Of a DNA stretch of 64,000 nucleotides, positions 1-64,000 are shown in pieces (the first letter of the stretch is position 1; every line of letters starts with the position of its first letter). The DNA comes from Runella slithyformis DSM 19594 (GTDB taxonomy: Bacteria; Bacteroidota; Bacteroidia; Cytophagales; Spirosomataceae): NCBI RefSeq assembly GCF_000218895.1, contig NC_015703.1, positions 5,159,001 through 5,223,000 of the forward strand, read 5' to 3'. The notes under the pieces were generated by a model. That model saw only the letters and a program-made list of their open reading frames with translations. It was not told the DNA's origin and searched no databases. A program made the position numbers and the translations under genes.

Positions 1-718
1 CGGTCAGCATCCCGCCCGAGCCGCAGGCCGGGTCGTAGATGGTCATGACCGGCGGCAGGTCGTCTTTGATGGGGTCAAAGATCACGTGCGTCATGAGGTC
101 AATCACCTCACGGGGCGTAAAGTGTTCCCCGGCTTCTTCGTTGTTGTCTTCGTTGAACTTCCGAATCAATTCCTCAAACACGTAGCCCATGCCCAAGTTG
201 CTTAGGGGTGGCAGTTTACGGCCTTCGGGGTCGAGTTTTTCAAAAGGGGTAAGATTGATGTACGAAGAGGTAAACTTCTCCAGCACATTGAGCAGCACGT
301 CTTTGGCGGCCATGTGCCGCACCTGGCTTTTGAGCTTAAACTTGTCAATGATTTCCCTGACGTTGGGGCTGAAACCATTGAGGTATTCCTCAAAATTGGC
401 TTGAAGAATCTGTTGGTTATTGGTGGCGGTATCGTGCAGTCGCTGCAATGTCCACGGACTGATGTTTTAAAACACATAACCCGACGCATCGCGCAGGCCG
501 TTTTCATCCCATTCCGTAAAACCTGCCTCATCCCGCTGAAAGGCCAATTCTTCCATCACGGCCTCTTTGGTGGTTTCGAGGAGGGTATCCAATCGGCGGA
601 GCACCACCATCGGTAAAATCACGTCGCGGTACTTTCCCCGCACATACACATCGCGCAAACAATCATCGGCAATGGACCAAATAAAAGACACTAATTTGTT
701 GTGGACGGCTGTGTTCAT
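1..718 (-). pseudogene. hsdM: Type I restriction methyltransferase subunit HsdM, N-terminal part, interrupted by an in-frame TAA; runs off the window
   Basis: Read leftward from the ATG at 718, the frame gives the helical N-terminal domain of an N6-adenine methyltransferase of type I restriction-modification, which methylates DNA as part of an HsdM2S or R2M2S complex. After residue 83 (G-Y-V-F) the codon at 469-467 is TAA. The same frame then stays open to the window edge and keeps perfect family character: NISPWTLQRLHD, then HFTPREVIDLM, then the S-adenosylmethionine motif DPACGSGGML near positions 35-5. Family members usually have Tyr where the stop lies (inference from family knowledge), so a single base change TAT or TAC to TAA is the simplest explanation. 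The product would be an 83-residue fragment unless the stop is read through, or a sequencing error. HsdS and HsdR would be expected to the left, outside the window. Confidence 0.85.
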
Positions 719-861
719 CTACTGTTTTCCGATTTTAGAATAATAAAGAGCATTCAATTTGTAAAGTAATGAGGTCAATTCACAAACATACTATTTTTTA
801 AAATCAGAAGTAAAGAGAAGAAAGGGGAGGCGGGCGTTCACAGCAAAACATAAGCATAGCA

Positions 862-2514
862 TCACCGACCGCCCGTCACCTTTACCTCCCGGAACATATA
901 CGTATTGTCGCTGAGCCTCAGCGGTTTTTGACTTGCGGTGGTGATGTTATGGAGAAAGACTTCTTTCGTGATCACATAAGGAAATTTTTCCCGGTAGGAG
1001 GCATCTGTCATTTGGGGATTGAAATTGGCGAAAATGGCCGGTCCTTGGTAGTTTTCGGGGTGCCCGGAGTCGTCGATGCGGAGGTTTTCGATGATGATTC
1101 GTTCGGGCATATAGCAGGTATAGCCAAAATCATGATCGCCCGCATAGAAGCCGCTGATCAGGGCGGCGCTGACGGGCTTACCGTTGGACGGCACGAAAAC
1201 ACAGTTGCGGATGATCAGCTCTCCCTGCCAGGTACTGCCGTAGTCGGGGCGCAGGTTGACAATGCTTCGGCCGCGAATGGTGCAATTCTCTACCAGCAAT
1301 CTGCCGCTGCCGATGGCATTGATGCCCATGTGGCCGAGGGTCGAGTGGCGAATGGTGGCATTGGCCACGCCCTGGTGGGCATCAAATCGGGAAAGGGTAC
1401 AATGATCATACAACAGATTTTTGCAGAAGTTAGAACCCAAAATGCCCCAGTAGGTATTGTCGTTGATGTCGTTGGTCTGGCGGCAATTGACAAAAGAAAC
1501 GTTCAGCGCCCGGTTGACGGAGAGGTCGTACGTGCCCATGGTCACGGGCTTGCCCGCCGCGCCGATGGTGCTGTAGGTCCGGTGACCGGTCAGGACGGTA
1601 TTTTTCACCGTTACGTAGGCGCATTCCCCGATATTGATAAAACCTCCATAGGGCGCTCCGTGGTCTTCTTCGCCCGTGATGCGGTGCTCAAGTCCTTCCA
1701 AAAGCACGTTGGAGCGGCGGATGGCAATGTTTCGGTTATAATAGGTGTATTTTGATTCGGCTTTATTGGCAACGGTCGTAAAACGCCCTCCCGTGATCTT
1801 CAGCGTTGTTTCGTCGATGGGCAGTGCGGTAATGTCCGTGATTTGGTCAAAATCCCAGATAATCGGGGCGTTCATGTCAACGTTGCCGTTTTTGTCAACG
1901 GCAAAGATATCGGTCTGCGGAGAGCCGTTGTTTTGGTTGAGCCCAAACCGGATGTACTGCTTTACGTGGGTATTCATAACCGTGATGAGGCAGGTGCCGG
2001 GCAACGATGCGTCGATTTTTTTCTGATTTCTTTTCAGGGTGGCGATCGTTGTGAGTTTGAACGGTTGGAGGGCTGAGCTTACCGTAAAGACGGAAGCATT
2101 GCGATTCTGCACCTCGGTGTCGTCAATAATGAAGGCGGCCGTGCCGAAATCGGTGTCTGTCCGGATCACCGCCGTGCGTTCCCGGCCACTGATGTAGTAG
2201 GTCGCTCCCGGGTCGGCTTTTACCGTGAGTCCGTGGAGGTTGGCAACGGCATGGGTCGCCGCGATGGCGTCTATGTCATCGGTTTTGCCGTCGCCTTTGG
2301 CCCCTAAGTCGCGGTAACGGACCATACCGACGGCTTTAAATGCCGCCGCATCCTTTGGGGAGACGTTCACGTGCAGTTCTCCGTTTTCATGGGCGGTTAC
2401 CTGTGTTTTTCGGTTTTCGGAGGTGATGATAATGTGTTCAAGCGGGTCTTTAGTCTGTCCGCGGGCGATCAATGCACCGATGAAAAAGAGGCAGGAGAGG
2501 AAGGTATACTTCAT
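862..2514 (-). CDS. Secreted right-handed beta-helix (pectate-lyase-3-like) protein
   Basis: A 550-residue protein with an N-terminal signal peptide (about residues 1-19, cut after A-R-G-Q). Near residues 66-85 it carries R-D-L-G-A-K-G-D-G-K-T-D-D, the typical entry motif of the pectate lyase 3 / tailspike-like right-handed beta-helix fold, followed by repeated short N-x-x-I and I-x-N-C rungs (for example VENCTIRG, IRNCVF). Such proteins act on, or bind, polysaccharides outside the cytoplasm. No catalytic residues can be assigned by eye, so the substrate is unknown. It is transcribed alone toward the hsdM remnant. The ATG at 2514 is the natural start because the signal peptide follows at once. 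Confidence 0.8.
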   Translation of the reverse strand: MKYTFLSCLFFIGALIARGQTKDPLEHIIITSENRKTQVTAHENGELHVNVSPKDAAAFKAVGMVRYRDLGAKGDGKTDDIDAIAATHAVANLHGLTVKADPGATYYISGRERTAVIRTDTDFGTAAFIIDDTEVQNRNASVFTVSSALQPFKLTTIATLKRNQKKIDASLPGTCLITVMNTHVKQYIRFGLNQNNGSPQTDIFAVDKNGNVDMNAPIIWDFDQITDITALPIDETTLKITGGRFTTVANKAESKYTYYNRNIAIRRSNVLLEGLEHRITGEEDHGAPYGGFINIGECAYVTVKNTVLTGHRTYSTIGAAGKPVTMGTYDLSVNRALNVSFVNCRQTNDINDNTYWGILGSNFCKNLLYDHCTLSRFDAHQGVANATIRHSTLGHMGINAIGSGRLLVENCTIRGRSIVNLRPDYGSTWQGELIIRNCVFVPSNGKPVSAALISGFYAGDHDFGYTCYMPERIIIENLRIDDSGHPENYQGPAIFANFNPQMTDASYREKFPYVITKEVFLHNITTASQKPLRLSDNTYMFREVKVTGGR

Positions 2515-2868
2515 GTTGTGTGTTGGCTTGGTGGTGGTGAATGACAGAAAAACCGGGAAGATGCCCTAATCTACCGATGCCGTACGGTACCCTTGTCTGA
2601 TTAAAGGGATACACGCCCCCAATCCCGGTGATTTCTGCGCTGCGGTTGACTTCTCCGGGCGGAGGGATAAAGTGGGGTTAAAACGCGACATTGCCAACAT
2701 TTTTTCCCGGGTATGGGGTAGGAATTCCTCATAAAAAATACCCTTTAAAGAAGGGTTTGGAAGGGGTTATTGTTGAGTGATACCCCCGGATAAGGCGTTT
2801 TGGGTAAAGGGGGGCTCAGCAATGGTACATTTTTTTTGCTGATCCATCACCCATCAACCTGTATTTCA
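2515..2868. other. Intergenic region between divergent genes
   Basis: This 354-base gap separates the leftward beta-helix gene from the rightward OBAP-like gene and should hold both promoters. I see a small perfect hairpin (ACCCTT, TAAAG, AAGGGT, near 2739-2755) but no coding potential and no convincing TAnnTTTG/TTTG pair. Confidence 0.5.
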
Positions 2869-3651
2869 ATGAAACGAATGATTTGGCCTCCCTTATACCT
2901 GCTGATGGCGGGTTTTTCAGCCGCCTGCGGCGGAAAGAACACCGCTGCTCACGTAGAAGCACCCGGCGATGAAAAACCGGCGGTGGATAAGGCGCTGACA
3001 GTCGGGGCGGATGTACTTCAGAACAAAACACCCCTGAAGAAGTTCAGTGCCTACCTGGACGGTTTTCATTTCTACAACGGAAACCTTAACGCCCAGATGG
3101 AAGCGCACCACTACGTCAATCAAATCAATGAGGATTTGTACCAGGCGATCATTTTTGACGGCAACGACGATGACGCAAAGATCATGGGAGTAGAGTACAT
3201 CATTACCCCCAAACTGTTTAAGACGCTTAGCGAGGAAGAAAAAAAGCTGTGGCATTCGCATCATCATGAAGTGATGTCGGGTACCCTGATCGCACCGGGC
3301 ATTCCGGAAGCGGCCGAACTCGCATTGATGAAAAAATTGGTGTCTACTTACGGAAAAACGATTCATACCTGGCACACCGACCAACACAGGACCCTGCCTT
3401 TGGGCGCGCCGATGATCATGATGGGCTTTACCAAGGACGGGCAGCTTCGCAAAGCGCTGGTGGAGGAAAGGGATAAGCGATTTAATGTTTCTACCGAAAA
3501 AAAGCGAAAAGACAGGGAGGATATTCCCCTGCCGGACGTAGACCCGTTGGCCAATGCCTGGGAAAAAGGGCAGGTCAGGCAGTTGATGATCACCGACAAA
3601 GCCGACAGTGCGCAGCATAAGCATCAGGGACCGGCGCCAAAAGAACCATAA
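2869..3651 (+). CDS. OBAP-like (DUF1264) lipoprotein
   Basis: About 260 residues. The start at 2869 (M-K-R-M-I-W) is preferred over an upstream in-frame codon at 2800 because a hydrophobic stretch ending in F-S-A-A-C follows it, a plausible lipoprotein signal with acylated Cys20. The body matches the oil-body-associated-protein family (DUF1264): YLDGFHFYNGN near the N-terminus, then the EAHHYV and QAIIFDG segments, G-V-E-Y-I-I, a His-rich WHSHHHEVMSG stretch, and HTWHTDQH near residue 175. The His clusters suggest metal binding (inference). The biochemical role of bacterial members is not established. It is followed after about 200 bases by a sugar dehydrogenase on the same strand. Confidence 0.75.
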   Translation: MKRMIWPPLYLLMAGFSAACGGKNTAAHVEAPGDEKPAVDKALTVGADVLQNKTPLKKFSAYLDGFHFYNGNLNAQMEAHHYVNQINEDLYQAIIFDGNDDDAKIMGVEYIITPKLFKTLSEEEKKLWHSHHHEVMSGTLIAPGIPEAAELALMKKLVSTYGKTIHTWHTDQHRTLPLGAPMIMMGFTKDGQLRKALVEERDKRFNVSTEKKRKDREDIPLPDVDPLANAWEKGQVRQLMITDKADSAQHKHQGPAPKEP

Positions 3652-3852
3652 AACCCATGGATCATCCGCAGACAGTGAAGGGCCCGTTGGCCGGCAGAAC
3701 CGGTACGAGGAAGAGGTGTTGACGGGCGGGAAAGATTTCCACACCTTTTTCATAACTCTCCGGGATTGCTACTGATTTTCCCCGAACAGCCCGAATTTCC
3801 CCCAAAAATACGCCGGTATTTTTTTTGTGCTTTTTTATCCAAAAATAGAATA

Positions 3853-5091
3853 ATGAAAAAGTCAATACTCTTCACCGTGCTTTTCATAACGGGTATCCTT
3901 TCGCTTTGGGCACAGAGAGGATTACCGCCCGATGCCAAAACCCGCTCCGTGCTGGTGACCAAATACGCCCAACACCTTGATTTCCTGCCGCCGATGGTCA
4001 AGCTGCTTAAGGTTCCCGACGGCTGGCAGGTAAAGGTAGCCGCTTCCGGATTGGGAAGGCCCCGGATGCTGTACCCCGGTCCCAACGGGGTGCTGTACAT
4101 TACTCGCCGCGACGGAGGCGATGTGCTGATGCTCAGGGATGCCGATGGCGATCATCAATTTGAGGAGCTGGTCACGGTAGTGTATGACTTTAAAGGCGTT
4201 CATGGCATAACCGCCAAAGATGGCTGGATGTACCTGTGCAACAATAACGAGCTGCGTCGCTATAAAATGTTGCCCGACGGGCGGTTGGAAAAAACGGGCG
4301 AAACGTTGATCAATGACCTGCCCGACGGCGGACAACACCCCAATCGTACCATTGATTTCGGGCCTGACGGGATGCTTTACATTTCGGTGGGTACGCTGTG
4401 CAATGACTGTAAAGAGAGCGACAAGGAAACGGCATCTATGTTGCAGGTAGATCCCAACACCTGGAAACGCACACTTTTTGCCTCCGGTTTGCGCAACACC
4501 ATCGGGTTTGACTGGCACCCCACTACCAAAGAACTCTGGGGGATTGACAACGGCGGTGACGGCAAAGGAAACCGGTGGCCGCCCGAAGAGGTCAACCATA
4601 TCGTCAAAGGCGGTGTCTACGGCTATCCGTTTGCGTACGGGAAACGCGAGGTAGATGACAGCCGCGAAGATCCCGCCGGCGATACCAAAGAAGAATGGGT
4701 TAAAAATACGGTTGCCTCTACGCTTGAGCTGCCCGCGCACATGGCACCCATCGGATTCAAATTTTTCGGCAACGCGGCCAATATTCCCGCCGACTATGCC
4801 GAAGACGGCCTGGTTTGCTGGCATGGTTCGTGGAACCGCAGTAAACCCGTTGGATTTAAAGTACAGCGTATCAGGTTTCAAAACGGCGTAGCCGTAGGAG
4901 CCGAAGATTTTCTGACGGGATTTTTAACGCCGGGTTTTCCGCTGCTGAAACGAAAAGCCCGCTTCGGACGCCCTGCGGGGGTGACCATTACCCCTCAGGG
5001 AACCGTTTACATATCCGACGACGCCAACGGGGTCATTTATGCCATTACCCAAAAAACGGTTGACTCATCCATCTCAAAAGCCGGAAAATAA
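3853..5091 (+). CDS. Secreted PQQ-dependent-type sugar dehydrogenase (GSDH / sorbosone dehydrogenase family)
   Basis: A 412-residue protein starting at 3853 (M-K-K-S-I-L-F) with a signal peptide cut near L-W-A-Q. It has the six-bladed propeller signatures of the soluble glucose / L-sorbosone dehydrogenase family (PF07995): GRPRMLYPGPNG, a blade with DADGDHQFEE, a central HPNRTIDFGPDGMLYISVG, FASGLRNTIGFDWHP, and WHGSWNRSKPVGFKV near the C-terminus. Such enzymes oxidise aldoses or sorbosone with PQQ; whether this member binds PQQ cannot be told by eye. Its stop overlaps the start of the next gene (TAATG at 5089-5093), so the two are translationally coupled. A diverged paralogue lies at 25669-27012. 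Confidence 0.85.
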   Translation: MKKSILFTVLFITGILSLWAQRGLPPDAKTRSVLVTKYAQHLDFLPPMVKLLKVPDGWQVKVAASGLGRPRMLYPGPNGVLYITRRDGGDVLMLRDADGDHQFEELVTVVYDFKGVHGITAKDGWMYLCNNNELRRYKMLPDGRLEKTGETLINDLPDGGQHPNRTIDFGPDGMLYISVGTLCNDCKESDKETASMLQVDPNTWKRTLFASGLRNTIGFDWHPTTKELWGIDNGGDGKGNRWPPEEVNHIVKGGVYGYPFAYGKREVDDSREDPAGDTKEEWVKNTVASTLELPAHMAPIGFKFFGNAANIPADYAEDGLVCWHGSWNRSKPVGFKVQRIRFQNGVAVGAEDFLTGFLTPGFPLLKRKARFGRPAGVTITPQGTVYISDDANGVIYAITQKTVDSSISKAGK

Positions 5092-6065
5092 TGAAAAAGT
5101 ACCTATTGATCAGTCTTCTTTTGGCCGGTTGTATCAGTAATAAACCGTCGGCGCGTATCGAATTTGAAGCACCCGATGCCTACCCGGAAGGAGTGGCTTA
5201 TGACAAAACGGCCGATGTATTCTATGTATCGTCCATGCGGACGGGCACCGTCGGGAAAGTGACCCGTCAGGGACAATACACGGCCCTGCATACCGACAGT
5301 TCGTTCAAATCATCGTATGGGATGAAAATGCATCCTGACGGCAAACGTTTATACGTATGCGTTGGGGATGCCAACTACAGTAAATACACCGCTCCCGACA
5401 CCCGGCGTAAAATGGCGCGGTTGGTGAGTATTGATCCGGCATCCGGCAAACGGCTCTCCGACATCGACCTGTCGGGGCTGGTACCGGGCAAACATTTTCC
5501 GAACGATCTTGTGTTTGATGACAAAGGCAATATTTACCTGACTGATAGCTTTGCCCACGCCATTTATAAAATTACGCCTGAAGGCAAGGCCTCGGTGTTT
5601 GCCAAAGATAAGCGGTTTGAAACGGAAGGCATCGGACTCAACGGAATCGTGTATCACCCCGATGGCTTTCTTCTGGTGGATAACAGCAATACGGGTATGA
5701 TTTATAAAGTGGACATTGCCCATCCCAAAAATGTGCAGAAAGTCGTGACAGATCAGTATTTTCTGGGAGCCGACGGCCTGTTGCTGAATGACAGCAATAC
5801 CCTGACCGTTGTGGTCAACGGCGGCAATGATAAAATTTACCAACTGACTACTGAGGATCACTGGAAATCGGCCCGGCTGTCGGCTACGACGCTGATCACC
5901 GATCGATTTACGTACCCCGCCACGGCGGCCTTGGCCGGCAAAGAAATCTGGGTCATGAATGCCGGAACCAACGAACTGGTCGACAGCAACGCGGTACCTG
6001 CCAAAAAGTTTGCGATTCAGTTTGCCCCTCTAAAATCTATTCCCAAAAAGTTGGCGGGACGATGA
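5091..6065 (+). CDS. SMP-30/gluconolactonase-like beta-propeller lipoprotein
   Basis: 324 residues with a clear lipobox, L-L-L-A-G-C (Cys14), then propeller blades typical of the SMP-30/gluconolactonase/LRE and NHL families: YPEGVAYDKTADVFYVSS, MHPDGKRLYVCVGD, FPNDLVFDDKGNIYLTDS, GIGLNGIVYHPDGFLLVD. Members hydrolyse sugar lactones or act as binding propellers. Coupling to the upstream sugar dehydrogenase by a one-base overlap fits a dehydrogenase-lactonase pair (inference: an aldose is oxidised to a lactone, then opened to the aldonic acid). Metal ligands cannot be confirmed by eye. Likely anchored in a membrane facing the periplasm or the outside. Confidence 0.8.
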   Translation: MKKYLLISLLLAGCISNKPSARIEFEAPDAYPEGVAYDKTADVFYVSSMRTGTVGKVTRQGQYTALHTDSSFKSSYGMKMHPDGKRLYVCVGDANYSKYTAPDTRRKMARLVSIDPASGKRLSDIDLSGLVPGKHFPNDLVFDDKGNIYLTDSFAHAIYKITPEGKASVFAKDKRFETEGIGLNGIVYHPDGFLLVDNSNTGMIYKVDIAHPKNVQKVVTDQYFLGADGLLLNDSNTLTVVVNGGNDKIYQLTTEDHWKSARLSATTLITDRFTYPATAALAGKEIWVMNAGTNELVDSNAVPAKKFAIQFAPLKSIPKKLAGR

Positions 6066-6101
6066 GGTGCCTGTCGCTGGAAATCAATTAGTAAAAAGTC
6101 A

Positions 6102-6572
6102 ATGGTTCTGCTGATAATTATAACGGCCGGTATTTCCGGAACCGCTTTTATGACCCTCTTTTTATACCTGTTTACTGCGTTGATTCATCGGCAGCTGAAG
6201 GTAGTAAAGATATTGGGTACCATGCTCACCAATCAAACCACACCTGACGGTGGACTCTCGGAGTTGCCTTGGGTGATTTGGGTGGGTGTTACAGTGCATT
6301 ATCTGATTGGAGTGATGTTTACGCTTGGCTATTATTTTCTTTGGCAATTTGGCATCGGGAGCCCTGACTATGAGTCCGGAGCCGTTTTTGGCTTTTTGAC
6401 CGGGCTGTTTGGGATTACGGTTTGGAGAGTTGTGTTTTGGTTACATCCCAACCCTCCCCGCACCGTTTCCCTACCGATCTATTTGCTCTCATTGCTCATT
6501 GCCCACGTTATTTTCGGTGTTTTTGTTCATTTGACGTATAGCCTGCTCGTACAACGTATGAATCAGCGATGA
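6102..6572 (+). CDS. Small integral membrane protein, unknown function
   Basis: 156 residues with four hydrophobic segments, roughly residues 2-25, 58-85, 92-113 and 125-148. A polar loop around residues 35-55 follows the first segment. I do not recognise the family. It lies 36 bases after the propeller lipoprotein on the same strand, so it may belong to the same transcript. It overlaps a non-preferred upstream start of the catalase gene but not the chosen one. Confidence 0.75.
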   Translation: MVLLIIITAGISGTAFMTLFLYLFTALIHRQLKVVKILGTMLTNQTTPDGGLSELPWVIWVGVTVHYLIGVMFTLGYYFLWQFGIGSPDYESGAVFGFLTGLFGITVWRVVFWLHPNPPRTVSLPIYLLSLLIAHVIFGVFVHLTYSLLVQRMNQR

Positions 6573-6652
6573 TCCTCAAAAAATGTACTCTCGTCAACTG
6601 TTGCGTGTTTTTAAGTTCATTCTATATTCAATCACCTCTTAAATTCAGAACT

Positions 6653-7594
6653 ATGTTTTATCACGTAAAAGAACTTCAGTTCAATGCTCGGGTTTCACGG
6701 CCCGACCCCGCCTTTGCTACGCTGCTGTTGGAGCAGTTTGGGGGTGCCAACGGTGAGCTTGCCGCCGCGCTTCGGTATTTTGAGCAGGCGTTTGCCGCCA
6801 AAAATCCCCATCCTGACAAATACGATCTGTTGATGGACATTGCCACCGAAGAATTCAGCCACCTCGAAATCGTAGGCGCTACCATTCAGATGCTGCTGAC
6901 AGGCGTGAACGGTGACCTGAAAAATGCCGCTGAAAATTCTGAGATCATGCAACTGCTCGATGGCAAGGCGGCCAAAGAAGATATGATTCATAAAGGGATG
7001 GTGGCTCCTCAATTTTTAGTGGCCAGCGGCGGCGGTCCCTGCTACACCAACAGTCAGGGAGTGCCCTGGACGGCAGCGTATATCAATGGCGACGGTCAGG
7101 GAGACCTTTCCAGCGATCTGCGCTCCGATATTGCTGCCGAAACCCGCGCCAAGATGGTGTACGAGTATTTACTCCAGTTTACGGATGACCCGTACGTCAA
7201 AGAAACCCTGCGGTTTTTGATGACGCGGGAGGTGGCTCACTACCAGATGTTTGAGGCGGCGCTGATGACCATTAAGCCGAGTTTTCCACCGGGCGTGTTG
7301 CAGGCAGATCCCCGATACAGTAATCTGTACTTTAATTTCTCCGGCGGAAATGACTTCAGAGGTCCCTGGAATGACGGAAAATCGACGCAGTTGGGCGAGA
7401 CGTTCCAATTCATTGAAGACCCCATCAGGCATTGTATCGAAACCAACGGCCTGACGGATCAGGAAGCGGAAGGTACCTCCCGTACCGAAAAGACGGTGCA
7501 GCAAATGGAAGAAGAACTCAGCGAAATACGCAGTCAGGAAGTGAAGTCTGCTTCTCCAACGCGTAACATCGAATGGAATTCGCCCCTTATCTAG
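6653..7594 (+). CDS. Manganese catalase
   Basis: 313 residues, non-haem dimanganese catalase that splits hydrogen peroxide. The start at 6653 (M-F-Y-H-V-K-E-L) matches the family N-terminus, better than the longer reading from 6569. The ferritin-like four-helix ligands are all visible: E35 (ANGELAAALRYF), E67 and H70 (ATEEFSHLE), E163 (AAETRAK) and H196 (REVAHYQ). The C-terminal tail has the conserved YFNFSGG and RGPWN elements. It sits downstream of a putative sugar-oxidation pair and upstream of a thiol-oxidoreductase-like gene, which suggests a stress-linked cluster (inference). A periplasmic location is not indicated: there is no signal peptide at the chosen start. Confidence 0.93.
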   Translation: MFYHVKELQFNARVSRPDPAFATLLLEQFGGANGELAAALRYFEQAFAAKNPHPDKYDLLMDIATEEFSHLEIVGATIQMLLTGVNGDLKNAAENSEIMQLLDGKAAKEDMIHKGMVAPQFLVASGGGPCYTNSQGVPWTAAYINGDGQGDLSSDLRSDIAAETRAKMVYEYLLQFTDDPYVKETLRFLMTREVAHYQMFEAALMTIKPSFPPGVLQADPRYSNLYFNFSGGNDFRGPWNDGKSTQLGETFQFIEDPIRHCIETNGLTDQEAEGTSRTEKTVQQMEEELSEIRSQEVKSASPTRNIEWNSPLI

Positions 7595-7804
7595 TACCGT
7601 TACGAATGACGAATTATTCGAGCGGGCCCGTCCATGCGGTGACGACTGAATGAAGTAAGTCAAAGCCATGGAGCCTTGGAAAGCCGGATGAACGAATGAC
7701 GGGTGAGTGAACGAAATGGGTTACTTTTGATTAAAAAGATAATTCGTACTTCGTCATTCTGCACTCTTCATTCGTTCCTCGTCATTCAAAAAAAACTTTT
7801 CCCT

Positions 7805-8593
7805 ATGGCACTGACCGACCAAATAAATCCTGTAGCTGCTCCCCCGGAAGATTCTCAAAAGGCAGGCTTGGCAGAGATCATATACTATACCGACCCGCTT
7901 TGTTGTTGGAGTTGGGCGTTTGAGCCCCAATGGCGTCGATTGCTGTACGAATACGAAGGGCAGATCAGGTATCGCTACTGCATGGGCGGGCTGCTGCCAA
8001 GTTGGAATAATTACCTTGACTCGACCAACAACGTCAGCCGGCCCATTCAAATGGGACCCGTATGGATGCATGCCAAACAACTCTCCGGGATGCCTATTCA
8101 GCATAATGTTTGGATGACCGACCCTCCTTCATCCTCTTATACGGCCTGTATAGCGGTCAAAAGCGCCGCGCTGCAATCTCCTCAGGCAGAAGATATCTAT
8201 CTGAGGCTGATGCGGGAAGCCATTATGCTGAAGGGAAAAAACATCGGAAGGCAGGAGGTACAGCAGCAAGTGGCAGAGGAGGTGGCCGGGCTGGTACCGG
8301 GTTTTTCAGTCGCTCGATTCAGTGAAGATATGAAGAATGATAACGGCCTGGAGGCGTTCCGAAAAGATATGCAGGAAGTACAGCGGCATTCGATTACCCG
8401 TTTTCCTTCATTGGTGATTCGGAACCCTTCTGCCGGGGCCATTTTATTGTTGGGGTACCGTCCGTACGATGTATTGGTCGGAGCCATTCAGCAAACGGGT
8501 CTGCTGAAAAAGACCCATCCGGAGCCGAGTGTAGACCGGTACAAAGAGCGTTGGCCTTTTGCCACTGCCCGTGAATTAGCCGAACTTCGTTAA
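7805..8593 (+). CDS. DsbA-family thioredoxin-fold protein with altered active site (CCWS)
   Basis: 262 residues starting at 7805 (M-A-L-T-D). The opening YYTDPLCCWSWAFEP corresponds to the DsbA/FrnE/SpxH-like thioredoxin fold, where the usual motif is DPxCPWCW. Here the CxxC is C33-C-W-S36, so the second catalytic Cys is replaced by Ser and an additional Cys sits at position 34. A helical insert and a cis-Pro element (T-R-F-P-S-L-V) near residue 200 follow, as in the family. With only one arm of the motif intact, disulphide oxidase activity is doubtful; a mono-thiol or glutathione/bacillithiol-type role or an adaptor role (as for SpxH) is possible. No signal peptide is seen, so it is probably cytoplasmic. 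A strong terminator follows at 8611. Confidence 0.75.
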   Translation: MALTDQINPVAAPPEDSQKAGLAEIIYYTDPLCCWSWAFEPQWRRLLYEYEGQIRYRYCMGGLLPSWNNYLDSTNNVSRPIQMGPVWMHAKQLSGMPIQHNVWMTDPPSSSYTACIAVKSAALQSPQAEDIYLRLMREAIMLKGKNIGRQEVQQQVAEEVAGLVPGFSVARFSEDMKNDNGLEAFRKDMQEVQRHSITRFPSLVIRNPSAGAILLLGYRPYDVLVGAIQQTGLLKKTHPEPSVDRYKERWPFATARELAELR

Positions 8594-8610
8594 AAAAAAA
8601 GTGCCGTTTT

Positions 8611-8659
8611 CAAAACAACCGGCGGGAAGAGTTCAGGCAACTCCCTGCCGGTTGTTTTG
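8611..8659 (+). terminator. Rho-independent terminator
   Basis: Perfect 13-bp stem CAAAACAACCGGC (8611-8623) with GCCGGTTGTTTTG (8647-8659) and a smaller inner GGGA/TCCC pairing. It lies 17 bases after the DsbA-like gene, with A-rich and T-rich flanks. Confidence 0.7.
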
Positions 8660-8877
8660 TATCCTTCTCTGAAAGCCAATAAATTAAAAATCAGCCTATC
8701 CGCTTTTTATGATCAAACGATTTACAGCTCATTTTTGATTTTTTAGGAACGGTACCTAATACTATAGAGGTGACGGAAAACTGATTTATATCATTTCCGG
8801 ATTTTGCCGGTACAGCGATATTAATGTATCTTACTGCCGATTAGATTCATGAACTCTCGTTATGTAAATCACCGCAG

Positions 8878-11800
8878 ATGTCTGTAATAGAAGTGACCGA
8901 TGCCAACTTTACGAAGGAAAAACAACTGGCCGGGGTATTTATGGGCCGACCGATCCAAAACGCCGACGGACAACTGATTGATATATGCCTGTTTTGGCAA
9001 AATCCGCATACCGATACAATCCCTGAATTGCCATTGTTCCGGCCGGGCGTACATTTATCCGAAGAAAAGCGCATCGGTATCCGGCTGCCCGCTTTTTTTG
9101 GCAAAAACTTGCATTGGAGGGCCATGTACTCTGTGAGTTCAGCGTTCAAACGTCGCGATTGGAGATGCAGGTGGTGGCCATGCACGATGAGTACCTGCTT
9201 ACACTGCACCGTATCCTTTCGAAAAAGACGTCGCAAAAGCCACAGGACGCACTGCTCTACAGCGCTTTTTTGGAATACGCAGATGTGGGTATCACCTTCA
9301 TGGATACCAACGCCGTAATAAAGGTAGTAAATCCTGCCTTTGAAAAAATGACGGGGTATCGGGCCGAAGAATTGGTGGATACCGTAACGGCCGGGTCGTT
9401 ACGGGTACCGGAAATCCTCGAACGTCAAATACAGGAACTGCTTCCACAAATTACGAAGAAGGATTTGGAGGGCGAAGAGATCATTTTGGTTTACCTGGCG
9501 GAAAAAGGGATTTTAAAACGGGAAAATACGCTTTTACGAAAAGACGGAACGCATTTGTCGGTATTATCCACCGTTACGGAGGTGTATGACGACAATGGGG
9601 ATTGTATTGGGTATCTCAATTTTACCTTTGATATTACAGACCTCAAGCAAGCCCAGCTTCGCCTTGACCTGGCCAATCAGCGTCTCAAGCTGGCCACTCA
9701 GGCCGGGAAGGTAGGCATATGGGAATATGATATTTTGACAGACCTATACACCTGGGACGAAGAAGTCTATAAAATACACGGAGTGCCGCCCGGAACAATA
9801 GTGACTCACGGTTATTTCCTGTCATTGATCCATCCCGAAGATCGGCATTACATGAACGTTGATCCGGAAAATGTGTGCATCGGCGATTTCGACGTTGAGC
9901 CGATCCGTATTCTGGGCCCTGACGGCAAACTCAGGTATGTGAAATGCAGCGGCCGACGCATCTTTAATGAGACAACCGGCCTGACAGATGTGATTGGAGT
10001 GGTAACTGACGTGACCAAGAATTTTTTAAGCCAACTGGCCTTAACGGAAAGTGAAAAAAGGTACCGTTTTCTGGTCAATAACCTCAAAGGCGTCATTTTT
10101 CAAACCGATTTGCAGGGCAACTGGACTTTTCTGAATCAATACTGGACGGAAATAACGGGCTTTGAAGTAGACAAAGCCCTTGGGGTTTATTGCCTGGAGT
10201 TTGTTCATCCCGAAGATCGTGAACGTAATCTGGCCTATATTCTGGACTTATTCGGACAAAAGAAAGAGTATTGTCGGCATGAGGTAAGGTATCTGCATAT
10301 TGACGGAGGCTATCGTTGGATCGAAGCGTTTGCCAAGCTGACCTTTGATGAAGAAGGGCAGCCTATCGGTACGATCGGTACGCTGTACGATATCAGTGAC
10401 CGTAAAAAAATGCAGCAGATCGTAGCCGACAGTGAAAAGCGCTTTAAAGCGATTTTCAACTCTACGTTTCAGTTTATGACGTTGACCGATATCAATGGAA
10501 ATCTGCTGGAAATGAATCAGGCCGTACTGGAAGGCCGGGGAATTGTAAAGGAAGAGGCGCTCGGAAAACCGTTTTGGGAGGCCTCGCCGCCTGAAAAACA
10601 CATAACACCGCAGCATGTATTAAAAGAATACTTTCAGGAAGCGGCCAAAGGACAGGCCATTCGTCGCGAAATTGAGTTGCTGGACCGGGACTATCAGCCA
10701 ATGGTCATTGATTTTTCCATCAAACCCCTTAAGGATGATTCGGGAAAGGTGCACTCATTGCTTACGGAAGGCCGCGTCATTACGGAGCAAAAGCGGGCAC
10801 AGGCGGCCCTGTTGGAAAGTGAACAGCGCTTTCGGGAAATATCGGAAAAAGTAGATGAGATATTTTGGATTCGCTCCGGAGATAACCAAAAATTTCTTTA
10901 TATCAATCCGGCATTTGAACGCATTACCGGTCATACCTGCCAAAGTTTATACGATGATCCATTGTCATTTACATCGTTAGTGGTTGAAGAAGACTTTCCC
11001 GCCCTGATCAAATTAATTACGGCCGAACAGGAGTGTGAATTTCCGTTTCGTATACAAAAAGAAGACGGTGAAATTCGTTGGCTGATGGCTCATGTCTTTA
11101 TCGTAAGAGATGATAAAGGAATCATTCAGCGCAGGATTGGTGTCACGAATGATATTACGCCCCAAAAAGAAAAAGAATTGCTGTTGACACGGTCTCTGGA
11201 AAAAGAAAAGGAATTGAATATGTTCAAATCGCATTTTGTTTCTCACGTTTCCCACGAGTTCAGAACCCCGCTGGCCATTGTTCAATCCAGTATTGAACTG
11301 CTCCAACATTACCTTTTCAACACCAAAGATATCCAACTGAATCCGCAGTATGTCCCGAAGATACAGCATCATTTCTCCCTCATCGAGAATAAGATTATTT
11401 TTTTTACGGACTTACTGACAGACCTGCTGACCCTGCAGCAGATCGAGATCGGTAAAATTACTTTTCATCCACAACCCGTTGATACAGTCGTGTTTATCAT
11501 TGATCTTATCCATGGTTTCTTTAATGACCGACCGGATGGGCGCAGTGTAGAGTTGCGTATAGAAGGCGTACCTCGCTTGGTATGGATGGATGAAAAACTC
11601 CTGACCCGCGTACTGATCAATCTGCTGTCGAATGCCTTTAAATTTTCTAAAGACAATCCGTTGCTGCGCCTGATATTTCAGCAGGACAGACTGAAAATTG
11701 ACATTACAGACAATGGTATAGGTATTCCGGCAGAAGATATACCCCGGCTGTTCTCCACCTTTTTCAGGGCCGGCAATGTCGGCTCGATCACCGGCACCGG

Positions 11801-11918
11801 ACTTGGCCTTCAGATTTCAAAAAACCTTGTTGAGATGCACGGCGGTCACATTTATGTCAGCAGCCAACAAAACAAAGGCACAACCATGACCATTGAACTC
11901 CCTATCACTTTAGAGTGA
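8878..11918 (+). CDS. Multi-PAS sensor histidine kinase A; reading frame interrupted at a T7 run
   Basis: The coding sequence starts at 8878 (M-S-V-I-E-V) and shifts frame at the seven-T run 9093-9099. One more T joins it to the long frame that ends at 11918, giving about 1014 residues. The joined N-terminus aligns well with kinase B (QLAGVFM... FFWQK... MHDEYLL), which supports a genuine original frame through this point. As written, translation would have to start near 9114 (TTG), giving 934 residues. Order in restored numbering: N-terminal unknown domain 1-110, five PAS domains to about 760, HisKA with phospho-acceptor H793 (S-H-E-F-R-T-P-L), HATPase with N-box NLLSNAFKF, G1 DNGIGIP and GTGLGLQ. 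No transmembrane segments, so a cytoplasmic sensor. No receiver or adjacent regulator; partner unknown. Confidence 0.85.
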
Positions 11919-11968
11919 CGAACGTTTTTTCAGACGCGCCCGGAGGCTTCCTGAAAGGCATTCCGGGA

Positions 11969-13096
11969 TCAGAAGGCTTCGCCCGTAAATAAATAAAAGT
12001 TGGGCCCGTCTTCCGAGAAGCCGACATCTAACCGGAGATAGATATCCTTCTTGGGAAAAAGCAGATACCGCAGCCCTACACCACCGGAAGTGCGGATGTG
12101 TTTGGTGGTAAAAGTACCGATCGTGGGGGCTACTGCCGCGGCACCCGCAAAGACTGCTGCTCCAAATCGTTTACTGAATCCCAAAGGCAGCCATCGGTGC
12201 TCTATTTGGGCCGCCAGCATGTTTTTGTCGCGATAACGCCCCGAATAATACCCCCGCATGATCATCTCTCCGCCCATCATTGCCAACTGGTTAAAGGGGA
12301 TGTTGCCCCGGAAAAAGTTTCCGTACACCTGCCAGGCAAGCACATTACGTCGGCCGATGGGCCGGAAGGAACGCACATCTGCGCTGATACCGTGAAAAGC
12401 ATATTCACTGCCAAGGTGGGGTTGGTAGCTCAAAAAGGAAAGTTCGCCAAAAAAGCCTTTTCGTACATTCAGAACATTGTGCCGGTTATCAAATACCAAT
12501 GCGGCACCGAGGCCAATATTTAGGGTGCCGTCGGTACCTAAAGGTTTTTCATACAGGTAATTTTCGGGTTGTAGAAATGAAGTATTATACAATTGCTGGT
12601 AGTCAAGCTCGGGGCCGATAAAAAGATTGGGGATGATCTTCCGTAATACCCTTTGTCTAAACAAAAGATAATTTGCGTCGATCAGTGCGGGCTCTTTTCC
12701 GGGCGGTTTGGGGCCTATGCCGAAATACAGCAGCGGAAATTTCTGAAAGCGCATTCGACCCAGTACGAACCATCGGTCCTTATCTCCGTAGACAGCATTA
12801 TCAATCCACAAACCGTATTGCCCTTTCACGGTACCAAAGCCAAAAACCTGTACTTCGCTCAGACGGTTGAGGGTATCCCTTTTTGCCTGAAAAAGCAACA
12901 GAGAGGAAAGCCCAAACTCAAAGCCGGTCTCCGGTGCATACGCCAGCGTAGGATAAAACCGGTAGCTGGGCTGTCCGGGGGCGGTGGTGTCGGAAATGGC
13001 TTTTTGGATAAAACGCCTGAACCGGCTATCCTGACCCCATACAGAAATTGACAAACACAAACAGAGTATCGGGAGGAGTCTTTGGCAGATCGGCAT
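11969..13096 (-). CDS. Omp85/BamA-TamA-type outer-membrane beta-barrel (surface antigen D15 domain)
   Basis: 375 residues from the start at 13096 (M-P-I-C-Q-R-L-L), chosen because a signal peptide ending S-V-W-G-Q follows. The rest is a barrel with alternating strands and the surface-antigen elements GLGAALVFDNRHN, FFGELSFLSY, a central NFFRGNIPFNQLAMMGGEMIMRGYY (the last part is the conserved loop-6 R-G-Y/F region of Omp85 proteins), and a C-terminal strand ending in F (G-E-A-F), typical of barrels recognised by BAM. No POTRA domains are evident, so it is a short barrel-only member whose role in secretion or transport is unknown. Convergent with kinase A; the gap is only about 50 bases. Confidence 0.82.
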   Translation of the reverse strand: MPICQRLLPILCLCLSISVWGQDSRFRRFIQKAISDTTAPGQPSYRFYPTLAYAPETGFEFGLSSLLLFQAKRDTLNRLSEVQVFGFGTVKGQYGLWIDNAVYGDKDRWFVLGRMRFQKFPLLYFGIGPKPPGKEPALIDANYLLFRQRVLRKIIPNLFIGPELDYQQLYNTSFLQPENYLYEKPLGTDGTLNIGLGAALVFDNRHNVLNVRKGFFGELSFLSYQPHLGSEYAFHGISADVRSFRPIGRRNVLAWQVYGNFFRGNIPFNQLAMMGGEMIMRGYYSGRYRDKNMLAAQIEHRWLPLGFSKRFGAAVFAGAAAVAPTIGTFTTKHIRTSGGVGLRYLLFPKKDIYLRLDVGFSEDGPNFYLFTGEAF

Positions 13097-13372
13097 AGCT
13101 GTACAGTCGGATATATTTATGAACAAGTATCTTTAATAAAATCATTCCGGGATGGGTATTGTTTGCCTCTTTTTACAGAACGTAACAAAGGAGGGTTGTT
13201 GCTATGCTTTGTTTTCCGAGGGTTCCTGTAATGCTGTACAGGAATTACCTGAGGCTTATTTTGCGTCGGTATTTATCAGAAAGGCTAACAAAAAATCAGA
13301 ACCGGTAAGAATACACCCCGTAATTTTAAAATAAGAAGTAAATTTGAGGTACATCAAAAACGCAGACCTTAT

Positions 13373-14731
13373 ATGAAAAACTTCCTCTTTTTCCTGATCT
13401 TGGCGCCCTGTACGTTGTTTGCACAGAGGCCTGTCGATAATCGAAAACGCGAAATTGTATTTAAAGCGGTCAATGTCATTCCGATGGATCGGGAGCGGGT
13501 CATTGAAAACCAGACCGTTGTGGTGAAGAATGGTCGAATAACGGCATTGGGCAGCGAGGGAAAGGTCAGGTTCAGTAAAGAAGCGCTGGTCATTGATGCC
13601 GGAGGGAAATATCTCACGCCCGGCTGGGCGGAAATTCACGCGCACGTTCCGCCGATCGATGACCTGGAGCCCATGAAAGAAGTACTCATGCTTTATTTGG
13701 CCAACGGAATCACTACCATCCGCGGTATGCTCGGTCATCCCAAACATCTTGAATTACGGAGCAGGATCAATGATGGGTCTATCCTTGGACCTCATTTTTA
13801 TACGACCGGGCCTTCCTTCAACGGGCAGACGGTAAAAACTGCTGAGCGCGGAGTGGAGATGGTTCGTGAGCAGAAAGCAGCGGGCTATGATTTTTTGAAA
13901 CTGCATCCGGGCCTGACCAAAGAAACATTTTCCGCCATTGCCAAAACTGCCCGACAGGTTGGCATCCCTTACGTCGGGCACGTCTCTTTTAATGTCGGTG
14001 TCTGGATGGCAATGGAGGCAAAATATTCGACCATTGACCACATGGATGGGTTTATTGAAGCTCTCACACCCGGCATTGATACGCTGGTCGAGCAGGAAAC
14101 CGGTTTGTTTGGGTCTTGGATCGCGCAGCGGGCGGATGTGTCGCTGATTCCGAAACTGATGACCGGCTTACGCACGAACAGCATACGGGTCGTACCTACA
14201 CAGGCACTGGCCGAGCGTTGGCTGTCGCCGCTGCCCGCCGAGGAATATACCAACGACCCTGAAATGAAATACATAAAGCCTGAACAGCTAACCGCTTGGG
14301 TAAATGCTAAGAATTCCTATACCGCCAATCCGAATTTTTCGAAGGCCGGCGCTCAAAAGCTCATCGAAATTCGTCGTAAATTAATTTATGAATGCCGCAA
14401 GAACGGAGTGGAATTGTTATTGGGCTCTGATGCTCCGCAGATTTTTAATGTGCCGGGCTTTTCCATTCACCGCGAAATGAAGTACCTGGTGGATGCCGGA
14501 CTGACCCCCTACGAAGCCCTCCGCACCGGAACGGTCAATGTGGCTTCATACCTGAACCAATCTGATGCAGGAACAGTGAGGGTCGGGAACGTGTCGGACT
14601 TGGTACTGCTGACCGGCAATCCTCTGAAAGATATCGGACAAACCAAGAATATTGAAGGAGTGATGATCGGCACGAATTGGCTTTCGAAAGAGTATTTTGA
14701 GAAAGAATTAAAAAAAATAGAAAAACTGTAA
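13373..14731 (+). CDS. Secreted amidohydrolase (imidazolonepropionase-like)
   Basis: 452 residues with a signal peptide (cut after L-F-A-Q). An amidohydrolase-superfamily fold: N-terminal beta-sandwich (VVVKNGRITALG), then the metal motif H-A-H (EIHAHV, near residue 88), a Lys in F-L-K-L-H-P, His in Y-V-G-H-V, His in T-I-D-H-M and the catalytic Asp in L-G-S-D-A-P, ending with the C-terminal sandwich (GNVSDLVLLTGNP). Members hydrolyse cyclic amides, dipeptides or related bonds; the substrate is not predictable here. Its export suggests peptide or xenobiotic scavenging. Divergent from the Omp85 gene, with about 275 bases of intervening promoter space. Confidence 0.87.
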   Translation: MKNFLFFLILAPCTLFAQRPVDNRKREIVFKAVNVIPMDRERVIENQTVVVKNGRITALGSEGKVRFSKEALVIDAGGKYLTPGWAEIHAHVPPIDDLEPMKEVLMLYLANGITTIRGMLGHPKHLELRSRINDGSILGPHFYTTGPSFNGQTVKTAERGVEMVREQKAAGYDFLKLHPGLTKETFSAIAKTARQVGIPYVGHVSFNVGVWMAMEAKYSTIDHMDGFIEALTPGIDTLVEQETGLFGSWIAQRADVSLIPKLMTGLRTNSIRVVPTQALAERWLSPLPAEEYTNDPEMKYIKPEQLTAWVNAKNSYTANPNFSKAGAQKLIEIRRKLIYECRKNGVELLLGSDAPQIFNVPGFSIHREMKYLVDAGLTPYEALRTGTVNVASYLNQSDAGTVRVGNVSDLVLLTGNPLKDIGQTKNIEGVMIGTNWLSKEYFEKELKKIEKL

Positions 14732-14811
14732 CCGGGAGTTGCAAAGCATTCATCTATCCGTTTTGCAGTATTCTTTTGCCGGGTTTATTCGGCACGTTAT
14801 CAGTGTGACAT

Positions 14812-17664
14812 TTATTTCCCCACAGCTTCGTCCAACAGCCTTTGACTTTCATGGTTCGCGTGCGAGTGCGATTTGCCCAATCGGTCTTTGAGGTCTTTCA
14901 GTAATTTTTTGGAATCTTCGGTACCGAACGCCGTGACCCGCTGAATGGTGTAAGGCAATAGTTTCGGCAGTTTGGACATTTCGGCCATTTGGAGTGCCCG
15001 TTTGGTATCCACCACAGATAATGGTTCTGACGCGTACCATAACATCAATGGCAGGTTATGATCGTCTTTGTCTTCCGCTTTTTGAGTCAGGGCTTCCAAC
15101 ACTTCCCATCGCTGAGAGGGTTCGATTCGAATCATGGCCGAGGTGAGATACAGTCTCACGAGTGCGGAATTGTCATTTTTTGCCAGTTCGGCAAAGCGTT
15201 TGAGGGTTTCAGGGGAAACGGTCTTGTTTTCAGCTAACAACTGAATGCTCCAACTTCTGACGTATTCGTTGTCATTGGCTAATAAATCAACCATTTCTTT
15301 CTCCGTCAAGCCTTTGGTCACGTGCAAAGCCCACAAAGCGCGGAGTTTGCGGGTGGCATCGGGGTTTTGGGCAAGAATTTCTTTCAGCGCTTTGTGTACT
15401 TTTTTATCGGGACCGCGCTCCTGCAAAATCGTTCTGGCCTGACGTACGTACCAATCGTTGGCATGCAACTGATAGTTAACCAATTCCATGGAAGATGCCT
15501 TACTCAAATCAGCCTGTACCCATTTGTCGTTTTCGTGCGAAATCTTGAAGATGCGCCCCATGGTTTTGTCATGAACGTCCGGGTTGGGGCTGTGGCATTG
15601 GTTTTTATCGTACCAGTCGATGGCAAATACGGAACCGCCTGCGTCGTATTTAAAATTGAGCCACTGCGACCACGAATCGTTCATCGCCATGAAATCGGGT
15701 CTGTGCTGCACGGTGTATCCTGAACCGCTCCGCTCAGGATGGTCTCGGTTGAAACGCGCCCCGTTGATGTTGTTCATGAAAATATCATTGCGGTATTCCT
15801 CCGGCCAGGAGCCGCCCAAATAGATCATCGCGCCGGCATGGGCATGACCGCCCCCTTTGGCTGCCGAGCGAAAATTGCCCGCATGGGGTCCGCGTTCGCC
15901 CACCCAGTGAACATGGTCGGCGGCGGTTTTGATGTCGTCGTAAGTGTACGGATTAAAATGCTGTCCGGCTTGCCGCTGATAGCGCGCATTTTGAATGATA
16001 TGGTACATGTGCGGAATCACACAGGCCGTAATGAAAGGTTGACCGTAATCGTTAAAATCAATGCCCCATGGATTGCTGGTGCCTTCGGCAAATACTTCAA
16101 ACTGATGAGTGGTAGGATGATACCGCCATACGCCCGCGTTGATTTTCGTTCGTTCGGCATCGGGAGCGCCGGGTTTTCCCACCTTGGAATGGGTAAACAC
16201 CCCGTGGGTACCGTAGAGCCAGCCATCAGGCCCCCAGCGCAGACTGTTCAACGTTTCGTGCGTATCCTGCATACCCCAGCCATCCAACAGCTTTTGAATG
16301 GGCCCGGCGGGTTTGTCATTTTTGGCGTCGATCGGTATAAATAATAAGTAAGGAGCGGCTCCCAACCACACGCCTCCCATGCCTACTTCGATGCCGCTGA
16401 CCAGATTCAGGCCTTCCATAAACACTTTTCGTTTGTCGAGGGTACCGTCGCCGTTGGTATCTTCAAAGATCAAAATACGGTCTTTTCCCTGTCCTTCGGG
16501 AGCGGGAACGGGATAGGTATGCCCTTCCACCACCCAAAGCCGGTTTTTGGCATCAATGGTAAAACAGATCGGGCGAACCACATCGGGCTCGGCCGCTGCC
16601 AGGGTGATTTTAAAGCCTTTGGGCGGCGTCATGGCTTTGGCTGCTTCTACGCCTGACAGCCCGGCATTCAGTACGGGGTCAAGCGGCGGCAGGATGATGA
16701 TGTCTTTTTGTTTGAGTTCGTTGGGAAACTCCGGACGGGTAGGGTAGAAGAGGAAGTCGTCAAAATTGATATGGGCCCATTTATCGTGTGGGATGTACGG
16801 GATTTGTGAAATACCGGTCTCGTTGTCAATGAGTTTGATGTAAATATCTTGGTTTAAATACCGTTGCAGGTCTACGACCACCGGTTGAAGATTGGCGCGG
16901 CCCTGCCCGGTAATGTGAAAAATGATCTCATGGGTTCCGGCCAAAAGCAGTTCAACCCGAGTGTCTTCTAAGGCACCGCCCGAAACCCGGAAGGCCGCGA
17001 AAGGGTGGGTAACTTTAAAGGGAACGGACGTTAGGGTTCCGGTTGATTTCGCATTGACCGTACCGCCGCTACTGAGAAAGTATTTCCCCTCAAATCCGAT
17101 TTTCATGTCTTTCTCATGCATTGGCGAAGGGTCTTCCGTGATCAGCGGCTCCGTGAAAGCAGTGCCCGTAGCAGACCAATCTTTTAAGGTGCCGGTCTCA
17201 AAATTGAGGTTTAAGGGGCGTCCGTCTTTTTGGGGTATCATTCCCTGCATGACGGCCGTTGAAATGACACCTTCCACTACCTCAAAACGTCCGACCATGC
17301 CGGCGGCTCGGTGGCCGGGGACCGAGCAGTAATAGGTATCGCTTTTATCGGCCGTAAAAATGAGGGTCGTGCTCATTCCCTTTTCCAGAATAGTCTTACT
17401 TTTTATCGCCATTTTTTCCAACGCGATGTCGTGGGTCATTAGCTCCGCATTGGTGATTGTGATCCGCACCCTGTCGCCTTTATTGGCTTTGAGTGTAGGG
17501 TTGCGTGCTCCATCCGGACTGAAATAACCGACCATCGAAGCTTCCAACGCATAGTCGCGGTCGAAGCGAGTGGTGTCCGGTTTGGAAGTTTGTTGGGCGT
17601 TGCCATCATGAAGTACGCCAGAAAAGACGACAATCAATGGAATAAAAAAGCGAGTAAGAGACAT
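14812..17664 (-). CDS. Secreted cupredoxin plus PVC-type dehydrogenase propeller plus HEAT-repeat fusion protein
   Basis: 950 residues with a signal peptide. Residues about 36-130 form a cupredoxin domain with the type-1 copper ligands H78 (M-T-H-D-I), C113, H118 and M123 (C-S-V-P-G-H, then G-M-V-G). A jelly-roll-like segment follows (about 140-310: FETGTLKDWSA ... HINFDDFLFYP). Then comes the PVC-type putative membrane-bound dehydrogenase propeller (about 340-700: CFTIDAKNRLWVVEGHTYPVPAPE, EDTNGDGTLDKRKVF, WGPDGWLYGTHG, SNPWGIDFND, NNINGARFNRD) and a C-terminal helical HEAT-like region (about 750-930). Many relatives end in a cytochrome c CxxCH motif; none is visible here, so electrons may pass through the N-terminal copper site instead (inference). 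Convergent with the amidohydrolase. Confidence 0.85.
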   Translation of the reverse strand: MSLTRFFIPLIVVFSGVLHDGNAQQTSKPDTTRFDRDYALEASMVGYFSPDGARNPTLKANKGDRVRITITNAELMTHDIALEKMAIKSKTILEKGMSTTLIFTADKSDTYYCSVPGHRAAGMVGRFEVVEGVISTAVMQGMIPQKDGRPLNLNFETGTLKDWSATGTAFTEPLITEDPSPMHEKDMKIGFEGKYFLSSGGTVNAKSTGTLTSVPFKVTHPFAAFRVSGGALEDTRVELLLAGTHEIIFHITGQGRANLQPVVVDLQRYLNQDIYIKLIDNETGISQIPYIPHDKWAHINFDDFLFYPTRPEFPNELKQKDIIILPPLDPVLNAGLSGVEAAKAMTPPKGFKITLAAAEPDVVRPICFTIDAKNRLWVVEGHTYPVPAPEGQGKDRILIFEDTNGDGTLDKRKVFMEGLNLVSGIEVGMGGVWLGAAPYLLFIPIDAKNDKPAGPIQKLLDGWGMQDTHETLNSLRWGPDGWLYGTHGVFTHSKVGKPGAPDAERTKINAGVWRYHPTTHQFEVFAEGTSNPWGIDFNDYGQPFITACVIPHMYHIIQNARYQRQAGQHFNPYTYDDIKTAADHVHWVGERGPHAGNFRSAAKGGGHAHAGAMIYLGGSWPEEYRNDIFMNNINGARFNRDHPERSGSGYTVQHRPDFMAMNDSWSQWLNFKYDAGGSVFAIDWYDKNQCHSPNPDVHDKTMGRIFKISHENDKWVQADLSKASSMELVNYQLHANDWYVRQARTILQERGPDKKVHKALKEILAQNPDATRKLRALWALHVTKGLTEKEMVDLLANDNEYVRSWSIQLLAENKTVSPETLKRFAELAKNDNSALVRLYLTSAMIRIEPSQRWEVLEALTQKAEDKDDHNLPLMLWYASEPLSVVDTKRALQMAEMSKLPKLLPYTIQRVTAFGTEDSKKLLKDLKDRLGKSHSHANHESQRLLDEAVGK

Positions 17665-18008
17665 AACGGGCGAGAAAGCGTTGGTTTTCGGAAATCTTCT
17701 TAAAATTATGAATTATCTTTTTAATAGACAATTATTGCAGAAAGCTAAAAAAGCAAAACTGTTACAATAAAGGTACTGAAAACCGACGTTTCTGAAAAAA
17801 GGCGATTTGGTTTCTTACCCAAGAATTGCCAATGTTCCTCAAAAGGGTTTGCTTAGACGGCCCCGAAAAGGAAAAATGAGGATTTGATACCCCAACTCAA
17901 GGCGGTACGCCGATGGTTCCAAAATTGTAGAAATCAGCGTTGTATTTAAAAAAAGATTTTCACTCGGTATTTACGGTAAAAAGTAGGTACTTTATTCACT
18001 CTGCGATC
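17665..18008. other. Intergenic region between divergent genes
   Basis: 344 bases upstream of both the PVC-type gene and the small acidic protein gene. AT-rich near the PVC-type start. I see no convincing ORF, RNA gene or strong hairpin. Confidence 0.5.
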
Positions 18009-18344
18009 ATGATCACCAAACCAAGTAACCGCGAACAGGATAACCAACCCGATGAATTTCCGGGCTATCCGATGTATCCGCCGAGCGAGGACATTTACAG
18101 CCGAGGCATCAAAGAGGATGACATTGATCCTGACAATCCTGCCACCTTGAAGGAGCCCAATGAAGAGGCAGATACCCGGAATGAAAAGGATTTTAACAAC
18201 GATGTTTCAGGGGCAGACCTCGACATTCCCGGAGCCGAATTGGACGACGACGCGGAAGCGATCGGTTCGGAAGACGAAGAAAATAATTATTACAGCCTCG
18301 GGGGCGATAACCACATTGACCTTGAGGAATATAAAGACGAATAA
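18009..18344 (+). CDS. Small highly acidic protein of unknown function
   Basis: 111 residues from the ATG at 18009 (M-I-T-K-P-S-N). The protein is dominated by Asp and Glu, has no hydrophobic core or membrane segment, and is probably largely disordered. Recognisable blocks are YPMYPPSEDIYSRG near residue 20, GADLDIPGAELDDD near residue 74 and a C-terminal SEDEENNYYSLGGDNH. I recall this last block as a conserved hallmark of a Bacteroidota family without assigned function. Two very small membrane-protein genes follow on the same strand. Confidence 0.75.
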   Translation: MITKPSNREQDNQPDEFPGYPMYPPSEDIYSRGIKEDDIDPDNPATLKEPNEEADTRNEKDFNNDVSGADLDIPGAELDDDAEAIGSEDEENNYYSLGGDNHIDLEEYKDE

Positions 18345-18373
18345 ACTAATATTGGTTCTTCACAATAACAACA

Positions 18374-18520
18374 ATGGCACGCTCTCGCATTGCTTCCCAC
18401 ACCCGTCGCTCCGGCCAACGCTCGCCCCATGTGATGGGTGAAATGTTTCAAAAAACACCCGAATGGGTATGGCTTGCGGTCTTGGCGGTATTGGTGTTGC
18501 TTTGGATCTTTTTGGACTGA
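18374..18520 (+). CDS. 48-residue single-pass membrane protein
   Basis: ATG at 18374 to TGA at 18518-18520. An Arg-rich start (M-A-R-S-R-I-A-S-H-T-R-R) is followed by F-Q-K-T-P-E-W-V-W and one hydrophobic helix (L-A-V-L-A-V-L-V-L-L-W-I-F), ending D. It lies 30 bases after the acidic protein gene on the same strand. The positive-inside pattern predicts the N-terminus in the cytoplasm. I do not recognise it; the composition and placement, not homology, support it. Confidence 0.5.
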   Translation: MARSRIASHTRRSGQRSPHVMGEMFQKTPEWVWLAVLAVLVLLWIFLD

Positions 18521-18630
18521 CCGGAAGATCGTTTTTTTTCGTTTAAATGGTTTTTCCGGAGTGTAGAAAAACGACTTTGTTCGGGACAATTATTTTAGGA
18601 TTGTATCGTGTAACTTTAACCGTTAATGCT

Positions 18631-18756
18631 ATGGAACGGAATACTAAACACCTCAATCTAAAAGGGGTGGCTTTCTCTATCTATGACAGGATGCCGTGGT
18701 GGGGATTTATGTTTGTCGTCATATTCCTGATGATCATTGGTAAATTTGTTGGCTGA
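18631..18756 (+). CDS. 41-residue single-pass membrane protein
   Basis: ATG at 18631 (M-E-R-N-T-K-H-L-N-L-K), then Y-D-R-M-P-W-W-G-F and a hydrophobic helix (M-F-V-V-I-F-L-M-I-I-G) to the stop at 18756. Its plan (short basic N-terminus, aromatic W at the membrane interface, one helix, tiny tail) resembles the 48-residue neighbour. A longer in-frame reading from 18547 is possible but less natural. Function unknown. Confidence 0.5.
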   Translation: MERNTKHLNLKGVAFSIYDRMPWWGFMFVVIFLMIIGKFVG

Positions 18757-19213
18757 TCGTGGGATGGTCATCCGTTGATTGATACGTACGTAAAAATGCC
18801 TGACTATTGGTTGAATAAGTCTCTTGCCTTGAGACTTTTAGGAGAAAGAAGTCTTTTGGGTGTACTTTTTAATGGTTTTCATACTGCTCTGCCCAAAAAT
18901 GCTCTCTTCTTCCGCCGTACGGCATCGAAATTCTTCGGTCGTACTAAAGGCTTCCTCCAAAGACCTTTAAGTGAAAAAAACTGAAGTCTGACTTCAAATT
19001 AAAAGCCGGAATTTAGCATTCTGAAATCCGCTCCTGTAACTACATTGTATTGAAGCAAATTTCATTGACATTGTAGACTGATTGTTCTCAAAATTGCAAA
19101 GTAAAAAAGGTCTTCCCTCTATTATTTGCCTTCCTCAAAATATGTTTGGGGGAGAATAACGCAGGTTTCAGCACTTTAATTTGTGTTTAATCGCTATTGA
19201 ACTAACAGGTAGT
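18757..19213. other. Non-coding stretch before kinase B
   Basis: 457 bases. An imperfect possible terminator (AAGTCTC at 18817-18823 with GAGACTT at 18831-18837, followed by TTA) lies near its start. A 69-codon frame at 18775-18984 has no family character. TATGTTTG at 19141-19148 matches the Bacteroidota -7 consensus, but there is no -33 box at a normal distance. Confidence 0.4.
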
Positions 19214-21544
19214 ATGGAGTTCCTTAATTCCGATTTTATGAATGAAATGCAATTGGCAGGGGTATTTATGTGCCGGCTTATCAAAAATATGCCTGACAAC
19301 ACCCTCGACCTTTTGATTTATCACCAAAATTCCAAGATTACTGAAAGTGCTGATCTGTTAGGGCTTGTTCAAGGCAATCGACTATCTTCCCTCAAAAATG
19401 CAGGCATCTTCCTTTCGGCTGATTTTTGGCAAAACATTGAGCACCGGGGTGTAGCGGCTTCCGCCTTTACGGCCGATGGGTTTCATTTTCAGTTGCACGT
19501 CTTTGAGGCGGATGATAACTACCTGCTTAACGTGTATCGAAAAGCAATTGAGCCTCTTGATACAAAATCCCGAAGTTTGCCTACAGAGGCAGATACTGCC
19601 CGGGAGGGTATGCCGTTTGATATGATCGGTGTAGCAACGGACGTAACGGAATCTACTTTATCCGGACTTACATTATCGGAAAGCGAAAAAAGGTATCGCT
19701 TTCTGGTCAATAACCTCAAAGAAGTCATCTTTCAAACCGATCTTCAGTTCAATTTATTGTTTCTTAGCCCTACTTGGTTAAAATGGATAGAGGTTGAGGT
19801 AGAGGCGGCATTGCACAATAACCCTTTAAACTATATACATCCGGAGGATGTCGTATTGTGCCGTCAAAAACTTGATGAATTAGTACAGAGAACGATTGAT
19901 TACAGTTTGCTGGAAATCAGATATTTGAATAAGGCAGAGGGCTACAAGTGGATTGAGGTTTTTGCAAAGCTGACCTTTGATGAACTCAAGCGCCCAAACG
20001 GTATCATTGGTACAATCTACAATATCAGTGAGCGAAAAAAAATGGAGATGGAATTAAAGGAACGGGAAGAACGCTTCAAGGCCATTTTTAATTCAACGTT
20101 CCAGTTCATTGCGTTGACTGATGTGGAGGGAAATATATTGGAAATCAATAAGACCGCTTTAGAAGCACGAGGAGTGTCGTATGAAGAGCTCATTGGAAAA
20201 CCTTTCTGGGAAACTACTCCGGGTAGGTCCTATAAAAGGGTTGAACAACTGAAAGAGAGCTTTCAGTTGGCAGCCCAGGGACAAACAATACAATTTGAAA
20301 TTGAGGTGCTGGATAGGGATCAAGGACTAAAGGCGATAGATTTTGCCATCAGACCCATTAAAGATGATCAGGGAACGGTGATAATGTTGCTCCCGGAAGG
20401 GCGAGATATCAGTGAGACGAAAAGAGCACAGGCCGCAGTAATTGAAAGTGAGCAGCGTTTTCGGGACATAGCCGAAAATGTAGACGAGGTTTTTTGGATA
20501 CGTGACTTAAACAGCCCCCGATTTCAATACATTAACTCAACTTACGAACGAATTACGGGAAAAACGCTGCAGAGCCTCTATGAAAATCCAATGTCATTTT
20601 TGGATTTTGTATTGAAGGAAGACCAACAAACCATAGCGGAATTATTTCAGGCCAATGCTGAAGAGGATACAGAGATGGGTTTTAGGGTCATCAATAAAGA
20701 AGGACAGTTACGCTGGTTTATGGGGCGGATATTTGTCATAAAAGACGGTAGAGGTGTTATCCGGAAACGCATTGGGCTTGCCAGAGATGTTACGCCGCAA
20801 AAAGAAAAAGAGCAGTTGCTGATTGAAATGCTTGAAAAGGAAAAGGAATTGAATAAAATGAAGTCTCAGTTTGTTTCCTTCGTTTCGCATGAATTCAGAA
20901 CCCCGCTCACCACCATTCAATCGAGCGCCGAGCTTATTGAGCATTATCTTTTTAATAATCAGGCTGATTCGGGAATAGTGAACGCGACAAAGATCAAACA
21001 CCATATAGAGGTGATTCACACGAAAATAGCCATGATTACCGAGTTGTTGACCGATACGCTCACCCTAAATCAAATTGAAGCAGGTAAGATAACGTTTGAC
21101 CCCAAACCGTTGAATCCGGTCGAATGTATACAGAATATGCTGTCGGAATTTTTTAGTGATCGCCCTGACCGGCGCATTGTCCGAATGGAGATCACAGGAA
21201 CTCCTGTCCCGGTTTATTTAGATGGAAAGTTGATCAATCGAGCGCTGATCAATGTACTTACCAACGCTTTCAAATTTTCAAACCATGATATTGAACTACG
21301 ACTTTCATTTGAAAAGCGGCAGATGAAAATAGAAGTACTGGACCGGGGTATTGGCATACCTGAAGAGGATATACCTAAACTTTTCAGCACGTTTTTCAGG
21401 GCGTCCAATGCAGGCAAGGTGCCCGGAACCGGCCTTGGCTTACAAATAACCAAACATCTCATAGACTTACACCGGGGGAAAATTGGGCTGACCAGTCAGC
21501 TCGGTCGCGGAACATCTGTCAGTATTTTTATTCCTTTGCCCTGA
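19214..21544 (+). CDS. Multi-PAS sensor histidine kinase B (short paralogue)
   Basis: 776 residues; the ATG at 19214 is preferred to a TTG at 19181. The N-terminal domain (about residues 1-115: QLAGVFMCR, FWQNIEHRG, DDNYLLNVY) is the same unknown domain as in kinase A. It is followed after a short linker by the tail of a PAS/PAC unit (MIGVATDVTES) and then three PAS domains, HisKA with H559 (S-H-E-F-R-T-P-L), and HATPase with NVLTNAFKF, DRGIGIP and GTGLGLQ. Compared with kinase A, two PAS domains are missing, and the segment around YRFLVNNLK is nearly identical at DNA level. Soluble; no receiver domain attached. Its signal and regulator are unknown. Confidence 0.9.
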   Translation: MEFLNSDFMNEMQLAGVFMCRLIKNMPDNTLDLLIYHQNSKITESADLLGLVQGNRLSSLKNAGIFLSADFWQNIEHRGVAASAFTADGFHFQLHVFEADDNYLLNVYRKAIEPLDTKSRSLPTEADTAREGMPFDMIGVATDVTESTLSGLTLSESEKRYRFLVNNLKEVIFQTDLQFNLLFLSPTWLKWIEVEVEAALHNNPLNYIHPEDVVLCRQKLDELVQRTIDYSLLEIRYLNKAEGYKWIEVFAKLTFDELKRPNGIIGTIYNISERKKMEMELKEREERFKAIFNSTFQFIALTDVEGNILEINKTALEARGVSYEELIGKPFWETTPGRSYKRVEQLKESFQLAAQGQTIQFEIEVLDRDQGLKAIDFAIRPIKDDQGTVIMLLPEGRDISETKRAQAAVIESEQRFRDIAENVDEVFWIRDLNSPRFQYINSTYERITGKTLQSLYENPMSFLDFVLKEDQQTIAELFQANAEEDTEMGFRVINKEGQLRWFMGRIFVIKDGRGVIRKRIGLARDVTPQKEKEQLLIEMLEKEKELNKMKSQFVSFVSHEFRTPLTTIQSSAELIEHYLFNNQADSGIVNATKIKHHIEVIHTKIAMITELLTDTLTLNQIEAGKITFDPKPLNPVECIQNMLSEFFSDRPDRRIVRMEITGTPVPVYLDGKLINRALINVLTNAFKFSNHDIELRLSFEKRQMKIEVLDRGIGIPEEDIPKLFSTFFRASNAGKVPGTGLGLQITKHLIDLHRGKIGLTSQLGRGTSVSIFIPLP

Positions 21545-21623
21545 TTTGTACCCCCAAAGTGGGGATTGGTTAGCGGCTTTTACTTTACCTACAACAAAAA
21601 CGGGCAATCGGCCACCTTTACTA

Positions 21624-21959
21624 TTAGTTAAATTTTTTCAATATTTGATTCACGTAAGGTTCCAAATCCTTATATGGTTTAACTTCCCAACCTTTATCAT
21701 ACAGTGCCACACAGCCATTCGCCATACCTTTGCTGCTATCCCAAATGCAAAGTTTAAAAATTCTCCCATAATCAATTCCGAGTTTTGAACGCTCTTTTAG
21801 AACATTTACCTCAAATCGGTATTTCCCTACTTTTCCCCCATGCCAACCTAAGGCAGTATTGATAACTTGCTCCGTTCTTAGGCTAAGAAAATAGTCTCGC
21901 TCTGCTTTTAACCTTAAGACATATTCCTGTTCGCTCATTGGTCTTGAAAGATATTCCAT
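21624..21959 (-). CDS. Hypothetical protein
   Basis: 111 residues from 21959 (M-E-Y-L-S-R-P-M-S-E-Q-E-Y), with a helical start and several Lys- and Tyr-rich segments (GGKVGKYRFEV, YKDLEPYV). There is no signal peptide, membrane segment or family I recognise. A second in-frame Met (residue 8, M-S-E-Q-E) is another candidate start. It is isolated and faces kinase B at its 3' end. Confidence 0.6.
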   Translation of the reverse strand: MEYLSRPMSEQEYVLRLKAERDYFLSLRTEQVINTALGWHGGKVGKYRFEVNVLKERSKLGIDYGRIFKLCIWDSSKGMANGCVALYDKGWEVKPYKDLEPYVNQILKKFN

Positions 21960-22142
21960 TGTAGTAGGGTTGGTTTGGATTTTATGGTATATTTTTTAGA
22001 GCAAAATTATGATAATTAATCATTATTGTTAGTATTTGTTTCCTTCTGTTAAAAAAAAAACACTACTAGGGGGATATTTATGAGAATTTAGCAAAAAAAG
22101 CAGTTCGAGCTTTGGATTGAGACGCAGGGCCTACTGATAAAA

Positions 22143-22540
22143 CGGGCAAGGGGCTTTTAGTCCTATGTGGTTGCTTAGCTCACAAACCCATGAGTCAGAC
22201 TCCTTGCCCGACTAAAATTACTACTGCACCGACCGGCCGTTTTTTTCAAATACATCAGCAAATGTCGGGCCTGGATACCCGCGACAATCGAGGTAAAAAA
22301 GCACTGTATTGCTTTGGTACTCACAGGTGTGTAGTGTCGGCCTGTTTTTCGCGCCCAATTTCCCTTATTGTTAGCCAAAGTGAATGGAGTACTTTTCGCA
22401 AAATTGCTCTTTGACCGGTTTAAGTTAGAATCGGATGCCGACCTGAAGCGGAGGTTTGCGCCGGATGGCAAGGAGTTATACGGGAGTATTAGGGCTGGTT
22501 GTACTCGCGGTGAAACCTGTGTTTCGGCTCCGGCCCATGA
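22143..22540 (+). pseudogene. Decayed DDE transposase relic (ISAs1-like)
   Basis: From ATG 22190 the frame reads MSQTPCPTKITT...TGRFFQIHQQ...LDTRDNRGKK, a transposase N-terminus. At the A6 run after GAGGT the frame slips; the next frame continues HCIALVLTGV, then a TAG, then after an apparent internal deletion QFPLLLAKVNGVLFAKLLFDRF and RFAPDGKELYGSI, which corresponds to the D-G-K-x-L-R-G-S block of ISAs1-type DDE transposases. The reading ends near 22540. A 9-base inverted repeat (CGGGCAAGG at 22143-22151, CCTTGCCCG at 22202-22210) lies at its left side. Family assignment is tentative; the element is certainly non-functional. Confidence 0.6.
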
Positions 22541-22556
22541 CTACTTAAGAGGTGGT

Positions 22557-22820
22557 TCAATGGGCCGATAACAAGTAGGTTTTGCCGATGCTCCGTATAT
22601 AGACGCCGTTGCTAACCTTGGCCAGTTCTCGAAAATAAGCCACGATCTGATCGTGGCGGGGGTAATGACTGCCTATGGCACAGCCCGGAATTTCTCGCGA
22701 GAAGGGACCGCAGGTCAAATTTGGTGGCTTTGGGAAAATAATAGTTGTTTTGAGCAATGGCAAATGAACGGAAAAAACGGCTGCTATCCTTAGAATAATG
22801 CCTGTTTTAGTAAAAAACAC
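22557..22820 (-). pseudogene. N-terminal fragment of an M14-type zinc carboxypeptidase
   Basis: The leftward reading from 22820 has a hydrophobic start and then HDQIVAYFRELAKVSNGV and S-I-G-K-T-Y. This resembles the opening of secreted M14 peptidases, where G-K-T-x-E-G-R normally follows. Here the sequence stops six codons later (L-L-S-A-H-stop), so the zinc-binding H-x-x-E and all catalytic parts are missing. The break point abuts the transposase relic, so an insertion or deletion event probably truncated the gene. Assignment rests on short motifs only. Confidence 0.45.
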
Positions 22821-22955
22821 ATAGTTAGGTTAAGTTGGTTTGATTGATTCTGAAGTCTTTCGTAAATGTCAATTTTTAATGATGACTATCAACTGATTGC
22901 TGAATACATTGGGACACGGATGACACGGCTTTTAATGAATCCGTTTACTTATCCA

Positions 22956-22973
22956 TTTGTAAACGCTTACAAA
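22956..22973. promoter_or_regulatory. Perfect inverted repeat upstream of ssb
   Basis: TTTGTAA (22956-22962), ACGC, TTACAAA (22967-22973): a perfect 7-4-7 palindrome 128 bases before the ssb start. It has operator-like symmetry; the binding protein is unknown. Confidence 0.35.
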
Positions 22974-23100
22974 TAATTTTATTCAACCGGAAACGAATAA
23001 CAACCGAATCGATTTGTGGCCAACCTGCACCTTTGCATCGTCCAATCGGAACAAACCGATGGGCGGGAACAAATTCAATAAACACAAAACTTTTAGGAAC

Positions 23101-23421
23101 ATGAACAAGGTAACATTGATTGGCAACGTAGGTAACGAAGTGATTGTACGCAACTTCGACAACGGTAAATTGGCGTCTTTCACCATGGCAACCACTGAAA
23201 GCTACACCAATAAAGACAATGAAGAAGTAAAAAACACCACTTGGCACAATATCGTGGCGTTTGGCAAGGTAGCGGACGTATGCAGGCGAATGGTGACTAA
23301 AGGGAAACGGCTTTCCATCGAAGGAAAGATCAACTACCGGACGTACAAAAATAAAAAGGATAAAATGATCTACGTAACCGAGATTCAGGTCTATAAAATT
23401 GAAGAGGTGGAAAAAAACTAG
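23101..23421 (+). CDS. ssb: Short single-stranded DNA-binding protein
   Basis: 106 residues from 23101 (M-N-K-V-T-L-I-G-N-V-G). This is a complete OB-fold: WHNIVAFGKVAD, KGKRLSIEGKI, YRTYKNKKDKMIYVTEI. It binds single-stranded DNA during replication and repair. It lacks the Gly/Pro-rich linker and acidic D-D-x-I-P-F tip used by housekeeping SSBs to recruit partners, ending instead in I-E-E-V-E-K-N. It is therefore probably an accessory SSB and not the main replicative one. It stands alone, with its own strong terminator at 23437. Confidence 0.9.
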   Translation: MNKVTLIGNVGNEVIVRNFDNGKLASFTMATTESYTNKDNEEVKNTTWHNIVAFGKVADVCRRMVTKGKRLSIEGKINYRTYKNKKDKMIYVTEIQVYKIEEVEKN

Positions 23422-23436
23422 AACCGTTGTATGCTT

Positions 23437-23487
23437 CCTGCCTCCCGCGCTCTCCGACCGGACAGAGTGGGAGGCAGGCTTTTTTTA
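23437..23487 (+). terminator. Rho-independent terminator of ssb
   Basis: CCTGCCTCCC (23437-23446) pairs perfectly with GGGAGGCAGG (23469-23478); a run of seven T follows. Confidence 0.8.
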
Positions 23488-23816
23488 TACGGATTGGCAG
23501 GTTACAATGAATATTTACCGATACCGGTTTGTTTTTGGTGTAACAATTCGTCAAAAAAAAACACTGTTCATATACATAAATATACCGTTTGATAACTATT
23601 CAATGTATTTGACGTTTTATTGGGATTTTTGTCTTGATTTTTTAGCGTGAATTTAGAACCTTGCAGCGTGCAAAAGCAAAATTAAACATAGATGAAGTCG
23701 CAAATAAGTAGCGGATAAGTGAATTTTTCGGTATGAGCTCAACGGTTTCATTCTATGCGTTTCGTTTCTATATTATCTGAGTGTTGATTTTGACTTTGAT
23801 ACATTTTACCCACGAT
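23488..23816. other. AT-rich non-coding stretch
   Basis: About 330 bases between ssb and the receiver gene. There is no convincing ORF, repeat or RNA structure. Confidence 0.4.
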
Positions 23817-24176
23817 ATGAGTATTTTTAATACAAAAGTCCTCCTTTTTGAGGATAAACTTGATAATATCTCTCAGATTGAGAGCATGATAAGGGCGTCA
23901 GGCTATGAAGTGATAAGGGCGTTGGCTTCCCCGAAAGAAGACCTGCGGATGAATATTATGATTCTTCAATCCCACATTATCATTGCCCACGATTCCCTGA
24001 GCAACACGATGCTTTCGGCAGCCCAAAAAATGAAGGAAGGCATATCCGTCATTATGATCGGAACATCGGATGAAAGCGTGTTACTGCCCGGTAGCGGAAT
24101 GGGTAAAATGGCCTACGTCAAAGCCCCTTTTACCAAAGATGTATTGAAAGCCGTTATTGATTTTATTAAAGGCTGA
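23817..24176 (+). CDS. Stand-alone receiver-like (CheY-fold) domain protein
   Basis: 119 residues from 23817 (M-S-I-F-N-T-K). Receiver landmarks are present: VLLFEDK (acidic pair), a third strand SHIIIAHD with Asp in the phospho-acceptor place, VIMIGTS (the switch Thr/Ser), and YVKAP with the conserved Lys. There is no output domain, so it would work as a phospho-relay partner or by protein contact. It lies 2.3 kb downstream of histidine kinase B, which lacks a receiver; a partnership is possible but unproven. The similarity is weak at sequence level, so an atypical receiver is the safest label. Confidence 0.6.
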   Translation: MSIFNTKVLLFEDKLDNISQIESMIRASGYEVIRALASPKEDLRMNIMILQSHIIIAHDSLSNTMLSAAQKMKEGISVIMIGTSDESVLLPGSGMGKMAYVKAPFTKDVLKAVIDFIKG

Positions 24177-24552
24177 CTTTGCAGAAGCCTTTGTTTGGGG
24201 ACTGATCCCTGATCGGTTGTCTGTTTTTGCGGTACTCAATCTTGTGCATACTTCTTCAAAAGACAGTTTCCGGCATTGCCTGCTCATAAAATGCTCGGTA
24301 TCTCACCGCCATAAGCCTTTTACCCAACAAGGGTTGTAAAATGCCGATACCTGGTTTTCGGTGTTATTGGGCATTTCTTTTTTAACAATGATTGGTGACT
24401 TTATGCCATCAGAGGGGTTTCAAACATTTGGGCCTGCCGAAGGGCTGTATGTGTATTGAAATCAACAGGATAGGGAATTTTATACCCATTCTGCCGGGAG
24501 AGTTTTCCCCAATGTCATTACTGATCTGTGGTTAAGATAACGATACAAAATT
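24177..24552. other. Non-coding stretch with one possible terminator
   Basis: 376 bases. AAATGCC (24338-24344) can pair with GGCATTT (24370-24376), followed by CTTTTTT, a possible late terminator for the receiver gene. Nothing else recognisable. Confidence 0.4.
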
Positions 24553-25503
24553 ATGTTTGAAAAATATTTTTTCCTTGCCTGCCTGTTTTTTATCGGAGGT
24601 CTGAAAAATTATGTGAGCGTGGATTATCCCTATGAAGTACGTTATTTTTCGTTAATGGTCGAAAATCAGCCCGTTAAAATAGCGTACATGGATGAAATCC
24701 CAAGTACTTCCAATGGCAGAACCATTGTGTTGATGCACGGAAAAAACTTCAATGGATTTTATTGGAAAAATGTGATCCCTGCGCTTGTCGCTAAAGGCTA
24801 CCGCGTGCTCGTCCCCGATCAATTGGGCTGGGGAAAATCTGATAAACCCAATATCCATTACAGTTTTCACCTGTTGGCGGCTGTCACAAAAGAGTTAATG
24901 GATTCCCTTAAAATAACCAAAGCTACGGTCATCGGTCATTCAATGGGGGGGATGCTGGCGAGTCGTTTTGCGCTGCTATATCCCCAAACGGTAGAAAAAC
25001 TGGTGCTTGAAAACCCCATTGGATTGGAAGATTACAAAACGTTTGTACCTTATCAGCCGCTTGATAAGCTCTACAGCAAGGAAAAAAGTGCCACCTACGA
25101 TTCGTATAAGAAGTATCAGCAAAGTTATTATCCCGTCTGGAATACGAAATACGAACCATACGTAAAAGCGCAGGCTGAATCGCTGTATGATCCCGCTTTC
25201 CCGCAGATAGCTCAGGTAAATGCCCTCACCTACGAGATGATCTACGAACAGCCGGTGGTCTATGAACTGGAGAATATTACAGCACCAACGCTGTTGATTA
25301 TCGGACAGGCCGATCGAACAGTCGTAGGGAAAGATTTACTGAGCGATGCAGAAAAAACAAAGCGCGGGAATTATCCTGCCTTAGGAAAAATGGCCCATCA
25401 ACGTATCAAAGGGTCGCGATTGATTGAGTTGGAGGGAGTCGGACACATTCCGCATGTGCAGGACTTTGAGCGATTCAGCAATGCCCTTTTTGCCTTTTTA
25501 TAG
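24553..25503 (+). CDS. Alpha/beta-hydrolase
   Basis: 316 residues, classical alpha/beta-hydrolase fold. The oxyanion segment is LMHGKNFNG, the nucleophile elbow is GHSMGG (Ser near residue 133), the acid is D in IIGQADRTV, and the base is H in GVGHIPH near the C-terminus. A hydrophobic N-terminal segment (F-L-A-C-L-F-F-I-G-G) suggests export or membrane anchoring. The family covers esterases, lipases, haloalkane dehalogenase-like and C-C bond hydrolases; no specific substrate can be given. Monocistronic by position, ending about 165 bases before the next gene. Confidence 0.88.
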   Translation: MFEKYFFLACLFFIGGLKNYVSVDYPYEVRYFSLMVENQPVKIAYMDEIPSTSNGRTIVLMHGKNFNGFYWKNVIPALVAKGYRVLVPDQLGWGKSDKPNIHYSFHLLAAVTKELMDSLKITKATVIGHSMGGMLASRFALLYPQTVEKLVLENPIGLEDYKTFVPYQPLDKLYSKEKSATYDSYKKYQQSYYPVWNTKYEPYVKAQAESLYDPAFPQIAQVNALTYEMIYEQPVVYELENITAPTLLIIGQADRTVVGKDLLSDAEKTKRGNYPALGKMAHQRIKGSRLIELEGVGHIPHVQDFERFSNALFAFL

Positions 25504-25668
25504 CTTTGGGCATTCTTTTTTATCAGCTTTGATGGTGACGTAGCGGGAGAGGAGGAGGAAGGAAAAGGTAAGAAACAGGAGGAAAGAAGTAAGAAACTGT
25601 ATTATATCCTGCATCTTACGTAAATAGGTTGGGTGGCATCCATTGTTGAATATAAAAACGGCTATGTT

Positions 25669-27012
25669 ATGAATAAGGTTAGCGTTTACATTATCATTCT
25701 GTTCATCCTGTTTACATTGGCTATTTCCTGCAAAGGCCAAACTTCCGGCATGATCTCTAAAGAAACCCGGACCACCATGAAAATTGGCACTCCGGATTCC
25801 TTGCCCAAGCCCTTCAGTACCAAATCGGTGACTAATTTCAGCAAAGTGATCGGATGGCAGGGCGGACAGGCCCCCGTAGCTCCCAAGGGGTTTACGGTAA
25901 CCAAATTTGCTGATAATTTTTATAATCCGCGTTGGATTTACGTAGCCGACAACGGTGATATTTTCGTGGCGGAATCCAATACGGAATTGAAGGGCGTAAA
26001 AAAAGCAGCGGCTCAGTTTTCCGGCAAACTCAAATCTCAGAACATGGGCGAAAGCGCCAATCGCATCACCCTGCTCAGAGATGCAGATAACAACGGAGTT
26101 CCGGAAAAACGCTTTGTGTTTCTGGAAAACCTTCAGCAACCTCTGGGAATGCTGGTGTTGAATAATAAATTTTATGTGGCCAATACCGACGCGTTATGGA
26201 TATATGACTACACACCGGGAACCACTAAATTAACAAAAAGTGGAAAAAAAATCCTTGACTTGCCCGCCGGTGGCTACAACAATCACTGGACGCGCAATAT
26301 CATTGCCAATAAGGACGGATCAAAAATATACATCAGTGTAGGCTCGGGCAGTAATGTGGGTGAAAACGGTATGGAACATGAAGTGCGTCGGGCAAATATT
26401 CTCGAAATCAACCCCGACGGAAGCGGAGAACGAATCTATGCTTCAGGATTACGCAATCCTGTCGGGATGGACTGGGCAACGGGCACCAATACCTTGTGGA
26501 CGGCCGTAAACGAACGGGATGGGCTGGGCGATGACCTTGTTCCGGATTATATCACAAGCGTAAAAGAAGGCGGGTTTTACGGGTGGCCGTATGCGTATTT
26601 CGGACAAAACCCCGATCCCCGTATGAAAGATGACCCGCATCCGGAACTCGTCCAAAAAACGATTGTGCCCGATGTACCTGTGGGCGCGCATACGGCATCG
26701 TTAGGATTGACTTTTTACGATGGCAACGCTTTCCCGGCCAAATACCGTAACGGTGCTTTTGTGGGACAACACGGTTCCTGGAATCGGTCGAAACTCTCGG
26801 GCTACAAAGTCGTATTTGTGCCTTTTTCCAATGGTCGTCCTTCGGGCAAACCGGAAGATTTCTTAACAGGGTTTATTGCCGATGCGTCCAAAAGCGAAGT
26901 TCGCGGACGCCCCGTCTGTGTTGCCGTATTGAAGGATGGGTCGTTATTGATCACCGACGATGCATCCAATACCCTCTGGCGGGTAAAGGCGACCGCGCGA
27001 AACGACGAATAA
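25669..27012 (+). CDS. Sorbosone/glucose dehydrogenase-like propeller lipoprotein
   Basis: 447 residues from 25669 (M-N-K-V-S-V-Y-I). The N-terminal hydrophobic segment ends A-I-S-C, a possible lipoprotein site. The propeller is of the PQQ-type sugar dehydrogenase family: NRITLLRDADNNGVPE, HWTRNIIANKDGSKIYISVG, ILEINPDGSGERIYASGLRNP, GGFYGWPYAY, QHGSWNRSKLSGYKV. It is a diverged paralogue of the 3853-5091 gene. Its position convergent with gnd, and next to a SusCD-gluconokinase locus, suggests production of an aldonic acid for that pathway (inference). The cofactor is not proven by sequence. Confidence 0.85.
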   Translation: MNKVSVYIIILFILFTLAISCKGQTSGMISKETRTTMKIGTPDSLPKPFSTKSVTNFSKVIGWQGGQAPVAPKGFTVTKFADNFYNPRWIYVADNGDIFVAESNTELKGVKKAAAQFSGKLKSQNMGESANRITLLRDADNNGVPEKRFVFLENLQQPLGMLVLNNKFYVANTDALWIYDYTPGTTKLTKSGKKILDLPAGGYNNHWTRNIIANKDGSKIYISVGSGSNVGENGMEHEVRRANILEINPDGSGERIYASGLRNPVGMDWATGTNTLWTAVNERDGLGDDLVPDYITSVKEGGFYGWPYAYFGQNPDPRMKDDPHPELVQKTIVPDVPVGAHTASLGLTFYDGNAFPAKYRNGAFVGQHGSWNRSKLSGYKVVFVPFSNGRPSGKPEDFLTGFIADASKSEVRGRPVCVAVLKDGSLLITDDASNTLWRVKATARNDE

Positions 27013-27047
27013 CGGAACAGGCATCTATGTTTTGCTGATTACACCTA

Positions 27048-27081
27048 AAAAATGCCTGTTCATTCAGGAACAGGCATTTTT
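27048..27081. terminator. Bidirectional terminator between convergent genes
   Basis: AAAAATGCCTGTTC (27048-27061) and GAACAGGCATTTTT (27068-27081) form a perfect 14-bp stem with a 6-base loop and T-runs on either strand. It serves the sugar dehydrogenase gene (rightward) and gnd (leftward). Confidence 0.8.
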
Positions 27082-27127
27082 GTAAGGGGTTATGAGGTAT
27101 TGGGTAACAATAGCTGATGAGCGACGA

Positions 27128-28033
27128 TTAAGGGGTTGCTTTCTCAACGGCATGGCCGCCAAATTCATTGCGCAGCGCGGCCACTACTTTTCCGGTAAAG
27201 GTATCGTCCTGTTGCGAACGGTAGCGCATGATCAAAGACAGCGCAATGACAGGCGTTGGAATCCCCATGTCAAGGGCGGTTTCGAGAGTCCATTTCCCTT
27301 CGCCCGACGAATGCATCACACCTTTGATCGTATCCAATTTCGGGTCTTTGGAAAAGGCACTTTCAACCAGTTCCATGAGCCAGCCTCTGACCACTGAACC
27401 ATGATTAAATACTTTGGCTACCTGATGAAGGTCCAGATCGTATTTTGATTGCTCCAATACTTCAAAGCCCTCAGCGATAGCCTGCATCATGCCGTATTCT
27501 ATACCGTTGTGTACCATTTTTACAAAATGCCCGCTGCCGGGGCCGCCGGCATGCAGGTAACCGTTTTCGACCGAAATATCCCTGAATATGGAAGCGCAGT
27601 AGTTAAACACCTCCTCTTCGCCGCCGACCATGGTGCAGGCACCGTACAATGCGCCTTCGACCCCGCCGCTGGTGCCGCAGTCCAGATAGTCAATACCTTT
27701 AGACTTAAGGTAGTTATACCGACGAACGGAATCGTTGAAGTTAGAGTTTCCACCGTCAATAATAATGTCATCGGGTGATAAATGGGGGACCAACGATTCG
27801 ATGCAATCATCAACCGGCTTACCGGCGGGAACCATGAGCCATATTACTTTTCGACCGTCCAACTGTTGACACATTTCAACCAGACTGTGGGCGGGAGTGA
27901 CACCTTCGAGCGAAATATTGGTAATATTATTGATTGCAACATCGTACGCTACCACTTCATAGCCATGACGATGGAGATTAAGTGCCAAGTTGTAGCCCAT
28001 TTTGCCAAGGCCAACGAATCCGATTTGCATCAT
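27128..28033 (-). CDS. gnd: 6-phosphogluconate dehydrogenase, short (YqeC/GntZ-type) form
   Basis: 301 residues. It oxidatively decarboxylates 6-phosphogluconate to ribulose 5-phosphate. The Rossmann start is IGFVGLGKMGYNLA. The substrate loop DGGNSNFNDS, DCGTSGGVEGA and the catalytic HFVKMVHNGIEYGMMQ with Lys and Asn follow. The length fits the shorter bacterial class, often NAD-linked, and not the 470-residue NADP enzyme. Two adjacent Met codons leave the start ambiguous by one residue. It is the last gene of the leftward susC-susD-gnd array (108 bases after susD), which ties it to a carbohydrate-acid utilisation locus. Confidence 0.9.
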   Translation of the reverse strand: MMQIGFVGLGKMGYNLALNLHRHGYEVVAYDVAINNITNISLEGVTPAHSLVEMCQQLDGRKVIWLMVPAGKPVDDCIESLVPHLSPDDIIIDGGNSNFNDSVRRYNYLKSKGIDYLDCGTSGGVEGALYGACTMVGGEEEVFNYCASIFRDISVENGYLHAGGPGSGHFVKMVHNGIEYGMMQAIAEGFEVLEQSKYDLDLHQVAKVFNHGSVVRGWLMELVESAFSKDPKLDTIKGVMHSSGEGKWTLETALDMGIPTPVIALSLIMRYRSQQDDTFTGKVVAALRNEFGGHAVEKATP

Positions 28034-28141
28034 TTATGTATTGTAAGTTAGTATTGAGTAGACAGATTGTGTGGATATTGAATCTGAAAAGACAAAAATA
28101 GGATTCTCAGGACTCAATACCCACTACTCACTACTTAAAAT

Positions 28142-29665
28142 TTATTTGTCCCACCAAACTTTGGTATCCAAATCATCGGCCCCCTGACGTGCAATGGCTT
28201 CTTTGACGTTAGCGCTGTTGACCGATATCTCAGAGTTTGGATACGTTAGACGTCGGATAAAATCACCTTTGATGCTTTTGCCGGGAAATGGATTAGGCGT
28301 TAATCTGGGAAACCCGCTTCTTCTGAAATTGGCAAATGCCTCGGGGCCGTTCAGGAAAGAGGCAATCCAATACTGCGTATTGATTTGTTCGAGGGCGGTA
28401 GCGGCATTAAATGGATTGGCTTCCAAATAAGACGTAATTGCGGCCGCAGGTACAGCGGAGTTGGCATCATGAATAGCCAGCTGTTCCATGTGCAGGCGAA
28501 CACCGCGATTGTAATACGTTTCGGCGGTAGTACCCGTAATCCAGCCTCTTTGAGCGGCTTCGGCCAACAACAGTTGCGTTTGAGCGGCGGTAACCAAAAA
28601 AGTAGGCGCTTGGTTGCGTCCCATGCGGGTACGGTCCAATTGCGTAAACTCATAAAAGCTCGCAAATCTATTGAGGGCTACTTGGGTTGCAATCGTACTG
28701 TTATTAAACCCAAAAGGCATACCGACTTGTACGGCAGGGTCCGTACTCGCGCGGGCCGCTACCATCTCCGGGCCTGACTTAGCTCCTACGTAGCGTACTG
28801 CGATTGAGCGCAGGCGGGGGTCGTTGGTGGCTTTCAGATAATCAACAAAAGGCGCTCCTAAATATACGTTGGCAGCCTCAGTGGCATTGAGGGTGTTGCC
28901 AATCCCATTTACATAATTGGCATCATGCCGAATCATCGCGTTGTCGGTATTGGTTTCCATAACGCCTGCCTGGACCGCCCGGCCTACTATCTGCTGTGCT
29001 TGGGCCGCATCTACTTTACTCAGGCGCATTCCTGCCCGCAACAACAGCGAGTTGCCGTATTTTTTCCAGAGGGCTACGTTACCACCGTATAAAATATCGG
29101 CAGTTTCAATGGTTTTGGACGCATCCAATGCGGCGGAGGCCTCAGTCAACTCCTTGATGATATTCGTATAGACAGATTGCTGGGTGTCGTATTTGGGAAG
29201 AAAAATCTGTTCAGTATATCCCTTGGCAGCATCTGTATAAGGTATATCCCCGTAACTGTCGGTCAAAATCATAAACGCATGGGCCTTTAGTATACGCGCC
29301 ATATTCATCAAATTGCTGCGATTGGGCAGAGCTTTGGTTTGATCAATCACATCCTGGGCATTTCTGATGACAGTCCGGTAGTATTTCTGCCAGTTTTGTA
29401 CTGTATTATCGCGGATGTCTTGATTGAAATTAGCCCCCGCCAAAACCCCTTCGTTGGGGGTGACCATTTGTTGTACAATACTTGTTTCGTATAAAATGGT
29501 ACCGGTAGTGTAAGATGAGTTGATAACCGCGTTGTTGAGAATAAATGCGGGGTTGATGGCGGTGGCCGCAGTTTTGTTGATATTTAGCTCATCAAAACCT
29601 TGGTCGCAGCCTCCCAGCCCCCAGAGGGGGAGTAAAAAGGCTAATGTTTTAAGTATTTTTTTCAT
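28142..29665 (-). CDS. SusD/RagB-family outer-membrane nutrient-binding lipoprotein
   Basis: 507 residues with a lipoprotein signal (G-L-G-G-C, Cys20), then D-Q-G-F-D-E-L-N, typical of the SusD-like-2 group. TPR-like helices follow (RILKAHAFMILTDSYGDIPYTDA is a strong family block near residues 125-148). The C-terminal part has W-I-A-S-F-L-N-G-P-E-A-F-A-N-F-R-R-S-G. It forms the lid over the SusC transporter and captures ligand at the cell surface. The ligand is likely a sugar or sugar acid judging from gnd and gluconokinase nearby, but this is inference. Confidence 0.92.
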   Translation of the reverse strand: MKKILKTLAFLLPLWGLGGCDQGFDELNINKTAATAINPAFILNNAVINSSYTTGTILYETSIVQQMVTPNEGVLAGANFNQDIRDNTVQNWQKYYRTVIRNAQDVIDQTKALPNRSNLMNMARILKAHAFMILTDSYGDIPYTDAAKGYTEQIFLPKYDTQQSVYTNIIKELTEASAALDASKTIETADILYGGNVALWKKYGNSLLLRAGMRLSKVDAAQAQQIVGRAVQAGVMETNTDNAMIRHDANYVNGIGNTLNATEAANVYLGAPFVDYLKATNDPRLRSIAVRYVGAKSGPEMVAARASTDPAVQVGMPFGFNNSTIATQVALNRFASFYEFTQLDRTRMGRNQAPTFLVTAAQTQLLLAEAAQRGWITGTTAETYYNRGVRLHMEQLAIHDANSAVPAAAITSYLEANPFNAATALEQINTQYWIASFLNGPEAFANFRRSGFPRLTPNPFPGKSIKGDFIRRLTYPNSEISVNSANVKEAIARQGADDLDTKVWWDK

Positions 29666-29740
29666 TTTCAGTAGTTATTTGTGCGGAACTGCCCGCGCGG
29701 TTGAGTGATTGGTAATTTAGCTTAGTAATGAACAGATAAT

Positions 29741-29768
29741 TCACTCATTCACTAAATCACTCATTCAC
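29741..29768. repeat. 12-base direct repeat between susC and susD
   Basis: TCACTCATTCAC occurs at 29741-29752 and again at 29757-29768. A related inverted piece (TGAGTGA) lies at 29702. It is in the intercistronic gap and could modulate the SusC/SusD ratio; no function is shown. Confidence 0.5.
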
Positions 29769-29771
29769 AAA

Positions 29772-32700
29772 TTAAAATTTAAGGTTTACGTTAAAGCCCA
29801 AACTGCGTGTTGAAGGCAAGCCTGTTGATTCCATGCCCACGAGGTTATCTGACGAGTAGCCGAAGGTTTCGGGGTCAATGTTATCAATCCATTTTTTCAG
29901 CAAAAATACATTGTTGGCTACAAGACTGATGCGTGCGCCTTTGATGCCGATATTTTTAGGTAACAACTTAGTCAAATCATAACCCGCTGTGATTTGGCGA
30001 AGCTTCCAATAGCCGCCGTTATAAATAATGGGTTCGACAAGGGCTTGGGAGCGTACTACCGACCAATAATCCTGCACCGGTGCTTTAACCGTATTGGTCT
30101 CTCCTCTTTCATTGACTCCCACTCCCAATACACCACCTTCACGGCCCGTAAGGGTCATTTTGTGTAATCCGTGGCGAACGGCGTTGAAGTTGGTACCCGA
30201 CAATACGGTATTACCCAGTTTAAAGTCAATCAGGAACGAAAGGCTTACCCCTTTATAGTTGAAGGAATTATTGATACCGCCTACCCAGCGCGGCAACGCC
30301 GTGCCGAAAGGAATCAGGTCCGGAGTGCGAAGGGGCAAACCATTGGCTCCAAATACCATTTGTCCCTGCGGGTTTCTCCTGAAGCCGAATCCATAAATCT
30401 GGCCCATTTCCTGCCCTACCACTTGGCGTAATTCGCCGTTGAATACGTGCGTACCCACCGTGATACGTTCACCCGGGGTGTCGGTCAAAAGACTTAATAC
30501 CTTGGTTTTGTTATAGGAGCCATTGAGGGTTAGATCCCACTGAAAGTCGGCATTTTTGATCGGAACCAAACCAAGCAGCATTTCGGCTCCGTTGGTGCGA
30601 CTGCGGCCGCTGTTGATAAGCGTATTGATAAAACCCGATGCGTCAGAGATTTGAGCCGACACGATTTGGTCGGTCGTGATTTTCTGATACACGGCCACAT
30701 CAAGCGTAACGCGATTTTTAAACAGTTTCAATTCCAAACCTGCTTCTTTTTCCGAAGCCCGCATAGGCCGCAGGTTAGCGTTGGGCAGTGTATTGCCCGA
30801 TGAGCCGCCTACGGGCTGAGCAGCTCCGGCGGGATTGGTCAACAGGTTGGCGTTGATGCCGTAAAATAGGTTGTTGGAGTAAGGTGCTACGTCGGTGTCG
30901 CTTCCCACTTCGGCGTAAGCTACGCGCACTTTACCGAAATTGAGCCAATTAGGCATATTGTCAAAAGATTGAGAAAAAACGTAACTGCCCGAAATTGAAG
31001 GGTATAAAATGCTGCGGTTTTCGGGAGAAAGCGTTGAAAACCAGTCATTGCGGGCTGTAACGTTCAAAAACAGGAAGTCTTTATACGAAAACTCGCTCGA
31101 CCCGTAGATGGAATTAACAGCCCGCTCCGATAAGCCATAGATAGGGTCTTTGACCCGTCCGTTCATGACGGTATAAAGTCCCCGCACCACAAAGTCGGTT
31201 ACCTGCGTGGAGTTCAAATCAGAACGGCGGTACATCTGGTTGCCACCCACGTTGAGGTCAATGCCGAAATCACCGAAGGTTTTGGTTGCTGAAATCAAAA
31301 TGTCAGCGTTTGTTTCTCTAAATCTACGCGATTCTTGGGTATAAACGCCATTGACAAAACCTGCCGGAGCTGCCGCTAAAGAGGCCTGGCCCGTGGGGAA
31401 ATTGTTGTAGTCCTGGTCGCGGCTCCAATAGTCCTGGCCTATGCGTCCCTGTATAAACAGCCATGGAGTAAGGTTGTATTTGATGGAAATATTGCCAAAG
31501 AGCCGATCGCGGCGAATGTTCTGAAACTGTTCAGCCAACGTAAAATAGGGGTTGGTACGGTTCATGAAGCGCGAGTAGATAAATTCATTACCGGCGGCGT
31601 TGTACTTTTTAGCATCCAGCAGATCAAACGGCATGGTGTTGGCCATGTTGTAAATGGCCGTCGGAATGGAGTTATCCTGGTTGGCAATATTAGGCGGATT
31701 TTTGTTAAATTCATTCGAGTAGTTTACGTTACCTGAAAAGCTCAGTTTTTTAGACAGGTCGTAGGCAAAGCCAAGGTTAATGGTTTTTCGGTTGAAGGAG
31801 TTGTTGGGCACTATACCCTTACTGTCTAAATTGGCAAACGATAGGTTGAAGCCTCCTCGGTCGGAATTGGCGGCCAACGATACTGTATTGGTGAAGTTTG
31901 AGCCATTGCGGAAAAACTTCCGAATCCGATTGCGTTGGGCTTCGTAGGGAACGGTAACATTATCAAATAATATGTTCGTCATGCCGGGCTGGATTTTCTC
32001 ACCAAAAGACCATTGGCCTGAGGTGGGGTTGGGTGCAGTGGGACGCACACCGTTTTCTCCCTGACCGTATTCGTATTGATAGTCCGTAAAATCAAGCGGG
32101 GTTTCGTTGGTAAAATTGGAGTTTACGGTTACTCCAATGCCCTTGCTGTCACTGCGGGTTTTGGTCGTAATCATAATGACACCATCTTTGGCACGGCTAC
32201 CGTAGAGGGCTGCCGCCGTAGCACCTTTCAGTACGGTCATGCTTTCGATGTCGTCAGGATTAATGGAGCTTAGACCGTCGCCGCCGTCGGAGGTATTGCC
32301 TCCGCCTCGCACTCCAATGGAGTTATCAGAGGCCGCATTGCCGGGATTGGTACCAAAGTTGGTGTTGTCAATAGGAACGCCGTTAACCACAATAAGCGGG
32401 TTGTTTTGCCCTGAGATGGAAGACTGTCCGCGAATCCTGATTTTGGAAGTACCGGCCGGCCCGGTACCGAGCCCCGAGATGTTGACGCCCGCAATTTTGC
32501 CTTGCAGGGTATTCATGAAATTTGGAGTGCGGTTTTCGGTAAGGGCCTGCGAATTAACCGTTGTTGTAGCATAGCCCAGTTTTTTAGACTCCTTTTTGAT
32601 ACCAAGAGCGGTTACGACCACTTCCTGAAGTGCTTCGGCACTTTCCGTTAAGGAAATATCTACTTTGGTTTGGTTGCCTAAGGCAACTTCCCTGGAGCCA

Positions 32701-32945
32701 TAGCCAATGAAACTAAAGACCAAGGTGCCTCCTGAAGGAGCCGTAATGGTATAGTTTCCGTTTCCGTCGGTAGAAGTACCTGTATTGGTTCCTTTTACGA
32801 GAACAGACACGCCTGCAAGTACAGATTTATCGGCGGCATTAGTGACGGTTCCGCTGACGCGGATTTGCGCCCAAAGGGCAGTTTGAAGGGCCAAAAGAGC
32901 AGTCAATAATAGGGAGGCTCTTGGCAAAAGTAATCGTTTTCTCAT
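29772..32945 (-). CDS. SusC/RagA-family TonB-linked outer-membrane transporter
   Basis: 1057 residues with a signal peptide (cut at A-L-W-A-Q). The N-terminal carboxypeptidase-regulatory-like domain (about 28-105, VSGTVTNAADKSVLAGVSVLVKG split over two strands) is followed by a TonB-box region (E-V-V-V-T-A-L-G-I) and a plug domain with IRIRGQSSISGQNNPLIVVNG and KGATAAALYGSRAKDGVI. A large barrel ends in N-V-N-L-K-F. It imports ligands across the outer membrane using TonB energy, together with SusD. No anti-sigma interaction (STN) domain is seen, so regulation is more likely through the divergent AraC protein. Confidence 0.95.
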   Translation of the reverse strand: MRKRLLLPRASLLLTALLALQTALWAQIRVSGTVTNAADKSVLAGVSVLVKGTNTGTSTDGNGNYTITAPSGGTLVFSFIGYGSREVALGNQTKVDISLTESAEALQEVVVTALGIKKESKKLGYATTTVNSQALTENRTPNFMNTLQGKIAGVNISGLGTGPAGTSKIRIRGQSSISGQNNPLIVVNGVPIDNTNFGTNPGNAASDNSIGVRGGGNTSDGGDGLSSINPDDIESMTVLKGATAAALYGSRAKDGVIMITTKTRSDSKGIGVTVNSNFTNETPLDFTDYQYEYGQGENGVRPTAPNPTSGQWSFGEKIQPGMTNILFDNVTVPYEAQRNRIRKFFRNGSNFTNTVSLAANSDRGGFNLSFANLDSKGIVPNNSFNRKTINLGFAYDLSKKLSFSGNVNYSNEFNKNPPNIANQDNSIPTAIYNMANTMPFDLLDAKKYNAAGNEFIYSRFMNRTNPYFTLAEQFQNIRRDRLFGNISIKYNLTPWLFIQGRIGQDYWSRDQDYNNFPTGQASLAAAPAGFVNGVYTQESRRFRETNADILISATKTFGDFGIDLNVGGNQMYRRSDLNSTQVTDFVVRGLYTVMNGRVKDPIYGLSERAVNSIYGSSEFSYKDFLFLNVTARNDWFSTLSPENRSILYPSISGSYVFSQSFDNMPNWLNFGKVRVAYAEVGSDTDVAPYSNNLFYGINANLLTNPAGAAQPVGGSSGNTLPNANLRPMRASEKEAGLELKLFKNRVTLDVAVYQKITTDQIVSAQISDASGFINTLINSGRSRTNGAEMLLGLVPIKNADFQWDLTLNGSYNKTKVLSLLTDTPGERITVGTHVFNGELRQVVGQEMGQIYGFGFRRNPQGQMVFGANGLPLRTPDLIPFGTALPRWVGGINNSFNYKGVSLSFLIDFKLGNTVLSGTNFNAVRHGLHKMTLTGREGGVLGVGVNERGETNTVKAPVQDYWSVVRSQALVEPIIYNGGYWKLRQITAGYDLTKLLPKNIGIKGARISLVANNVFLLKKWIDNIDPETFGYSSDNLVGMESTGLPSTRSLGFNVNLKF

Positions 32946-33029
32946 CTTTTCTAGCTAAGATTGATTTTGCAGTATAATTTTACAGGTATTAAACAGGCTG
33001 CAAAAAAAACATAGAAATGTGCAAAAAAC

Positions 33030-33052
33030 TTCTACGATTAGACGATGTAGAA
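33030..33052. promoter_or_regulatory. Inverted repeat in the araC-susC divergent region
   Basis: TTCTAC (33030-33035) and GTAGAA (33047-33052) are separated by 11 bases, roughly midway between the divergent starts. Candidate operator for the AraC protein; no direct evidence. Confidence 0.3.
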
Positions 33053-33108
33053 TTTTGTAATATTTTAATTTTTAATTTAAAATATTTAATAACTTACAGA
33101 TTCGGTTA

Positions 33109-33984
33109 ATGAGTTTCCTGAACCAACCTGCCTTTTCCTTGACAGATTTTCGGCATATCAAAGAATTGATACGTTTGAAAAACCCTACGGTTCGTTTGGA
33201 CGAATGGCCGGTACGGGTAAGAGGAGGGCTGCAGATAGTATGTATTCTGGAAGGGAAATTTGAATGGTTGGTTGATAATCAACGATATGTACTGTATCCA
33301 AATGACGTAGTTGTACTTTGTCCCTGGCACGGATACGGCAGCCCGACCCATACGCTCGAAATCGGCAGTTTGTTGTGGATCACCCTGGAGCCGGAGACAT
33401 TTGAGGTAAATCGGGAACTGTATTTGGGCGAATGGTCCTCCCTGATAGAGTCAGACCAAAAACTGATGGGGCGCCTGTTCGTTGCCCAATCTCCGATGGT
33501 TTTAAACAATTTTAAATGGGCTTTTGAGCTGATACAGCGCATCGAAACCGAATTAAAGCAGGCAGAATTTGCGTATCAGACCCGAGTCAATCAGCTTTTA
33601 GATGAATTATTGGTCACGATCGTTCGGCAGCTCAGTCAACAGCAAAATCAACGGAGGGATTTTCCGCAGGCATTTGCCCAGTTGGAACAACTCCTGCGCG
33701 ACAGTCTGGATCACCCCTGGACGGTGGAAGAAATGGCCACGGTTGTGGGATTGGGGAGCACGGCATTTACCGAAAAAGTAAAGGCATTTTCGGGTTTTTC
33801 GCCCCTTAACTACCTCATTAATATACGCATCGCTGAAGCAATGAAGCAACTTAGGCAAACAGCCAAAAGCTTAACTGACATCGCTCTGGATACCGGTTTT
33901 TATTCTTCCCAGCATTTTTCAACTACGTTTAAGAAATTAACAGGATATACCCCCGGACAATTCAGGAAGCGGGGGAAACCTTAA
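33109..33984 (+). CDS. AraC-family transcriptional regulator
   Basis: 291 residues. An N-terminal cupin-like ligand pocket (about 35-115: GGLQIVCILEGKFEWLV, YPNDVVVLCPWHGYGS) is followed by a linker helix and two C-terminal helix-turn-helix motifs (about 190-285: WTVEEMATVVGLGSTAF, then SLTDIALDTGFYSSQHFS and FKKLTGYTPGQFRKR). It lies divergent from susC with 163 bases between starts and upstream of gluconokinase by 110 bases. It is the obvious candidate to sense the sugar or sugar acid and switch on susC-susD-gnd and gntK. Confidence 0.9.
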   Translation: MSFLNQPAFSLTDFRHIKELIRLKNPTVRLDEWPVRVRGGLQIVCILEGKFEWLVDNQRYVLYPNDVVVLCPWHGYGSPTHTLEIGSLLWITLEPETFEVNRELYLGEWSSLIESDQKLMGRLFVAQSPMVLNNFKWAFELIQRIETELKQAEFAYQTRVNQLLDELLVTIVRQLSQQQNQRRDFPQAFAQLEQLLRDSLDHPWTVEEMATVVGLGSTAFTEKVKAFSGFSPLNYLINIRIAEAMKQLRQTAKSLTDIALDTGFYSSQHFSTTFKKLTGYTPGQFRKRGKP

Positions 33985-34094
33985 TACAGTAACCTATGGT
34001 AAGTCATTATTTATCCGCTCAACTATTTCAATCACCAATGATGAACGAGTTCATTTCACCATTTTTTTTATTCACGATTTACCGCTTTTAAGGA

Positions 34095-35606
34095 ATGGAT
34101 TGCATTGTAACCATTGATATCGGAACTACAAAAGTAAATGTTTCAGCTTTTGACCAGGCGGCTGAGCTCATCGGTTGGCGACAGGGAACGTATCCGACGT
34201 TTCACCCGCAACCCAATCATAGCGAACAGGACCCCGAACAGATCTTTTTAACGGTTTTATACGCACTGAAAAGCCTTCTGAACGATGAATTGACGAAAAA
34301 ACACAAGCCGATTGCCTTGGTCTTCGGGGCTTCCATGCACAGTGTATTGCCGATCGACAGACAGGGCGTTCCGCTTCGCAATGCCGTTATTTGGGCTGAT
34401 AATCGCGGTCGGGATGAGGCCAATGCCTTAAGAGATGCTGACCAATGCAAACTCATCTACGAACAAACCGGCACCCCGGTTCATCCGATGTCGCCGCTGG
34501 TCAAGATCCGTTGGTTTCGTACCCATACGCCTGCCACTTGGTTTGAAAAGGTCTATAAGTTTATATCCATCAAGGAATATATAATTTATCAACTGACCGG
34601 TCAATTGGTGGTAGATCAAAGCATTGCTTCTTCCACGGGTTTATTTAACATTCATACCTATCAATGGGAAAAAATGGCTTTGGAATATGCAGGTATTCAG
34701 CCGCAACAGTTGTCTGAGCCGGTACCTATTGATTATTCAGACTTAAAACTCAAAAAAGAATACGTACGCCTTTTCCGGCTGACGAGCGCGGCCAAAATAA
34801 TCATCGGTGCCAGTGACGGCTGTTTTGCCACATTAGGGGCGGGTGTTATCACGGAAGGGGATGCAACTATAACCATTGGCTCCAGCGGTGCCATGCGAGT
34901 GGCCGGTAAGCAGGTGATCAAAGACCCTAAGCAAAGGTTTTTTAATTATTTACTGACCGAAGGAACGTATATTTCAGGAGGGCCAACCAACAACGGAGGT
35001 GTGGTCTTCGAATGGTTTGCGCAGCAGTTCGGCGCTTCGGGCATTCATTTGGATATTGAACAGACCGTCAAACAATTATTGATTGAAGCCGAGCGTGTGC
35101 CGGCCGGAGCGGGCGGAATGCTGTTTTTGCCGTACCTATTGGGCGAACGGGCTCCGTTGTGGAATGCCAATGCACGGGGTGCCTATATTGGTGTCAATAT
35201 TACCCACCAACGCCGACATTTTATCCGAGCTACTGTAGAAGGAATCATTTATGAAATGCACAGCATTGGTAAATTGCTCCAACAATATCGCTCTATCCAA
35301 AATCTGTATATCAACGGTACCTATGCCGCCTTACCGCTCTTTGCCCAGGTATTATCGGATGTGTTTGGTAAAAAGGTCTACGTCAATGATAAGCATGACA
35401 GCGCAAGTGCCGGTGCAGCATTGCTGGCGTTGACACATCTGGGGTTTTTCAGTGACCTGAAAGCTGCGGCGAAAACCATTCGCTCGGTAGAAACCTATCA
35501 GCCAAGTGCTGAACACCACGAACGTTATGCACGTTTTACGGAAATTTTTGATCGATTGAGTCAAAAATTGGCGGAAGATTTTGATGATCTGGTGGCTTTG
35601 CAATGA
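34095..35606 (+). CDS. gntK: Gluconokinase-type FGGY carbohydrate kinase
   Basis: 503 residues. FGGY kinase fold: IDIGTTKVNVSAFD phosphate-binding start, then ASMHSVLPID and AVIWADNRG (substrate pocket, typical of the gluconate kinase branch). In the second half GASDGCFATLGAGV, TIGSSGAMRV, LPYLLGERAPLWN and SAGAALLAL follow. It phosphorylates gluconate to 6-phosphogluconate, which Gnd from the neighbouring operon could then decarboxylate. The pairing with gnd is the main reason to prefer gluconate over xylulose or glycerol. Weakness: close FGGY paralogues differ in few residues, so specificity is inferred from context. Confidence 0.82.
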   Translation: MDCIVTIDIGTTKVNVSAFDQAAELIGWRQGTYPTFHPQPNHSEQDPEQIFLTVLYALKSLLNDELTKKHKPIALVFGASMHSVLPIDRQGVPLRNAVIWADNRGRDEANALRDADQCKLIYEQTGTPVHPMSPLVKIRWFRTHTPATWFEKVYKFISIKEYIIYQLTGQLVVDQSIASSTGLFNIHTYQWEKMALEYAGIQPQQLSEPVPIDYSDLKLKKEYVRLFRLTSAAKIIIGASDGCFATLGAGVITEGDATITIGSSGAMRVAGKQVIKDPKQRFFNYLLTEGTYISGGPTNNGGVVFEWFAQQFGASGIHLDIEQTVKQLLIEAERVPAGAGGMLFLPYLLGERAPLWNANARGAYIGVNITHQRRHFIRATVEGIIYEMHSIGKLLQQYRSIQNLYINGTYAALPLFAQVLSDVFGKKVYVNDKHDSASAGAALLALTHLGFFSDLKAAAKTIRSVETYQPSAEHHERYARFTEIFDRLSQKLAEDFDDLVALQ

Positions 35607-35710
35607 TAATCATTTTTTTGTTAAAGAAACCCGGGAATGAGTAATGGTGAATAATTGGCACGGTTTTTGTAATTGTGTTATAATCATTAAATATTCTAAC
35701 CTCTAACGTT

Positions 35711-36256
35711 ATGTTAAAAATTGAGAGTCTGCTGGTTGTTTTTTGCTTGGCTTGTCCTCTGACATGGGCGCAAAGCAATGGAAGTGTACTGAAAAGCTGG
35801 CGATTGAACGAACTGGGCAAACTTCAGTCTTCAATCAATGCAGGGGCCACTTGGGATAATATAGACTGCCCTATCGAAAGCCCCCTGAATGCTTTTTATG
35901 TTTTGAATTCAGAAGAAGCGTGGGCGGTAGGACAAAACGCAACGGTACTACGGTGGGATGGCGAAAAATGGAGCGAATTGCTGGTGTTCAGTACCGAAAA
36001 TCTTTTATCTGTATATTTTCAGGATGCCCAAAACGGATGGGCTGTCGGAACAAATGGTACTATTTTATTTTGGAATGGGCTAAGCTGGAATCCGGAAGAA
36101 TCGCCCACGACCGAAACCCTCATCGGTATCAAGCGGATAGCCAACGGCTCTGTGCAGCTTACCGCTCTGAGCGGCTTGAGCTACGAGCGTATCAATGGAC
36201 AATGGAAGGCGCCTGCACCGATACTTTCTGCCTCAATGGTACATCCTCCAAAATAG
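35711..36256 (+). CDS. Secreted protein with WAVG propeller-like repeats
   Basis: 181 residues with a signal peptide (ends L-T-W-A-Q). Two clear repeats, AWAVGQNATVLRWDGEKWSE and GWAVGTNGTILFWNGLSWNPE, lie about 43 residues apart; each is a BNR/Ycf48-like beta-propeller blade. A third, weaker blade may follow (LTALSGLSYERINGQW). This is too short for a full propeller, so it may oligomerise or be a partial one. The function is unknown. It converges with the TPR gene with one base between the stops and no terminator. Confidence 0.72.
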   Translation: MLKIESLLVVFCLACPLTWAQSNGSVLKSWRLNELGKLQSSINAGATWDNIDCPIESPLNAFYVLNSEEAWAVGQNATVLRWDGEKWSELLVFSTENLLSVYFQDAQNGWAVGTNGTILFWNGLSWNPEESPTTETLIGIKRIANGSVQLTALSGLSYERINGQWKAPAPILSASMVHPPK

Positions 36257-36257
36257 T

Positions 36258-37364
36258 TTATTTAAGAAACGATTTTATTTCGGTTATCAGCCCTTTGTAT
36301 TCAGCTAACTCCTCGGCTTTTTTGTAGTAGGCCGACGCTTTTTTGCGGTCTCCGCTACGAAGAGCGATGCGGGCGAGACCTGCATACGCAAAGGCATGAT
36401 ATTCTTTGGTGTATTCGATTTCATAAGGTTGGCGCAGCGCTGTCAGGTATGATTTGGTGGCTTCGACGTCGTTTTTAAGATACTTTTCTTCGTACAGCCC
36501 TTCAAATGTACGGGCTGCGATCGGAAAGAATTTATCGGTTCTTCGTTTAAAACGTTCCATAAAGGGCTGTGCTTCCTCGTATTTTCCCAACAGGAGCAGC
36601 GCTTCAATGTGTTTCATTAAAAACACAGGATTGGCGGGGTATTTCTGCGAAAGCCCGGCTAGGTAGAAAGAAGCTTTTTCATAGCGTAATTCATGCTTTA
36701 AATAGATGCGTGCTAAATAAAAAGCGGACTCAGTACGGGTAAAAATGCCTTTTCTGACGGCAATGTCCATTTGACGAAGACCTTCTTCGCGGTTTCCGTC
36801 CTTAAAGAATAAGATTAGCGGCTTCACGATCGGGTGATCTTCGGGGTACCTCACCACGTAGTAATTATATAGGCCCGACGAAAAATAAAATTCGGGATTC
36901 CGTTCCATATATTTAAACCCATCCATCACGTAGTTATACGCCTGTTTTCCTTCCGAGGCAGCCTTGATCTTGTCGTCGTTGTAATTATGAATCAGTGCAA
37001 TATATCCATGACCGGCCATAGAAAAAAAGGCTGCCTCCGGACGGGTTTTGTCCTCTTTTTCTAACACTTTGGCTTTATTGATACACTCTTCCAACAACTT
37101 TCGGTACTGCCCGCTGATCGCTTTGTTGTCTTTAACGGGCAGGTATTGCCAATGCAGTTGTATAGCTTTCAGTAATGGATTGACCGGATGATTGGGGTAT
37201 TTTGCCCTGATTTGTCGGGCCAAAGGCTCCACCGCCCCGAATTCATAGTTGTAGATGTGATCAATGGCTTCCAATGCCAGATGCTGGGTGGGGGCATCGA
37301 ATAAAAGTTGGGCGTTGGCAAGGGGTGATATAGCTGTTAACAGGATTAAAACAAATCTTTTCAT
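36258..37364 (-). CDS. Secreted TPR-repeat protein
   Basis: 368 residues from 37364 (M-K-R-F-V-L-I-L). A signal peptide is cut after A-N-A-Q. The remainder is helical with several TPR-like pairs, clearest near the C-terminus (AFAYAGLARIALRSGDRKKASAYYKKAEEL) and the middle (LARIYLKHELRYEKASFYLAGL, MKHIEALLLLGKYEEAQPF). Such proteins scaffold protein contacts in the periplasm. No enzymatic domain is visible. An upstream in-frame Met at 37382 is less likely because it delays the signal peptide. Confidence 0.82.
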   Translation of the reverse strand: MKRFVLILLTAISPLANAQLLFDAPTQHLALEAIDHIYNYEFGAVEPLARQIRAKYPNHPVNPLLKAIQLHWQYLPVKDNKAISGQYRKLLEECINKAKVLEKEDKTRPEAAFFSMAGHGYIALIHNYNDDKIKAASEGKQAYNYVMDGFKYMERNPEFYFSSGLYNYYVVRYPEDHPIVKPLILFFKDGNREEGLRQMDIAVRKGIFTRTESAFYLARIYLKHELRYEKASFYLAGLSQKYPANPVFLMKHIEALLLLGKYEEAQPFMERFKRRTDKFFPIAARTFEGLYEEKYLKNDVEATKSYLTALRQPYEIEYTKEYHAFAYAGLARIALRSGDRKKASAYYKKAEELAEYKGLITEIKSFLK

Positions 37365-37560
37365 GGGGCTGCAATGAGACAAACAAATACATAGAAACTG
37401 CTAATTTTGGGCATTCGACTTGAAACCATTAGCTTTGTTCTTAACGTTAAATCACTAATAAAGAGTTTATTCTTTTTTATATTTTCCCGGAATTTTACAC
37501 GAACCACCTTTTATCTGTTCCCCACAAATCCTAGATGATTGACGGTGAACTCCTTACATT

Positions 37561-38799
37561 ATGATACATTACGAGTATTTTACCCTTGAAAACGGATTGG
37601 AAATATATGTACATGAAGACCGGTCTACTCCTATAGCGGCGGTCAACATCTTGTACAACGTCGGTTCTCGCGATGAGGAAGAAAACAGAACGGGATTTGC
37701 CCACCTTTTTGAACACCTCATGTTTGGCGGATCGCAAAATATTCCCGCGTATGACGAACCGCTTCAAAAAGTAGGCGGCGAAAACAATGCCTTCACTTCA
37801 CCCGATATTACCAATTATTACATTACCCTTCCTTCGGTCAATCTGGAAACGGCCTTTTGGCTCGAATCCGACCGCATGATGAGCCTGTCTTTTGACCCAA
37901 AAGTACTCGAAGTACAGCAGAAAGTGGTGGTCGAAGAGTTTAAACAACGTTATCTGAATCAGCCTTACGGAGATGTATGGCTTAAATTGCGTCCGTTGGC
38001 CTATCAGGTGCACCCGTATCGCTGGGCTACCATCGGCAAGGAGATCAGTCATATCGAAAATGCCACGCTCGACGATGTCCGTCACTTCTTTTATAAATAT
38101 TACCTGCCTAACAACGCCATTTTGGTCGTAGCGGGAGATGTAACGGTGCCTCAGGTCAAGGCGTTGGCGGAAAAATGGTTCGGTCCCATTGCTCCGGGAG
38201 AAAAATACGTTCGTAATTTGCCCCAGGAACCGATTCAAACGGCCGCTCGTTTTACCGAATTGGAGGCCAAAGTGCCGCTAAATGCCATCTATAAAGCCTA
38301 CCACACATCAGGCCGATTTGCAGATGATTTCTACGCCGTAGACCTAATGACCGATGTACTGGGGCGGGGGAAATCGGCCCGTTTGTATCAGAAATTGCTG
38401 AAAGAAAGGCCGTTGTTTGCCAATATCAATGCCTACACTACTTCGTCTATTGACCCGGGGCTGTTTGTGGTGCAGGGAAATTTGAATACAGGCGTGACCC
38501 TTGAAGAAGCCGATGCCGCCATTGAAGAGGTATTGCAGGAATTGGCCGCAGTGCAATTGCCCGAAAAAGAGTTGGCTAAAGTGAAAAATCAAGCCGAATC
38601 CACACTGGCCTTTTCGGAGATAGAATTGCTCAACCGCGCCATGAATCTGGCCTACGCAGCTAATTCCGGCAAGCCTGATCTGGTCAATCAGGAGGCCGAA
38701 AAAATACAGGCAATCGGTGTGCAGGATATTCAACTGAAAGCAAAAGAGATTCTCAAAAAAGAAAACAGCTCAACGTTGTATTACCGGGCTATGAATTAA
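37561..38799 (+). CDS. M16-family zinc metallopeptidase
   Basis: 412 residues. The inverted zinc motif H-x-x-E-H is in GFAHLFEHLMFGGS (near residues 50-54), with the third ligand Glu about 76 residues later in V-V-V-E-E-F-K-Q-R. The C-terminal half is the catalytically inactive M16 domain. No signal peptide is present, so it acts in the cytoplasm or depends on non-classical export. Members degrade peptides or process signal fragments. It is followed by ispF after 71 bases, with a hairpin between them. Confidence 0.9.
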   Translation: MIHYEYFTLENGLEIYVHEDRSTPIAAVNILYNVGSRDEEENRTGFAHLFEHLMFGGSQNIPAYDEPLQKVGGENNAFTSPDITNYYITLPSVNLETAFWLESDRMMSLSFDPKVLEVQQKVVVEEFKQRYLNQPYGDVWLKLRPLAYQVHPYRWATIGKEISHIENATLDDVRHFFYKYYLPNNAILVVAGDVTVPQVKALAEKWFGPIAPGEKYVRNLPQEPIQTAARFTELEAKVPLNAIYKAYHTSGRFADDFYAVDLMTDVLGRGKSARLYQKLLKERPLFANINAYTTSSIDPGLFVVQGNLNTGVTLEEADAAIEEVLQELAAVQLPEKELAKVKNQAESTLAFSEIELLNRAMNLAYAANSGKPDLVNQEAEKIQAIGVQDIQLKAKEILKKENSSTLYYRAMN

Positions 38800-38804
38800 A
38801 ACAC

Positions 38805-38846
38805 GGAGGCATCGAGCAATGGAGAGGATAAATTCTCTATGCCTCC
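38805..38846 (+). terminator. Intercistronic hairpin between the M16 gene and ispF
   Basis: GGAGGCAT (38805-38812) pairs with ATGCCTCC (38839-38846); an inner GAGA/TCTC stem stacks inside. There is no long T-run, so it may be an RNA-stability or partial-termination element. Confidence 0.4.
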
Positions 38847-38870
38847 ATCACTCTGTATTAAAATAATAAA

Positions 38871-39350
38871 ATGAAATTTAGAGTTGGTTCAGGATACGAC
38901 GTTCATTCACTGGAAGAAGGCAGGGATTTTTGGTTAGGGGGCATAAAAATCCCCCATACTCACGGAGCCAAAGGACATTCAGACGCTGATGTGGTGTGCC
39001 ATGTAATTTGTGATGCGTTGTTGGGAGCAGCCAATATGCGTAATATCGGTTATCATTTCTCCGACAAAGACCCACAGTGGAAAGGCGTGGATAGCAAACT
39101 GTTGTTGGCAAAGGTCATGGAGATGATTCGTGAGGCCGGCTACGAAGTCGGCAATCTGGATGCCACGGTAGTCTTGCAGGAACCCAAACTGAATCCGCAC
39201 ATTCCTGCCATGAAAGAATGTTTATCGGGGGTGATGAACGTACCGGCAGAAGATATTTCCATCAAGGCTACTACGTCTGAATGGATGGGGTTTGTGGGCC
39301 GAAAAGAAGGTATTGCCGCGCATTGTGTCGCGCTGATCTATAAAATTTGA
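38871..39350 (+). CDS. ispF: 2-C-methyl-D-erythritol 2,4-cyclodiphosphate synthase
   Basis: 159 residues, the normal length. Fifth enzyme of the MEP isoprenoid pathway, forming the cyclic diphosphate with release of CMP. The zinc ligands are visible: D-V-H near residues 10-12 (GYDVHSL) and a later His (G-H-S-D-A-D). NIGYHFSDKD and the signature IKATTSEWMGFVGRKEGIAA are present. The family norm near this signature is T-T-E-x-L-G-F; here S-E-W-M-G-F, a mild variant. Cytoplasmic homotrimer. Confidence 0.95.
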   Translation: MKFRVGSGYDVHSLEEGRDFWLGGIKIPHTHGAKGHSDADVVCHVICDALLGAANMRNIGYHFSDKDPQWKGVDSKLLLAKVMEMIREAGYEVGNLDATVVLQEPKLNPHIPAMKECLSGVMNVPAEDISIKATTSEWMGFVGRKEGIAAHCVALIYKI

Positions 39351-39377
39351 AACCATTTAGATAAACCTTTCCTCCTT

Positions 39378-40496
39378 ATGAAATTAATGATAACAGGCGT
39401 ACTGTTCCTCGGAGTGTATGCCTCTATGGCCCAAACGATCGAACCCCCGCTCGGCTTTGAAGAATACGACCCCGTCTCTACCCTCAAAGTAACGGAGCAT
39501 AAAGTTACGCGCTCTAAGTTTCCGTTTATTGATGTGCATAATCATCAATACAGCATGAATACGCAGGATCTGTCAAAGCTGGTGGCCGATATGGACGCGC
39601 TGAATATGGGTATCATGGTCAACCTGAGCGGACGCGGATTTTCGCAGCAGTGGGAGGAAGGTACAGCTACGATCAACGGAGCTCTTGCCAATGCCCGTAA
39701 AAATTACCCCAAACGCTTTCTGGTCTTTACTAATCCCGAACTGAAAAACATCGGTTCACCGGGTTGGGGAGAGCGTGCGGCTAAGCAAATTGAAGACGAT
39801 GTAAAGGCCGGAGCCGTGGGCATGAAGGTGTATAAAAATCTGGGTTTCAGCGGAGTGAAAGATACCGACGGCAAACGTGTGGCCGTGAGCGACCCGCGCC
39901 TCGACCCGCTTTGGGCCAAATGCGGCGAACTGGGCATTCCGGTCATCATTCATACCGCCGACCCAAAATCGTTTTGGGATCCGATGGACCGTTATAACGA
40001 ACGTTGGTTAGAGCTGAAAACCCACGCCGGACGTAAACGCGGCAATAATGACCCGGTACCGTTTGATTCATTAATGCGTGAACAACACGCGGTTTTTGCG
40101 CGCCACCCCAAAACTACGTTTATCAACGCGCACATGGGTTGGTATCCGAATGATTTACAGAAACTGGACAGCCTGATGCGAAAATTTCCTAACATGAACG
40201 TGGAGATCGGAGCAGTCATTGCCGAATTGGGGCGTCAGCCGCGCGCTGCCAAGACATTCTTTACCAAATGGCAGGACCGAATTCTGTTTGGAAAAGACAG
40301 TTGGATTCCTTCCGAATACACCACGTACTTCAGAGTGTTGGAAACCGAAGATGAATATTTTCCGTACCACAAAAAATACCATGCCTTTTGGCGCATGTAT
40401 GGAATGGGTTTATCGGACGAGGTATTAAAAAAGGTCTATTACAAAAATGCTCTCCGTATCATACCCGGCATTGACAAGTCACAGTTCCCGAATTAA
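39378..40496 (+). CDS. Secreted TIM-barrel amidohydrolase (amidohydrolase-2 type)
   Basis: 372 residues with a signal peptide (cut near S-M-A-Q). Metal site: D-V-H-N-H (FIDVHNHQYSM, near residues 50-57), H in V-I-I-H-T-A-D, H in F-I-N-A-H-M-G-W and the late Asp in LFGKDSW. This is the pattern of the PF04909 family (decarboxylases and lactonases such as 2-pyrone dicarboxylate hydrolase). The substrate is not assignable. Starts 27 bases after ispF but is functionally unrelated. Confidence 0.82.
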   Translation: MKLMITGVLFLGVYASMAQTIEPPLGFEEYDPVSTLKVTEHKVTRSKFPFIDVHNHQYSMNTQDLSKLVADMDALNMGIMVNLSGRGFSQQWEEGTATINGALANARKNYPKRFLVFTNPELKNIGSPGWGERAAKQIEDDVKAGAVGMKVYKNLGFSGVKDTDGKRVAVSDPRLDPLWAKCGELGIPVIIHTADPKSFWDPMDRYNERWLELKTHAGRKRGNNDPVPFDSLMREQHAVFARHPKTTFINAHMGWYPNDLQKLDSLMRKFPNMNVEIGAVIAELGRQPRAAKTFFTKWQDRILFGKDSWIPSEYTTYFRVLETEDEYFPYHKKYHAFWRMYGMGLSDEVLKKVYYKNALRIIPGIDKSQFPN

Positions 40497-40646
40497 CTTC
40501 TTCAATTTTTAGTGAAGTTTAACTGCTTAAAACCGATTATTTACAGAAAGGGAATCATGTTTACGGGCGTTGACGCATTCAAAACAGGAAAAGGGGTAGG
40601 CCGCTTTTCATTGGCGAAAACCTGTAAATTTATCGAATCAAAGCAC

Positions 40647-40654
40647 TATTTTTG
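40647..40654 (+). promoter_or_regulatory. -7 promoter element of kdsA
   Basis: TATTTTTG fits the Bacteroidota consensus TAnnTTTG and lies 20 bases before the kdsA ATG. A convincing -33 box at the usual distance is not seen. Confidence 0.4.
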
Positions 40655-40674
40655 TAGTCAAATAATTTAACTCT

Positions 40675-41526
40675 ATGCAAAAGAAAATCGTTCGCGTAGG
40701 CGAAATTGAATGCGGTTCTGATGAATTGTTCCTCATATCCGGGCCGTGTGTCATTGAAGATGAAAAAATCATGATGACGGTGGCCGAACGGCTGAAAGAA
40801 ATTTCAGAACGTTTGGGCATTAAAATTATTTATAAGTCTTCGTTCATGAAAGACAACCGCAGCAGCTTAGATTACTATATAGGGCCGGGCTTGGAAGCAG
40901 GGGTAAAAATTTTGGCTAAAGTCAAAGAACAGTTTGGTTTTACCTTGCTGACCGATGTGCATTATCCCGAACAGTGTGCTCCCGTGGCCGAAGTAGTAGA
41001 TGTGTTGCAGATTCCGGCCTACCTCTGTATGCAGACTACACTCGTGGTAGCGGCCGCTAAAACGGGCCGGGTGGTGAATCTGAAGCATGGGCAGTTTTTG
41101 GCGCCCGAAAACATGAAACACCCCGTAAAGAAAATAGAAGACAGTGGGAATGACCAGATTATCCTGACCGAACGCGGTTATACGTTCGGTTACAATGACC
41201 TCATAGTGGATCCGCGCAGTTTTTACCACATGAACAAAACGGGTTACCCGGTCGTGTTTGATGTGACGCACGCGATCCGTAAATATGGTATTCCTTCCAA
41301 AGACAGCAAAGGCGGGGCCCGTGAGTACCTGCCCGTACTGGCGCGGGCCGGCGTGGCAGCGGGTGTAGACGGCCTGTTTGTAGAAGCCCATACCTGTCCG
41401 TCAGAAGCGCTATGTGATGCGGCCAGTCAATTGGATATCAACTATTTGGAAGAATTTTTGAAGCCATTGATCGAATTACATAACGTAGAAGTAAAATACA
41501 GAGCTTCAGCGCAGGAGCTGGCATAG
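40675..41526 (+). CDS. kdsA: 3-deoxy-8-phosphooctulonate synthase (KDO-8-phosphate synthase)
   Basis: 283 residues. Condenses arabinose 5-phosphate with phosphoenolpyruvate in lipopolysaccharide core synthesis. Family blocks are complete: LISGPCVIED, YKSSFMKDNRSS, LLTDVHYPEQ, LQIPAYLCMQT, LKHGQFLAPENM, ERGYTFGYNDLIVDPRSF and VFDVTHAIRKYG. A Cys-less PEP/A5P site versus metal-dependent type cannot be judged by eye. It has its own promoter element and a very strong terminator, so it looks monocistronic. Confidence 0.96.
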   Translation: MQKKIVRVGEIECGSDELFLISGPCVIEDEKIMMTVAERLKEISERLGIKIIYKSSFMKDNRSSLDYYIGPGLEAGVKILAKVKEQFGFTLLTDVHYPEQCAPVAEVVDVLQIPAYLCMQTTLVVAAAKTGRVVNLKHGQFLAPENMKHPVKKIEDSGNDQIILTERGYTFGYNDLIVDPRSFYHMNKTGYPVVFDVTHAIRKYGIPSKDSKGGAREYLPVLARAGVAAGVDGLFVEAHTCPSEALCDAASQLDINYLEEFLKPLIELHNVEVKYRASAQELA

Positions 41527-41543
41527 TTTTCAGGTAATTATGA

Positions 41544-41590
41544 TTAGCAATAAGGGGCAAATGCATTAAGCATTTGCCCCTTATTGCTAA
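41544..41590. terminator. Bidirectional terminator, perfect 21-bp stem
   Basis: A perfect 21-base stem with a 5-base ATTAA loop between convergent kdsA and the AraC gene: left arm 41544-41564, right arm 41570-41590. Confidence 0.85.
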
Positions 41591-41597
41591 GTACGGA

Positions 41598-42485
41598 CTA
41601 CTCCCTGAATGCTGCCTCCGCCATTCGTTGCTGGAATTTTTTCGGAGATTCGCCAACATTCTTTTTAAAGATTCTGATAAAATAGGAATAATCAGTGTAG
41701 CCGAGTTCATCAGCGACGGCTGAAACGGTCACATTGTTGTATATAAGCATTCGCTGAGCCTCGATCATCACTCTTTGCAAAATCAGGTTACTTGTGGATT
41801 GGTGTATTGTCTCCTGACAGATACGGTTTAAATGACGCGTTGTCATGTGCAGCAGATCCGCGTATTCTTTGGGGAGTTTTTTATGTTTAAAGTGTTCATC
41901 AATCAGCTTTTTCAATTGTTTGAGCCGGTTATAATGACTGTGTTGCCTGTCTACACTCAGTCGTTCTTCTTTGTAAAGACGCGCCAGACGAAGATAGACC
42001 AGATCCACCAGAGAGACCAGAACGTGTTGTTTAAATGGAGCGTTTTTACGTTGTTCTTCACAGATCGTTTTGAATAGATCGGCAATGACGGAAAGCTCAT
42101 CAGAAGGCAGGTAAATGACCGGATAGTTGGTCTGCAGGTAATAAAACGGAAAGTCTTCGAGCTTTTTGGTAAGATAAACATCATTATAGAAAGCCTGTGT
42201 ATGGAAGAAAACAAACCCCTGTACATCTTCGGAAAGTGTCCAGTTATGTACCTGTCCGGGAGTAAGCATGAATATACTGCCTGACTTTACCTCATACGTA
42301 TTGAAATCAATCCAGTGTGTACCCGTCCCAGAGGTAAACAATACCGCAATGAACGTACTGTGTTTATGCGGAGTATTCACAAATTGATGGCTTTCAAGGT
42401 GTAATTTTAAGTCATTGGCATAAAAAGAATGAGGCGGCCCGGCTTCCGGAAACTCAATGATGCCATAAATAGGTAGTTGTGCCAC
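41598..42485 (-). CDS. AraC-family transcriptional regulator
   Basis: 295 residues. N-terminal cupin (FIAVLFTSGTGTHWIDF, GSIFMLTPGQVHNWTLSEDVQGFVFF), helical linker, and C-terminal double helix-turn-helix: LPKEYADLLHMTTRHLNRICQET (Rob/XylS type), then TVSAVADELGYTDYSYFIRIFKKNVGESPKKFQQR. This belongs to the common Bacteroidota class with an effector-binding cupin. It faces the DUF983 gene divergently with about 100 bases between; the palindrome 42542-42558 in that gap could be its target. Confidence 0.9.
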   Translation of the reverse strand: MAQLPIYGIIEFPEAGPPHSFYANDLKLHLESHQFVNTPHKHSTFIAVLFTSGTGTHWIDFNTYEVKSGSIFMLTPGQVHNWTLSEDVQGFVFFHTQAFYNDVYLTKKLEDFPFYYLQTNYPVIYLPSDELSVIADLFKTICEEQRKNAPFKQHVLVSLVDLVYLRLARLYKEERLSVDRQHSHYNRLKQLKKLIDEHFKHKKLPKEYADLLHMTTRHLNRICQETIHQSTSNLILQRVMIEAQRMLIYNNVTVSAVADELGYTDYSYFIRIFKKNVGESPKKFQQRMAEAAFRE

Positions 42486-42541
42486 GTTTAAAACAATAAT
42501 GTCTGAATAGTCCTGTTTTTAGCTACAAATATGCCTGTTTT

Positions 42542-42566
42542 AAACCAATATATGGTTTTATTTTTG
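42542..42566 (+). promoter_or_regulatory. Palindrome overlapping the promoter of the DUF983 gene
   Basis: AAACCA, ATATA, TGGTTT (42542-42558) is a perfect 6-5-6 palindrome directly followed by TATTTTTG (42559-42566), a perfect -7 match. The palindrome would cover the -33 region, so a bound protein should repress. Confidence 0.45.
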
Positions 42567-42588
42567 CATAACCAAAATAGCAGATACC

Positions 42589-42945
42589 ATGTCATTTATT
42601 CATCTGATACAAAATAAATGCCCTAAATGTCATAAGGGACAAGTGTTCAGGGCCAAAAGTCTGTTTACTTTCAGACCGACGGCCATGCAGAATGAATGCT
42701 CGCAATGCCATCACAATTTCAGTAAGGAACCGGGGTTTTATTGGGGAGCAATGTACGTAAGCTACGGTTTGGCCACGGCCGAAATGGCGTTGGTATATCT
42801 CTGTTGCATTGCTTTGGGAACCAACGCCTTGGACTTCATCAACCTCGTGGTATGTATAGCGGTTGTTTTAATACTTTTTCCGTTTAATTTCCGAATGGCA
42901 CGATTGCTTTGGCTCTATTTATTCACAAATGTAATAGAGTCCTGA
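42589..42945 (+). CDS. DUF983 membrane protein with zinc ribbon
   Basis: 118 residues. An N-terminal four-Cys zinc ribbon, C-P-K-C-H-K-G then C-S-Q-C-H, is followed by KEPGFYWGAMYVSYG (family hallmark) and two to three membrane helices (about 55-75, 80-100). Function is not established for DUF983. Start at 42589 (M-S-F-I-H). The neighbouring AraC regulator is transcribed the other way. Confidence 0.9.
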   Translation: MSFIHLIQNKCPKCHKGQVFRAKSLFTFRPTAMQNECSQCHHNFSKEPGFYWGAMYVSYGLATAEMALVYLCCIALGTNALDFINLVVCIAVVLILFPFNFRMARLLWLYLFTNVIES

Positions 42946-43014
42946 TCCCAAAAAGGAAGGCAGACAACCGTGGTGAGCACGTACAGCCCGGGAGTATTTT
43001 CTGCGTTCAGGGCC

Positions 43015-44043
43015 TTATTCGGAAGCATATTTCTCCCATTTTGCCAATACTGCCTGAAAGTCTTCGGGCAGTTCGGAATCAAACTGCATCCACTTTTTGG
43101 TTTTTGGATGTTCAAAGCCAAGTGATTTGGCGTGGAGTGCCTGCCGAGGCATGAGCTGAAAGCAATTTTCGACAAAAGCCCGATAGCTGCCGCTGGTGGT
43201 GCCGCGCAAAATTTTATCGCCTCCATAGACCGAGTCACCAAACAGCGGATGACCGATGTGTTGAAAATGAACTCTGATCTGATGCGTGCGTCCGGTTTCG
43301 AGATTGCACTGCACCAATGACACATACTTAAATGTCTTCAGTACTTTATAGTGCGTTACGGCGTGTTTTCCCTGACTGCCGTCTTCGTAAACATCCATTA
43401 CTTTACGGTCGCGTGCACTGCGGCCGATGTGGCCTACTATAGTTCCTTCCGTGGTTTTGGGTTCACCCCATACCAGAGCGAAATAGGTACGTTCGGTGGT
43501 GTGTTCAAAAAACTGCCGGGCAATGTGGGCCATGGAATATTCGGTTTTGGCAATGACCAACAGTCCGGAGGTGTCTTTGTCAATGCGGTGAATCAGTCCC
43601 GGGCGCGCTTCTCCGTTGCGTCCCGTGGGTAAATGCTGAAAATGATAGACCAATGCGTTCACGACCGTGCCCGACCAGTTGCCATACGCCGGGTGTACGA
43701 CCATTCCGGCGGGCTTGTTCAATACCAAAACCTCCTGATCTTCATAGATTATAGTTAAGGGAATATTTTCCGCGACTATATCCGTTTCGCGGGGAGGGTG
43801 CGGCATGGATACCGTAATGACGTCCAACGGCTTTATTTTATAACTTGATTTTACGGGTTTATTATTGACTTTGACCGACTCGGTTTCGATGGCATTTTGA
43901 AGCTTGGTGCGGGTTATGTTTGAAAGGTGATGCTTGAGGTAGTGATCAAGCCGCATGAGGGTTTGACCACGGTCGGCTACGATTCGATGATGCTCATACA
44001 TTTCATCCTCTTCGTCGGCAATAAACGATTGATTTTCCGTCAT
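43015..44043 (-). CDS. rluD: RluA/RluD-family 23S rRNA pseudouridine synthase
   Basis: 342 residues. S4 RNA-binding domain near the N-terminus (about 25-85: MRLDHYLKHHLSNITRTKLQNAI split across helices), then the catalytic domain with motif HRIDKDTSGLLVIAKT carrying the nucleophilic Asp (second D of R-I-D-K-D). Further blocks are VLNKPAGMVVHPAYGN, LETGRTHQIRVH and HPLFGDSVYGG. RluD-type enzymes convert several uridines in helix 69 of 23S rRNA; the exact target is inferred. An alternative start a few residues in (M-Y-E-H-H) is possible. Confidence 0.9.
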   Translation of the reverse strand: MTENQSFIADEEDEMYEHHRIVADRGQTLMRLDHYLKHHLSNITRTKLQNAIETESVKVNNKPVKSSYKIKPLDVITVSMPHPPRETDIVAENIPLTIIYEDQEVLVLNKPAGMVVHPAYGNWSGTVVNALVYHFQHLPTGRNGEARPGLIHRIDKDTSGLLVIAKTEYSMAHIARQFFEHTTERTYFALVWGEPKTTEGTIVGHIGRSARDRKVMDVYEDGSQGKHAVTHYKVLKTFKYVSLVQCNLETGRTHQIRVHFQHIGHPLFGDSVYGGDKILRGTTSGSYRAFVENCFQLMPRQALHAKSLGFEHPKTKKWMQFDSELPEDFQAVLAKWEKYASE

Positions 44044-44126
44044 TGAAATATTTTATTTAATTTCGCAATAATACCCGGGCGCTTGCGTTTCTTGGGCTGA
44101 TAACTACTCTAATCATTGATTAACTT

Positions 44127-45089
44127 ATGGACTACAATCAAGGACAAAAGAAAGACCGTAAAAGCCTGCTCCTTGCTGCTTTGGCTATTTTAGCCCTTCT
44201 CAACGTGGTGCTTATTTATTTCTTTTACAAAGAACGTGAAAAGAACAAAGAACAGGAAACTGTTATTACGGCAAAGACAGAAGAAGTCGTAGCCGCCAAA
44301 ATGAAATTGGATTCGATCTCCGGACAGTTGGATGCCAAAATAGCTGAGATTCAGCAATTAGGCGGTCAGGTGGATTCGTTGATTTCCTTAAAACAACAAC
44401 TTGAAAAAGATAAGGCAGCGTTACGGAATGCATCAGGTGCTGCGTCGGTAGATATCTCGAAATACAAGCAAAAGATCGCAAAATACGAGGCGATTCTGGT
44501 GCAGAAAGACTCTGATATTGCTAAGCTGAAAGAAGAGTTGGGGATTGTTACGGCTCAAAATCAAGAGCTTAATACCAGAGTGTCCGGCTTGGAAGGTGAA
44601 AAAGCGACACTTCGGAGAACTTTTGAAGATTCAGTAGGCCAACTAAGCAATAAAAACCGTGAATTGGCGGAAAAAATAACCATCGCTTCGGCCCTGAAAG
44701 CAGAAAAAATTGCGGTGAATGCAGTATCGGCCAAAGGAAAAGAAAGAGATGGCGGCGCGTACCGAGCAAAGCGAATTGATAAACTGAAGGTAGACTTTGA
44801 TCTGGCTGCTAATCCTATTGCATCCAATGGAGAGCGCGAAGTATACCTCCGTATATTGGACCCCGAAGGGGCTGTAATGGCCGATATGGCTACCGGGTCG
44901 GGAACCTTTGTCTATGCGGGTCGTGAAACTGTTTACACGGCCAAACAAACTCTTGATTATAATAATGATGGTTCGCAGGGCTCAATTATCTATTCACGCG
45001 CCGGCGTTCCGCTCAAAAAAGGAGAACATACCATAGAATTATATTGCCAGGGGTTCCGCATCGGTACCACTACCTTTAAAGTCCGATAG
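44127..45089 (+). CDS. Membrane-anchored coiled-coil protein
   Basis: 320 residues. A short basic N-terminus, then one transmembrane helix (about residues 16-33, ALAILALLNVVLIYFFY), a long coiled coil (about 35-190, rich in E/K/Q heptads), and a C-terminal globular beta domain (about 210-320: LKVDFDLAANPIASNGEREVYLRI ... HTIELYCQGFRIGTTTFKV) with a jelly-roll-like look. Likely faces the periplasm. I know no function. It ends in a good terminator at 45114. Confidence 0.8.
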   Translation: MDYNQGQKKDRKSLLLAALAILALLNVVLIYFFYKEREKNKEQETVITAKTEEVVAAKMKLDSISGQLDAKIAEIQQLGGQVDSLISLKQQLEKDKAALRNASGAASVDISKYKQKIAKYEAILVQKDSDIAKLKEELGIVTAQNQELNTRVSGLEGEKATLRRTFEDSVGQLSNKNRELAEKITIASALKAEKIAVNAVSAKGKERDGGAYRAKRIDKLKVDFDLAANPIASNGEREVYLRILDPEGAVMADMATGSGTFVYAGRETVYTAKQTLDYNNDGSQGSIIYSRAGVPLKKGEHTIELYCQGFRIGTTTFKVR

Positions 45090-45113
45090 GATTTTGGCTG
45101 ACTGATGTACGAT

Positions 45114-45180
45114 AAGAGTTAATGCTTAATGAGTTAGGTCGATGATCGTAACTTAGTAAGCATTAACTCTTAACTTTTTT
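45114..45180 (+). terminator. Rho-independent terminator
   Basis: AAGAGTTAATGCTTA (45114-45128) pairs perfectly with TAAGCATTAACTCTT (45157-45171), followed by AACTTTTTT. Confidence 0.75.
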
Positions 45181-45213
45181 AGGACTAACCCCTTAATAAT
45201 CACTTTTAAAGGT

Positions 45214-45221
45214 TATTTTTG
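45214..45221 (+). promoter_or_regulatory. -7 promoter element upstream of infC
   Basis: TATTTTTG matches TAnnTTTG exactly. It would give an untranslated leader of roughly 90 bases before the infC start at 45318. No good -33 box found. Confidence 0.35.
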
Positions 45222-45317
45222 TCGATAAGTAAACTTTTTTACACGAAATCTTGTAGAACTTTCAACAATTTACTAGTTTTCGCATCAAACATAATACCAT
45301 CATAATTTAAGTACTGA

Positions 45318-45872
45318 ATGGCTCAACAACAACGCAGACCTTTTCGACCCGTTAGACAAGAAGAACCGTACCGCATCAATGAACGTATCCGTGTCCCGCA
45401 AGTTCGTTTAGTTGGTGAAAATGTCCCTCAAGGTATCTATGATATTCAGCAGGCTATAAAGTTTGCAGAAGAACAAAACCTTGATCTGGTAGAAATTTCT
45501 CCCAACGCCGTTCCCCCCGTTTGCAAAGTAATTGACTACTCTAAGTTCAAATACGAGCAAAAGAAAAAGCAGAAGGAAATCAAGGCCAATGCCCAGAAAG
45601 TGGTCATTAAGGAGATACGATTCAGTCCGACAACCGACGACCATGATTATGATTTTAAACTGAAACATGCCATTAACTTCCTCAAAGAAGGAGCAAAAGT
45701 TAAGGCGTATGTGCAGTTTTCAGGCCGTGAAATTGTATTCAAAGACCAAGGGTACAAACTATTGGAACGTTTTGCCAAAGCATTGGAGGAAGTGGGTAAA
45801 GTGGAACTTGAACCAAAACTCGAAGGTAAACGGATGAGTATGATTTTGACTCCGAAAGCGATCAAAAAATAA
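45318..45872 (+). CDS. infC: Translation initiation factor IF-3
   Basis: 184 residues. N-terminal domain ([18 protein letters not shown]), linker helix rich in Lys ([14 protein letters not shown]), C-terminal domain with [24 protein letters not shown] and the late RMSMILTPK. It binds the 30S subunit and controls start-codon selection. It begins with an ordinary ATG, whereas enterobacterial infC uses AUU for autoregulation. Its usual partners rpmI and rplT are not present downstream in this window: two stem-loops follow instead. Confidence 0.95.
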
Positions 45873-45890
45873 TCATCTGTACACATACGT

Positions 45891-45974
45891 TTCCAACGTT
45901 AACACCTTATTGTTAACGTTGGAAAAGAAAAAAAGCGTCAGCCGCAGGTTTTTTCCTACGACTGACGCTTTTTT
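45891..45974 (+). terminator. Tandem hairpins after infC
   Basis: First stem: TTCCAACGTTAACA (45891-45904) with TGTTAACGTTGGAA (45911-45924), perfect 14 bp. Second stem: AAAAAAGCGTCAG (45929-45941) with CTGACGCTTTTTT (45962-45974), T-run on either strand. The latter is a classical bidirectional terminator; the first may be an added stability or regulatory hairpin. Confidence 0.8.
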
Positions 45975-46147
45975 GCATTGGATGCCCGTAAATAAAATAA
46001 GGTGTCCGAATTTTACGTGACAAAAAAAAGGATAGGCTTGGTGCCGGGTAAGTTACTGTTGTATAACGTTGGGCACCGGGTTTACCAAAATCCTAACCCC
46101 GATCGCCAAGGCTGTTGTAGATATAAAACTAAAAAGCATCTGCTTTT

Positions 46148-47494
46148 CTACGTCAGTTTAAGGTTTTTCGGATCCCAATTCACTACCTTTTTCTCAAAGT
46201 AGCTTTTGTTGCAGGCCAGTACAGGGGCGGCCGCACGGAATCCGAAAAGAGGGTCTTCCACAATGGGAGAATTATGCAAAATACCCTCAAAGAAAGTGGC
46301 AAAGTGGTTTTTGTGGGCGTCGTCGTCTTTGGGTGCTTCAAATTTTATTTCTTTGACCGGCTCAGGCGTGCGCGACTCTATGGGGTACTTGGCTTCGTAA
46401 GCGGCTTGGTATTCCTGTTGTTGGGCGTTCGTAAAGGTATTAAAGCTATCGCCCCCGCCATAACCGGGTGCGGCAGCGAGCTTGCGTTTGGTGAGGGTAA
46501 GAGATTCTCCGCTAAAGGTGATCTCTCCTTCATTTCCTACGATGCGTGTTACGTTTTTAATGGATCCTGCATTGGCAAAATTCACCCGTAATACCATTTG
46601 AAAAGGGTCAAATTTGCCCATAGCGGGGTATTCCATGGTCGCGATCATTACATCGGGCACATCACGGCCGTCTTTCCAATAGGAGAGTTGTCCCGACGAA
46701 AAAATGCGGTGAGGACCCAAAGCTCCGGTGACAAAATGCACGCCCGTAATGAGGTGGATGAACAGATCGCCGGCTACGCCCGTGCCGTAGTCGCGGTAGT
46801 TGCGCCAGCGGAAAAAACGTACGGGGTCAAAGGCTCGCTTGGGAGCATGACCCAAAAACGTTTCCCAATCAATGGTTTTGAGGGAGGCGTCGGTCGGTAT
46901 GGAGTATTGCCAGGCACCGATGGAATTGAACCGGTCATTGGTCGATTCAATAAAGTTGATCATTCCAATGTCTCCTGCTTCCACAAGGCGTTTGGCCTCT
47001 TTAAAAGCCGCACCGCTGATCCGCTGACTGCCGATCTGCATCACCTTTCCGGTGGCTTTGGCGGTGGCGATCACCGCCGCGCCTTCTTCGATATGCTGCA
47101 CCATTGGCTTTTCGCAATAGACGTGCTTGCCTTTCTTGAGTGCGGCGATGGAGATTCGGTCGTGCCAGTGGTCGGGTGTTACAATGAGTACGGCATCGAC
47201 ATCTTTTCGTTCGAGTATTTCACGATAATCACGGGTAGTTGCTATCTGATTGCCAAATACTTCCTTGGCGTGGGCCAGGCGACCGTCATAAAGGTCGGCC
47301 ACCGCTACCAGCTCGCACATTTCAGTTCGCAAAGCTGCCCTCGTATCGGCAAAGCCCTGGATTCCCATGCCGATAGTGGCAATGCGAATTTTATTATCAT
47401 TCAGACTTTTGATAATGTTAAAATGCGGTACAGCGGCCGTGGAGGCAGTAACAACACCCAATTGTTTGACGAAGGTGCGGCGGTCAGTTTTCAT
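46148..47494 (-). CDS. Tat-exported Gfo/Idh/MocA-family oxidoreductase
   Basis: 448 residues. Tat signal with D-R-R-T-F-V-K at residues 4-10. Rossmann domain follows: IRIATIGMGIQGFAD, VVAVAD-type strand ELVAVADLYDGR, DVDAVLIVTPDHWH and GKHVYCEKPM (the catalytic E-K-P). The C-terminal domain carries GDLFIHLITGVHFV with the usual His. It oxidises or reduces a sugar or inositol-like substrate with NAD(P). Export of a cofactor-loaded enzyme by Tat is typical for Bacteroidota members. Upstream (right) is the DUF4126 gene on the same strand. Confidence 0.9.
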   Translation of the reverse strand: MKTDRRTFVKQLGVVTASTAAVPHFNIIKSLNDNKIRIATIGMGIQGFADTRAALRTEMCELVAVADLYDGRLAHAKEVFGNQIATTRDYREILERKDVDAVLIVTPDHWHDRISIAALKKGKHVYCEKPMVQHIEEGAAVIATAKATGKVMQIGSQRISGAAFKEAKRLVEAGDIGMINFIESTNDRFNSIGAWQYSIPTDASLKTIDWETFLGHAPKRAFDPVRFFRWRNYRDYGTGVAGDLFIHLITGVHFVTGALGPHRIFSSGQLSYWKDGRDVPDVMIATMEYPAMGKFDPFQMVLRVNFANAGSIKNVTRIVGNEGEITFSGESLTLTKRKLAAAPGYGGGDSFNTFTNAQQQEYQAAYEAKYPIESRTPEPVKEIKFEAPKDDDAHKNHFATFFEGILHNSPIVEDPLFGFRAAAPVLACNKSYFEKKVVNWDPKNLKLT

Positions 47495-47570
47495 AGCGGA
47501 GGGGGGCGGTGATTGTGAGTTGAGGTTGGTGTAAATTTTACTTTAAAAATCAGTGTATCAGCATTTATAC

Positions 47571-48134
47571 TCAAATGGCCGGCTTACTTTTTCGGGTAAG
47601 TATTTTTCGTAAAAGCCATGTGATAAACAAAACGACAAAGACAAACGCGACAATAGGAAACCAGAACGTAAAAAATGAAAATACGACCGATAAAATGTTC
47701 TCAAACGTAGCCATAATGGGATTAGCCACGCCGCCGCTGAACTTCGTAGACGCCAGTCGAACGATGCTGGTGCCCGCCTGAATAAAGCCTGCGGTGCCGC
47801 CTCCCATGATGAGTCCAAGCCCCCACTGCAAAATAGGGTTATCTATTTCTATAAAGGAAGTCGTCAGCAATGTGCCGGCGGCAAAAGCGGCAGGGGTGGC
47901 GATGGTATCCAGCAGATTGTCGACCCATGGGATGTAATAGCCTCCGATTTCGAGCACAGTTGCCGTAGATAAAATGGCAATGGCGACCCAACTGCCCATC
48001 CACTCAAAGCCCGCAGCTCCGCTGACAAAGCCAAAATGAAGCGCCAAACTGCTCAGCAGGAGCGGTACAAATACCCTGAATCCCGAACAGGCCGCCAGAC
48101 CAACGCCCAAACAAAGGCTGAGGAAGATTTCCAT
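47571..48134 (-). CDS. DUF4126 membrane protein
   Basis: 187 residues, almost entirely hydrophobic, with five or so helices. Family blocks: CLGVGLAACSGFRVFVPLL, DTIATPAAFAAGTLL, MGGGTAGFIQAGTSIVRLAST, and a C-terminal transmembrane pair. Integral inner-membrane protein; function not established. Divergent from the AAA ATPase gene, 59 bases between starts. Confidence 0.88.
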   Translation of the reverse strand: MEIFLSLCLGVGLAACSGFRVFVPLLLSSLALHFGFVSGAAGFEWMGSWVAIAILSTATVLEIGGYYIPWVDNLLDTIATPAAFAAGTLLTTSFIEIDNPILQWGLGLIMGGGTAGFIQAGTSIVRLASTKFSGGVANPIMATFENILSVVFSFFTFWFPIVAFVFVVLFITWLLRKILTRKSKPAI

Positions 48135-48158
48135 GATAAAGAATAACGGTCTTTTATT

Positions 48159-48166
48159 TACCTTTG
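48159..48166 (+). promoter_or_regulatory. -7 promoter element upstream of the ATPase gene
   Basis: TACCTTTG matches TAnnTTTG and lies 27 bases before the start codon at 48194. No clear -33 box. Confidence 0.35.
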
Positions 48167-48193
48167 ATTTTGTATCTCCAATCCGAATGAAAT

Positions 48194-49804
48194 ATGCGTA
48201 TTACAAATTTAAAAATAGAAAATTTCAAGCGTTTTACTGATTTATCTATTGAGCAAATTCCTGAATCTGCTAAGCTGGTTCTTTTAATCGGTTCTAATGG
48301 GTCAGGGAAATCTTCTGTTTTTGACGCGTTTGATTGGTTGAAAAAAAATGTATATCATTTTTCTGTAGGTCCAGGAAAGAAAGATTATTACCAAAAAAAA
48401 GCAGAAATTGATCCATCAGTTAAAGTTATATTATCAGATGGAGTAACTATACACAAAAAAGACTTCGCAAAAGAAATAGATAATTATAGATTTATTGGAC
48501 GAAGCAGTAACAGAATCGTACCTCACATTACAAATCAATATAACCCGGAGGAAATTGTTAAAGATACAGATGCACCTAAATCATATATTGAAAATGATAC
48601 TCGTTTTACAAACGATGTCTATTCGTATATCCAACAAATAAACAATGCATTAAGAGAGCCCGTTTTTAGCGGTCGTTCTGCGGATACTTATCAAATTTTT
48701 CAGGATTTTATTGCTCCATTAAATACCTCACTTCTCACTATTTTAGGAGAAGAGGGACGTACTACGATTCAAATTGCGGAGTTTGAAGATGCCGGGCCAC
48801 AAAAAAATGCGAAACTCATCTTCAAAAAAGGAGAATCAAAAATTAACTACGATTTATTGAGTCATGGGGAGAAGCAAATTGTAATATTGCTGCTCAACTT
48901 TATTGTTCGGCGTAAATACTACGAAGATGCAATCATTTTTATTGATGAAATGGATTGTCATCTCAATACGTCTATTCAATATCGTTTGCTGGAAGAAATT
49001 GTTACGAAATGGATTCCTGATAGTGCCCAATTGTGGACGGCTTCTCACGCCCTTGGATTTATTGATTATGCAAATAAATCGGAACAGGCGGCCATCATTG
49101 ACTTTGATTTATTAGACTTTGACTTACCTCAAGTGCTTTTCCCTCAGCCAAAAAGCAGTCTGGAAGTATATGAGATCGCGATTCCAAAGGTTGTATTGTT
49201 TGAATTGATGAAGGATCGGAAATTGGTGGTATGTGAAAATCAAAATGATGAATATTACAACCTGCTGCTCCTGCCGGATACTATTTTTGTGGGAGTAAAA
49301 GACGCACGTGATGTTTTTTTACACATAAAAAGGGATGCTCGCTATCATTCTGTCCGTGACCGAGACTTTTTGAGTGATGAAGAAATTAAACGAATCAGGG
49401 AAGAATATCCCAATCATCATATTTTAGAGTATTACGATTTTGAAAACTATCTCTATCATCCGGACAACATTGCGGAAATTGCACCTGAAGGCTTTTCAAT
49501 AGAAAAATACATCGAAGAAATATCCGCCCAGAAAAAGCTGAAATTAAATCGAAAAATTTTACCTGCATTGATGGCTTCCCGTCTGACGTATGAGGAATTT
49601 AAAACAAACCCTAAATTCAAAGATAAAGAAGTTGAGACGATAGTAGCTGACTTAGAAAGCGATGATTTGGAGCGCTTTTACAAATATTTTGACATGAAAG
49701 AGCAATTTGATAAATCAATTTTAGCCCCGTTTAATCTGAAAAAAGAGGATTTAGTGCGTACAAATTGGTTTAAGCAACAGATTCAACAAATAATAAACCC
49801 GTAG
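48194..49804 (+). CDS. Stand-alone AAA/ABC-type ATPase with DUF4435/TOPRIM-like C-terminal domain
   Basis: 536 residues. N-terminal SMC/RecF-like ATPase: Walker A GSNGSGKSS at 33-41, signature L-S-H-G-E-K-Q, Walker B AIIFIDEMD and switch His in TASHALGF. From about residue 325 comes a domain resembling DUF4435/OLD TOPRIM: LVVCENQNDEYYNLLLL, GVKDARDVF, RDRDFLSDEE and YYDFENYLYHP. AAA plus TOPRIM-like architecture is typical of anti-phage OLD, Gabija and PARIS proteins (PARIS uses an AAA_15 AriA plus a DUF4435 AriB, sometimes fused). Coding sequence is visibly AT-richer than its neighbours and stands alone between divergent and convergent housekeeping genes, suggesting horizontal gain. Cytoplasmic. 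Confidence 0.82.
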   Translation: MRITNLKIENFKRFTDLSIEQIPESAKLVLLIGSNGSGKSSVFDAFDWLKKNVYHFSVGPGKKDYYQKKAEIDPSVKVILSDGVTIHKKDFAKEIDNYRFIGRSSNRIVPHITNQYNPEEIVKDTDAPKSYIENDTRFTNDVYSYIQQINNALREPVFSGRSADTYQIFQDFIAPLNTSLLTILGEEGRTTIQIAEFEDAGPQKNAKLIFKKGESKINYDLLSHGEKQIVILLLNFIVRRKYYEDAIIFIDEMDCHLNTSIQYRLLEEIVTKWIPDSAQLWTASHALGFIDYANKSEQAAIIDFDLLDFDLPQVLFPQPKSSLEVYEIAIPKVVLFELMKDRKLVVCENQNDEYYNLLLLPDTIFVGVKDARDVFLHIKRDARYHSVRDRDFLSDEEIKRIREEYPNHHILEYYDFENYLYHPDNIAEIAPEGFSIEKYIEEISAQKKLKLNRKILPALMASRLTYEEFKTNPKFKDKEVETIVADLESDDLERFYKYFDMKEQFDKSILAPFNLKKEDLVRTNWFKQQIQQIINP

Positions 49805-49829
49805 GGGTGGGGTTTACCTCCACCCACGG
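49799..49829. terminator. Hairpin between convergent genes
   Basis: CCGT-AG-GGGTGG (49799-49810) pairs with CCACCC-ACGG (49820-49829), overlapping the ATPase stop codon and followed by TGTATTATTTT. Probably terminates the ATPase gene, and the propeller gene from the other side. Confidence 0.5.
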
Positions 49830-49833
49830 TGTA

Positions 49834-50688
49834 TTATTTTATCGCATAGGCCGTCACGGTATTCTTATAAAAATTCGGGATAAGAACCGTTTTGGTCTGC
49901 GGAATGTAGCCAAAGTCAGCCGTATTGACCTGAGGCGTTTTGCTGTCGATGAGTTTCCAAACTTTACCGTCGGGCTTCACGTAATATACTTCACCGTGCC
50001 AGCAGGAGATCAGGTAATCGTCACCGTAACGCAAAATCCCGTCGGCGGTTTTGTTGGCCATGGCCCATGAAGTATATTTTTTGGTGGTATAGTCCATTTT
50101 CCAGAGATTTCCCGTGCCTGCTGAAGCTACAATAAGGTGGTCTTTTTCGGCAAAAACACCGTTTGGCCCCTGCAAATTGGGGTCGTCCAGAAATAATTCC
50201 ATTTTTCCGTCGGCGTAGCGGTACAGTTTATGTCCGCGTGAATCACTTACAAATACTTCGCCCTTAGGACTTACGCTCACATCATTGAGCATCACAGCGT
50301 TAACGGCCGCATGACGGTTTTGGATTTTACCCGTTTTTAAATCAATTTCTACCAACTCTTTCAAGTCAGCCACAAACAGCGAATTTTTCAGGATGCCCAT
50401 GCCTTTGGGGTCATTCAGTCCCGTGGCCCATTGAAGGGTTTTGATCTTGCCATCGATGGTTAAAACGGAGATAAATCCGTCGCCGTCAGGCGCTTCCACA
50501 TTGACTTTGTTGATATTGGCCACAAACAGGCGCTTGCCCTGCGCATCATATTGCACCGATTCGGGGGTGCGCAGCAGCGTATCAGATTTCCAAAGTTGAT
50601 GGAGATTGATGGGCGCGTTGTCCTGTGCCTGAGCAGTGCTGAAGCTCACTGCCAGTAAAGCGGGAAGAATAAATTTGAAAGTTTTCAC
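49834..50688 (-). CDS. Secreted SMP-30/NHL-type beta-propeller protein
   Basis: 284 residues with a signal peptide (ends T-A-Q-A-Q). Propeller blades: ESVQYDAQGKRLFVANINK, GLNDPKGMGILKNSLFVAD, LNDVSVSPKGEVFVSDSRGHKLYR, NGVFAEKDHLIVASAGTGNLW, GILRYGDDYLISCWHGEVYYV. This resembles gluconolactonase-like and NHL propellers. A lactonase role is possible but the metal ligands (Glu, Asn, Asp) cannot be verified by eye. Divergent from the DUF1080 gene, 61 bases between starts. Confidence 0.8.
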   Translation of the reverse strand: MKTFKFILPALLAVSFSTAQAQDNAPINLHQLWKSDTLLRTPESVQYDAQGKRLFVANINKVNVEAPDGDGFISVLTIDGKIKTLQWATGLNDPKGMGILKNSLFVADLKELVEIDLKTGKIQNRHAAVNAVMLNDVSVSPKGEVFVSDSRGHKLYRYADGKMELFLDDPNLQGPNGVFAEKDHLIVASAGTGNLWKMDYTTKKYTSWAMANKTADGILRYGDDYLISCWHGEVYYVKPDGKVWKLIDSKTPQVNTADFGYIPQTKTVLIPNFYKNTVTAYAIK

Positions 50689-50749
50689 GGTAAATAACGT
50701 TAAATGGTGACTTAATTTAAGAAATTTAACACTTTGATCTTTAAAAGCA

Positions 50750-51370
50750 ATGAATTTATCTAAACTACGCGTCTTACTGCTGCTTACCCTTTGCTGTGGT
50801 GTATCGGTCTTTTCTGCCTCGGCTCAAAAAAAAGAAAAGCTCTTTAACGGCAAAGATCTGAAAGGATGGAAAATTTACGGAACCGAAAAGTGGTTTGTAG
50901 AAAACGGCGAGTTGGTGTGCGAAAGCGGTCCTGATAAAGGCTACGGATATTTAGCCACCGAAAAGACCTACAAAAATTTTGAATTAACTGTTGATTTCAA
51001 ACAGGGAGCCAACGGTAACAGCGGCGTTTTTATTCGCTCCAATATTCCCGACGGCAGCACCAAGATCAGCGGCTGGCAGGTTGAAGTAGCACCTCCAAAT
51101 CACGATACCGGCGGAATTTATGAATCCTACGGACGCGGTTGGATCATCCAGATTCCTGACGAGAAAGAAGGCTTTTTGAAATTCGGAGAATGGAATACAC
51201 TCAAGATTCGCGCCGAAGGTGCCCGCGTACAAACCTGGCTTAACGGCCACGAAATGGTGGACCTGACCGATGAAAAACTGGGCGCCGGCAACGGTTCCAT
51301 CGCGCTTCAGATACACGATGGCGGCGGCATAAAAGTAAACTGGAAAAACTTGGTAATTAAGCCCTTATAG
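50750..51370 (+). CDS. Secreted DUF1080 (3-keto-disaccharide hydrolase-like) protein
   Basis: 206 residues with a signal peptide (cut near S-A-S-A-Q). DUF1080/concanavalin-like fold: LFNGKDLKGWKIYG at the start, then NFELTVDFKQGANGNSGVFIRS, GWQVEV, WNTLKIRAEGARVQTWLNG, IALQIHDGGGIKVNWKNLVIKPL. Some family members hydrolyse 3-keto-glycosides made by Gfo/Idh dehydrogenases; the exported Gfo/Idh gene 3 kb away would fit such a pathway, but direct linkage is inference. A good terminator follows at 51441. Confidence 0.9.
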   Translation: MNLSKLRVLLLLTLCCGVSVFSASAQKKEKLFNGKDLKGWKIYGTEKWFVENGELVCESGPDKGYGYLATEKTYKNFELTVDFKQGANGNSGVFIRSNIPDGSTKISGWQVEVAPPNHDTGGIYESYGRGWIIQIPDEKEGFLKFGEWNTLKIRAEGARVQTWLNGHEMVDLTDEKLGAGNGSIALQIHDGGGIKVNWKNLVIKPL

Positions 51371-51440
51371 GGCATTTGGGAGAAGGATATTTTTATCTCA
51401 TTCCAAAAAGAGTTACCTTTGAATTCAATTCGCAGAAAGA

Positions 51441-51488
51441 CCTTCCATATCCGGGTACCTTTGCCTGTAAGATATGGAAGGTTTTTTT
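51441..51488 (+). terminator. Rho-independent terminator
   Basis: CCTTCCATAT (51441-51450) and ATATGGAAGG (51472-51481) pair perfectly, followed by TTTTTTT. Confidence 0.8.
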
Positions 51489-51561
51489 ATATTAAACAAT
51501 ACCTAATGCAGACGTACCAAGTCCTAACGCTTGATTTGGCCGGTCGTTTATCACAATTTTT

Positions 51562-52857
51562 ATGACATTTGATTCATTACATTTAATAGAGCCTATTCTG
51601 AGGTCTATCAAAACAGAAGGCTACACTACTCCCACACCCATTCAGGAACAAGCCATTCCCATCGTACTTGAAGGTAAAGACCTGTTGGGTTGCGCCCAAA
51701 CCGGTACCGGAAAGACCGCCGCTTTTGCCATTCCCATTCTGCAACTGTTGGTTCAGGGGCAAACACACGCTTCACGCCGCGAAAAACGTACGATCAAAGC
51801 CTTGATATTGACGCCTACGCGTGAGTTAGCGATACAGATCGGCGAAAGTTTTGCCGCCTATGGTCGCCATACCAGACTGAAACATACCGTTATTTTTGGG
51901 GGAGTAAAACAATTACGCCAAACGGATTCACTCCAAAACGGCGTCGATATTCTGATTGCTACGCCCGGTCGATTGATCGATCTGATGGCGCAGCGCTTTG
52001 TGAGCTTAAAACACCTCGAAATTTTTGTCTTGGACGAGGCCGACCGGATGCTTGACATGGGTTTTGTGCATGACGTACGAAGAATTATTGCGGTGATTCC
52101 GCCCAAGCGTCAATCGCTTTTCTTTTCGGCTACTATGCCGCCCGAAATTGTGAAACTGGCCGATACTATTTTAGTGAAGCCCGAAAAAGTGGAGGTAACT
52201 CCCGTTTCTTCCACCGTCGATATCATTCAGCAATCTGTATTTTTTGTCGACAAGGATAACAAGAATGCGCTCCTGCTTCATATTCTCGAAGATAAATCCA
52301 TTGAAACGGCCTTGGTTTTTACCCGAACCAAGCACGGCGCTGATAAGGTTGTGAAAGTTCTCCAGCGCCACGAAATAAAAGCGGAAGCCATTCACGGCAA
52401 TAAATCACAGAATGCCCGTCAAAATGCGTTGAATAATTTCAAAGAAAAAACCACTCGGGTGTTAGTCGCTACGGATATCGCCGCGCGCGGCATTGACGTG
52501 GATGAGTTGGCGTATGTGATCAATTTTGAAATTCCCGAAATTCCCGAAACCTACGTACACCGCATCGGTCGTACGGGCAGGGCAGGAGCGAAGGGAACAG
52601 CTTATTCTTTCTGTGATACCGAAGAAAGAGGGTCATTGAAAGATATTCAGAAACTGATTGCCAAAGTGATTCCCGTGGTAGAAGATCATCCGTTTCCGTT
52701 AAGTCAGAAGCCCGGCAATGAGGCCGCCAAAGCGCACAACGTCGCTGCCCGGGGCAACCGTCCGAGCCGACCGAATGCACATTCACAGAATCAGTCTAAA
52801 CCTTCCGGGGCAACGGCCGATCGGGATAAAAAGCCTTGGTTTAAAAGAGGCCGATAA
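51562..52857 (+). CDS. rhlE: DEAD-box RNA helicase (RhlE type)
   Basis: 431 residues. Unwinds structured RNA with ATP, typically in ribosome assembly and cold adaptation. All motifs visible: Q-motif [14 protein letters not shown], Walker [45 protein letters not shown] and HRIGRTGR. The C-terminal 60 residues are a basic, Asn/Ser/Pro-rich tail ([11 protein letters not shown], ending WFKRGR) likely to bind RNA. RhlE is the closest group by motif detail; DeaD/CsdA is the main alternative. Confidence 0.9.
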
Positions 52858-52876
52858 CAAAGCGTTTCAATAGAAT

Positions 52877-52913
52877 GCCTCACTTTGTACCCACAAAAGG
52901 AACGGAGTGAGGC
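52877..52913. terminator. Hairpin between helicase and fur
   Basis: GCCTCACT (52877-52884) with AGTGAGGC (52906-52913), 8-bp stem, followed by TATTTTG; convergent genes share it. Confidence 0.6.
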
Positions 52914-52925
52914 TATTTTGTGCCC

Positions 52926-53342
52926 TTACTCACTGCAAACGGGGCAGATGCCCTGAATCAACAGGTTTATTTCTTTGGTGGCAAACCCCTTCGGCAGTTT
53001 TACCGGAGGAATATGAATATGGTCCAGACATATTGTTTTTCCGCAAAGTTCACATTTAAAATGAACATGGTCGTGGTGATGATCGTGGTCATGACACACT
53101 TCTTTGCAAAGCGCATAGCGTAGGCCGTCTTCATCCAATACCTTATGAATGATGCCTTTATCTACAAATGTTTTAAGGGTACGATAGATCGTTACGCGGT
53201 CGTAGCGGTCCTGCAATCCGTTTTCCAGATCTCCGTGTGAAAGTGCCGAATCGCGGTGGTGGAGTATAGCTAAAATATCTTCACGGCAGCCCGTATGGCG
53301 CAATTCGTGCAAACGTAATGTATCTTTGGCGAACGTATTCAT
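52926..53342 (-). CDS. fur: Fur-family metal-responsive repressor
   Basis: 138 residues. Winged-helix N-terminus (about 5-75: TGCREDILAILHHRDSALSHG, YDRVTIYRTLKTFVDKGIIHKV) followed by the metal domain with an unusually His/Asp-rich loop (C-H-D-H-D-H-H-H-D-H-V-H-F) and two CxxC pairs: C-E-L-C and C-P-V-C near the C-terminus. Both Cys pairs would form the structural zinc site. The rich His loop could favour zinc (Zur) over iron, so Fur versus Zur is open. Divergent from mogA. Confidence 0.85.
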   Translation of the reverse strand: MNTFAKDTLRLHELRHTGCREDILAILHHRDSALSHGDLENGLQDRYDRVTIYRTLKTFVDKGIIHKVLDEDGLRYALCKEVCHDHDHHHDHVHFKCELCGKTICLDHIHIPPVKLPKGFATKEINLLIQGICPVCSE

Positions 53343-53441
53343 TTAAAAGAATCCCTTACCGGGTCATTGATTTAGAGCGGAAAGTTGGTAGGCATAAACG
53401 GTCGAAACTTTCGCGTTGTTAAGTAAACTACAGTAAACCCT

Positions 53442-53462
53442 CCGAAAGTTCTCAACTTTCGG
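53442..53462. promoter_or_regulatory. Perfect 9-3-9 palindrome between fur and mogA
   Basis: CCGAAAGTT, CTC, AACTTTCGG (53442-53462). Related pieces, CGGAAAGTT near 53380 and CGAAACTTTCG near 53403, lie in the same 157-base divergent region. Operator-like, possibly the Fur-family site. Confidence 0.4.
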
Positions 53463-53499
53463 GAAGTTATCAAAATTACAACGTTTAATTTCTGTATTC

Positions 53500-54024
53500 A
53501 TGCTAAAAATCGGCATCATCAATGTATCAGACCGCGCCAGTGCGGGCATTTACGAAGACATTCCCGGCAAAGCCATCGTGTCTACACTCAACGAGTATTT
53601 AACCAATGAATGGGAACCCGTGTATCGGGTTATTCCTGACGAGCAACATCTTATCAGTCAGGCCCTTGTCGAAATGTCCGACAAAGAAGGCTGTTGTTTG
53701 GTGGTTACCTGTGGCGGTACGGGCCCCGCACTCCGCGATGTAACGCCCGAAGCCACCGAAGCCGTCTGTCAGAAAATGATGCCCGGCTTTGGGGAATTGA
53801 TGCGGCAGGTAAGTTTACAATATGTGCCCACGGCCATTCTATCGCGCCAAACGGCAGGAATTCGGGGCAAGACATTGATCGTTAATTTGCCGGGCAAGCC
53901 ATCGGCCATACGGCAATGCCTGGATGCGGTGTTTCCGGCGATTCCGTATTGTATAGATCTGATCGGAGGGCCTTATTTGGAAACCAACGAAGCCGTGATG
54001 AAAGTGTTTCGGCCGAAAAGCTGA
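53500..54024 (+). CDS. mogA: Molybdopterin adenylyltransferase (MogA/MoaB type)
   Basis: 174 residues. Adenylates molybdopterin before molybdenum insertion. Family signatures: IGIINVSDRASAGIYED, VVTCGGTGPALRDVTPEAT (the phosphate/substrate loop with G-G-T-G), LSRQTAGIRGKTLIVNLPGKPSAIRQCL. The S-D-R-A-S-x-G-x-Y-E-D start is of MogA, not MoaB. No other cofactor genes are nearby in the window. Confidence 0.9.
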   Translation: MLKIGIINVSDRASAGIYEDIPGKAIVSTLNEYLTNEWEPVYRVIPDEQHLISQALVEMSDKEGCCLVVTCGGTGPALRDVTPEATEAVCQKMMPGFGELMRQVSLQYVPTAILSRQTAGIRGKTLIVNLPGKPSAIRQCLDAVFPAIPYCIDLIGGPYLETNEAVMKVFRPKS

Positions 54025-54183
54025 ATTAGATTGGGGTGGGTTAGGAGGACCCAACGAACGGCCAAGAGTTTATAACAAAACAAGGGACCGAAGAAGGTTT
54101 AGGGTACCCAAATAGCCTGAATGAGATTAGAATCAGTATTTTATTGACTTTGCACATTACACATTAACCTTTATATTTTTTCC

Positions 54184-55455
54184 ATGACTTCTGAAAAAAT
54201 TGCATCTCTCCGTCAGGAGATTGAGACCTATCTCAACACCGGTCTGTTACCCTTTTGGATTACCCGTACTGTCGACAAAGAAAATGGCGGTTTTCTTACT
54301 CATTTCGACCAATTCGGGAATGATTCGGGCGAAGATGAAAAGTCACTGATCGCTCAATCGCGTTCTGTATTTACCTATTCTTCCGCGCACCGTGCCGGCT
54401 ATGGAGGTGGTGTATTGGCTGAAATGGCCCGTCATGGAGTGGATTATCTGATCAATAACATGTGGGATAATGAGCACGGCGGGTTTTACTGGATGACCAA
54501 CCGTAAAGGAGAAGTGACCATCGATCAGAAAATCGTGTACGGACTCAGTTTCTGTATCTATTCACTGAGTGAATATACCCTTGCTACGGGCGACCCACGC
54601 GGCCGGGAATACGCCGAAAAAACCTTTGATTTATTGCAAAAATACGCTGTTGATACGCATTATGGCGGCTATTTTGAAATGTTTAACCGTGATTGGACCC
54701 TCAAAGGTCCCGGTGCCGCCGGTGGTGACCGCAAGACCCTCGACGTACACATGCACCTCATGGAAGCCTATACAACGTTGTATGAATGTACGGGGCAGGA
54801 AATTCATCGTCGTAAGTTGCTGGAAACCATTGAATTGCTCGTCAATAAGGTGATGCACCCGGAGTACGGGACGGGGATCCCGCAATTTTGGGCCGATTGG
54901 AGTGTCGCTCCTCAGATCAAATTTGACATCGTTTGGGGGTGGGATCGCTTCAATCCCGATGGTCTTAAGTCAGCGGCAGAAGATAACACCAGCTACGGAC
55001 ACAACTCCGAATTTGCCTGGCTTCTGATGCACGCGTTGGATATACTGGGCTTGCCGTACGACACGTACCGCGAGCAAATCACTAAATCGTATACGCATGC
55101 GGTGGAGAATGGCGTTGATTGGGAATTCGGCGGGGTGTACGTGGAAGGCTCGCACGCCGGACAGGTATACGACAAAGAAAAGGAGTTTTGGCAGCAGGCC
55201 GAAATGCTTATCGGAATGTTGGATGCGTACCGCTTTTTGAAAGATGAAAAATACCTGCAAGCCTACGAAAACATTCATCGTTTTGTGTTTGACAAAATGA
55301 TCAATCATTCCTTAGGCGAATGGTGGCCGCTCATGACGCGCGAAGGCGTGCCCATCTGGAAGCACATGAGCCATTCCTGGAAAATCAATTACCACGATGT
55401 ACGCTCAATGATACAGTCCATTGTGCGACTGGATAAGATTGCAAAAGGGGTGTAG
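54184..55455 (+). CDS. AGE-family epimerase (cellobiose 2-epimerase or N-acylglucosamine 2-epimerase)
   Basis: 423 residues, (alpha/alpha)6-barrel. Catalytic region blocks: FTYSSAHRAGY, NNMWDNEHGGFYWMTNRKGE, DVHMHLMEAYTTLYE (His), GHNSEFAWLLMHALD (His), EFWQQAEMLIGMLDAYRF, and G-E-W-W-P-L-M-T-R-E-G near the C-terminus. The M-H-L-M-E-A-Y and S-E-F-A-W-L-L-type blocks resemble cellobiose 2-epimerases. Substrate specificity cannot be set by eye; cytoplasmic (no signal peptide). A strong terminator follows. Confidence 0.88.
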   Translation: MTSEKIASLRQEIETYLNTGLLPFWITRTVDKENGGFLTHFDQFGNDSGEDEKSLIAQSRSVFTYSSAHRAGYGGGVLAEMARHGVDYLINNMWDNEHGGFYWMTNRKGEVTIDQKIVYGLSFCIYSLSEYTLATGDPRGREYAEKTFDLLQKYAVDTHYGGYFEMFNRDWTLKGPGAAGGDRKTLDVHMHLMEAYTTLYECTGQEIHRRKLLETIELLVNKVMHPEYGTGIPQFWADWSVAPQIKFDIVWGWDRFNPDGLKSAAEDNTSYGHNSEFAWLLMHALDILGLPYDTYREQITKSYTHAVENGVDWEFGGVYVEGSHAGQVYDKEKEFWQQAEMLIGMLDAYRFLKDEKYLQAYENIHRFVFDKMINHSLGEWWPLMTREGVPIWKHMSHSWKINYHDVRSMIQSIVRLDKIAKGV

Positions 55456-55462
55456 AGCGAAT

Positions 55463-55502
55463 AATTTTGTGTGCGGTCGGCTAAGCGACCGCACACAAAA
55501 TT
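55463..55502 (+). terminator. Terminator, perfect 17-bp stem
   Basis: The 17-base arms (55463-55479 and 55486-55502) pair fully around a 6-base loop; the second arm ends AAAATT, so it also resembles a bidirectional signal. Confidence 0.75.
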
Positions 55503-55520
55503 GAAATTAGGGCTATTTCC

Positions 55521-56171
55521 ATGAAAAAAACGGTATTTATATCTTTATTTATCTTGCCTCTCCTTTCCGTAAATGCGCAGAATCGGGAGATTAAGTTAGA
55601 TTATGAAGACCGTCCGGCGACAGCAGGGTGGTGGAAAGACAATAATCAGGTGAAGTTTTCGCTGGATGAGCGAAAAAAAAATCAATACGCACTCTCCTCT
55701 GAGGTGTGTCTGCATGTACGCTGGGATTCCATTCCTGCCGGGCGTACCAATGTTTGGTTTACTGATTTAAAAATTGATTCGCTGGCCAATCCTGTCATGG
55801 ACGATGTCCGCCGAGCTTTTGGCAGCAAACTTTGGCTCTCCTTTTGGTGTAATGCCGGCAACGGCGATACACTTTGGGTACAGCCGCTTCTACTGACTCG
55901 GGGGCACAAGGGAAAGTGGGGCGCAAAAAAAAGAATGCCCGTCAGCTCGTCCGAATGGGTGTTCATAAAATTTAATTTGGCCGAACTTGAGTATGCAAAA
56001 TGGGGAACGGGCCCTGAGATGCCGAATCTTACCTCAGATGAGATCAGGTGTTTCGAGGTGGGCCTTCTTAATGGCAATAGCTCTTCCAAAGGGTTCATTG
56101 ATGCTCGTTTTGATGACGTAATGATCTCAAATTACGAGCCCTTTGCTCGTAAAGAGAAGAAAAAAAAATAA
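55521..56171 (+). CDS. Secreted protein of unknown function
   Basis: 216 residues with a signal peptide (ends L-S-V-N-A-Q). Recognisable pieces are predicted beta strands with many aromatic residues (LWLSFWCNAGNG, WVFIKFNLAELEYAKWG, CFEVGLLNGNSSSKGFIDARFDDV). The plan resembles a carbohydrate-binding jelly roll but I do not recognise the family. Charged tail (R-K-E-K-K-K-K) at the end. It follows the epimerase after 65 bases. Confidence 0.7.
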   Translation: MKKTVFISLFILPLLSVNAQNREIKLDYEDRPATAGWWKDNNQVKFSLDERKKNQYALSSEVCLHVRWDSIPAGRTNVWFTDLKIDSLANPVMDDVRRAFGSKLWLSFWCNAGNGDTLWVQPLLLTRGHKGKWGAKKRMPVSSSEWVFIKFNLAELEYAKWGTGPEMPNLTSDEIRCFEVGLLNGNSSSKGFIDARFDDVMISNYEPFARKEKKKK

Positions 56172-56483
56172 GTGTATGCCATACTCTATATCACCCAACT
56201 CATTTACATCAAAGAAGGCCAGGAAGCCATTTTTCATCGGTTTGAAGACATTGCCATCCCTATTATTTCAAAATAGAACGGTCAATTGCTGTTGAGAGTT
56301 CGTCCGACGAAGGAGTCGATTGTGGAAGCCGGCATGGAAAAACCCTACGAGATCCATTTGGTTTCGTTTAAGGAAGAGTCTGACTTTCAAAATTATATGA
56401 AAGATGAAGAAAGGAAGTAGTCCCTCGATTTAAAAGAGCAATCCATCCGATTGCCGGTGTTATATAAAGGGATTCAGTTATAA
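56171..56483 (+). pseudogene. Relic of a small DUF1330/ABM-like (dimeric alpha-beta barrel) gene
   Basis: Starting at the GTG at 56171 the frame reads VYAILYITQLIYIKEGQ, then an extra A at about 56218-56222 shifts the frame. The shifted frame continues EAIFHRFEDIAIPIIS-K, hits TAG at 56274, and continues N-G-Q-L-L-L-R-V-R-P-T-K...EAGMEKPYEIHLVSFKEESDF, meets a second TAG at 56418 and ends at 56481-56483. The E-x-x-x-I-F-x-x-F-E and S-F-x-E-x-x-D-F pattern resembles small DUF1330-like proteins. One frameshift plus two stops makes it clearly non-functional. Confidence 0.6.
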
Positions 56484-56499
56484 ATTCAGCGGATGATTT

Positions 56500-57324
56500 T
56501 TACCTTCTGAATTGCCAAACGGCGGTTTTCTCCTCATTAAAGGTTAGGGTCGAATTTCCGAATGACCATTTCCGTTGACCGGGTACATCGTTTACGTCAA
56601 ATTCAACTTCGGTAATACCGTGCAAATCCCCGTCAGATAACGAAATGCGATACTTTACGCCATCGGCATCGGTAAAAGAAAAACCATTTTCAGTATCGGT
56701 CATTGAATAGCCAAAGTCATGGCTAAATTGTACAAATGCTTCATAAATAAGGGAATCAACCCATACAGTAATCCCAATGATATTTTTGAGAATGGGTTTT
56801 TCAATGGAAGGAATAAGGGAGGAATAACGTTCCAAAACGGCAGCACGAGCGATAGTGCCTTCGCTTTCCCATGACCTGCCTAACGTCTTTTTCCATTCCT
56901 GCAGGAAGCTAGGCATGTATTCCATACTCCAAACCGCAATCGGACTTTCAAGGCTGAATCCCGACGGAATCAGCATTTCAAACCAATTTACCTGATTATT
57001 TTCAGAAGGTCGCGTAATGGTCAGCCGTGTTGCATCGGGCCATAGCTCAAGTAAGCTCCCTGTTGCTCCTTTCTGTTCCAGACCAAAGGCAATGGCTGAA
57101 TCACCGATGTGTCGGTTGGTTTCAGTCGTTACGTCAAAAAATTCAAAATAGGTCTTTTCACCATAAAAATATAAACCGGTATAACTGCGGTCGGTGCGAT
57201 GGGTGGTACGGATTTCATTGGGGGCAAATTGTGTTCTCAAAAACGCACTTTCAGCGATTACCCCGTAGGTAGGAGCATCTAATGTAAGGTAAAAGTGATT
57301 GAGCAGTACAACTAAAGGGTTCAT
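56500..57324 (-). CDS. DUF5829-like protein of unknown function
   Basis: 274 residues, no signal peptide, mostly beta strands: LLNHFYLTLDAPTYGVIAES, TGLYFYGEKTYFEFFD, GDSAIAFGLE, and a C-terminal KYRISLSDGD ... WQFRR. The N-terminal LNHFYLTLD block with glyoxalase-like strands suggests a VOC-type fold (inference), and I recall the family as DUF5829. Metal ligands are not obvious. Confidence 0.65.
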   Translation of the reverse strand: MNPLVVLLNHFYLTLDAPTYGVIAESAFLRTQFAPNEIRTTHRTDRSYTGLYFYGEKTYFEFFDVTTETNRHIGDSAIAFGLEQKGATGSLLELWPDATRLTITRPSENNQVNWFEMLIPSGFSLESPIAVWSMEYMPSFLQEWKKTLGRSWESEGTIARAAVLERYSSLIPSIEKPILKNIIGITVWVDSLIYEAFVQFSHDFGYSMTDTENGFSFTDADGVKYRISLSDGDLHGITEVEFDVNDVPGQRKWSFGNSTLTFNEEKTAVWQFRR

Positions 57325-57402
57325 TTAGAGGTGTTTTTGGCTTTTATTTGTGTTTTTTTGAAATCATTTTCGGTAAAGTAGCAATTATTGATTTTAAAAG
57401 GT

Positions 57403-57410
57403 TAGTTTTG
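57403..57410 (+). promoter_or_regulatory. -7 promoter element upstream of cspA
   Basis: TAGTTTTG matches TAnnTTTG; it lies 51 bases before the cold-shock start, giving a leader of about 40 bases rich in T. The -33 box is unclear. Confidence 0.35.
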
Positions 57411-57453
57411 TAACGGTAATTGCCATTTTTTTTCATTTTTTATATTTTTTTCA

Positions 57454-57645
57454 ATGAACACAGGAACAGTAAAGTTCTTCAATGAGACCAAAGGATTCGG
57501 TTTTATCGTAGACAGTAACACAGGCGAAGAAATTTTTGTACACGTATCAGGTCTTATTGACAACGTACGTGAAGGTGACGTAGTTACTTTCGAGCCCGCA
57601 CAAGGCAAGAAAGGCTTGAATGCTACGAAAGTGAAACGTGCGTAA
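57454..57645 (+). CDS. cspA: Cold-shock domain protein
   Basis: 63 residues, a single cold-shock domain that binds single-stranded RNA and DNA. RNP1 K-G-F-G-F-I and RNP2 I-F-V-H-V-S are both present, with GTVKFFNETKGFGF at the start and KKGLNATKVKRA at the end. Slightly shorter than the 65-70 residue norm but complete. Own terminator at 57709. Confidence 0.95.
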   Translation: MNTGTVKFFNETKGFGFIVDSNTGEEIFVHVSGLIDNVREGDVVTFEPAQGKKGLNATKVKRA

Positions 57646-57708
57646 TACAGCGCAAACGAAAGACATTTTGTTGAGAGCGTCTTAGGAAGCTTAAAACGAT
57701 GTAAGAAC

Positions 57709-57747
57709 CAAAAGGCAACCGGACAACCGGCTGCCTTTTGTGTTTTT
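57709..57747. terminator. Rho-independent terminator after cspA
   Basis: CAAAAGGCA (57709-57717) pairs with TGCCTTTTG (57732-57740) with an inner ACCGG/CCGG stem, followed by TGTTTTTT. Shared with the convergent ApbE gene. Confidence 0.75.
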
Positions 57748-58766
57748 TAATGGAAATTCGGGCTTTTCCATTCACGTCCATTTTGTTCAAGCAGCCAAAC
57801 GCGACTCTTTTTTATTTTTTTTGCCAACCTCTTGCCTTCCTCAATCCCTGATACACTGAATGCCGTGGCCAAGGCATCCGCAGCAGTACCGTTGGGCGCA
57901 ATAACCGTCGTACGTGTATGGGTAACCAGACCCAGCCCCGTGCGAGGGTCTACAATATGGGAATAGCGAACACCTTTATGCTCCAAAAAACGATAGGTAT
58001 TGCCGGAGGTTGCGACCCCGCAATGGGAAAGAATCAATACTCTTTTTGACGTTGAATCTTTTCCTCCCGAACTTACTTCTATTTCCCAACCCTCCTTTTG
58101 AGGCGGGGCATCACCGATGGTCAGATCGCCGCCGGCATCCAAAAAGGCACAAGTGATGTTAAATGCCCTTAATACACGCAGCGCATCATCTGCTGCATAG
58201 CCTTTGCCAATGCCGCCAAAGTCGATCCGCATCCCTTTTTGCGTAAGTATTACAGCCCTGTTTTTGGCACGGAGGCGCACCTTTTTATACCCGACGGCCT
58301 GTTTTACCTCCAGGATTTGGAGACTGTCCGGGAAGAAATTGCGACGTAAGGCGCGCCGCCACAGTTGCACCATGGGCCCCACCGTAACGTCAAATGTTCC
58401 GTTGGATTGCTTGCTGTAATACAGGGACTTTTGGAGGATATCAAACAGTATTTCACTTGCCGCAAATGCTTTTCCCGAGCCCGCAGTAGCCGAAAGTCGG
58501 TTGGTTTCACTGCCATCCAGGTAGTCACTTAAAATAGTATTTAAATAGTCAATGCGCTTAAATACACTGTCCGACGCAGCTTTGGCAATCGAGTCATTCG
58601 GTGCATAAAACACAAGATTAAACTCCGAACCCATCGCATTTCTGAAATAGGCGTAGCGCTGTTGTGCATTGACAGGGGCAGGAATATAGAAAAATGAAAT
58701 ACTAAAAATAAGGGCAAGTCGACAGCGAAAAGAGGGGACAGGATTTCTGAACTGTAATTTCATCAT
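57747..58766 (-). CDS. apbE: ApbE-family FAD:protein FMN transferase
   Basis: 339 residues with a signal peptide (ends A-P-V-N-A-Q). ApbE enzymes attach FMN covalently to Thr residues of membrane flavoproteins such as NqrB/RnfG and act in the periplasm. Family blocks: AMGSEFNLVFYA, FDVTVGPMVQLWRRA, RIDFGGIGKGYAADDALRVL, FLDAGGDLTIG, HCGVATSGNTYRFLEHKGVRYSHIVDPRTG and APNGTAADALATAFSV. The A-T-S-G-x-Y/N and H-I-I/V-D-P-R-T-G motifs are the FAD/metal site. Divergent from the leader-cysE unit. Confidence 0.92.
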   Translation of the reverse strand: MMKLQFRNPVPSFRCRLALIFSISFFYIPAPVNAQQRYAYFRNAMGSEFNLVFYAPNDSIAKAASDSVFKRIDYLNTILSDYLDGSETNRLSATAGSGKAFAASEILFDILQKSLYYSKQSNGTFDVTVGPMVQLWRRALRRNFFPDSLQILEVKQAVGYKKVRLRAKNRAVILTQKGMRIDFGGIGKGYAADDALRVLRAFNITCAFLDAGGDLTIGDAPPQKEGWEIEVSSGGKDSTSKRVLILSHCGVATSGNTYRFLEHKGVRYSHIVDPRTGLGLVTHTRTTVIAPNGTAADALATAFSVSGIEEGKRLAKKIKKSRVWLLEQNGREWKSPNFH

Positions 58767-58799
58767 TTGGTAAAATTGCTCTAGTCACAAATAAATTTC
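58766..58799 (+). promoter_or_regulatory. Candidate promoter for the leader-cysE unit
   Basis: TTTG at 58766-58769 and TAAATTTC at 58792-58799 (one mismatch to TAnnTTTG) with 22 bases between them, in range for Bacteroidota promoters. Transcription would start near 58805, about 37 bases before the leader ATG. Low certainty. Confidence 0.3.
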
Positions 58800-58841
58800 A
58801 TCTTTTTTGGTAAAAAGGAACCTTTTTGCACGGTTTTTGGT

Positions 58842-58913
58842 ATGGAAGTTATAAAAATCATTCCCGTGAATATCAAACCTGCTGCCGGTTGCTGTTGCTG
58901 TTTTCTTTGCTAA
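58842..58913 (+). CDS. Cys-rich 23-residue leader peptide
   Basis: ATG 58842 to TAA 58911-58913. The product ends G-C-C-C-C-F-L-C: Cys codons at 58890-58901 (TGC TGT TGC TGT) and at 58908. The rest (M-E-V-I-K-I-I-P-V-N-I-K-P-A-A) is ordinary. It lies between the divergent apbE start and cysE, and directly precedes a terminator-like hairpin. Five Cys of 23 residues in front of a cysteine-biosynthesis gene suggests a ribosome-stalling sensor of cysteinyl-tRNA. The peptide itself could alternatively bind metal, but position favours a leader. Confidence 0.7.
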   Translation: MEVIKIIPVNIKPAAGCCCCFLC

Positions 58914-58919
58914 GCATAA

Positions 58920-58990
58920 AAAAGGGAACGATTTACTCATTGAAACGAAGTGATTGAGCTGCCCTTTTCAAAAGAAAGGGCTTTTATTTT
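58920..58990 (+). promoter_or_regulatory. Terminator/antiterminator switch (transcription attenuator) before cysE
   Basis: Terminator: GCCCTTTT (58961-58968) with GAAAGGGC (58974-58981, one G-T pair), then TTTTATTTT (58982-58990). Competing arm: AAAAGGG at 58920-58926 can pair with CCCTTTT at 58962-58968, the terminator's own 5' arm, so both cannot form. A ribosome at the leader stop (58911) would cover the antiterminator arm; one stalled at the Cys codons would leave it free. That predicts cysE on when cysteine is scarce. Confidence 0.65.
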
Positions 58991-59007
58991 GCAACTCATT
59001 CCATGTC

Positions 59008-59835
59008 ATGACATTAACTGAACAAGAACTTACACTTTCTTTTTTAACGCGTCTTACCCAACAAAACGCCACCTATCGGCATAAACTTCCCTCGCGCAAC
59101 AGCGTTGGAAAATTTGTGGAAGAGATTATGTGTTTTCTGTTTCCAGTCACCCAGGATTGTGAGCGCTCATCGACGGATATTTCGGAGGCATATCGGCGCC
59201 TTCAAACCCGTTTAATCTGCCTGCTGGAGCCATTGGGCAAAAACCTTGAGACAGATAAAGAAATCGTCATGGAACGATTTCTGGCTCAGCTGCCCGACAT
59301 TTACGAGAACCTTATTCTGGATGCCCAGGCGATTTCCGACAACGATCCTGCTTCAGTGGGCATAGAAGAGGTGATTGCGGTATATCCGGGCTTCTACGCC
59401 ATTGCCGTTTATCGGTTGGCACACGCTCTGGTCGACCTGAATGTACCCTTGTTGCCCCGTATGCTTACCGAACATGCCCATGGATTAACCGGCATTGATA
59501 TCCATCCTAAAGCAAATATCGGTAGATCCTTCTTTATTGATCACGGTACCGGTGTTGTTATCGGTGAAACCACCGATATCGGCAATAACGTTAAAGTCTA
59601 TCAGGGGGTTACGTTGGGAGCCCTGAGTGTGTCAAAATCATTGGCTGAAACCAAGCGTCATCCAACCATTGAAGACAACGTGGTCATTTATGCCAATGCG
59701 ACCATTTTGGGTGGCAAAACGGTTATCGGTAATGATTCGATCATCGGCGGTAATGCGTGGCTGACGGCAAGTGTCCCGCCGTATTCGCAGGTTTATCACC
59801 AGAGCGAACTGAAGATACGCCAAACTTCTTTGTAG
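59008..59835 (+). CDS. cysE: Serine O-acetyltransferase
   Basis: 275 residues from 59008 (M-T-L-T-E-Q-E-L); a second ATG at 59003 is out of frame with the gene and a TTG at 58954 would start inside the attenuator. Transfers acetyl from acetyl-CoA to serine, the committed step of cysteine synthesis. An N-terminal helical domain (about 1-140) is followed by the left-handed beta-helix with hexapeptide repeats: [67 protein letters not shown]. The catalytic Asp and His are in G-I-D-I-H and F-I-D-H-G-T. EpsC-like type, typical for Bacteroidota. Likely controlled by the upstream attenuator. Confidence 0.9.
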
Positions 59836-59947
59836 TGCGTACTTAATCGTCAGCGGTTAGCTGTTTCATTGTACCAATATACTTTTAAAGGTTAACAGAT
59901 AACGATTTACACGAGATCATTACATTCACGTTTAATTGTCGAATAAG

Positions 59948-60544
59948 TTATGCTAATCCCCTTACAAACCGCCTGACTGACTCCATAAAAATGGGCTCGA
60001 AATTGGGAAGAGCCTGACGTCGTTGGGTTACTGCCGTGACCACCAGAAAGCCATAAGTAATGCACCACCATTCATAAAAGGTTTTGGAAACGGCATCGGC
60101 AGAACGGGGACGAATCAGGGCCAGCGATTCCCAAATAGGGTGATTGTTAAGCATGGCAAACTCAATTTGATATGCCTGTTTGGACTGGCATATGCCTCCT
60201 TCCATGTTGAACATTACCTGAAAAACTTCCATTTGCGACAGCATAAATCGCCATTGAATCTGCGCAAACTCCGTAATCAATTTTTCGGGGTTTCGATAAA
60301 GGGTTTTGAGTTTCAGTAACTCTTCGTGCAGAAAAGCAAACCCCTCGTTTCGAATGGTTTCAAGCAGTTTGTCTTTATTGTCGAAATATTCGTATAGAAT
60401 AGGAGGGCTATATTCAATGACTTCGGCAATTTTTCGGATGGAGACAGACTGCCAGCCTTCTTCACGAGCGATGTCGCGGGCAGTTTTCAGGATGTCGTTA
60501 CGGACTTGCTTCCGCAATCGTTCGCGACGTTCAACGATTCCCAT
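59948..60544 (-). CDS. TetR-family transcriptional regulator
   Basis: 198 residues. N-terminal helix-turn-helix: ILKTARDIAREEGWQSVSIRKIAEVIEYSPPILYEYFDNKDKL. The C-terminal ligand domain is helical (FYEWWCITYGFLVVTAV) as in TetR_C WHG-type members. The target is unknown. A poor, imperfect terminator (60635-60670) separates it from the peroxiredoxin gene upstream. Confidence 0.85.
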   Translation of the reverse strand: MGIVERRERLRKQVRNDILKTARDIAREEGWQSVSIRKIAEVIEYSPPILYEYFDNKDKLLETIRNEGFAFLHEELLKLKTLYRNPEKLITEFAQIQWRFMLSQMEVFQVMFNMEGGICQSKQAYQIEFAMLNNHPIWESLALIRPRSADAVSKTFYEWWCITYGFLVVTAVTQRRQALPNFEPIFMESVRRFVRGLA

Positions 60545-60634
60545 GAGGTAAAATATGGATTAGAGGAAACTTTACACTGTTAAATTATCAACAAGGTAAA
60601 AAATTTAGAAAGAAAAAAACAAAAAAGTAACAAT

Positions 60635-60670
60635 AAAAAAGACCCACCGAATGTTACGGTGAGCCTTTTT
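60635..60670 (-). terminator. Imperfect terminator of the peroxiredoxin gene
   Basis: AAAAAAG ... CACCG (60635-60649) pairs with CGGTG ... CTTTTT (60657-60670) with two mismatches; on the minus strand it ends in a T-run. Confidence 0.55.
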
Positions 60671-60721
60671 ATGTTTGATAATTAACGCGTTCTTTCGAAG
60701 GTATTATAAGTTAAAAAAACG

Positions 60722-61189
60722 TTACAATTGCTCTAAGGAAGCTTTAATGGCACCAAAATCAGGAAGGTTACCTGCGCTTTCCAATACTTCGGCATATTGT
60801 ATAATCCCTTCAGAGTCAACCACAAACGCAGCACGGCGTGCCACTCCCTTCATATCGAACACAAAATTTTCGTAATAGGCTCCGTATGCTTGGGCTGCTT
60901 CTTTGTTAAAATCAGATAACAGATCGAAATTGTATTTTTGTTCCTCCTTGAATTTCCCCAATGTAAAGAGGGAGTCGACAGAGATACCGACTACTTCGGC
61001 CCCTAATTTGGTGTAATATCCCAAATCATCACGCATCGTACAAAGCTGTGTTGTACAAACACCTGTGAAGGCGGCCGGGAAGAAATGGATAATGAGGTTT
61101 TTACCTTTAAAATCTTCAAGGGAAACCTGTTTTTTTTCGGTATTGTAGAGTGTAAATGACGGCGCTTTGTCTCCTTTTTGTAATGACAT
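60722..61189 (-). CDS. Peroxiredoxin (AhpE/Bcp-type thiol peroxidase)
   Basis: 155 residues. Reduces peroxides with an active-site Cys. The peroxidatic motif F-T-G-V-C-T-T (Cys near residue 45) with a further Cys five residues later (C-T-T-Q-L-C), in a thioredoxin-like fold: APSFTLYNTEKKQVSLEDFKGKNLIIHFFPAAFT, AEVVGISVDS, RRAAFVVDSEGIIQYAEVLE. The resolving Cys position resembles Prx-AhpE or Bcp-like groups; the reductant is unknown. Cytoplasmic. Confidence 0.88.
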   Translation of the reverse strand: MSLQKGDKAPSFTLYNTEKKQVSLEDFKGKNLIIHFFPAAFTGVCTTQLCTMRDDLGYYTKLGAEVVGISVDSLFTLGKFKEEQKYNFDLLSDFNKEAAQAYGAYYENFVFDMKGVARRAAFVVDSEGIIQYAEVLESAGNLPDFGAIKASLEQL

Positions 61190-61385
61190 GATGATTGAGG
61201 ATTGGTTTTAATTTTTGCAAAAATATAAATACATCCTGAAAACTTGTCAAATCAGTAAATGTTCGTAATTATGCCAAAAAAAGTAATCCGGCAATAGTAG
61301 GTTCAACAGATTGGACACTACTATACCCCTAGTATTATCCCCGAACCGGCGGGCTTACCTTTTACTAAAACAGAATAAAATAAGT

Positions 61386-62312
61386 ATGCAAACCATTTGG
61401 GGAATTGACCTCGGCGGAACAAAGATCGAAGGAGTAGTATTATCTTCACCCTCGCCTGAGGCGGTTATTGTCCGTAAAAGAATTGATACAGAAGCTCATA
61501 AAGGCTATCGGCACATTGCAGGCCGAATCGTAGGGCTCATTCGCGAGCTGGAAACAGAAATCGGAGTGAGAGCCTCAAGTGTAGGAATCGGCACCCCCGG
61601 TACAGTTGAACCTTCTACGGGGCTGATGAAAAATTGCAATACCGCCTGTCTGAATGATAGGCCGCTTCAGGGGGATCTGTCGGAAGCATTGGGCATTCCC
61701 GTTTTTATTGCCAATGATGCCAATTGTTTTGCTTTAGCCGAAGCCACAATGGGAATCGTGCCGGAGGTGGTGCCGGAGTATCAATGTGTATTTGGAGTTA
61801 TTATGGGTACAGGCGTAGGCGGGGGGGTGGTCATTAAAGGAAAGGACGGCCAACCTTTTGTGCTCAATGGAACTCAGGGAATAGGAGGAGAATGGGGGCA
61901 TAATGAACTGGAACCGAATGGGTATGATTGTTACTGCGGTAAAAAAGGCTGCGTAGAACAAGTCCTTTCAGGTCCGGCCTTACAACGATATTATGCTCAG
62001 ATCAGCGGACAGGAATTGAAAATGAAAGAAATCGTGGCAAGGCATTATGCCGGAACAGATCCTTTTGCTTCTCAAACTGTTGAACGCATGTTGGAATACT
62101 TTGGCAAATCAGTATCGGTTCTGATGAATATCCTGGACCCCGACGCTATTGTTTTGGGAGGAGGAGTTGGGAATATAGACCTCCTTTATACCGAAGGAGT
62201 AGAGCGGGCCAAAAAATACATATTCAACAGCGGTCGGGTAGAAACAAAAATTCTTCGACCGAAGTTAGGAGACAGTGCAGGAGTGTTCGGTGCGGCAATG
62301 TTGTCGATATAA
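61386..62312 (+). CDS. ROK-family sugar kinase
   Basis: 308 residues from 61386 (M-Q-T-I-W-G); an upstream reading from 61311 is not needed. ATP-binding IDLGGTKIEGVVL, substrate-side VGIGTPGTVEPSTGLM, NDANCFALAEA, GVIMGTGVGGGVV, and the zinc motif C-Y-C-G-K-K-G-C-V-E-Q, the family hallmark, with the His at G-G-E-W-G-H-N. Acts on hexoses such as glucose or fructose, or N-acetyl sugars; a specific name is not warranted. Cytoplasmic. Confidence 0.88.
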   Translation: MQTIWGIDLGGTKIEGVVLSSPSPEAVIVRKRIDTEAHKGYRHIAGRIVGLIRELETEIGVRASSVGIGTPGTVEPSTGLMKNCNTACLNDRPLQGDLSEALGIPVFIANDANCFALAEATMGIVPEVVPEYQCVFGVIMGTGVGGGVVIKGKDGQPFVLNGTQGIGGEWGHNELEPNGYDCYCGKKGCVEQVLSGPALQRYYAQISGQELKMKEIVARHYAGTDPFASQTVERMLEYFGKSVSVLMNILDPDAIVLGGGVGNIDLLYTEGVERAKKYIFNSGRVETKILRPKLGDSAGVFGAAMLSI

Positions 62313-62388
62313 TAAAGTGCAAAGTTAAAAGGGAAGAGTGTAAGCATCGTTAGGATGCAGCATCAGCCTTCGAAATGAAAAAATAAGA

Positions 62389-62805
62389 ATGAATCATTGG
62401 TTAGTAAAGTCGGAGCCTTTTGTGTATAGTTGGGAGGATTTTGAAAAAGCGGGAAGAAGCGTATGGGACGGTGTACGAAATTATCAGGCGCGCAATAACC
62501 TGAAAGCGATGCAAAAAGGCGATTGGGTGTTTTTTTACCACAGCAACGAAGGACTCGCCATCGTTGGGATAGCACGGGTTGACCGTGAGGCCTATCCCGA
62601 CCCAACCACCGACGACCCCCGTTGGGTAGTGGTAGAGCTGGTCCCGATTGAGAAGTTAAAACGACCTGTTACATTGCAGGAAATTAAGTCAGATAATAGA
62701 TTGCAGGAAATAGCGTTAATTAGGCAATCTCGTTTGTCGGTCATGCCGATCAAACGGGAAGAGTTTGACCTAATCTTAAGTTTTAGCAACGATGAAAACA
62801 CATAA
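62389..62805 (+). CDS. EVE domain protein
   Basis: 138 residues with the EVE (PUA-like, YTH-related) fold: MNHWLVKSEPFVYSWEDF, WDGVRNYQARNNLKAMQKGDWVFFYHSNEGLAIVGIARV, and PRWVVVELVPIEKL. EVE modules bind modified bases in nucleic acids. This is the usual short bacterial stand-alone type. The stop lies inside the next gene, which begins 14 bases before its end. Confidence 0.93.
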   Translation: MNHWLVKSEPFVYSWEDFEKAGRSVWDGVRNYQARNNLKAMQKGDWVFFYHSNEGLAIVGIARVDREAYPDPTTDDPRWVVVELVPIEKLKRPVTLQEIKSDNRLQEIALIRQSRLSVMPIKREEFDLILSFSNDENT

Positions 62806-64000
62806 TGAATCAATTGTGCATAGCCCTCAGCAGCAAGATCACTCTTTTGCCGTACTATGGGCTCGTGCTTTACGGCGCATCTATTCAACCTCTTTTTTGT
62901 ATTGCCTTTTAGTGACCGGTTTCGGCTTGTTCACTACTGAATTGAAGGCGCAGACCGTGAAACGGGTAGAGTTACCGACTCCGGGAGCCAATGAATCGTA
63001 CCATACGATCTCTTTGGGAGCCAAAGGGGTGGTATTGGTATCGCAGCTTTCCAAAAATACGTTTAACATTCAGAAACTCAATGTGGATCTGGACCGGGAC
63101 TGGTCGATCAACGGAACTATTGAAGATAACCTGGACTTTATTAAATCTTCGTACGATGGACAATCGATTTATCTTTTGTTTTCCCGCAGTCGTACGGACT
63201 TTTATCAGGTAGTAAAGGTCGGTATTGCCGGTTTTATGGAGACCTTTTACCTCACTTCAGTTGATCGTTTTCAAATCACGGATTTTCAGACGATCGGCTA
63301 TTCCGTTTTTATGGCGGGCACGGTACGGGATGAACCTATGTTGCTTTATACCAATCTGGCCTCCAAACAAAGTAAGATATTGCCCGGGGTAACCCAAGCC
63401 AACACCGTGATTCAGTCGGTAGATATTGATACTGTCCATCATTTAGTGAATGTTTGTTATGCCGCCCGCAAAGGACGTGAAATAAAGCTTATCTCGCGTA
63501 CCTATGATGAGTACGGGCAATCGGTAGGGCAGGTGATGGTATCGCCCGATCCTGATTATTCCCTACTCAACGGACGCCTCTTTATGCTCAATGATTCGAC
63601 CAAACTCATGATCGGGACATACGGTTTTCGCAATATGCAGGGAAACAACAACAGTGCGTCACAGGGATTGTTTTTGAGTAAGATCGTGTACGATGAAGTG
63701 GAATTTACCCAATACCACAGTTTTACGGATTTTAAGAACTTCTTCAATTTTATGAGCGAACGTGAACTTGAACGTATGCAGCGTAAGATTGAGCGTAAAA
63801 AAGAAAACGGCGATGATGTAAAACTCAATTATCGTTTACTGGTCCATGATATTATTGAGCAAAACGGTAATTATTTGATTTCCGGGGAGGTATTTTACCC
63901 TGAATACCGAAACAATACAAATGGAATGTATGGGATGAACTCATGGTGGGGCTCGCCGTTCATGTCGCCTTGGGGTATGGGAGGCATGGGAATGTTTCCT
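62792..64000 (+). CDS. Secreted protein, unknown family, partial (runs off the window)
   Basis: An open frame from the ATG at 62792 (M-K-T-H-N-E) to the window edge, 403 codons without a stop. A hydrophobic signal region about residues 36-53 (S-T-S-F-L-Y-C-L-L-V-T-G-F-G-L-F) ends in E-L-K-A-Q, suggesting a Sec signal with an unusually long N-region; a later start is possible. The rest shows repeated beta strands (LGAKGVVLVSQLS, YDGQSIYLLFSRS) and a Lys-rich helix (RMQRKIERKKENG). Near the end it becomes Met/Gly/Trp-rich (S-W-W-G-S-P-F-M-S-P-W-G-M-G). Overlaps the EVE gene stop by 14 bases, so translation may be coupled. Confidence 0.75.
   Translation, partial: MKTHNESIVHSPQQQDHSFAVLWARALRRIYSTSFLYCLLVTGFGLFTTELKAQTVKRVELPTPGANESYHTISLGAKGVVLVSQLSKNTFNIQKLNVDLDRDWSINGTIEDNLDFIKSSYDGQSIYLLFSRSRTDFYQVVKVGIAGFMETFYLTSVDRFQITDFQTIGYSVFMAGTVRDEPMLLYTNLASKQSKILPGVTQANTVIQSVDIDTVHHLVNVCYAARKGREIKLISRTYDEYGQSVGQVMVSPDPDYSLLNGRLFMLNDSTKLMIGTYGFRNMQGNNNSASQGLFLSKIVYDEVEFTQYHSFTDFKNFFNFMSERELERMQRKIERKKENGDDVKLNYRLLVHDIIEQNGNYLISGEVFYPEYRNNTNGMYGMNSWWGSPFMSPWGMGGMGMFP

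Follow-up and report, generated by a model that had tools for sequence, protein, structure and literature searches.

A probable cysteine-codon attenuator in front of cysE in Runella, and cysteine-rich leader ORFs elsewhere in the Bacteroidota

Attenuators of the trp/his/leu type combine a leader peptide containing control codons with a terminator and an antiterminator that are mutually exclusive, and in known attenuators the switching depends on the order of synthesis. In the Firmicutes, cysteine genes including that for serine acetyltransferase are controlled by the T-box, where the tRNA binds the RNA directly. The leader of ilvB1 in M. tuberculosis is described as being of the ribosome-mediated attenuator type (PMC13236596). 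Leaders with cysteine codons have been described as well. The uORFC-8-2 motif in front of cysS in the Rhodobacterales is presented as a tandem-Cys leader ORF followed by an intrinsic terminator, where a ribosome stall is proposed to allow read-through (PMC8632094). Cys leader peptides are also reported for the cys/cbs operons of Mycobacterium, P. acnes and B. longum, for which the report states that no terminator hairpins were found (PMC1262725), and for the leader of M. smegmatis control at the level of translation has been reported (Canestrari 2020). Within the Bacteroidota, a flavobacterial transcriptome study mentions leader-peptide attenuation in front of amino-acid operons, which its text leaves unnamed and which could include cysteine operons (PMC9723704), and a map of Bacteroides thetaiotaomicron notes short ORFs that resemble leader peptides (PMC7366714). 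In searches of an open library we found no description of a cysteine leader from the Bacteroidota.

The locus described here lies upstream of cysE in Runella slithyformis, in a window (the whole stretch of DNA analysed) of 64,000 nt. Its features are listed in Table 1. The leader peptide, the control codons and the terminator with its proposed antiterminator correspond to those of the trp/his/leu-type attenuators and ilvB1, which sense other amino acids; a possible further difference is that no clear pause hairpin was noticed in Runella. Compared by description, uORFC-8-2 shares with it a short leader ORF, tandem Cys codons and an intrinsic terminator, but is found in Alphaproteobacteria, precedes the gene for Cys-tRNA synthetase and has two Cys codons within a stem. 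The actinobacterial leaders are likewise short ORFs in front of cysteine genes, with a Cys-codon run close to their stop, but they have no terminator, whereas Runella has one. The mycobacterial leaders are leaderless, and that of Runella is possibly nearly so. Like the T-box, the switch that we propose would sense charged tRNA-Cys in front of cysE. Unlike it, the switch would use a leader peptide, and Rfam gave no match at gathering scores anywhere in the window; at E values up to 5, three matches were seen in 58700-59100, all far under gathering scores. The proposed Runella cysE switch would belong to a known class of attenuators, and Cys leaders are already known in the Actinobacteria and Rhodobacterales.

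Table 1. Features around the cysE leader of R. slithyformis (positions in the window)
Feature	Position	Strand	Remarks
ApbE-family gene, divergent, upstream	57747..58766	-	PF02424, 223.7 bits
Upstream element GAACCTTTTTGCACGGTTTTTGGTA	58818..58842	+	contains TTTTTG (58823-58828), which could be a -33 box
TATAAAA box	58850..58856	+	21 nt behind TTTTTG; possible -7 region
Cysteine leader ORF	58866..58913	+	GTG start, 15 codons, MNIKPAAGCCCCFLC, stop TAA at 58911-58913
Four control Cys codons, TGC TGT TGC TGT	58890..58901	+	
Fifth Cys codon	58908-58910	+	immediately 5' of the leader stop
Putative antiterminator strand AAAAAGGG	58919..58926	+	8-15 nt 3' of the base that opens the leader stop codon
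Intrinsic terminator	58961..58990	+	stem 58961-58981, GCCCTTTT-CAAAA-GAAAGGGC; T-rich tail TTTTATTTTG
cysE, serine O-acetyltransferase, 275 aa	59008..59835	+	

The first-pass annotation had reported a Cys run, an extra Cys, a stop, AAAAGGG at 58920-58926 and a terminator, and all of these are present where it placed them. Its assignment of the downstream gene as cysE also holds: the product scores 155.5 bits against NF041874 (EpsC-type serine O-acetyltransferase; cut-off 150) and 161.3 bits against TIGR01172, under the cut-off of 210.65. Records named Runella have cysE copies that are 78-87% identical to it. CysE makes a cysteine precursor, which fits a leader with Cys codons. As the upstream ApbE-family gene is divergent, no plus-strand gene was seen that the terminator would close, and we rejected the idea that it ends a gene lying further upstream.

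We propose that cysE in Runella is very probably controlled by ribosome-mediated transcription attenuation that senses charged tRNA-Cys. Transcription would start at or just 5' of the leader start codon, and RNA polymerase would be followed by a ribosome translating the 15 codons of the leader. A shortage of charged tRNA-Cys would stall the ribosome on the four Cys codons and leave the AAAAGGG strand free; this strand would pair with the terminator's 5' arm while the 3' arm is still to be transcribed, and the polymerase would read into cysE. With ample cysteine, the ribosome would stand at the stop codon with its footprint over AAAAGGG, the terminator would form, and cysE would be off. The location of the strand relative to the stop is at least partly within the usual ribosome footprint.

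The first-pass annotation had suggested looking for conservation in relatives, and for the leader and the terminator this is found. cysE is present in all 13 Runella genomes examined, and the start, frame, Cys run and stop of the leader are conserved together with the terminator in ten of them. The run is CCCC in eight species and CCCCC in two of the R. zeae type, followed by three codons and the stop; in R. slithyformis the peptide ends Cys-Cys-Cys-Cys-Phe-Leu-Cys-stop. In these ten, 46-50 nt separate the first base of the stop from the beginning of the terminator, whose end lies 25-27 nt before cysE. The Cys codons show hardly any synonymous variation, so that a constraint at the nucleotide level is possible within the genus. 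In the remaining three genomes, G103 (R. defluvii), G075 and G124, the upstream element stands close to cysE, and leader and terminator are both absent, from which it follows that leader and terminator come and go together. That three of 13 species do without both counts against the attenuator. Their loci (L039, L040 and L043) offer natural comparisons. The more distant cysE copies of G075, G103, G095 and G119 have no such leader by eye.

The first-pass annotation had drawn the leader as an ORF of 23 codons from the ATG at 58842. We rejected this start: the ATG is found in two of the ten leader-bearing species, lies 5' of the TATAAAA box and sits between two conserved promoter-like boxes. The conserved start is at 58866 and gives the 15-codon ORF, with GTG or ATG kept in register in the leader-bearing Runella; in the zeae-type pair the leader starts a few codons earlier. 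From the start of TATAAAA to the leader start the distance is 15-16 nt in all ten, and the leader mRNA may therefore have little or no 5' untranslated part. The spacing of 21 between TTTTTG and TATAAAA is kept in 12 of the 13 Runella, no TATAAAA box having been found in G124. TTTTTG-21 nt-TATAAAA agrees only in part with the promoter consensus of the Bacteroidota; of the TATAAAA box, TA alone fits the -7 consensus.

The upstream element hardly varies across Runella, including the species that have no leader and no terminator. All 13 species match it over the first 22 nt if a single base is left free in G111 and another in G124, and a 20-nt piece of it has one exact copy in the R. slithyformis genome. 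It may serve as a promoter. The element at 58818-58842 is kept beyond what a promoter needs, and it is a possible protein site. If a protein regulator bound there and provided the cysteine control, leader and terminator would set only a basal level. The presence of the 22-nt core in all 13 species, including the three leaderless ones, and the single exact genome copy of the 20-nt piece speak for such a regulator, which could act additionally, but as the main control we find it distinctly improbable: it gives no account of the in-frame Cys run and stop, the terminator and the matched strand in ten of 13 species, nor of the Cys leaders in other lineages.

The terminator stem consists of 8 pairs, with a folding energy of -10.9 kcal/mol and a z of -1.97. 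Scanning 401 bases for terminators gave 3 sites versus 0.2 in shuffles; two of them are overlapping forms of the cysE terminator hairpin, and the remaining one lies within cysE on the opposite strand. Behind the leader, a terminator-like site is seen in 10/10 leader-bearing Runella (shuffle mean 0.4). Changes in the terminator across the genus are one-sided, except for an extra pair in G134.

Pairing of the antiterminator strand with the 5' arm of the terminator covers 8/8 positions in five species, 7/8 in three and 6/8 in the zeae-type pair. For R. slithyformis, where 7/8 positions pair, the shuffle P is 0.041; it ranges from 0.0005 to 0.041 in the eight species, which are not independent, and is about 0.2 in the zeae pair. 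When the strand is slid by 1-3 bases, 2-6 of 8 pairs are formed in most of the eight species, with 7 in one register of G134, and G111 reaches 8/8 when slid by one. The strand lies 7-14 nt behind the first base of the stop in G111, against 8-15 nt otherwise, and overlaps the stop in the zeae pair. One pair is changed on both sides, being A-T in R. slithyformis and G-C elsewhere; others are kept as G-U. The first-pass annotation had looked to compensatory changes in both stems, and here the outcome is mixed: the strand is kept in eight of ten species, but with this one two-sided change and a weak match in the zeae pair.

In the nascent transcript without the 3' arm, the antiterminator helix is part of the minimum-energy fold in seven of the eight species (total -11.6 to -17.1 kcal/mol), that of G129 folding in another register. 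Full transcripts at equilibrium showed no switch, the terminator dominating in every ribosome state tested with a probability of 0.65-1.00. Over its full 154 bases the leader shows no gain in stability over shuffles (z 0.27), and for the antiterminator stretch by itself z is -1.02. Given that the terminator wins at equilibrium in a region of no unusual stability, a switch would have to rely on the order in which the RNA is made, and hence on kinetic folding. For the claimed competition between antiterminator and terminator the picture is mixed, with 7-8 of 8 pairs in eight species, 6 of 8 in the zeae pair and no preference for the antiterminator at equilibrium.

A stall at the Cys codons could also act without the intrinsic terminator, by altering access to the cysE start (translation attenuation) or to Rho. 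For the mycobacterial Cys leaders, which lack terminators, Rho has been suggested (PMC1262725) and an effect on translation is reported (Canestrari 2020), and the other Bacteroidota leaders described below have no terminator-like site (0/26 and 0/29 loci). For Runella we nevertheless regard such control as distinctly improbable, given the terminator-like site with a T tail in 10/10 leader-bearing species.

With four to five adjacent Cys residues, the short ORF might encode a functional peptide, for instance one binding metal or thiols. This is very unlikely and was rejected: the run and the stop are kept, but the residues flanking the run differ between Runella species, as do most others, the ORF is missing in three species, and its position is fixed between the promoter-side element and the terminator of cysE.

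Short ORFs with at least three Cys in the last six codons were counted in the 350 nt before cysE. They occur in 10 of 13 Runella, as compared to none in 20 dinucleotide-shuffle rounds and none on the reverse strand. In the 6.9 Mb genome, TGYTGYTGYTGY has 55 occurrences versus 44 for the reversed control, showing that a Cys run on its own is no rarity; a stretch of 150 nt would be expected to hold about 0.0006 Cys4 runs on one strand (calculated by hand). Besides this leader, only two of the 55 matches are outside ORFs of at least 600 nt. At locus L086 of the same genome, around position 1500, an ORF starting MYCCCC... begins just before, and out of frame with, the start of another gene, which we take to be transporter-like. 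That a Cys-codon ORF stands beside an unrelated terminator by chance, as the genome-wide count of 55 against 44 might suggest, is extremely unlikely in view of its conservation in ten of 13 species versus none in shuffles. A point against the attenuator is that a Cys leader was seen neither before Runella cysK (0/12 readable of 13 loci, L414 being at a contig end) nor before cysD (0/12 loci, up to 1.5 kb upstream). Anatomy and conservation together strongly support the reading of the Runella locus as a cysteine attenuator, and on this reading cysE would respond to cysteine.

A search of 200 genomes of the family with the Runella leader peptide gave matches in 82 at E values up to 10. Among 30 match loci that were read, six are the Runella cysE loci and the rest are scattered weak matches. 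Of 197 genomes with cysE, 68 were covered by the leader count, 13 of Runella and 55 of other Spirosomataceae; L044 and L240, second copies of L201 and L047, are excluded from that count. In the 55, at least four Cys in the last eight codons were found in none, at least three in the last six in one, and at least two in the last six in seven, against a shuffle mean of 3.35. By eye, another group of these cysE loci (L045-L048, L050, L054-L060) has a different upstream motif in common, roughly CCTCAnnnCGGGGCAA...TTCTAC.

A survey of 168 genomes of the phylum gave cysE matches in 98 (E up to 1e-20). Among 69 cysE upstream regions, Cys-rich short ORFs were found at five of seven loci of family f15, which is in the Bacteroidota but outside the class of Runella, and at L287 and L281; the ORF at L281 is far upstream and probably a chance occurrence. 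The sets outside Runella, f15 and genus g45 are at chance level, except for L287 (genus g45) among 62 loci and L128 among 70. L128 is from a single fen MAG labelled Bacteroidales and has MQHSKIYNILTCNNILCCYCCCCIC before cysE, 214-139 nt ahead of the match; this leader counts 25 residues, of which eight are Cys, and all but one of the eight fall within the last nine.

In f15, 28 of 57 genomes have a cysE match, and 26 of these 28 loci (L310-L337) carry a short ORF with at least two Cys in the last eight residues, ending 79-122 nt before the cysE match; L322 and L324 have no Cys leader. With at least two Cys in the last six codons, the count is 24 of 28 (L327 having been read at a wrong offset), versus four on the reverse strand; shuffles averaged 1.6 and reached 4 at most. 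The leaders come in two forms, one with Cys runs such as NNCTCCCC and one with a motif like GYxxTCIC at the stop. At L402 the order is leader-cysE-cysK. No terminator-like site was seen between leader and cysE at any of the 26 loci.

Of 30 cysE loci taken from genus g45, which is presumably Flavobacterium-like, ten are close orthologues of one paralogue. Seven of these ten have a conserved leader of 27-28 residues with a TTG start, consensus MKTxEKISSYIxPKKYTYNTFCYMCFCC and the conserved end …TYNTFCYMCFCC; in the three without a leader, the end of another gene lies upstream by eye. The 20 more distant cysE loci (one misread) have no such leader, with isolated unrelated hits in three. A profile of the seven leaders gave 62 matches including the seven (E 2e-6 or better) in 35 of 199 genomes by hand count. 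Thirty of these loci were taken and 29 were readable. L380, cut by a contig end, and L363, read at a wrong offset, are in no positive count. The leader loci of this genus span L369-L398, L399-L401 and L403.

The next gene behind the leader at the 29 loci is SusC-like at 18, cysE at five, a sulfatase at five and a family 2A encapsulin at one; one SusC, two sulfatases, one cysE and the encapsulin were checked by HMM, and the rest were assigned by N-terminal likeness. cysK is found in the clusters at L400 and L401, and a YeiH-like transporter, under its cut-off, at L399. At L403 the gene for an encapsulin cargo cysteine desulfurase adjoins the family 2A encapsulin gene. A second short ORF, MK.M(Q/H).CCCK, is present at 13 of the 18 SusC loci, and a hairpin sequence, TTTCTGCGGCAACnGAAA, at 21 of the 29 loci and all 18 SusC loci. 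In the best fold of L379, the one locus folded, the Cys codons of the second leader pair with the hairpin; the centroid retains the hairpin. Between leader and gene no terminator-like site was found (0/29), and Rfam gave no match at gathering scores in ten g45 loci, the sub-threshold matches being far under the cut-offs.

In lacking a terminator-like site, the f15 and g45 leaders resemble the mycobacterial type, whose Cys-codon leader ORFs the first-pass annotation had correctly mentioned (PMC1262725). The mechanism of the f15 and g45 leaders probably differs from that in Runella. By eye, nothing but the Cys-rich ends is common to the leader sequences of the different lineages, a hint that they may have arisen by repeated invention. 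The cases in f15, g45 and L128 support the idea that several groups within the phylum sense cysteine through translation of a leader. The first-pass annotation had regarded a cysE attenuator in the Bacteroidota as possibly undescribed; this is still tenable for the open literature searched, but the case does not stand alone, as Cys leaders are also present in two or more further lineages of the Bacteroidota.

On the sequences at hand, we consider it an even bet that the cysteine-codon leaders of the Bacteroidota mark a sulfur-starvation regulon. In Runella this would take the form of a terminator switch on cysE. In f15 and g45, leaders with Cys-rich ends at or near the stop (CCCC, GYxxTCIC, TYNTFCYMCFCC) would govern cysE, at some loci together with cysK, as well as SusC/SusD receptors, sulfatases and sulfur-linked family 2A encapsulins without an intrinsic terminator, perhaps via Rho or a stall aided by the nascent peptide; at most SusC loci, the second Cys leader would face the conserved hairpin, which at L379, the only locus folded, could pair with the Cys codons of this second leader.

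If the Runella attenuator is real, the Bacteroidota would gain a cysteine-sensing route for which we found no description, and its anatomy gives sharp predictions. More interesting than this switch is the broader collection of leaders in front of sulfur genes. If it holds, it would tie a translational sensor to the scavenging of sulfate esters and to family 2A encapsulins, and the cysteine desulfurase cargo gene beside one encapsulin suggests when the shells may be made.
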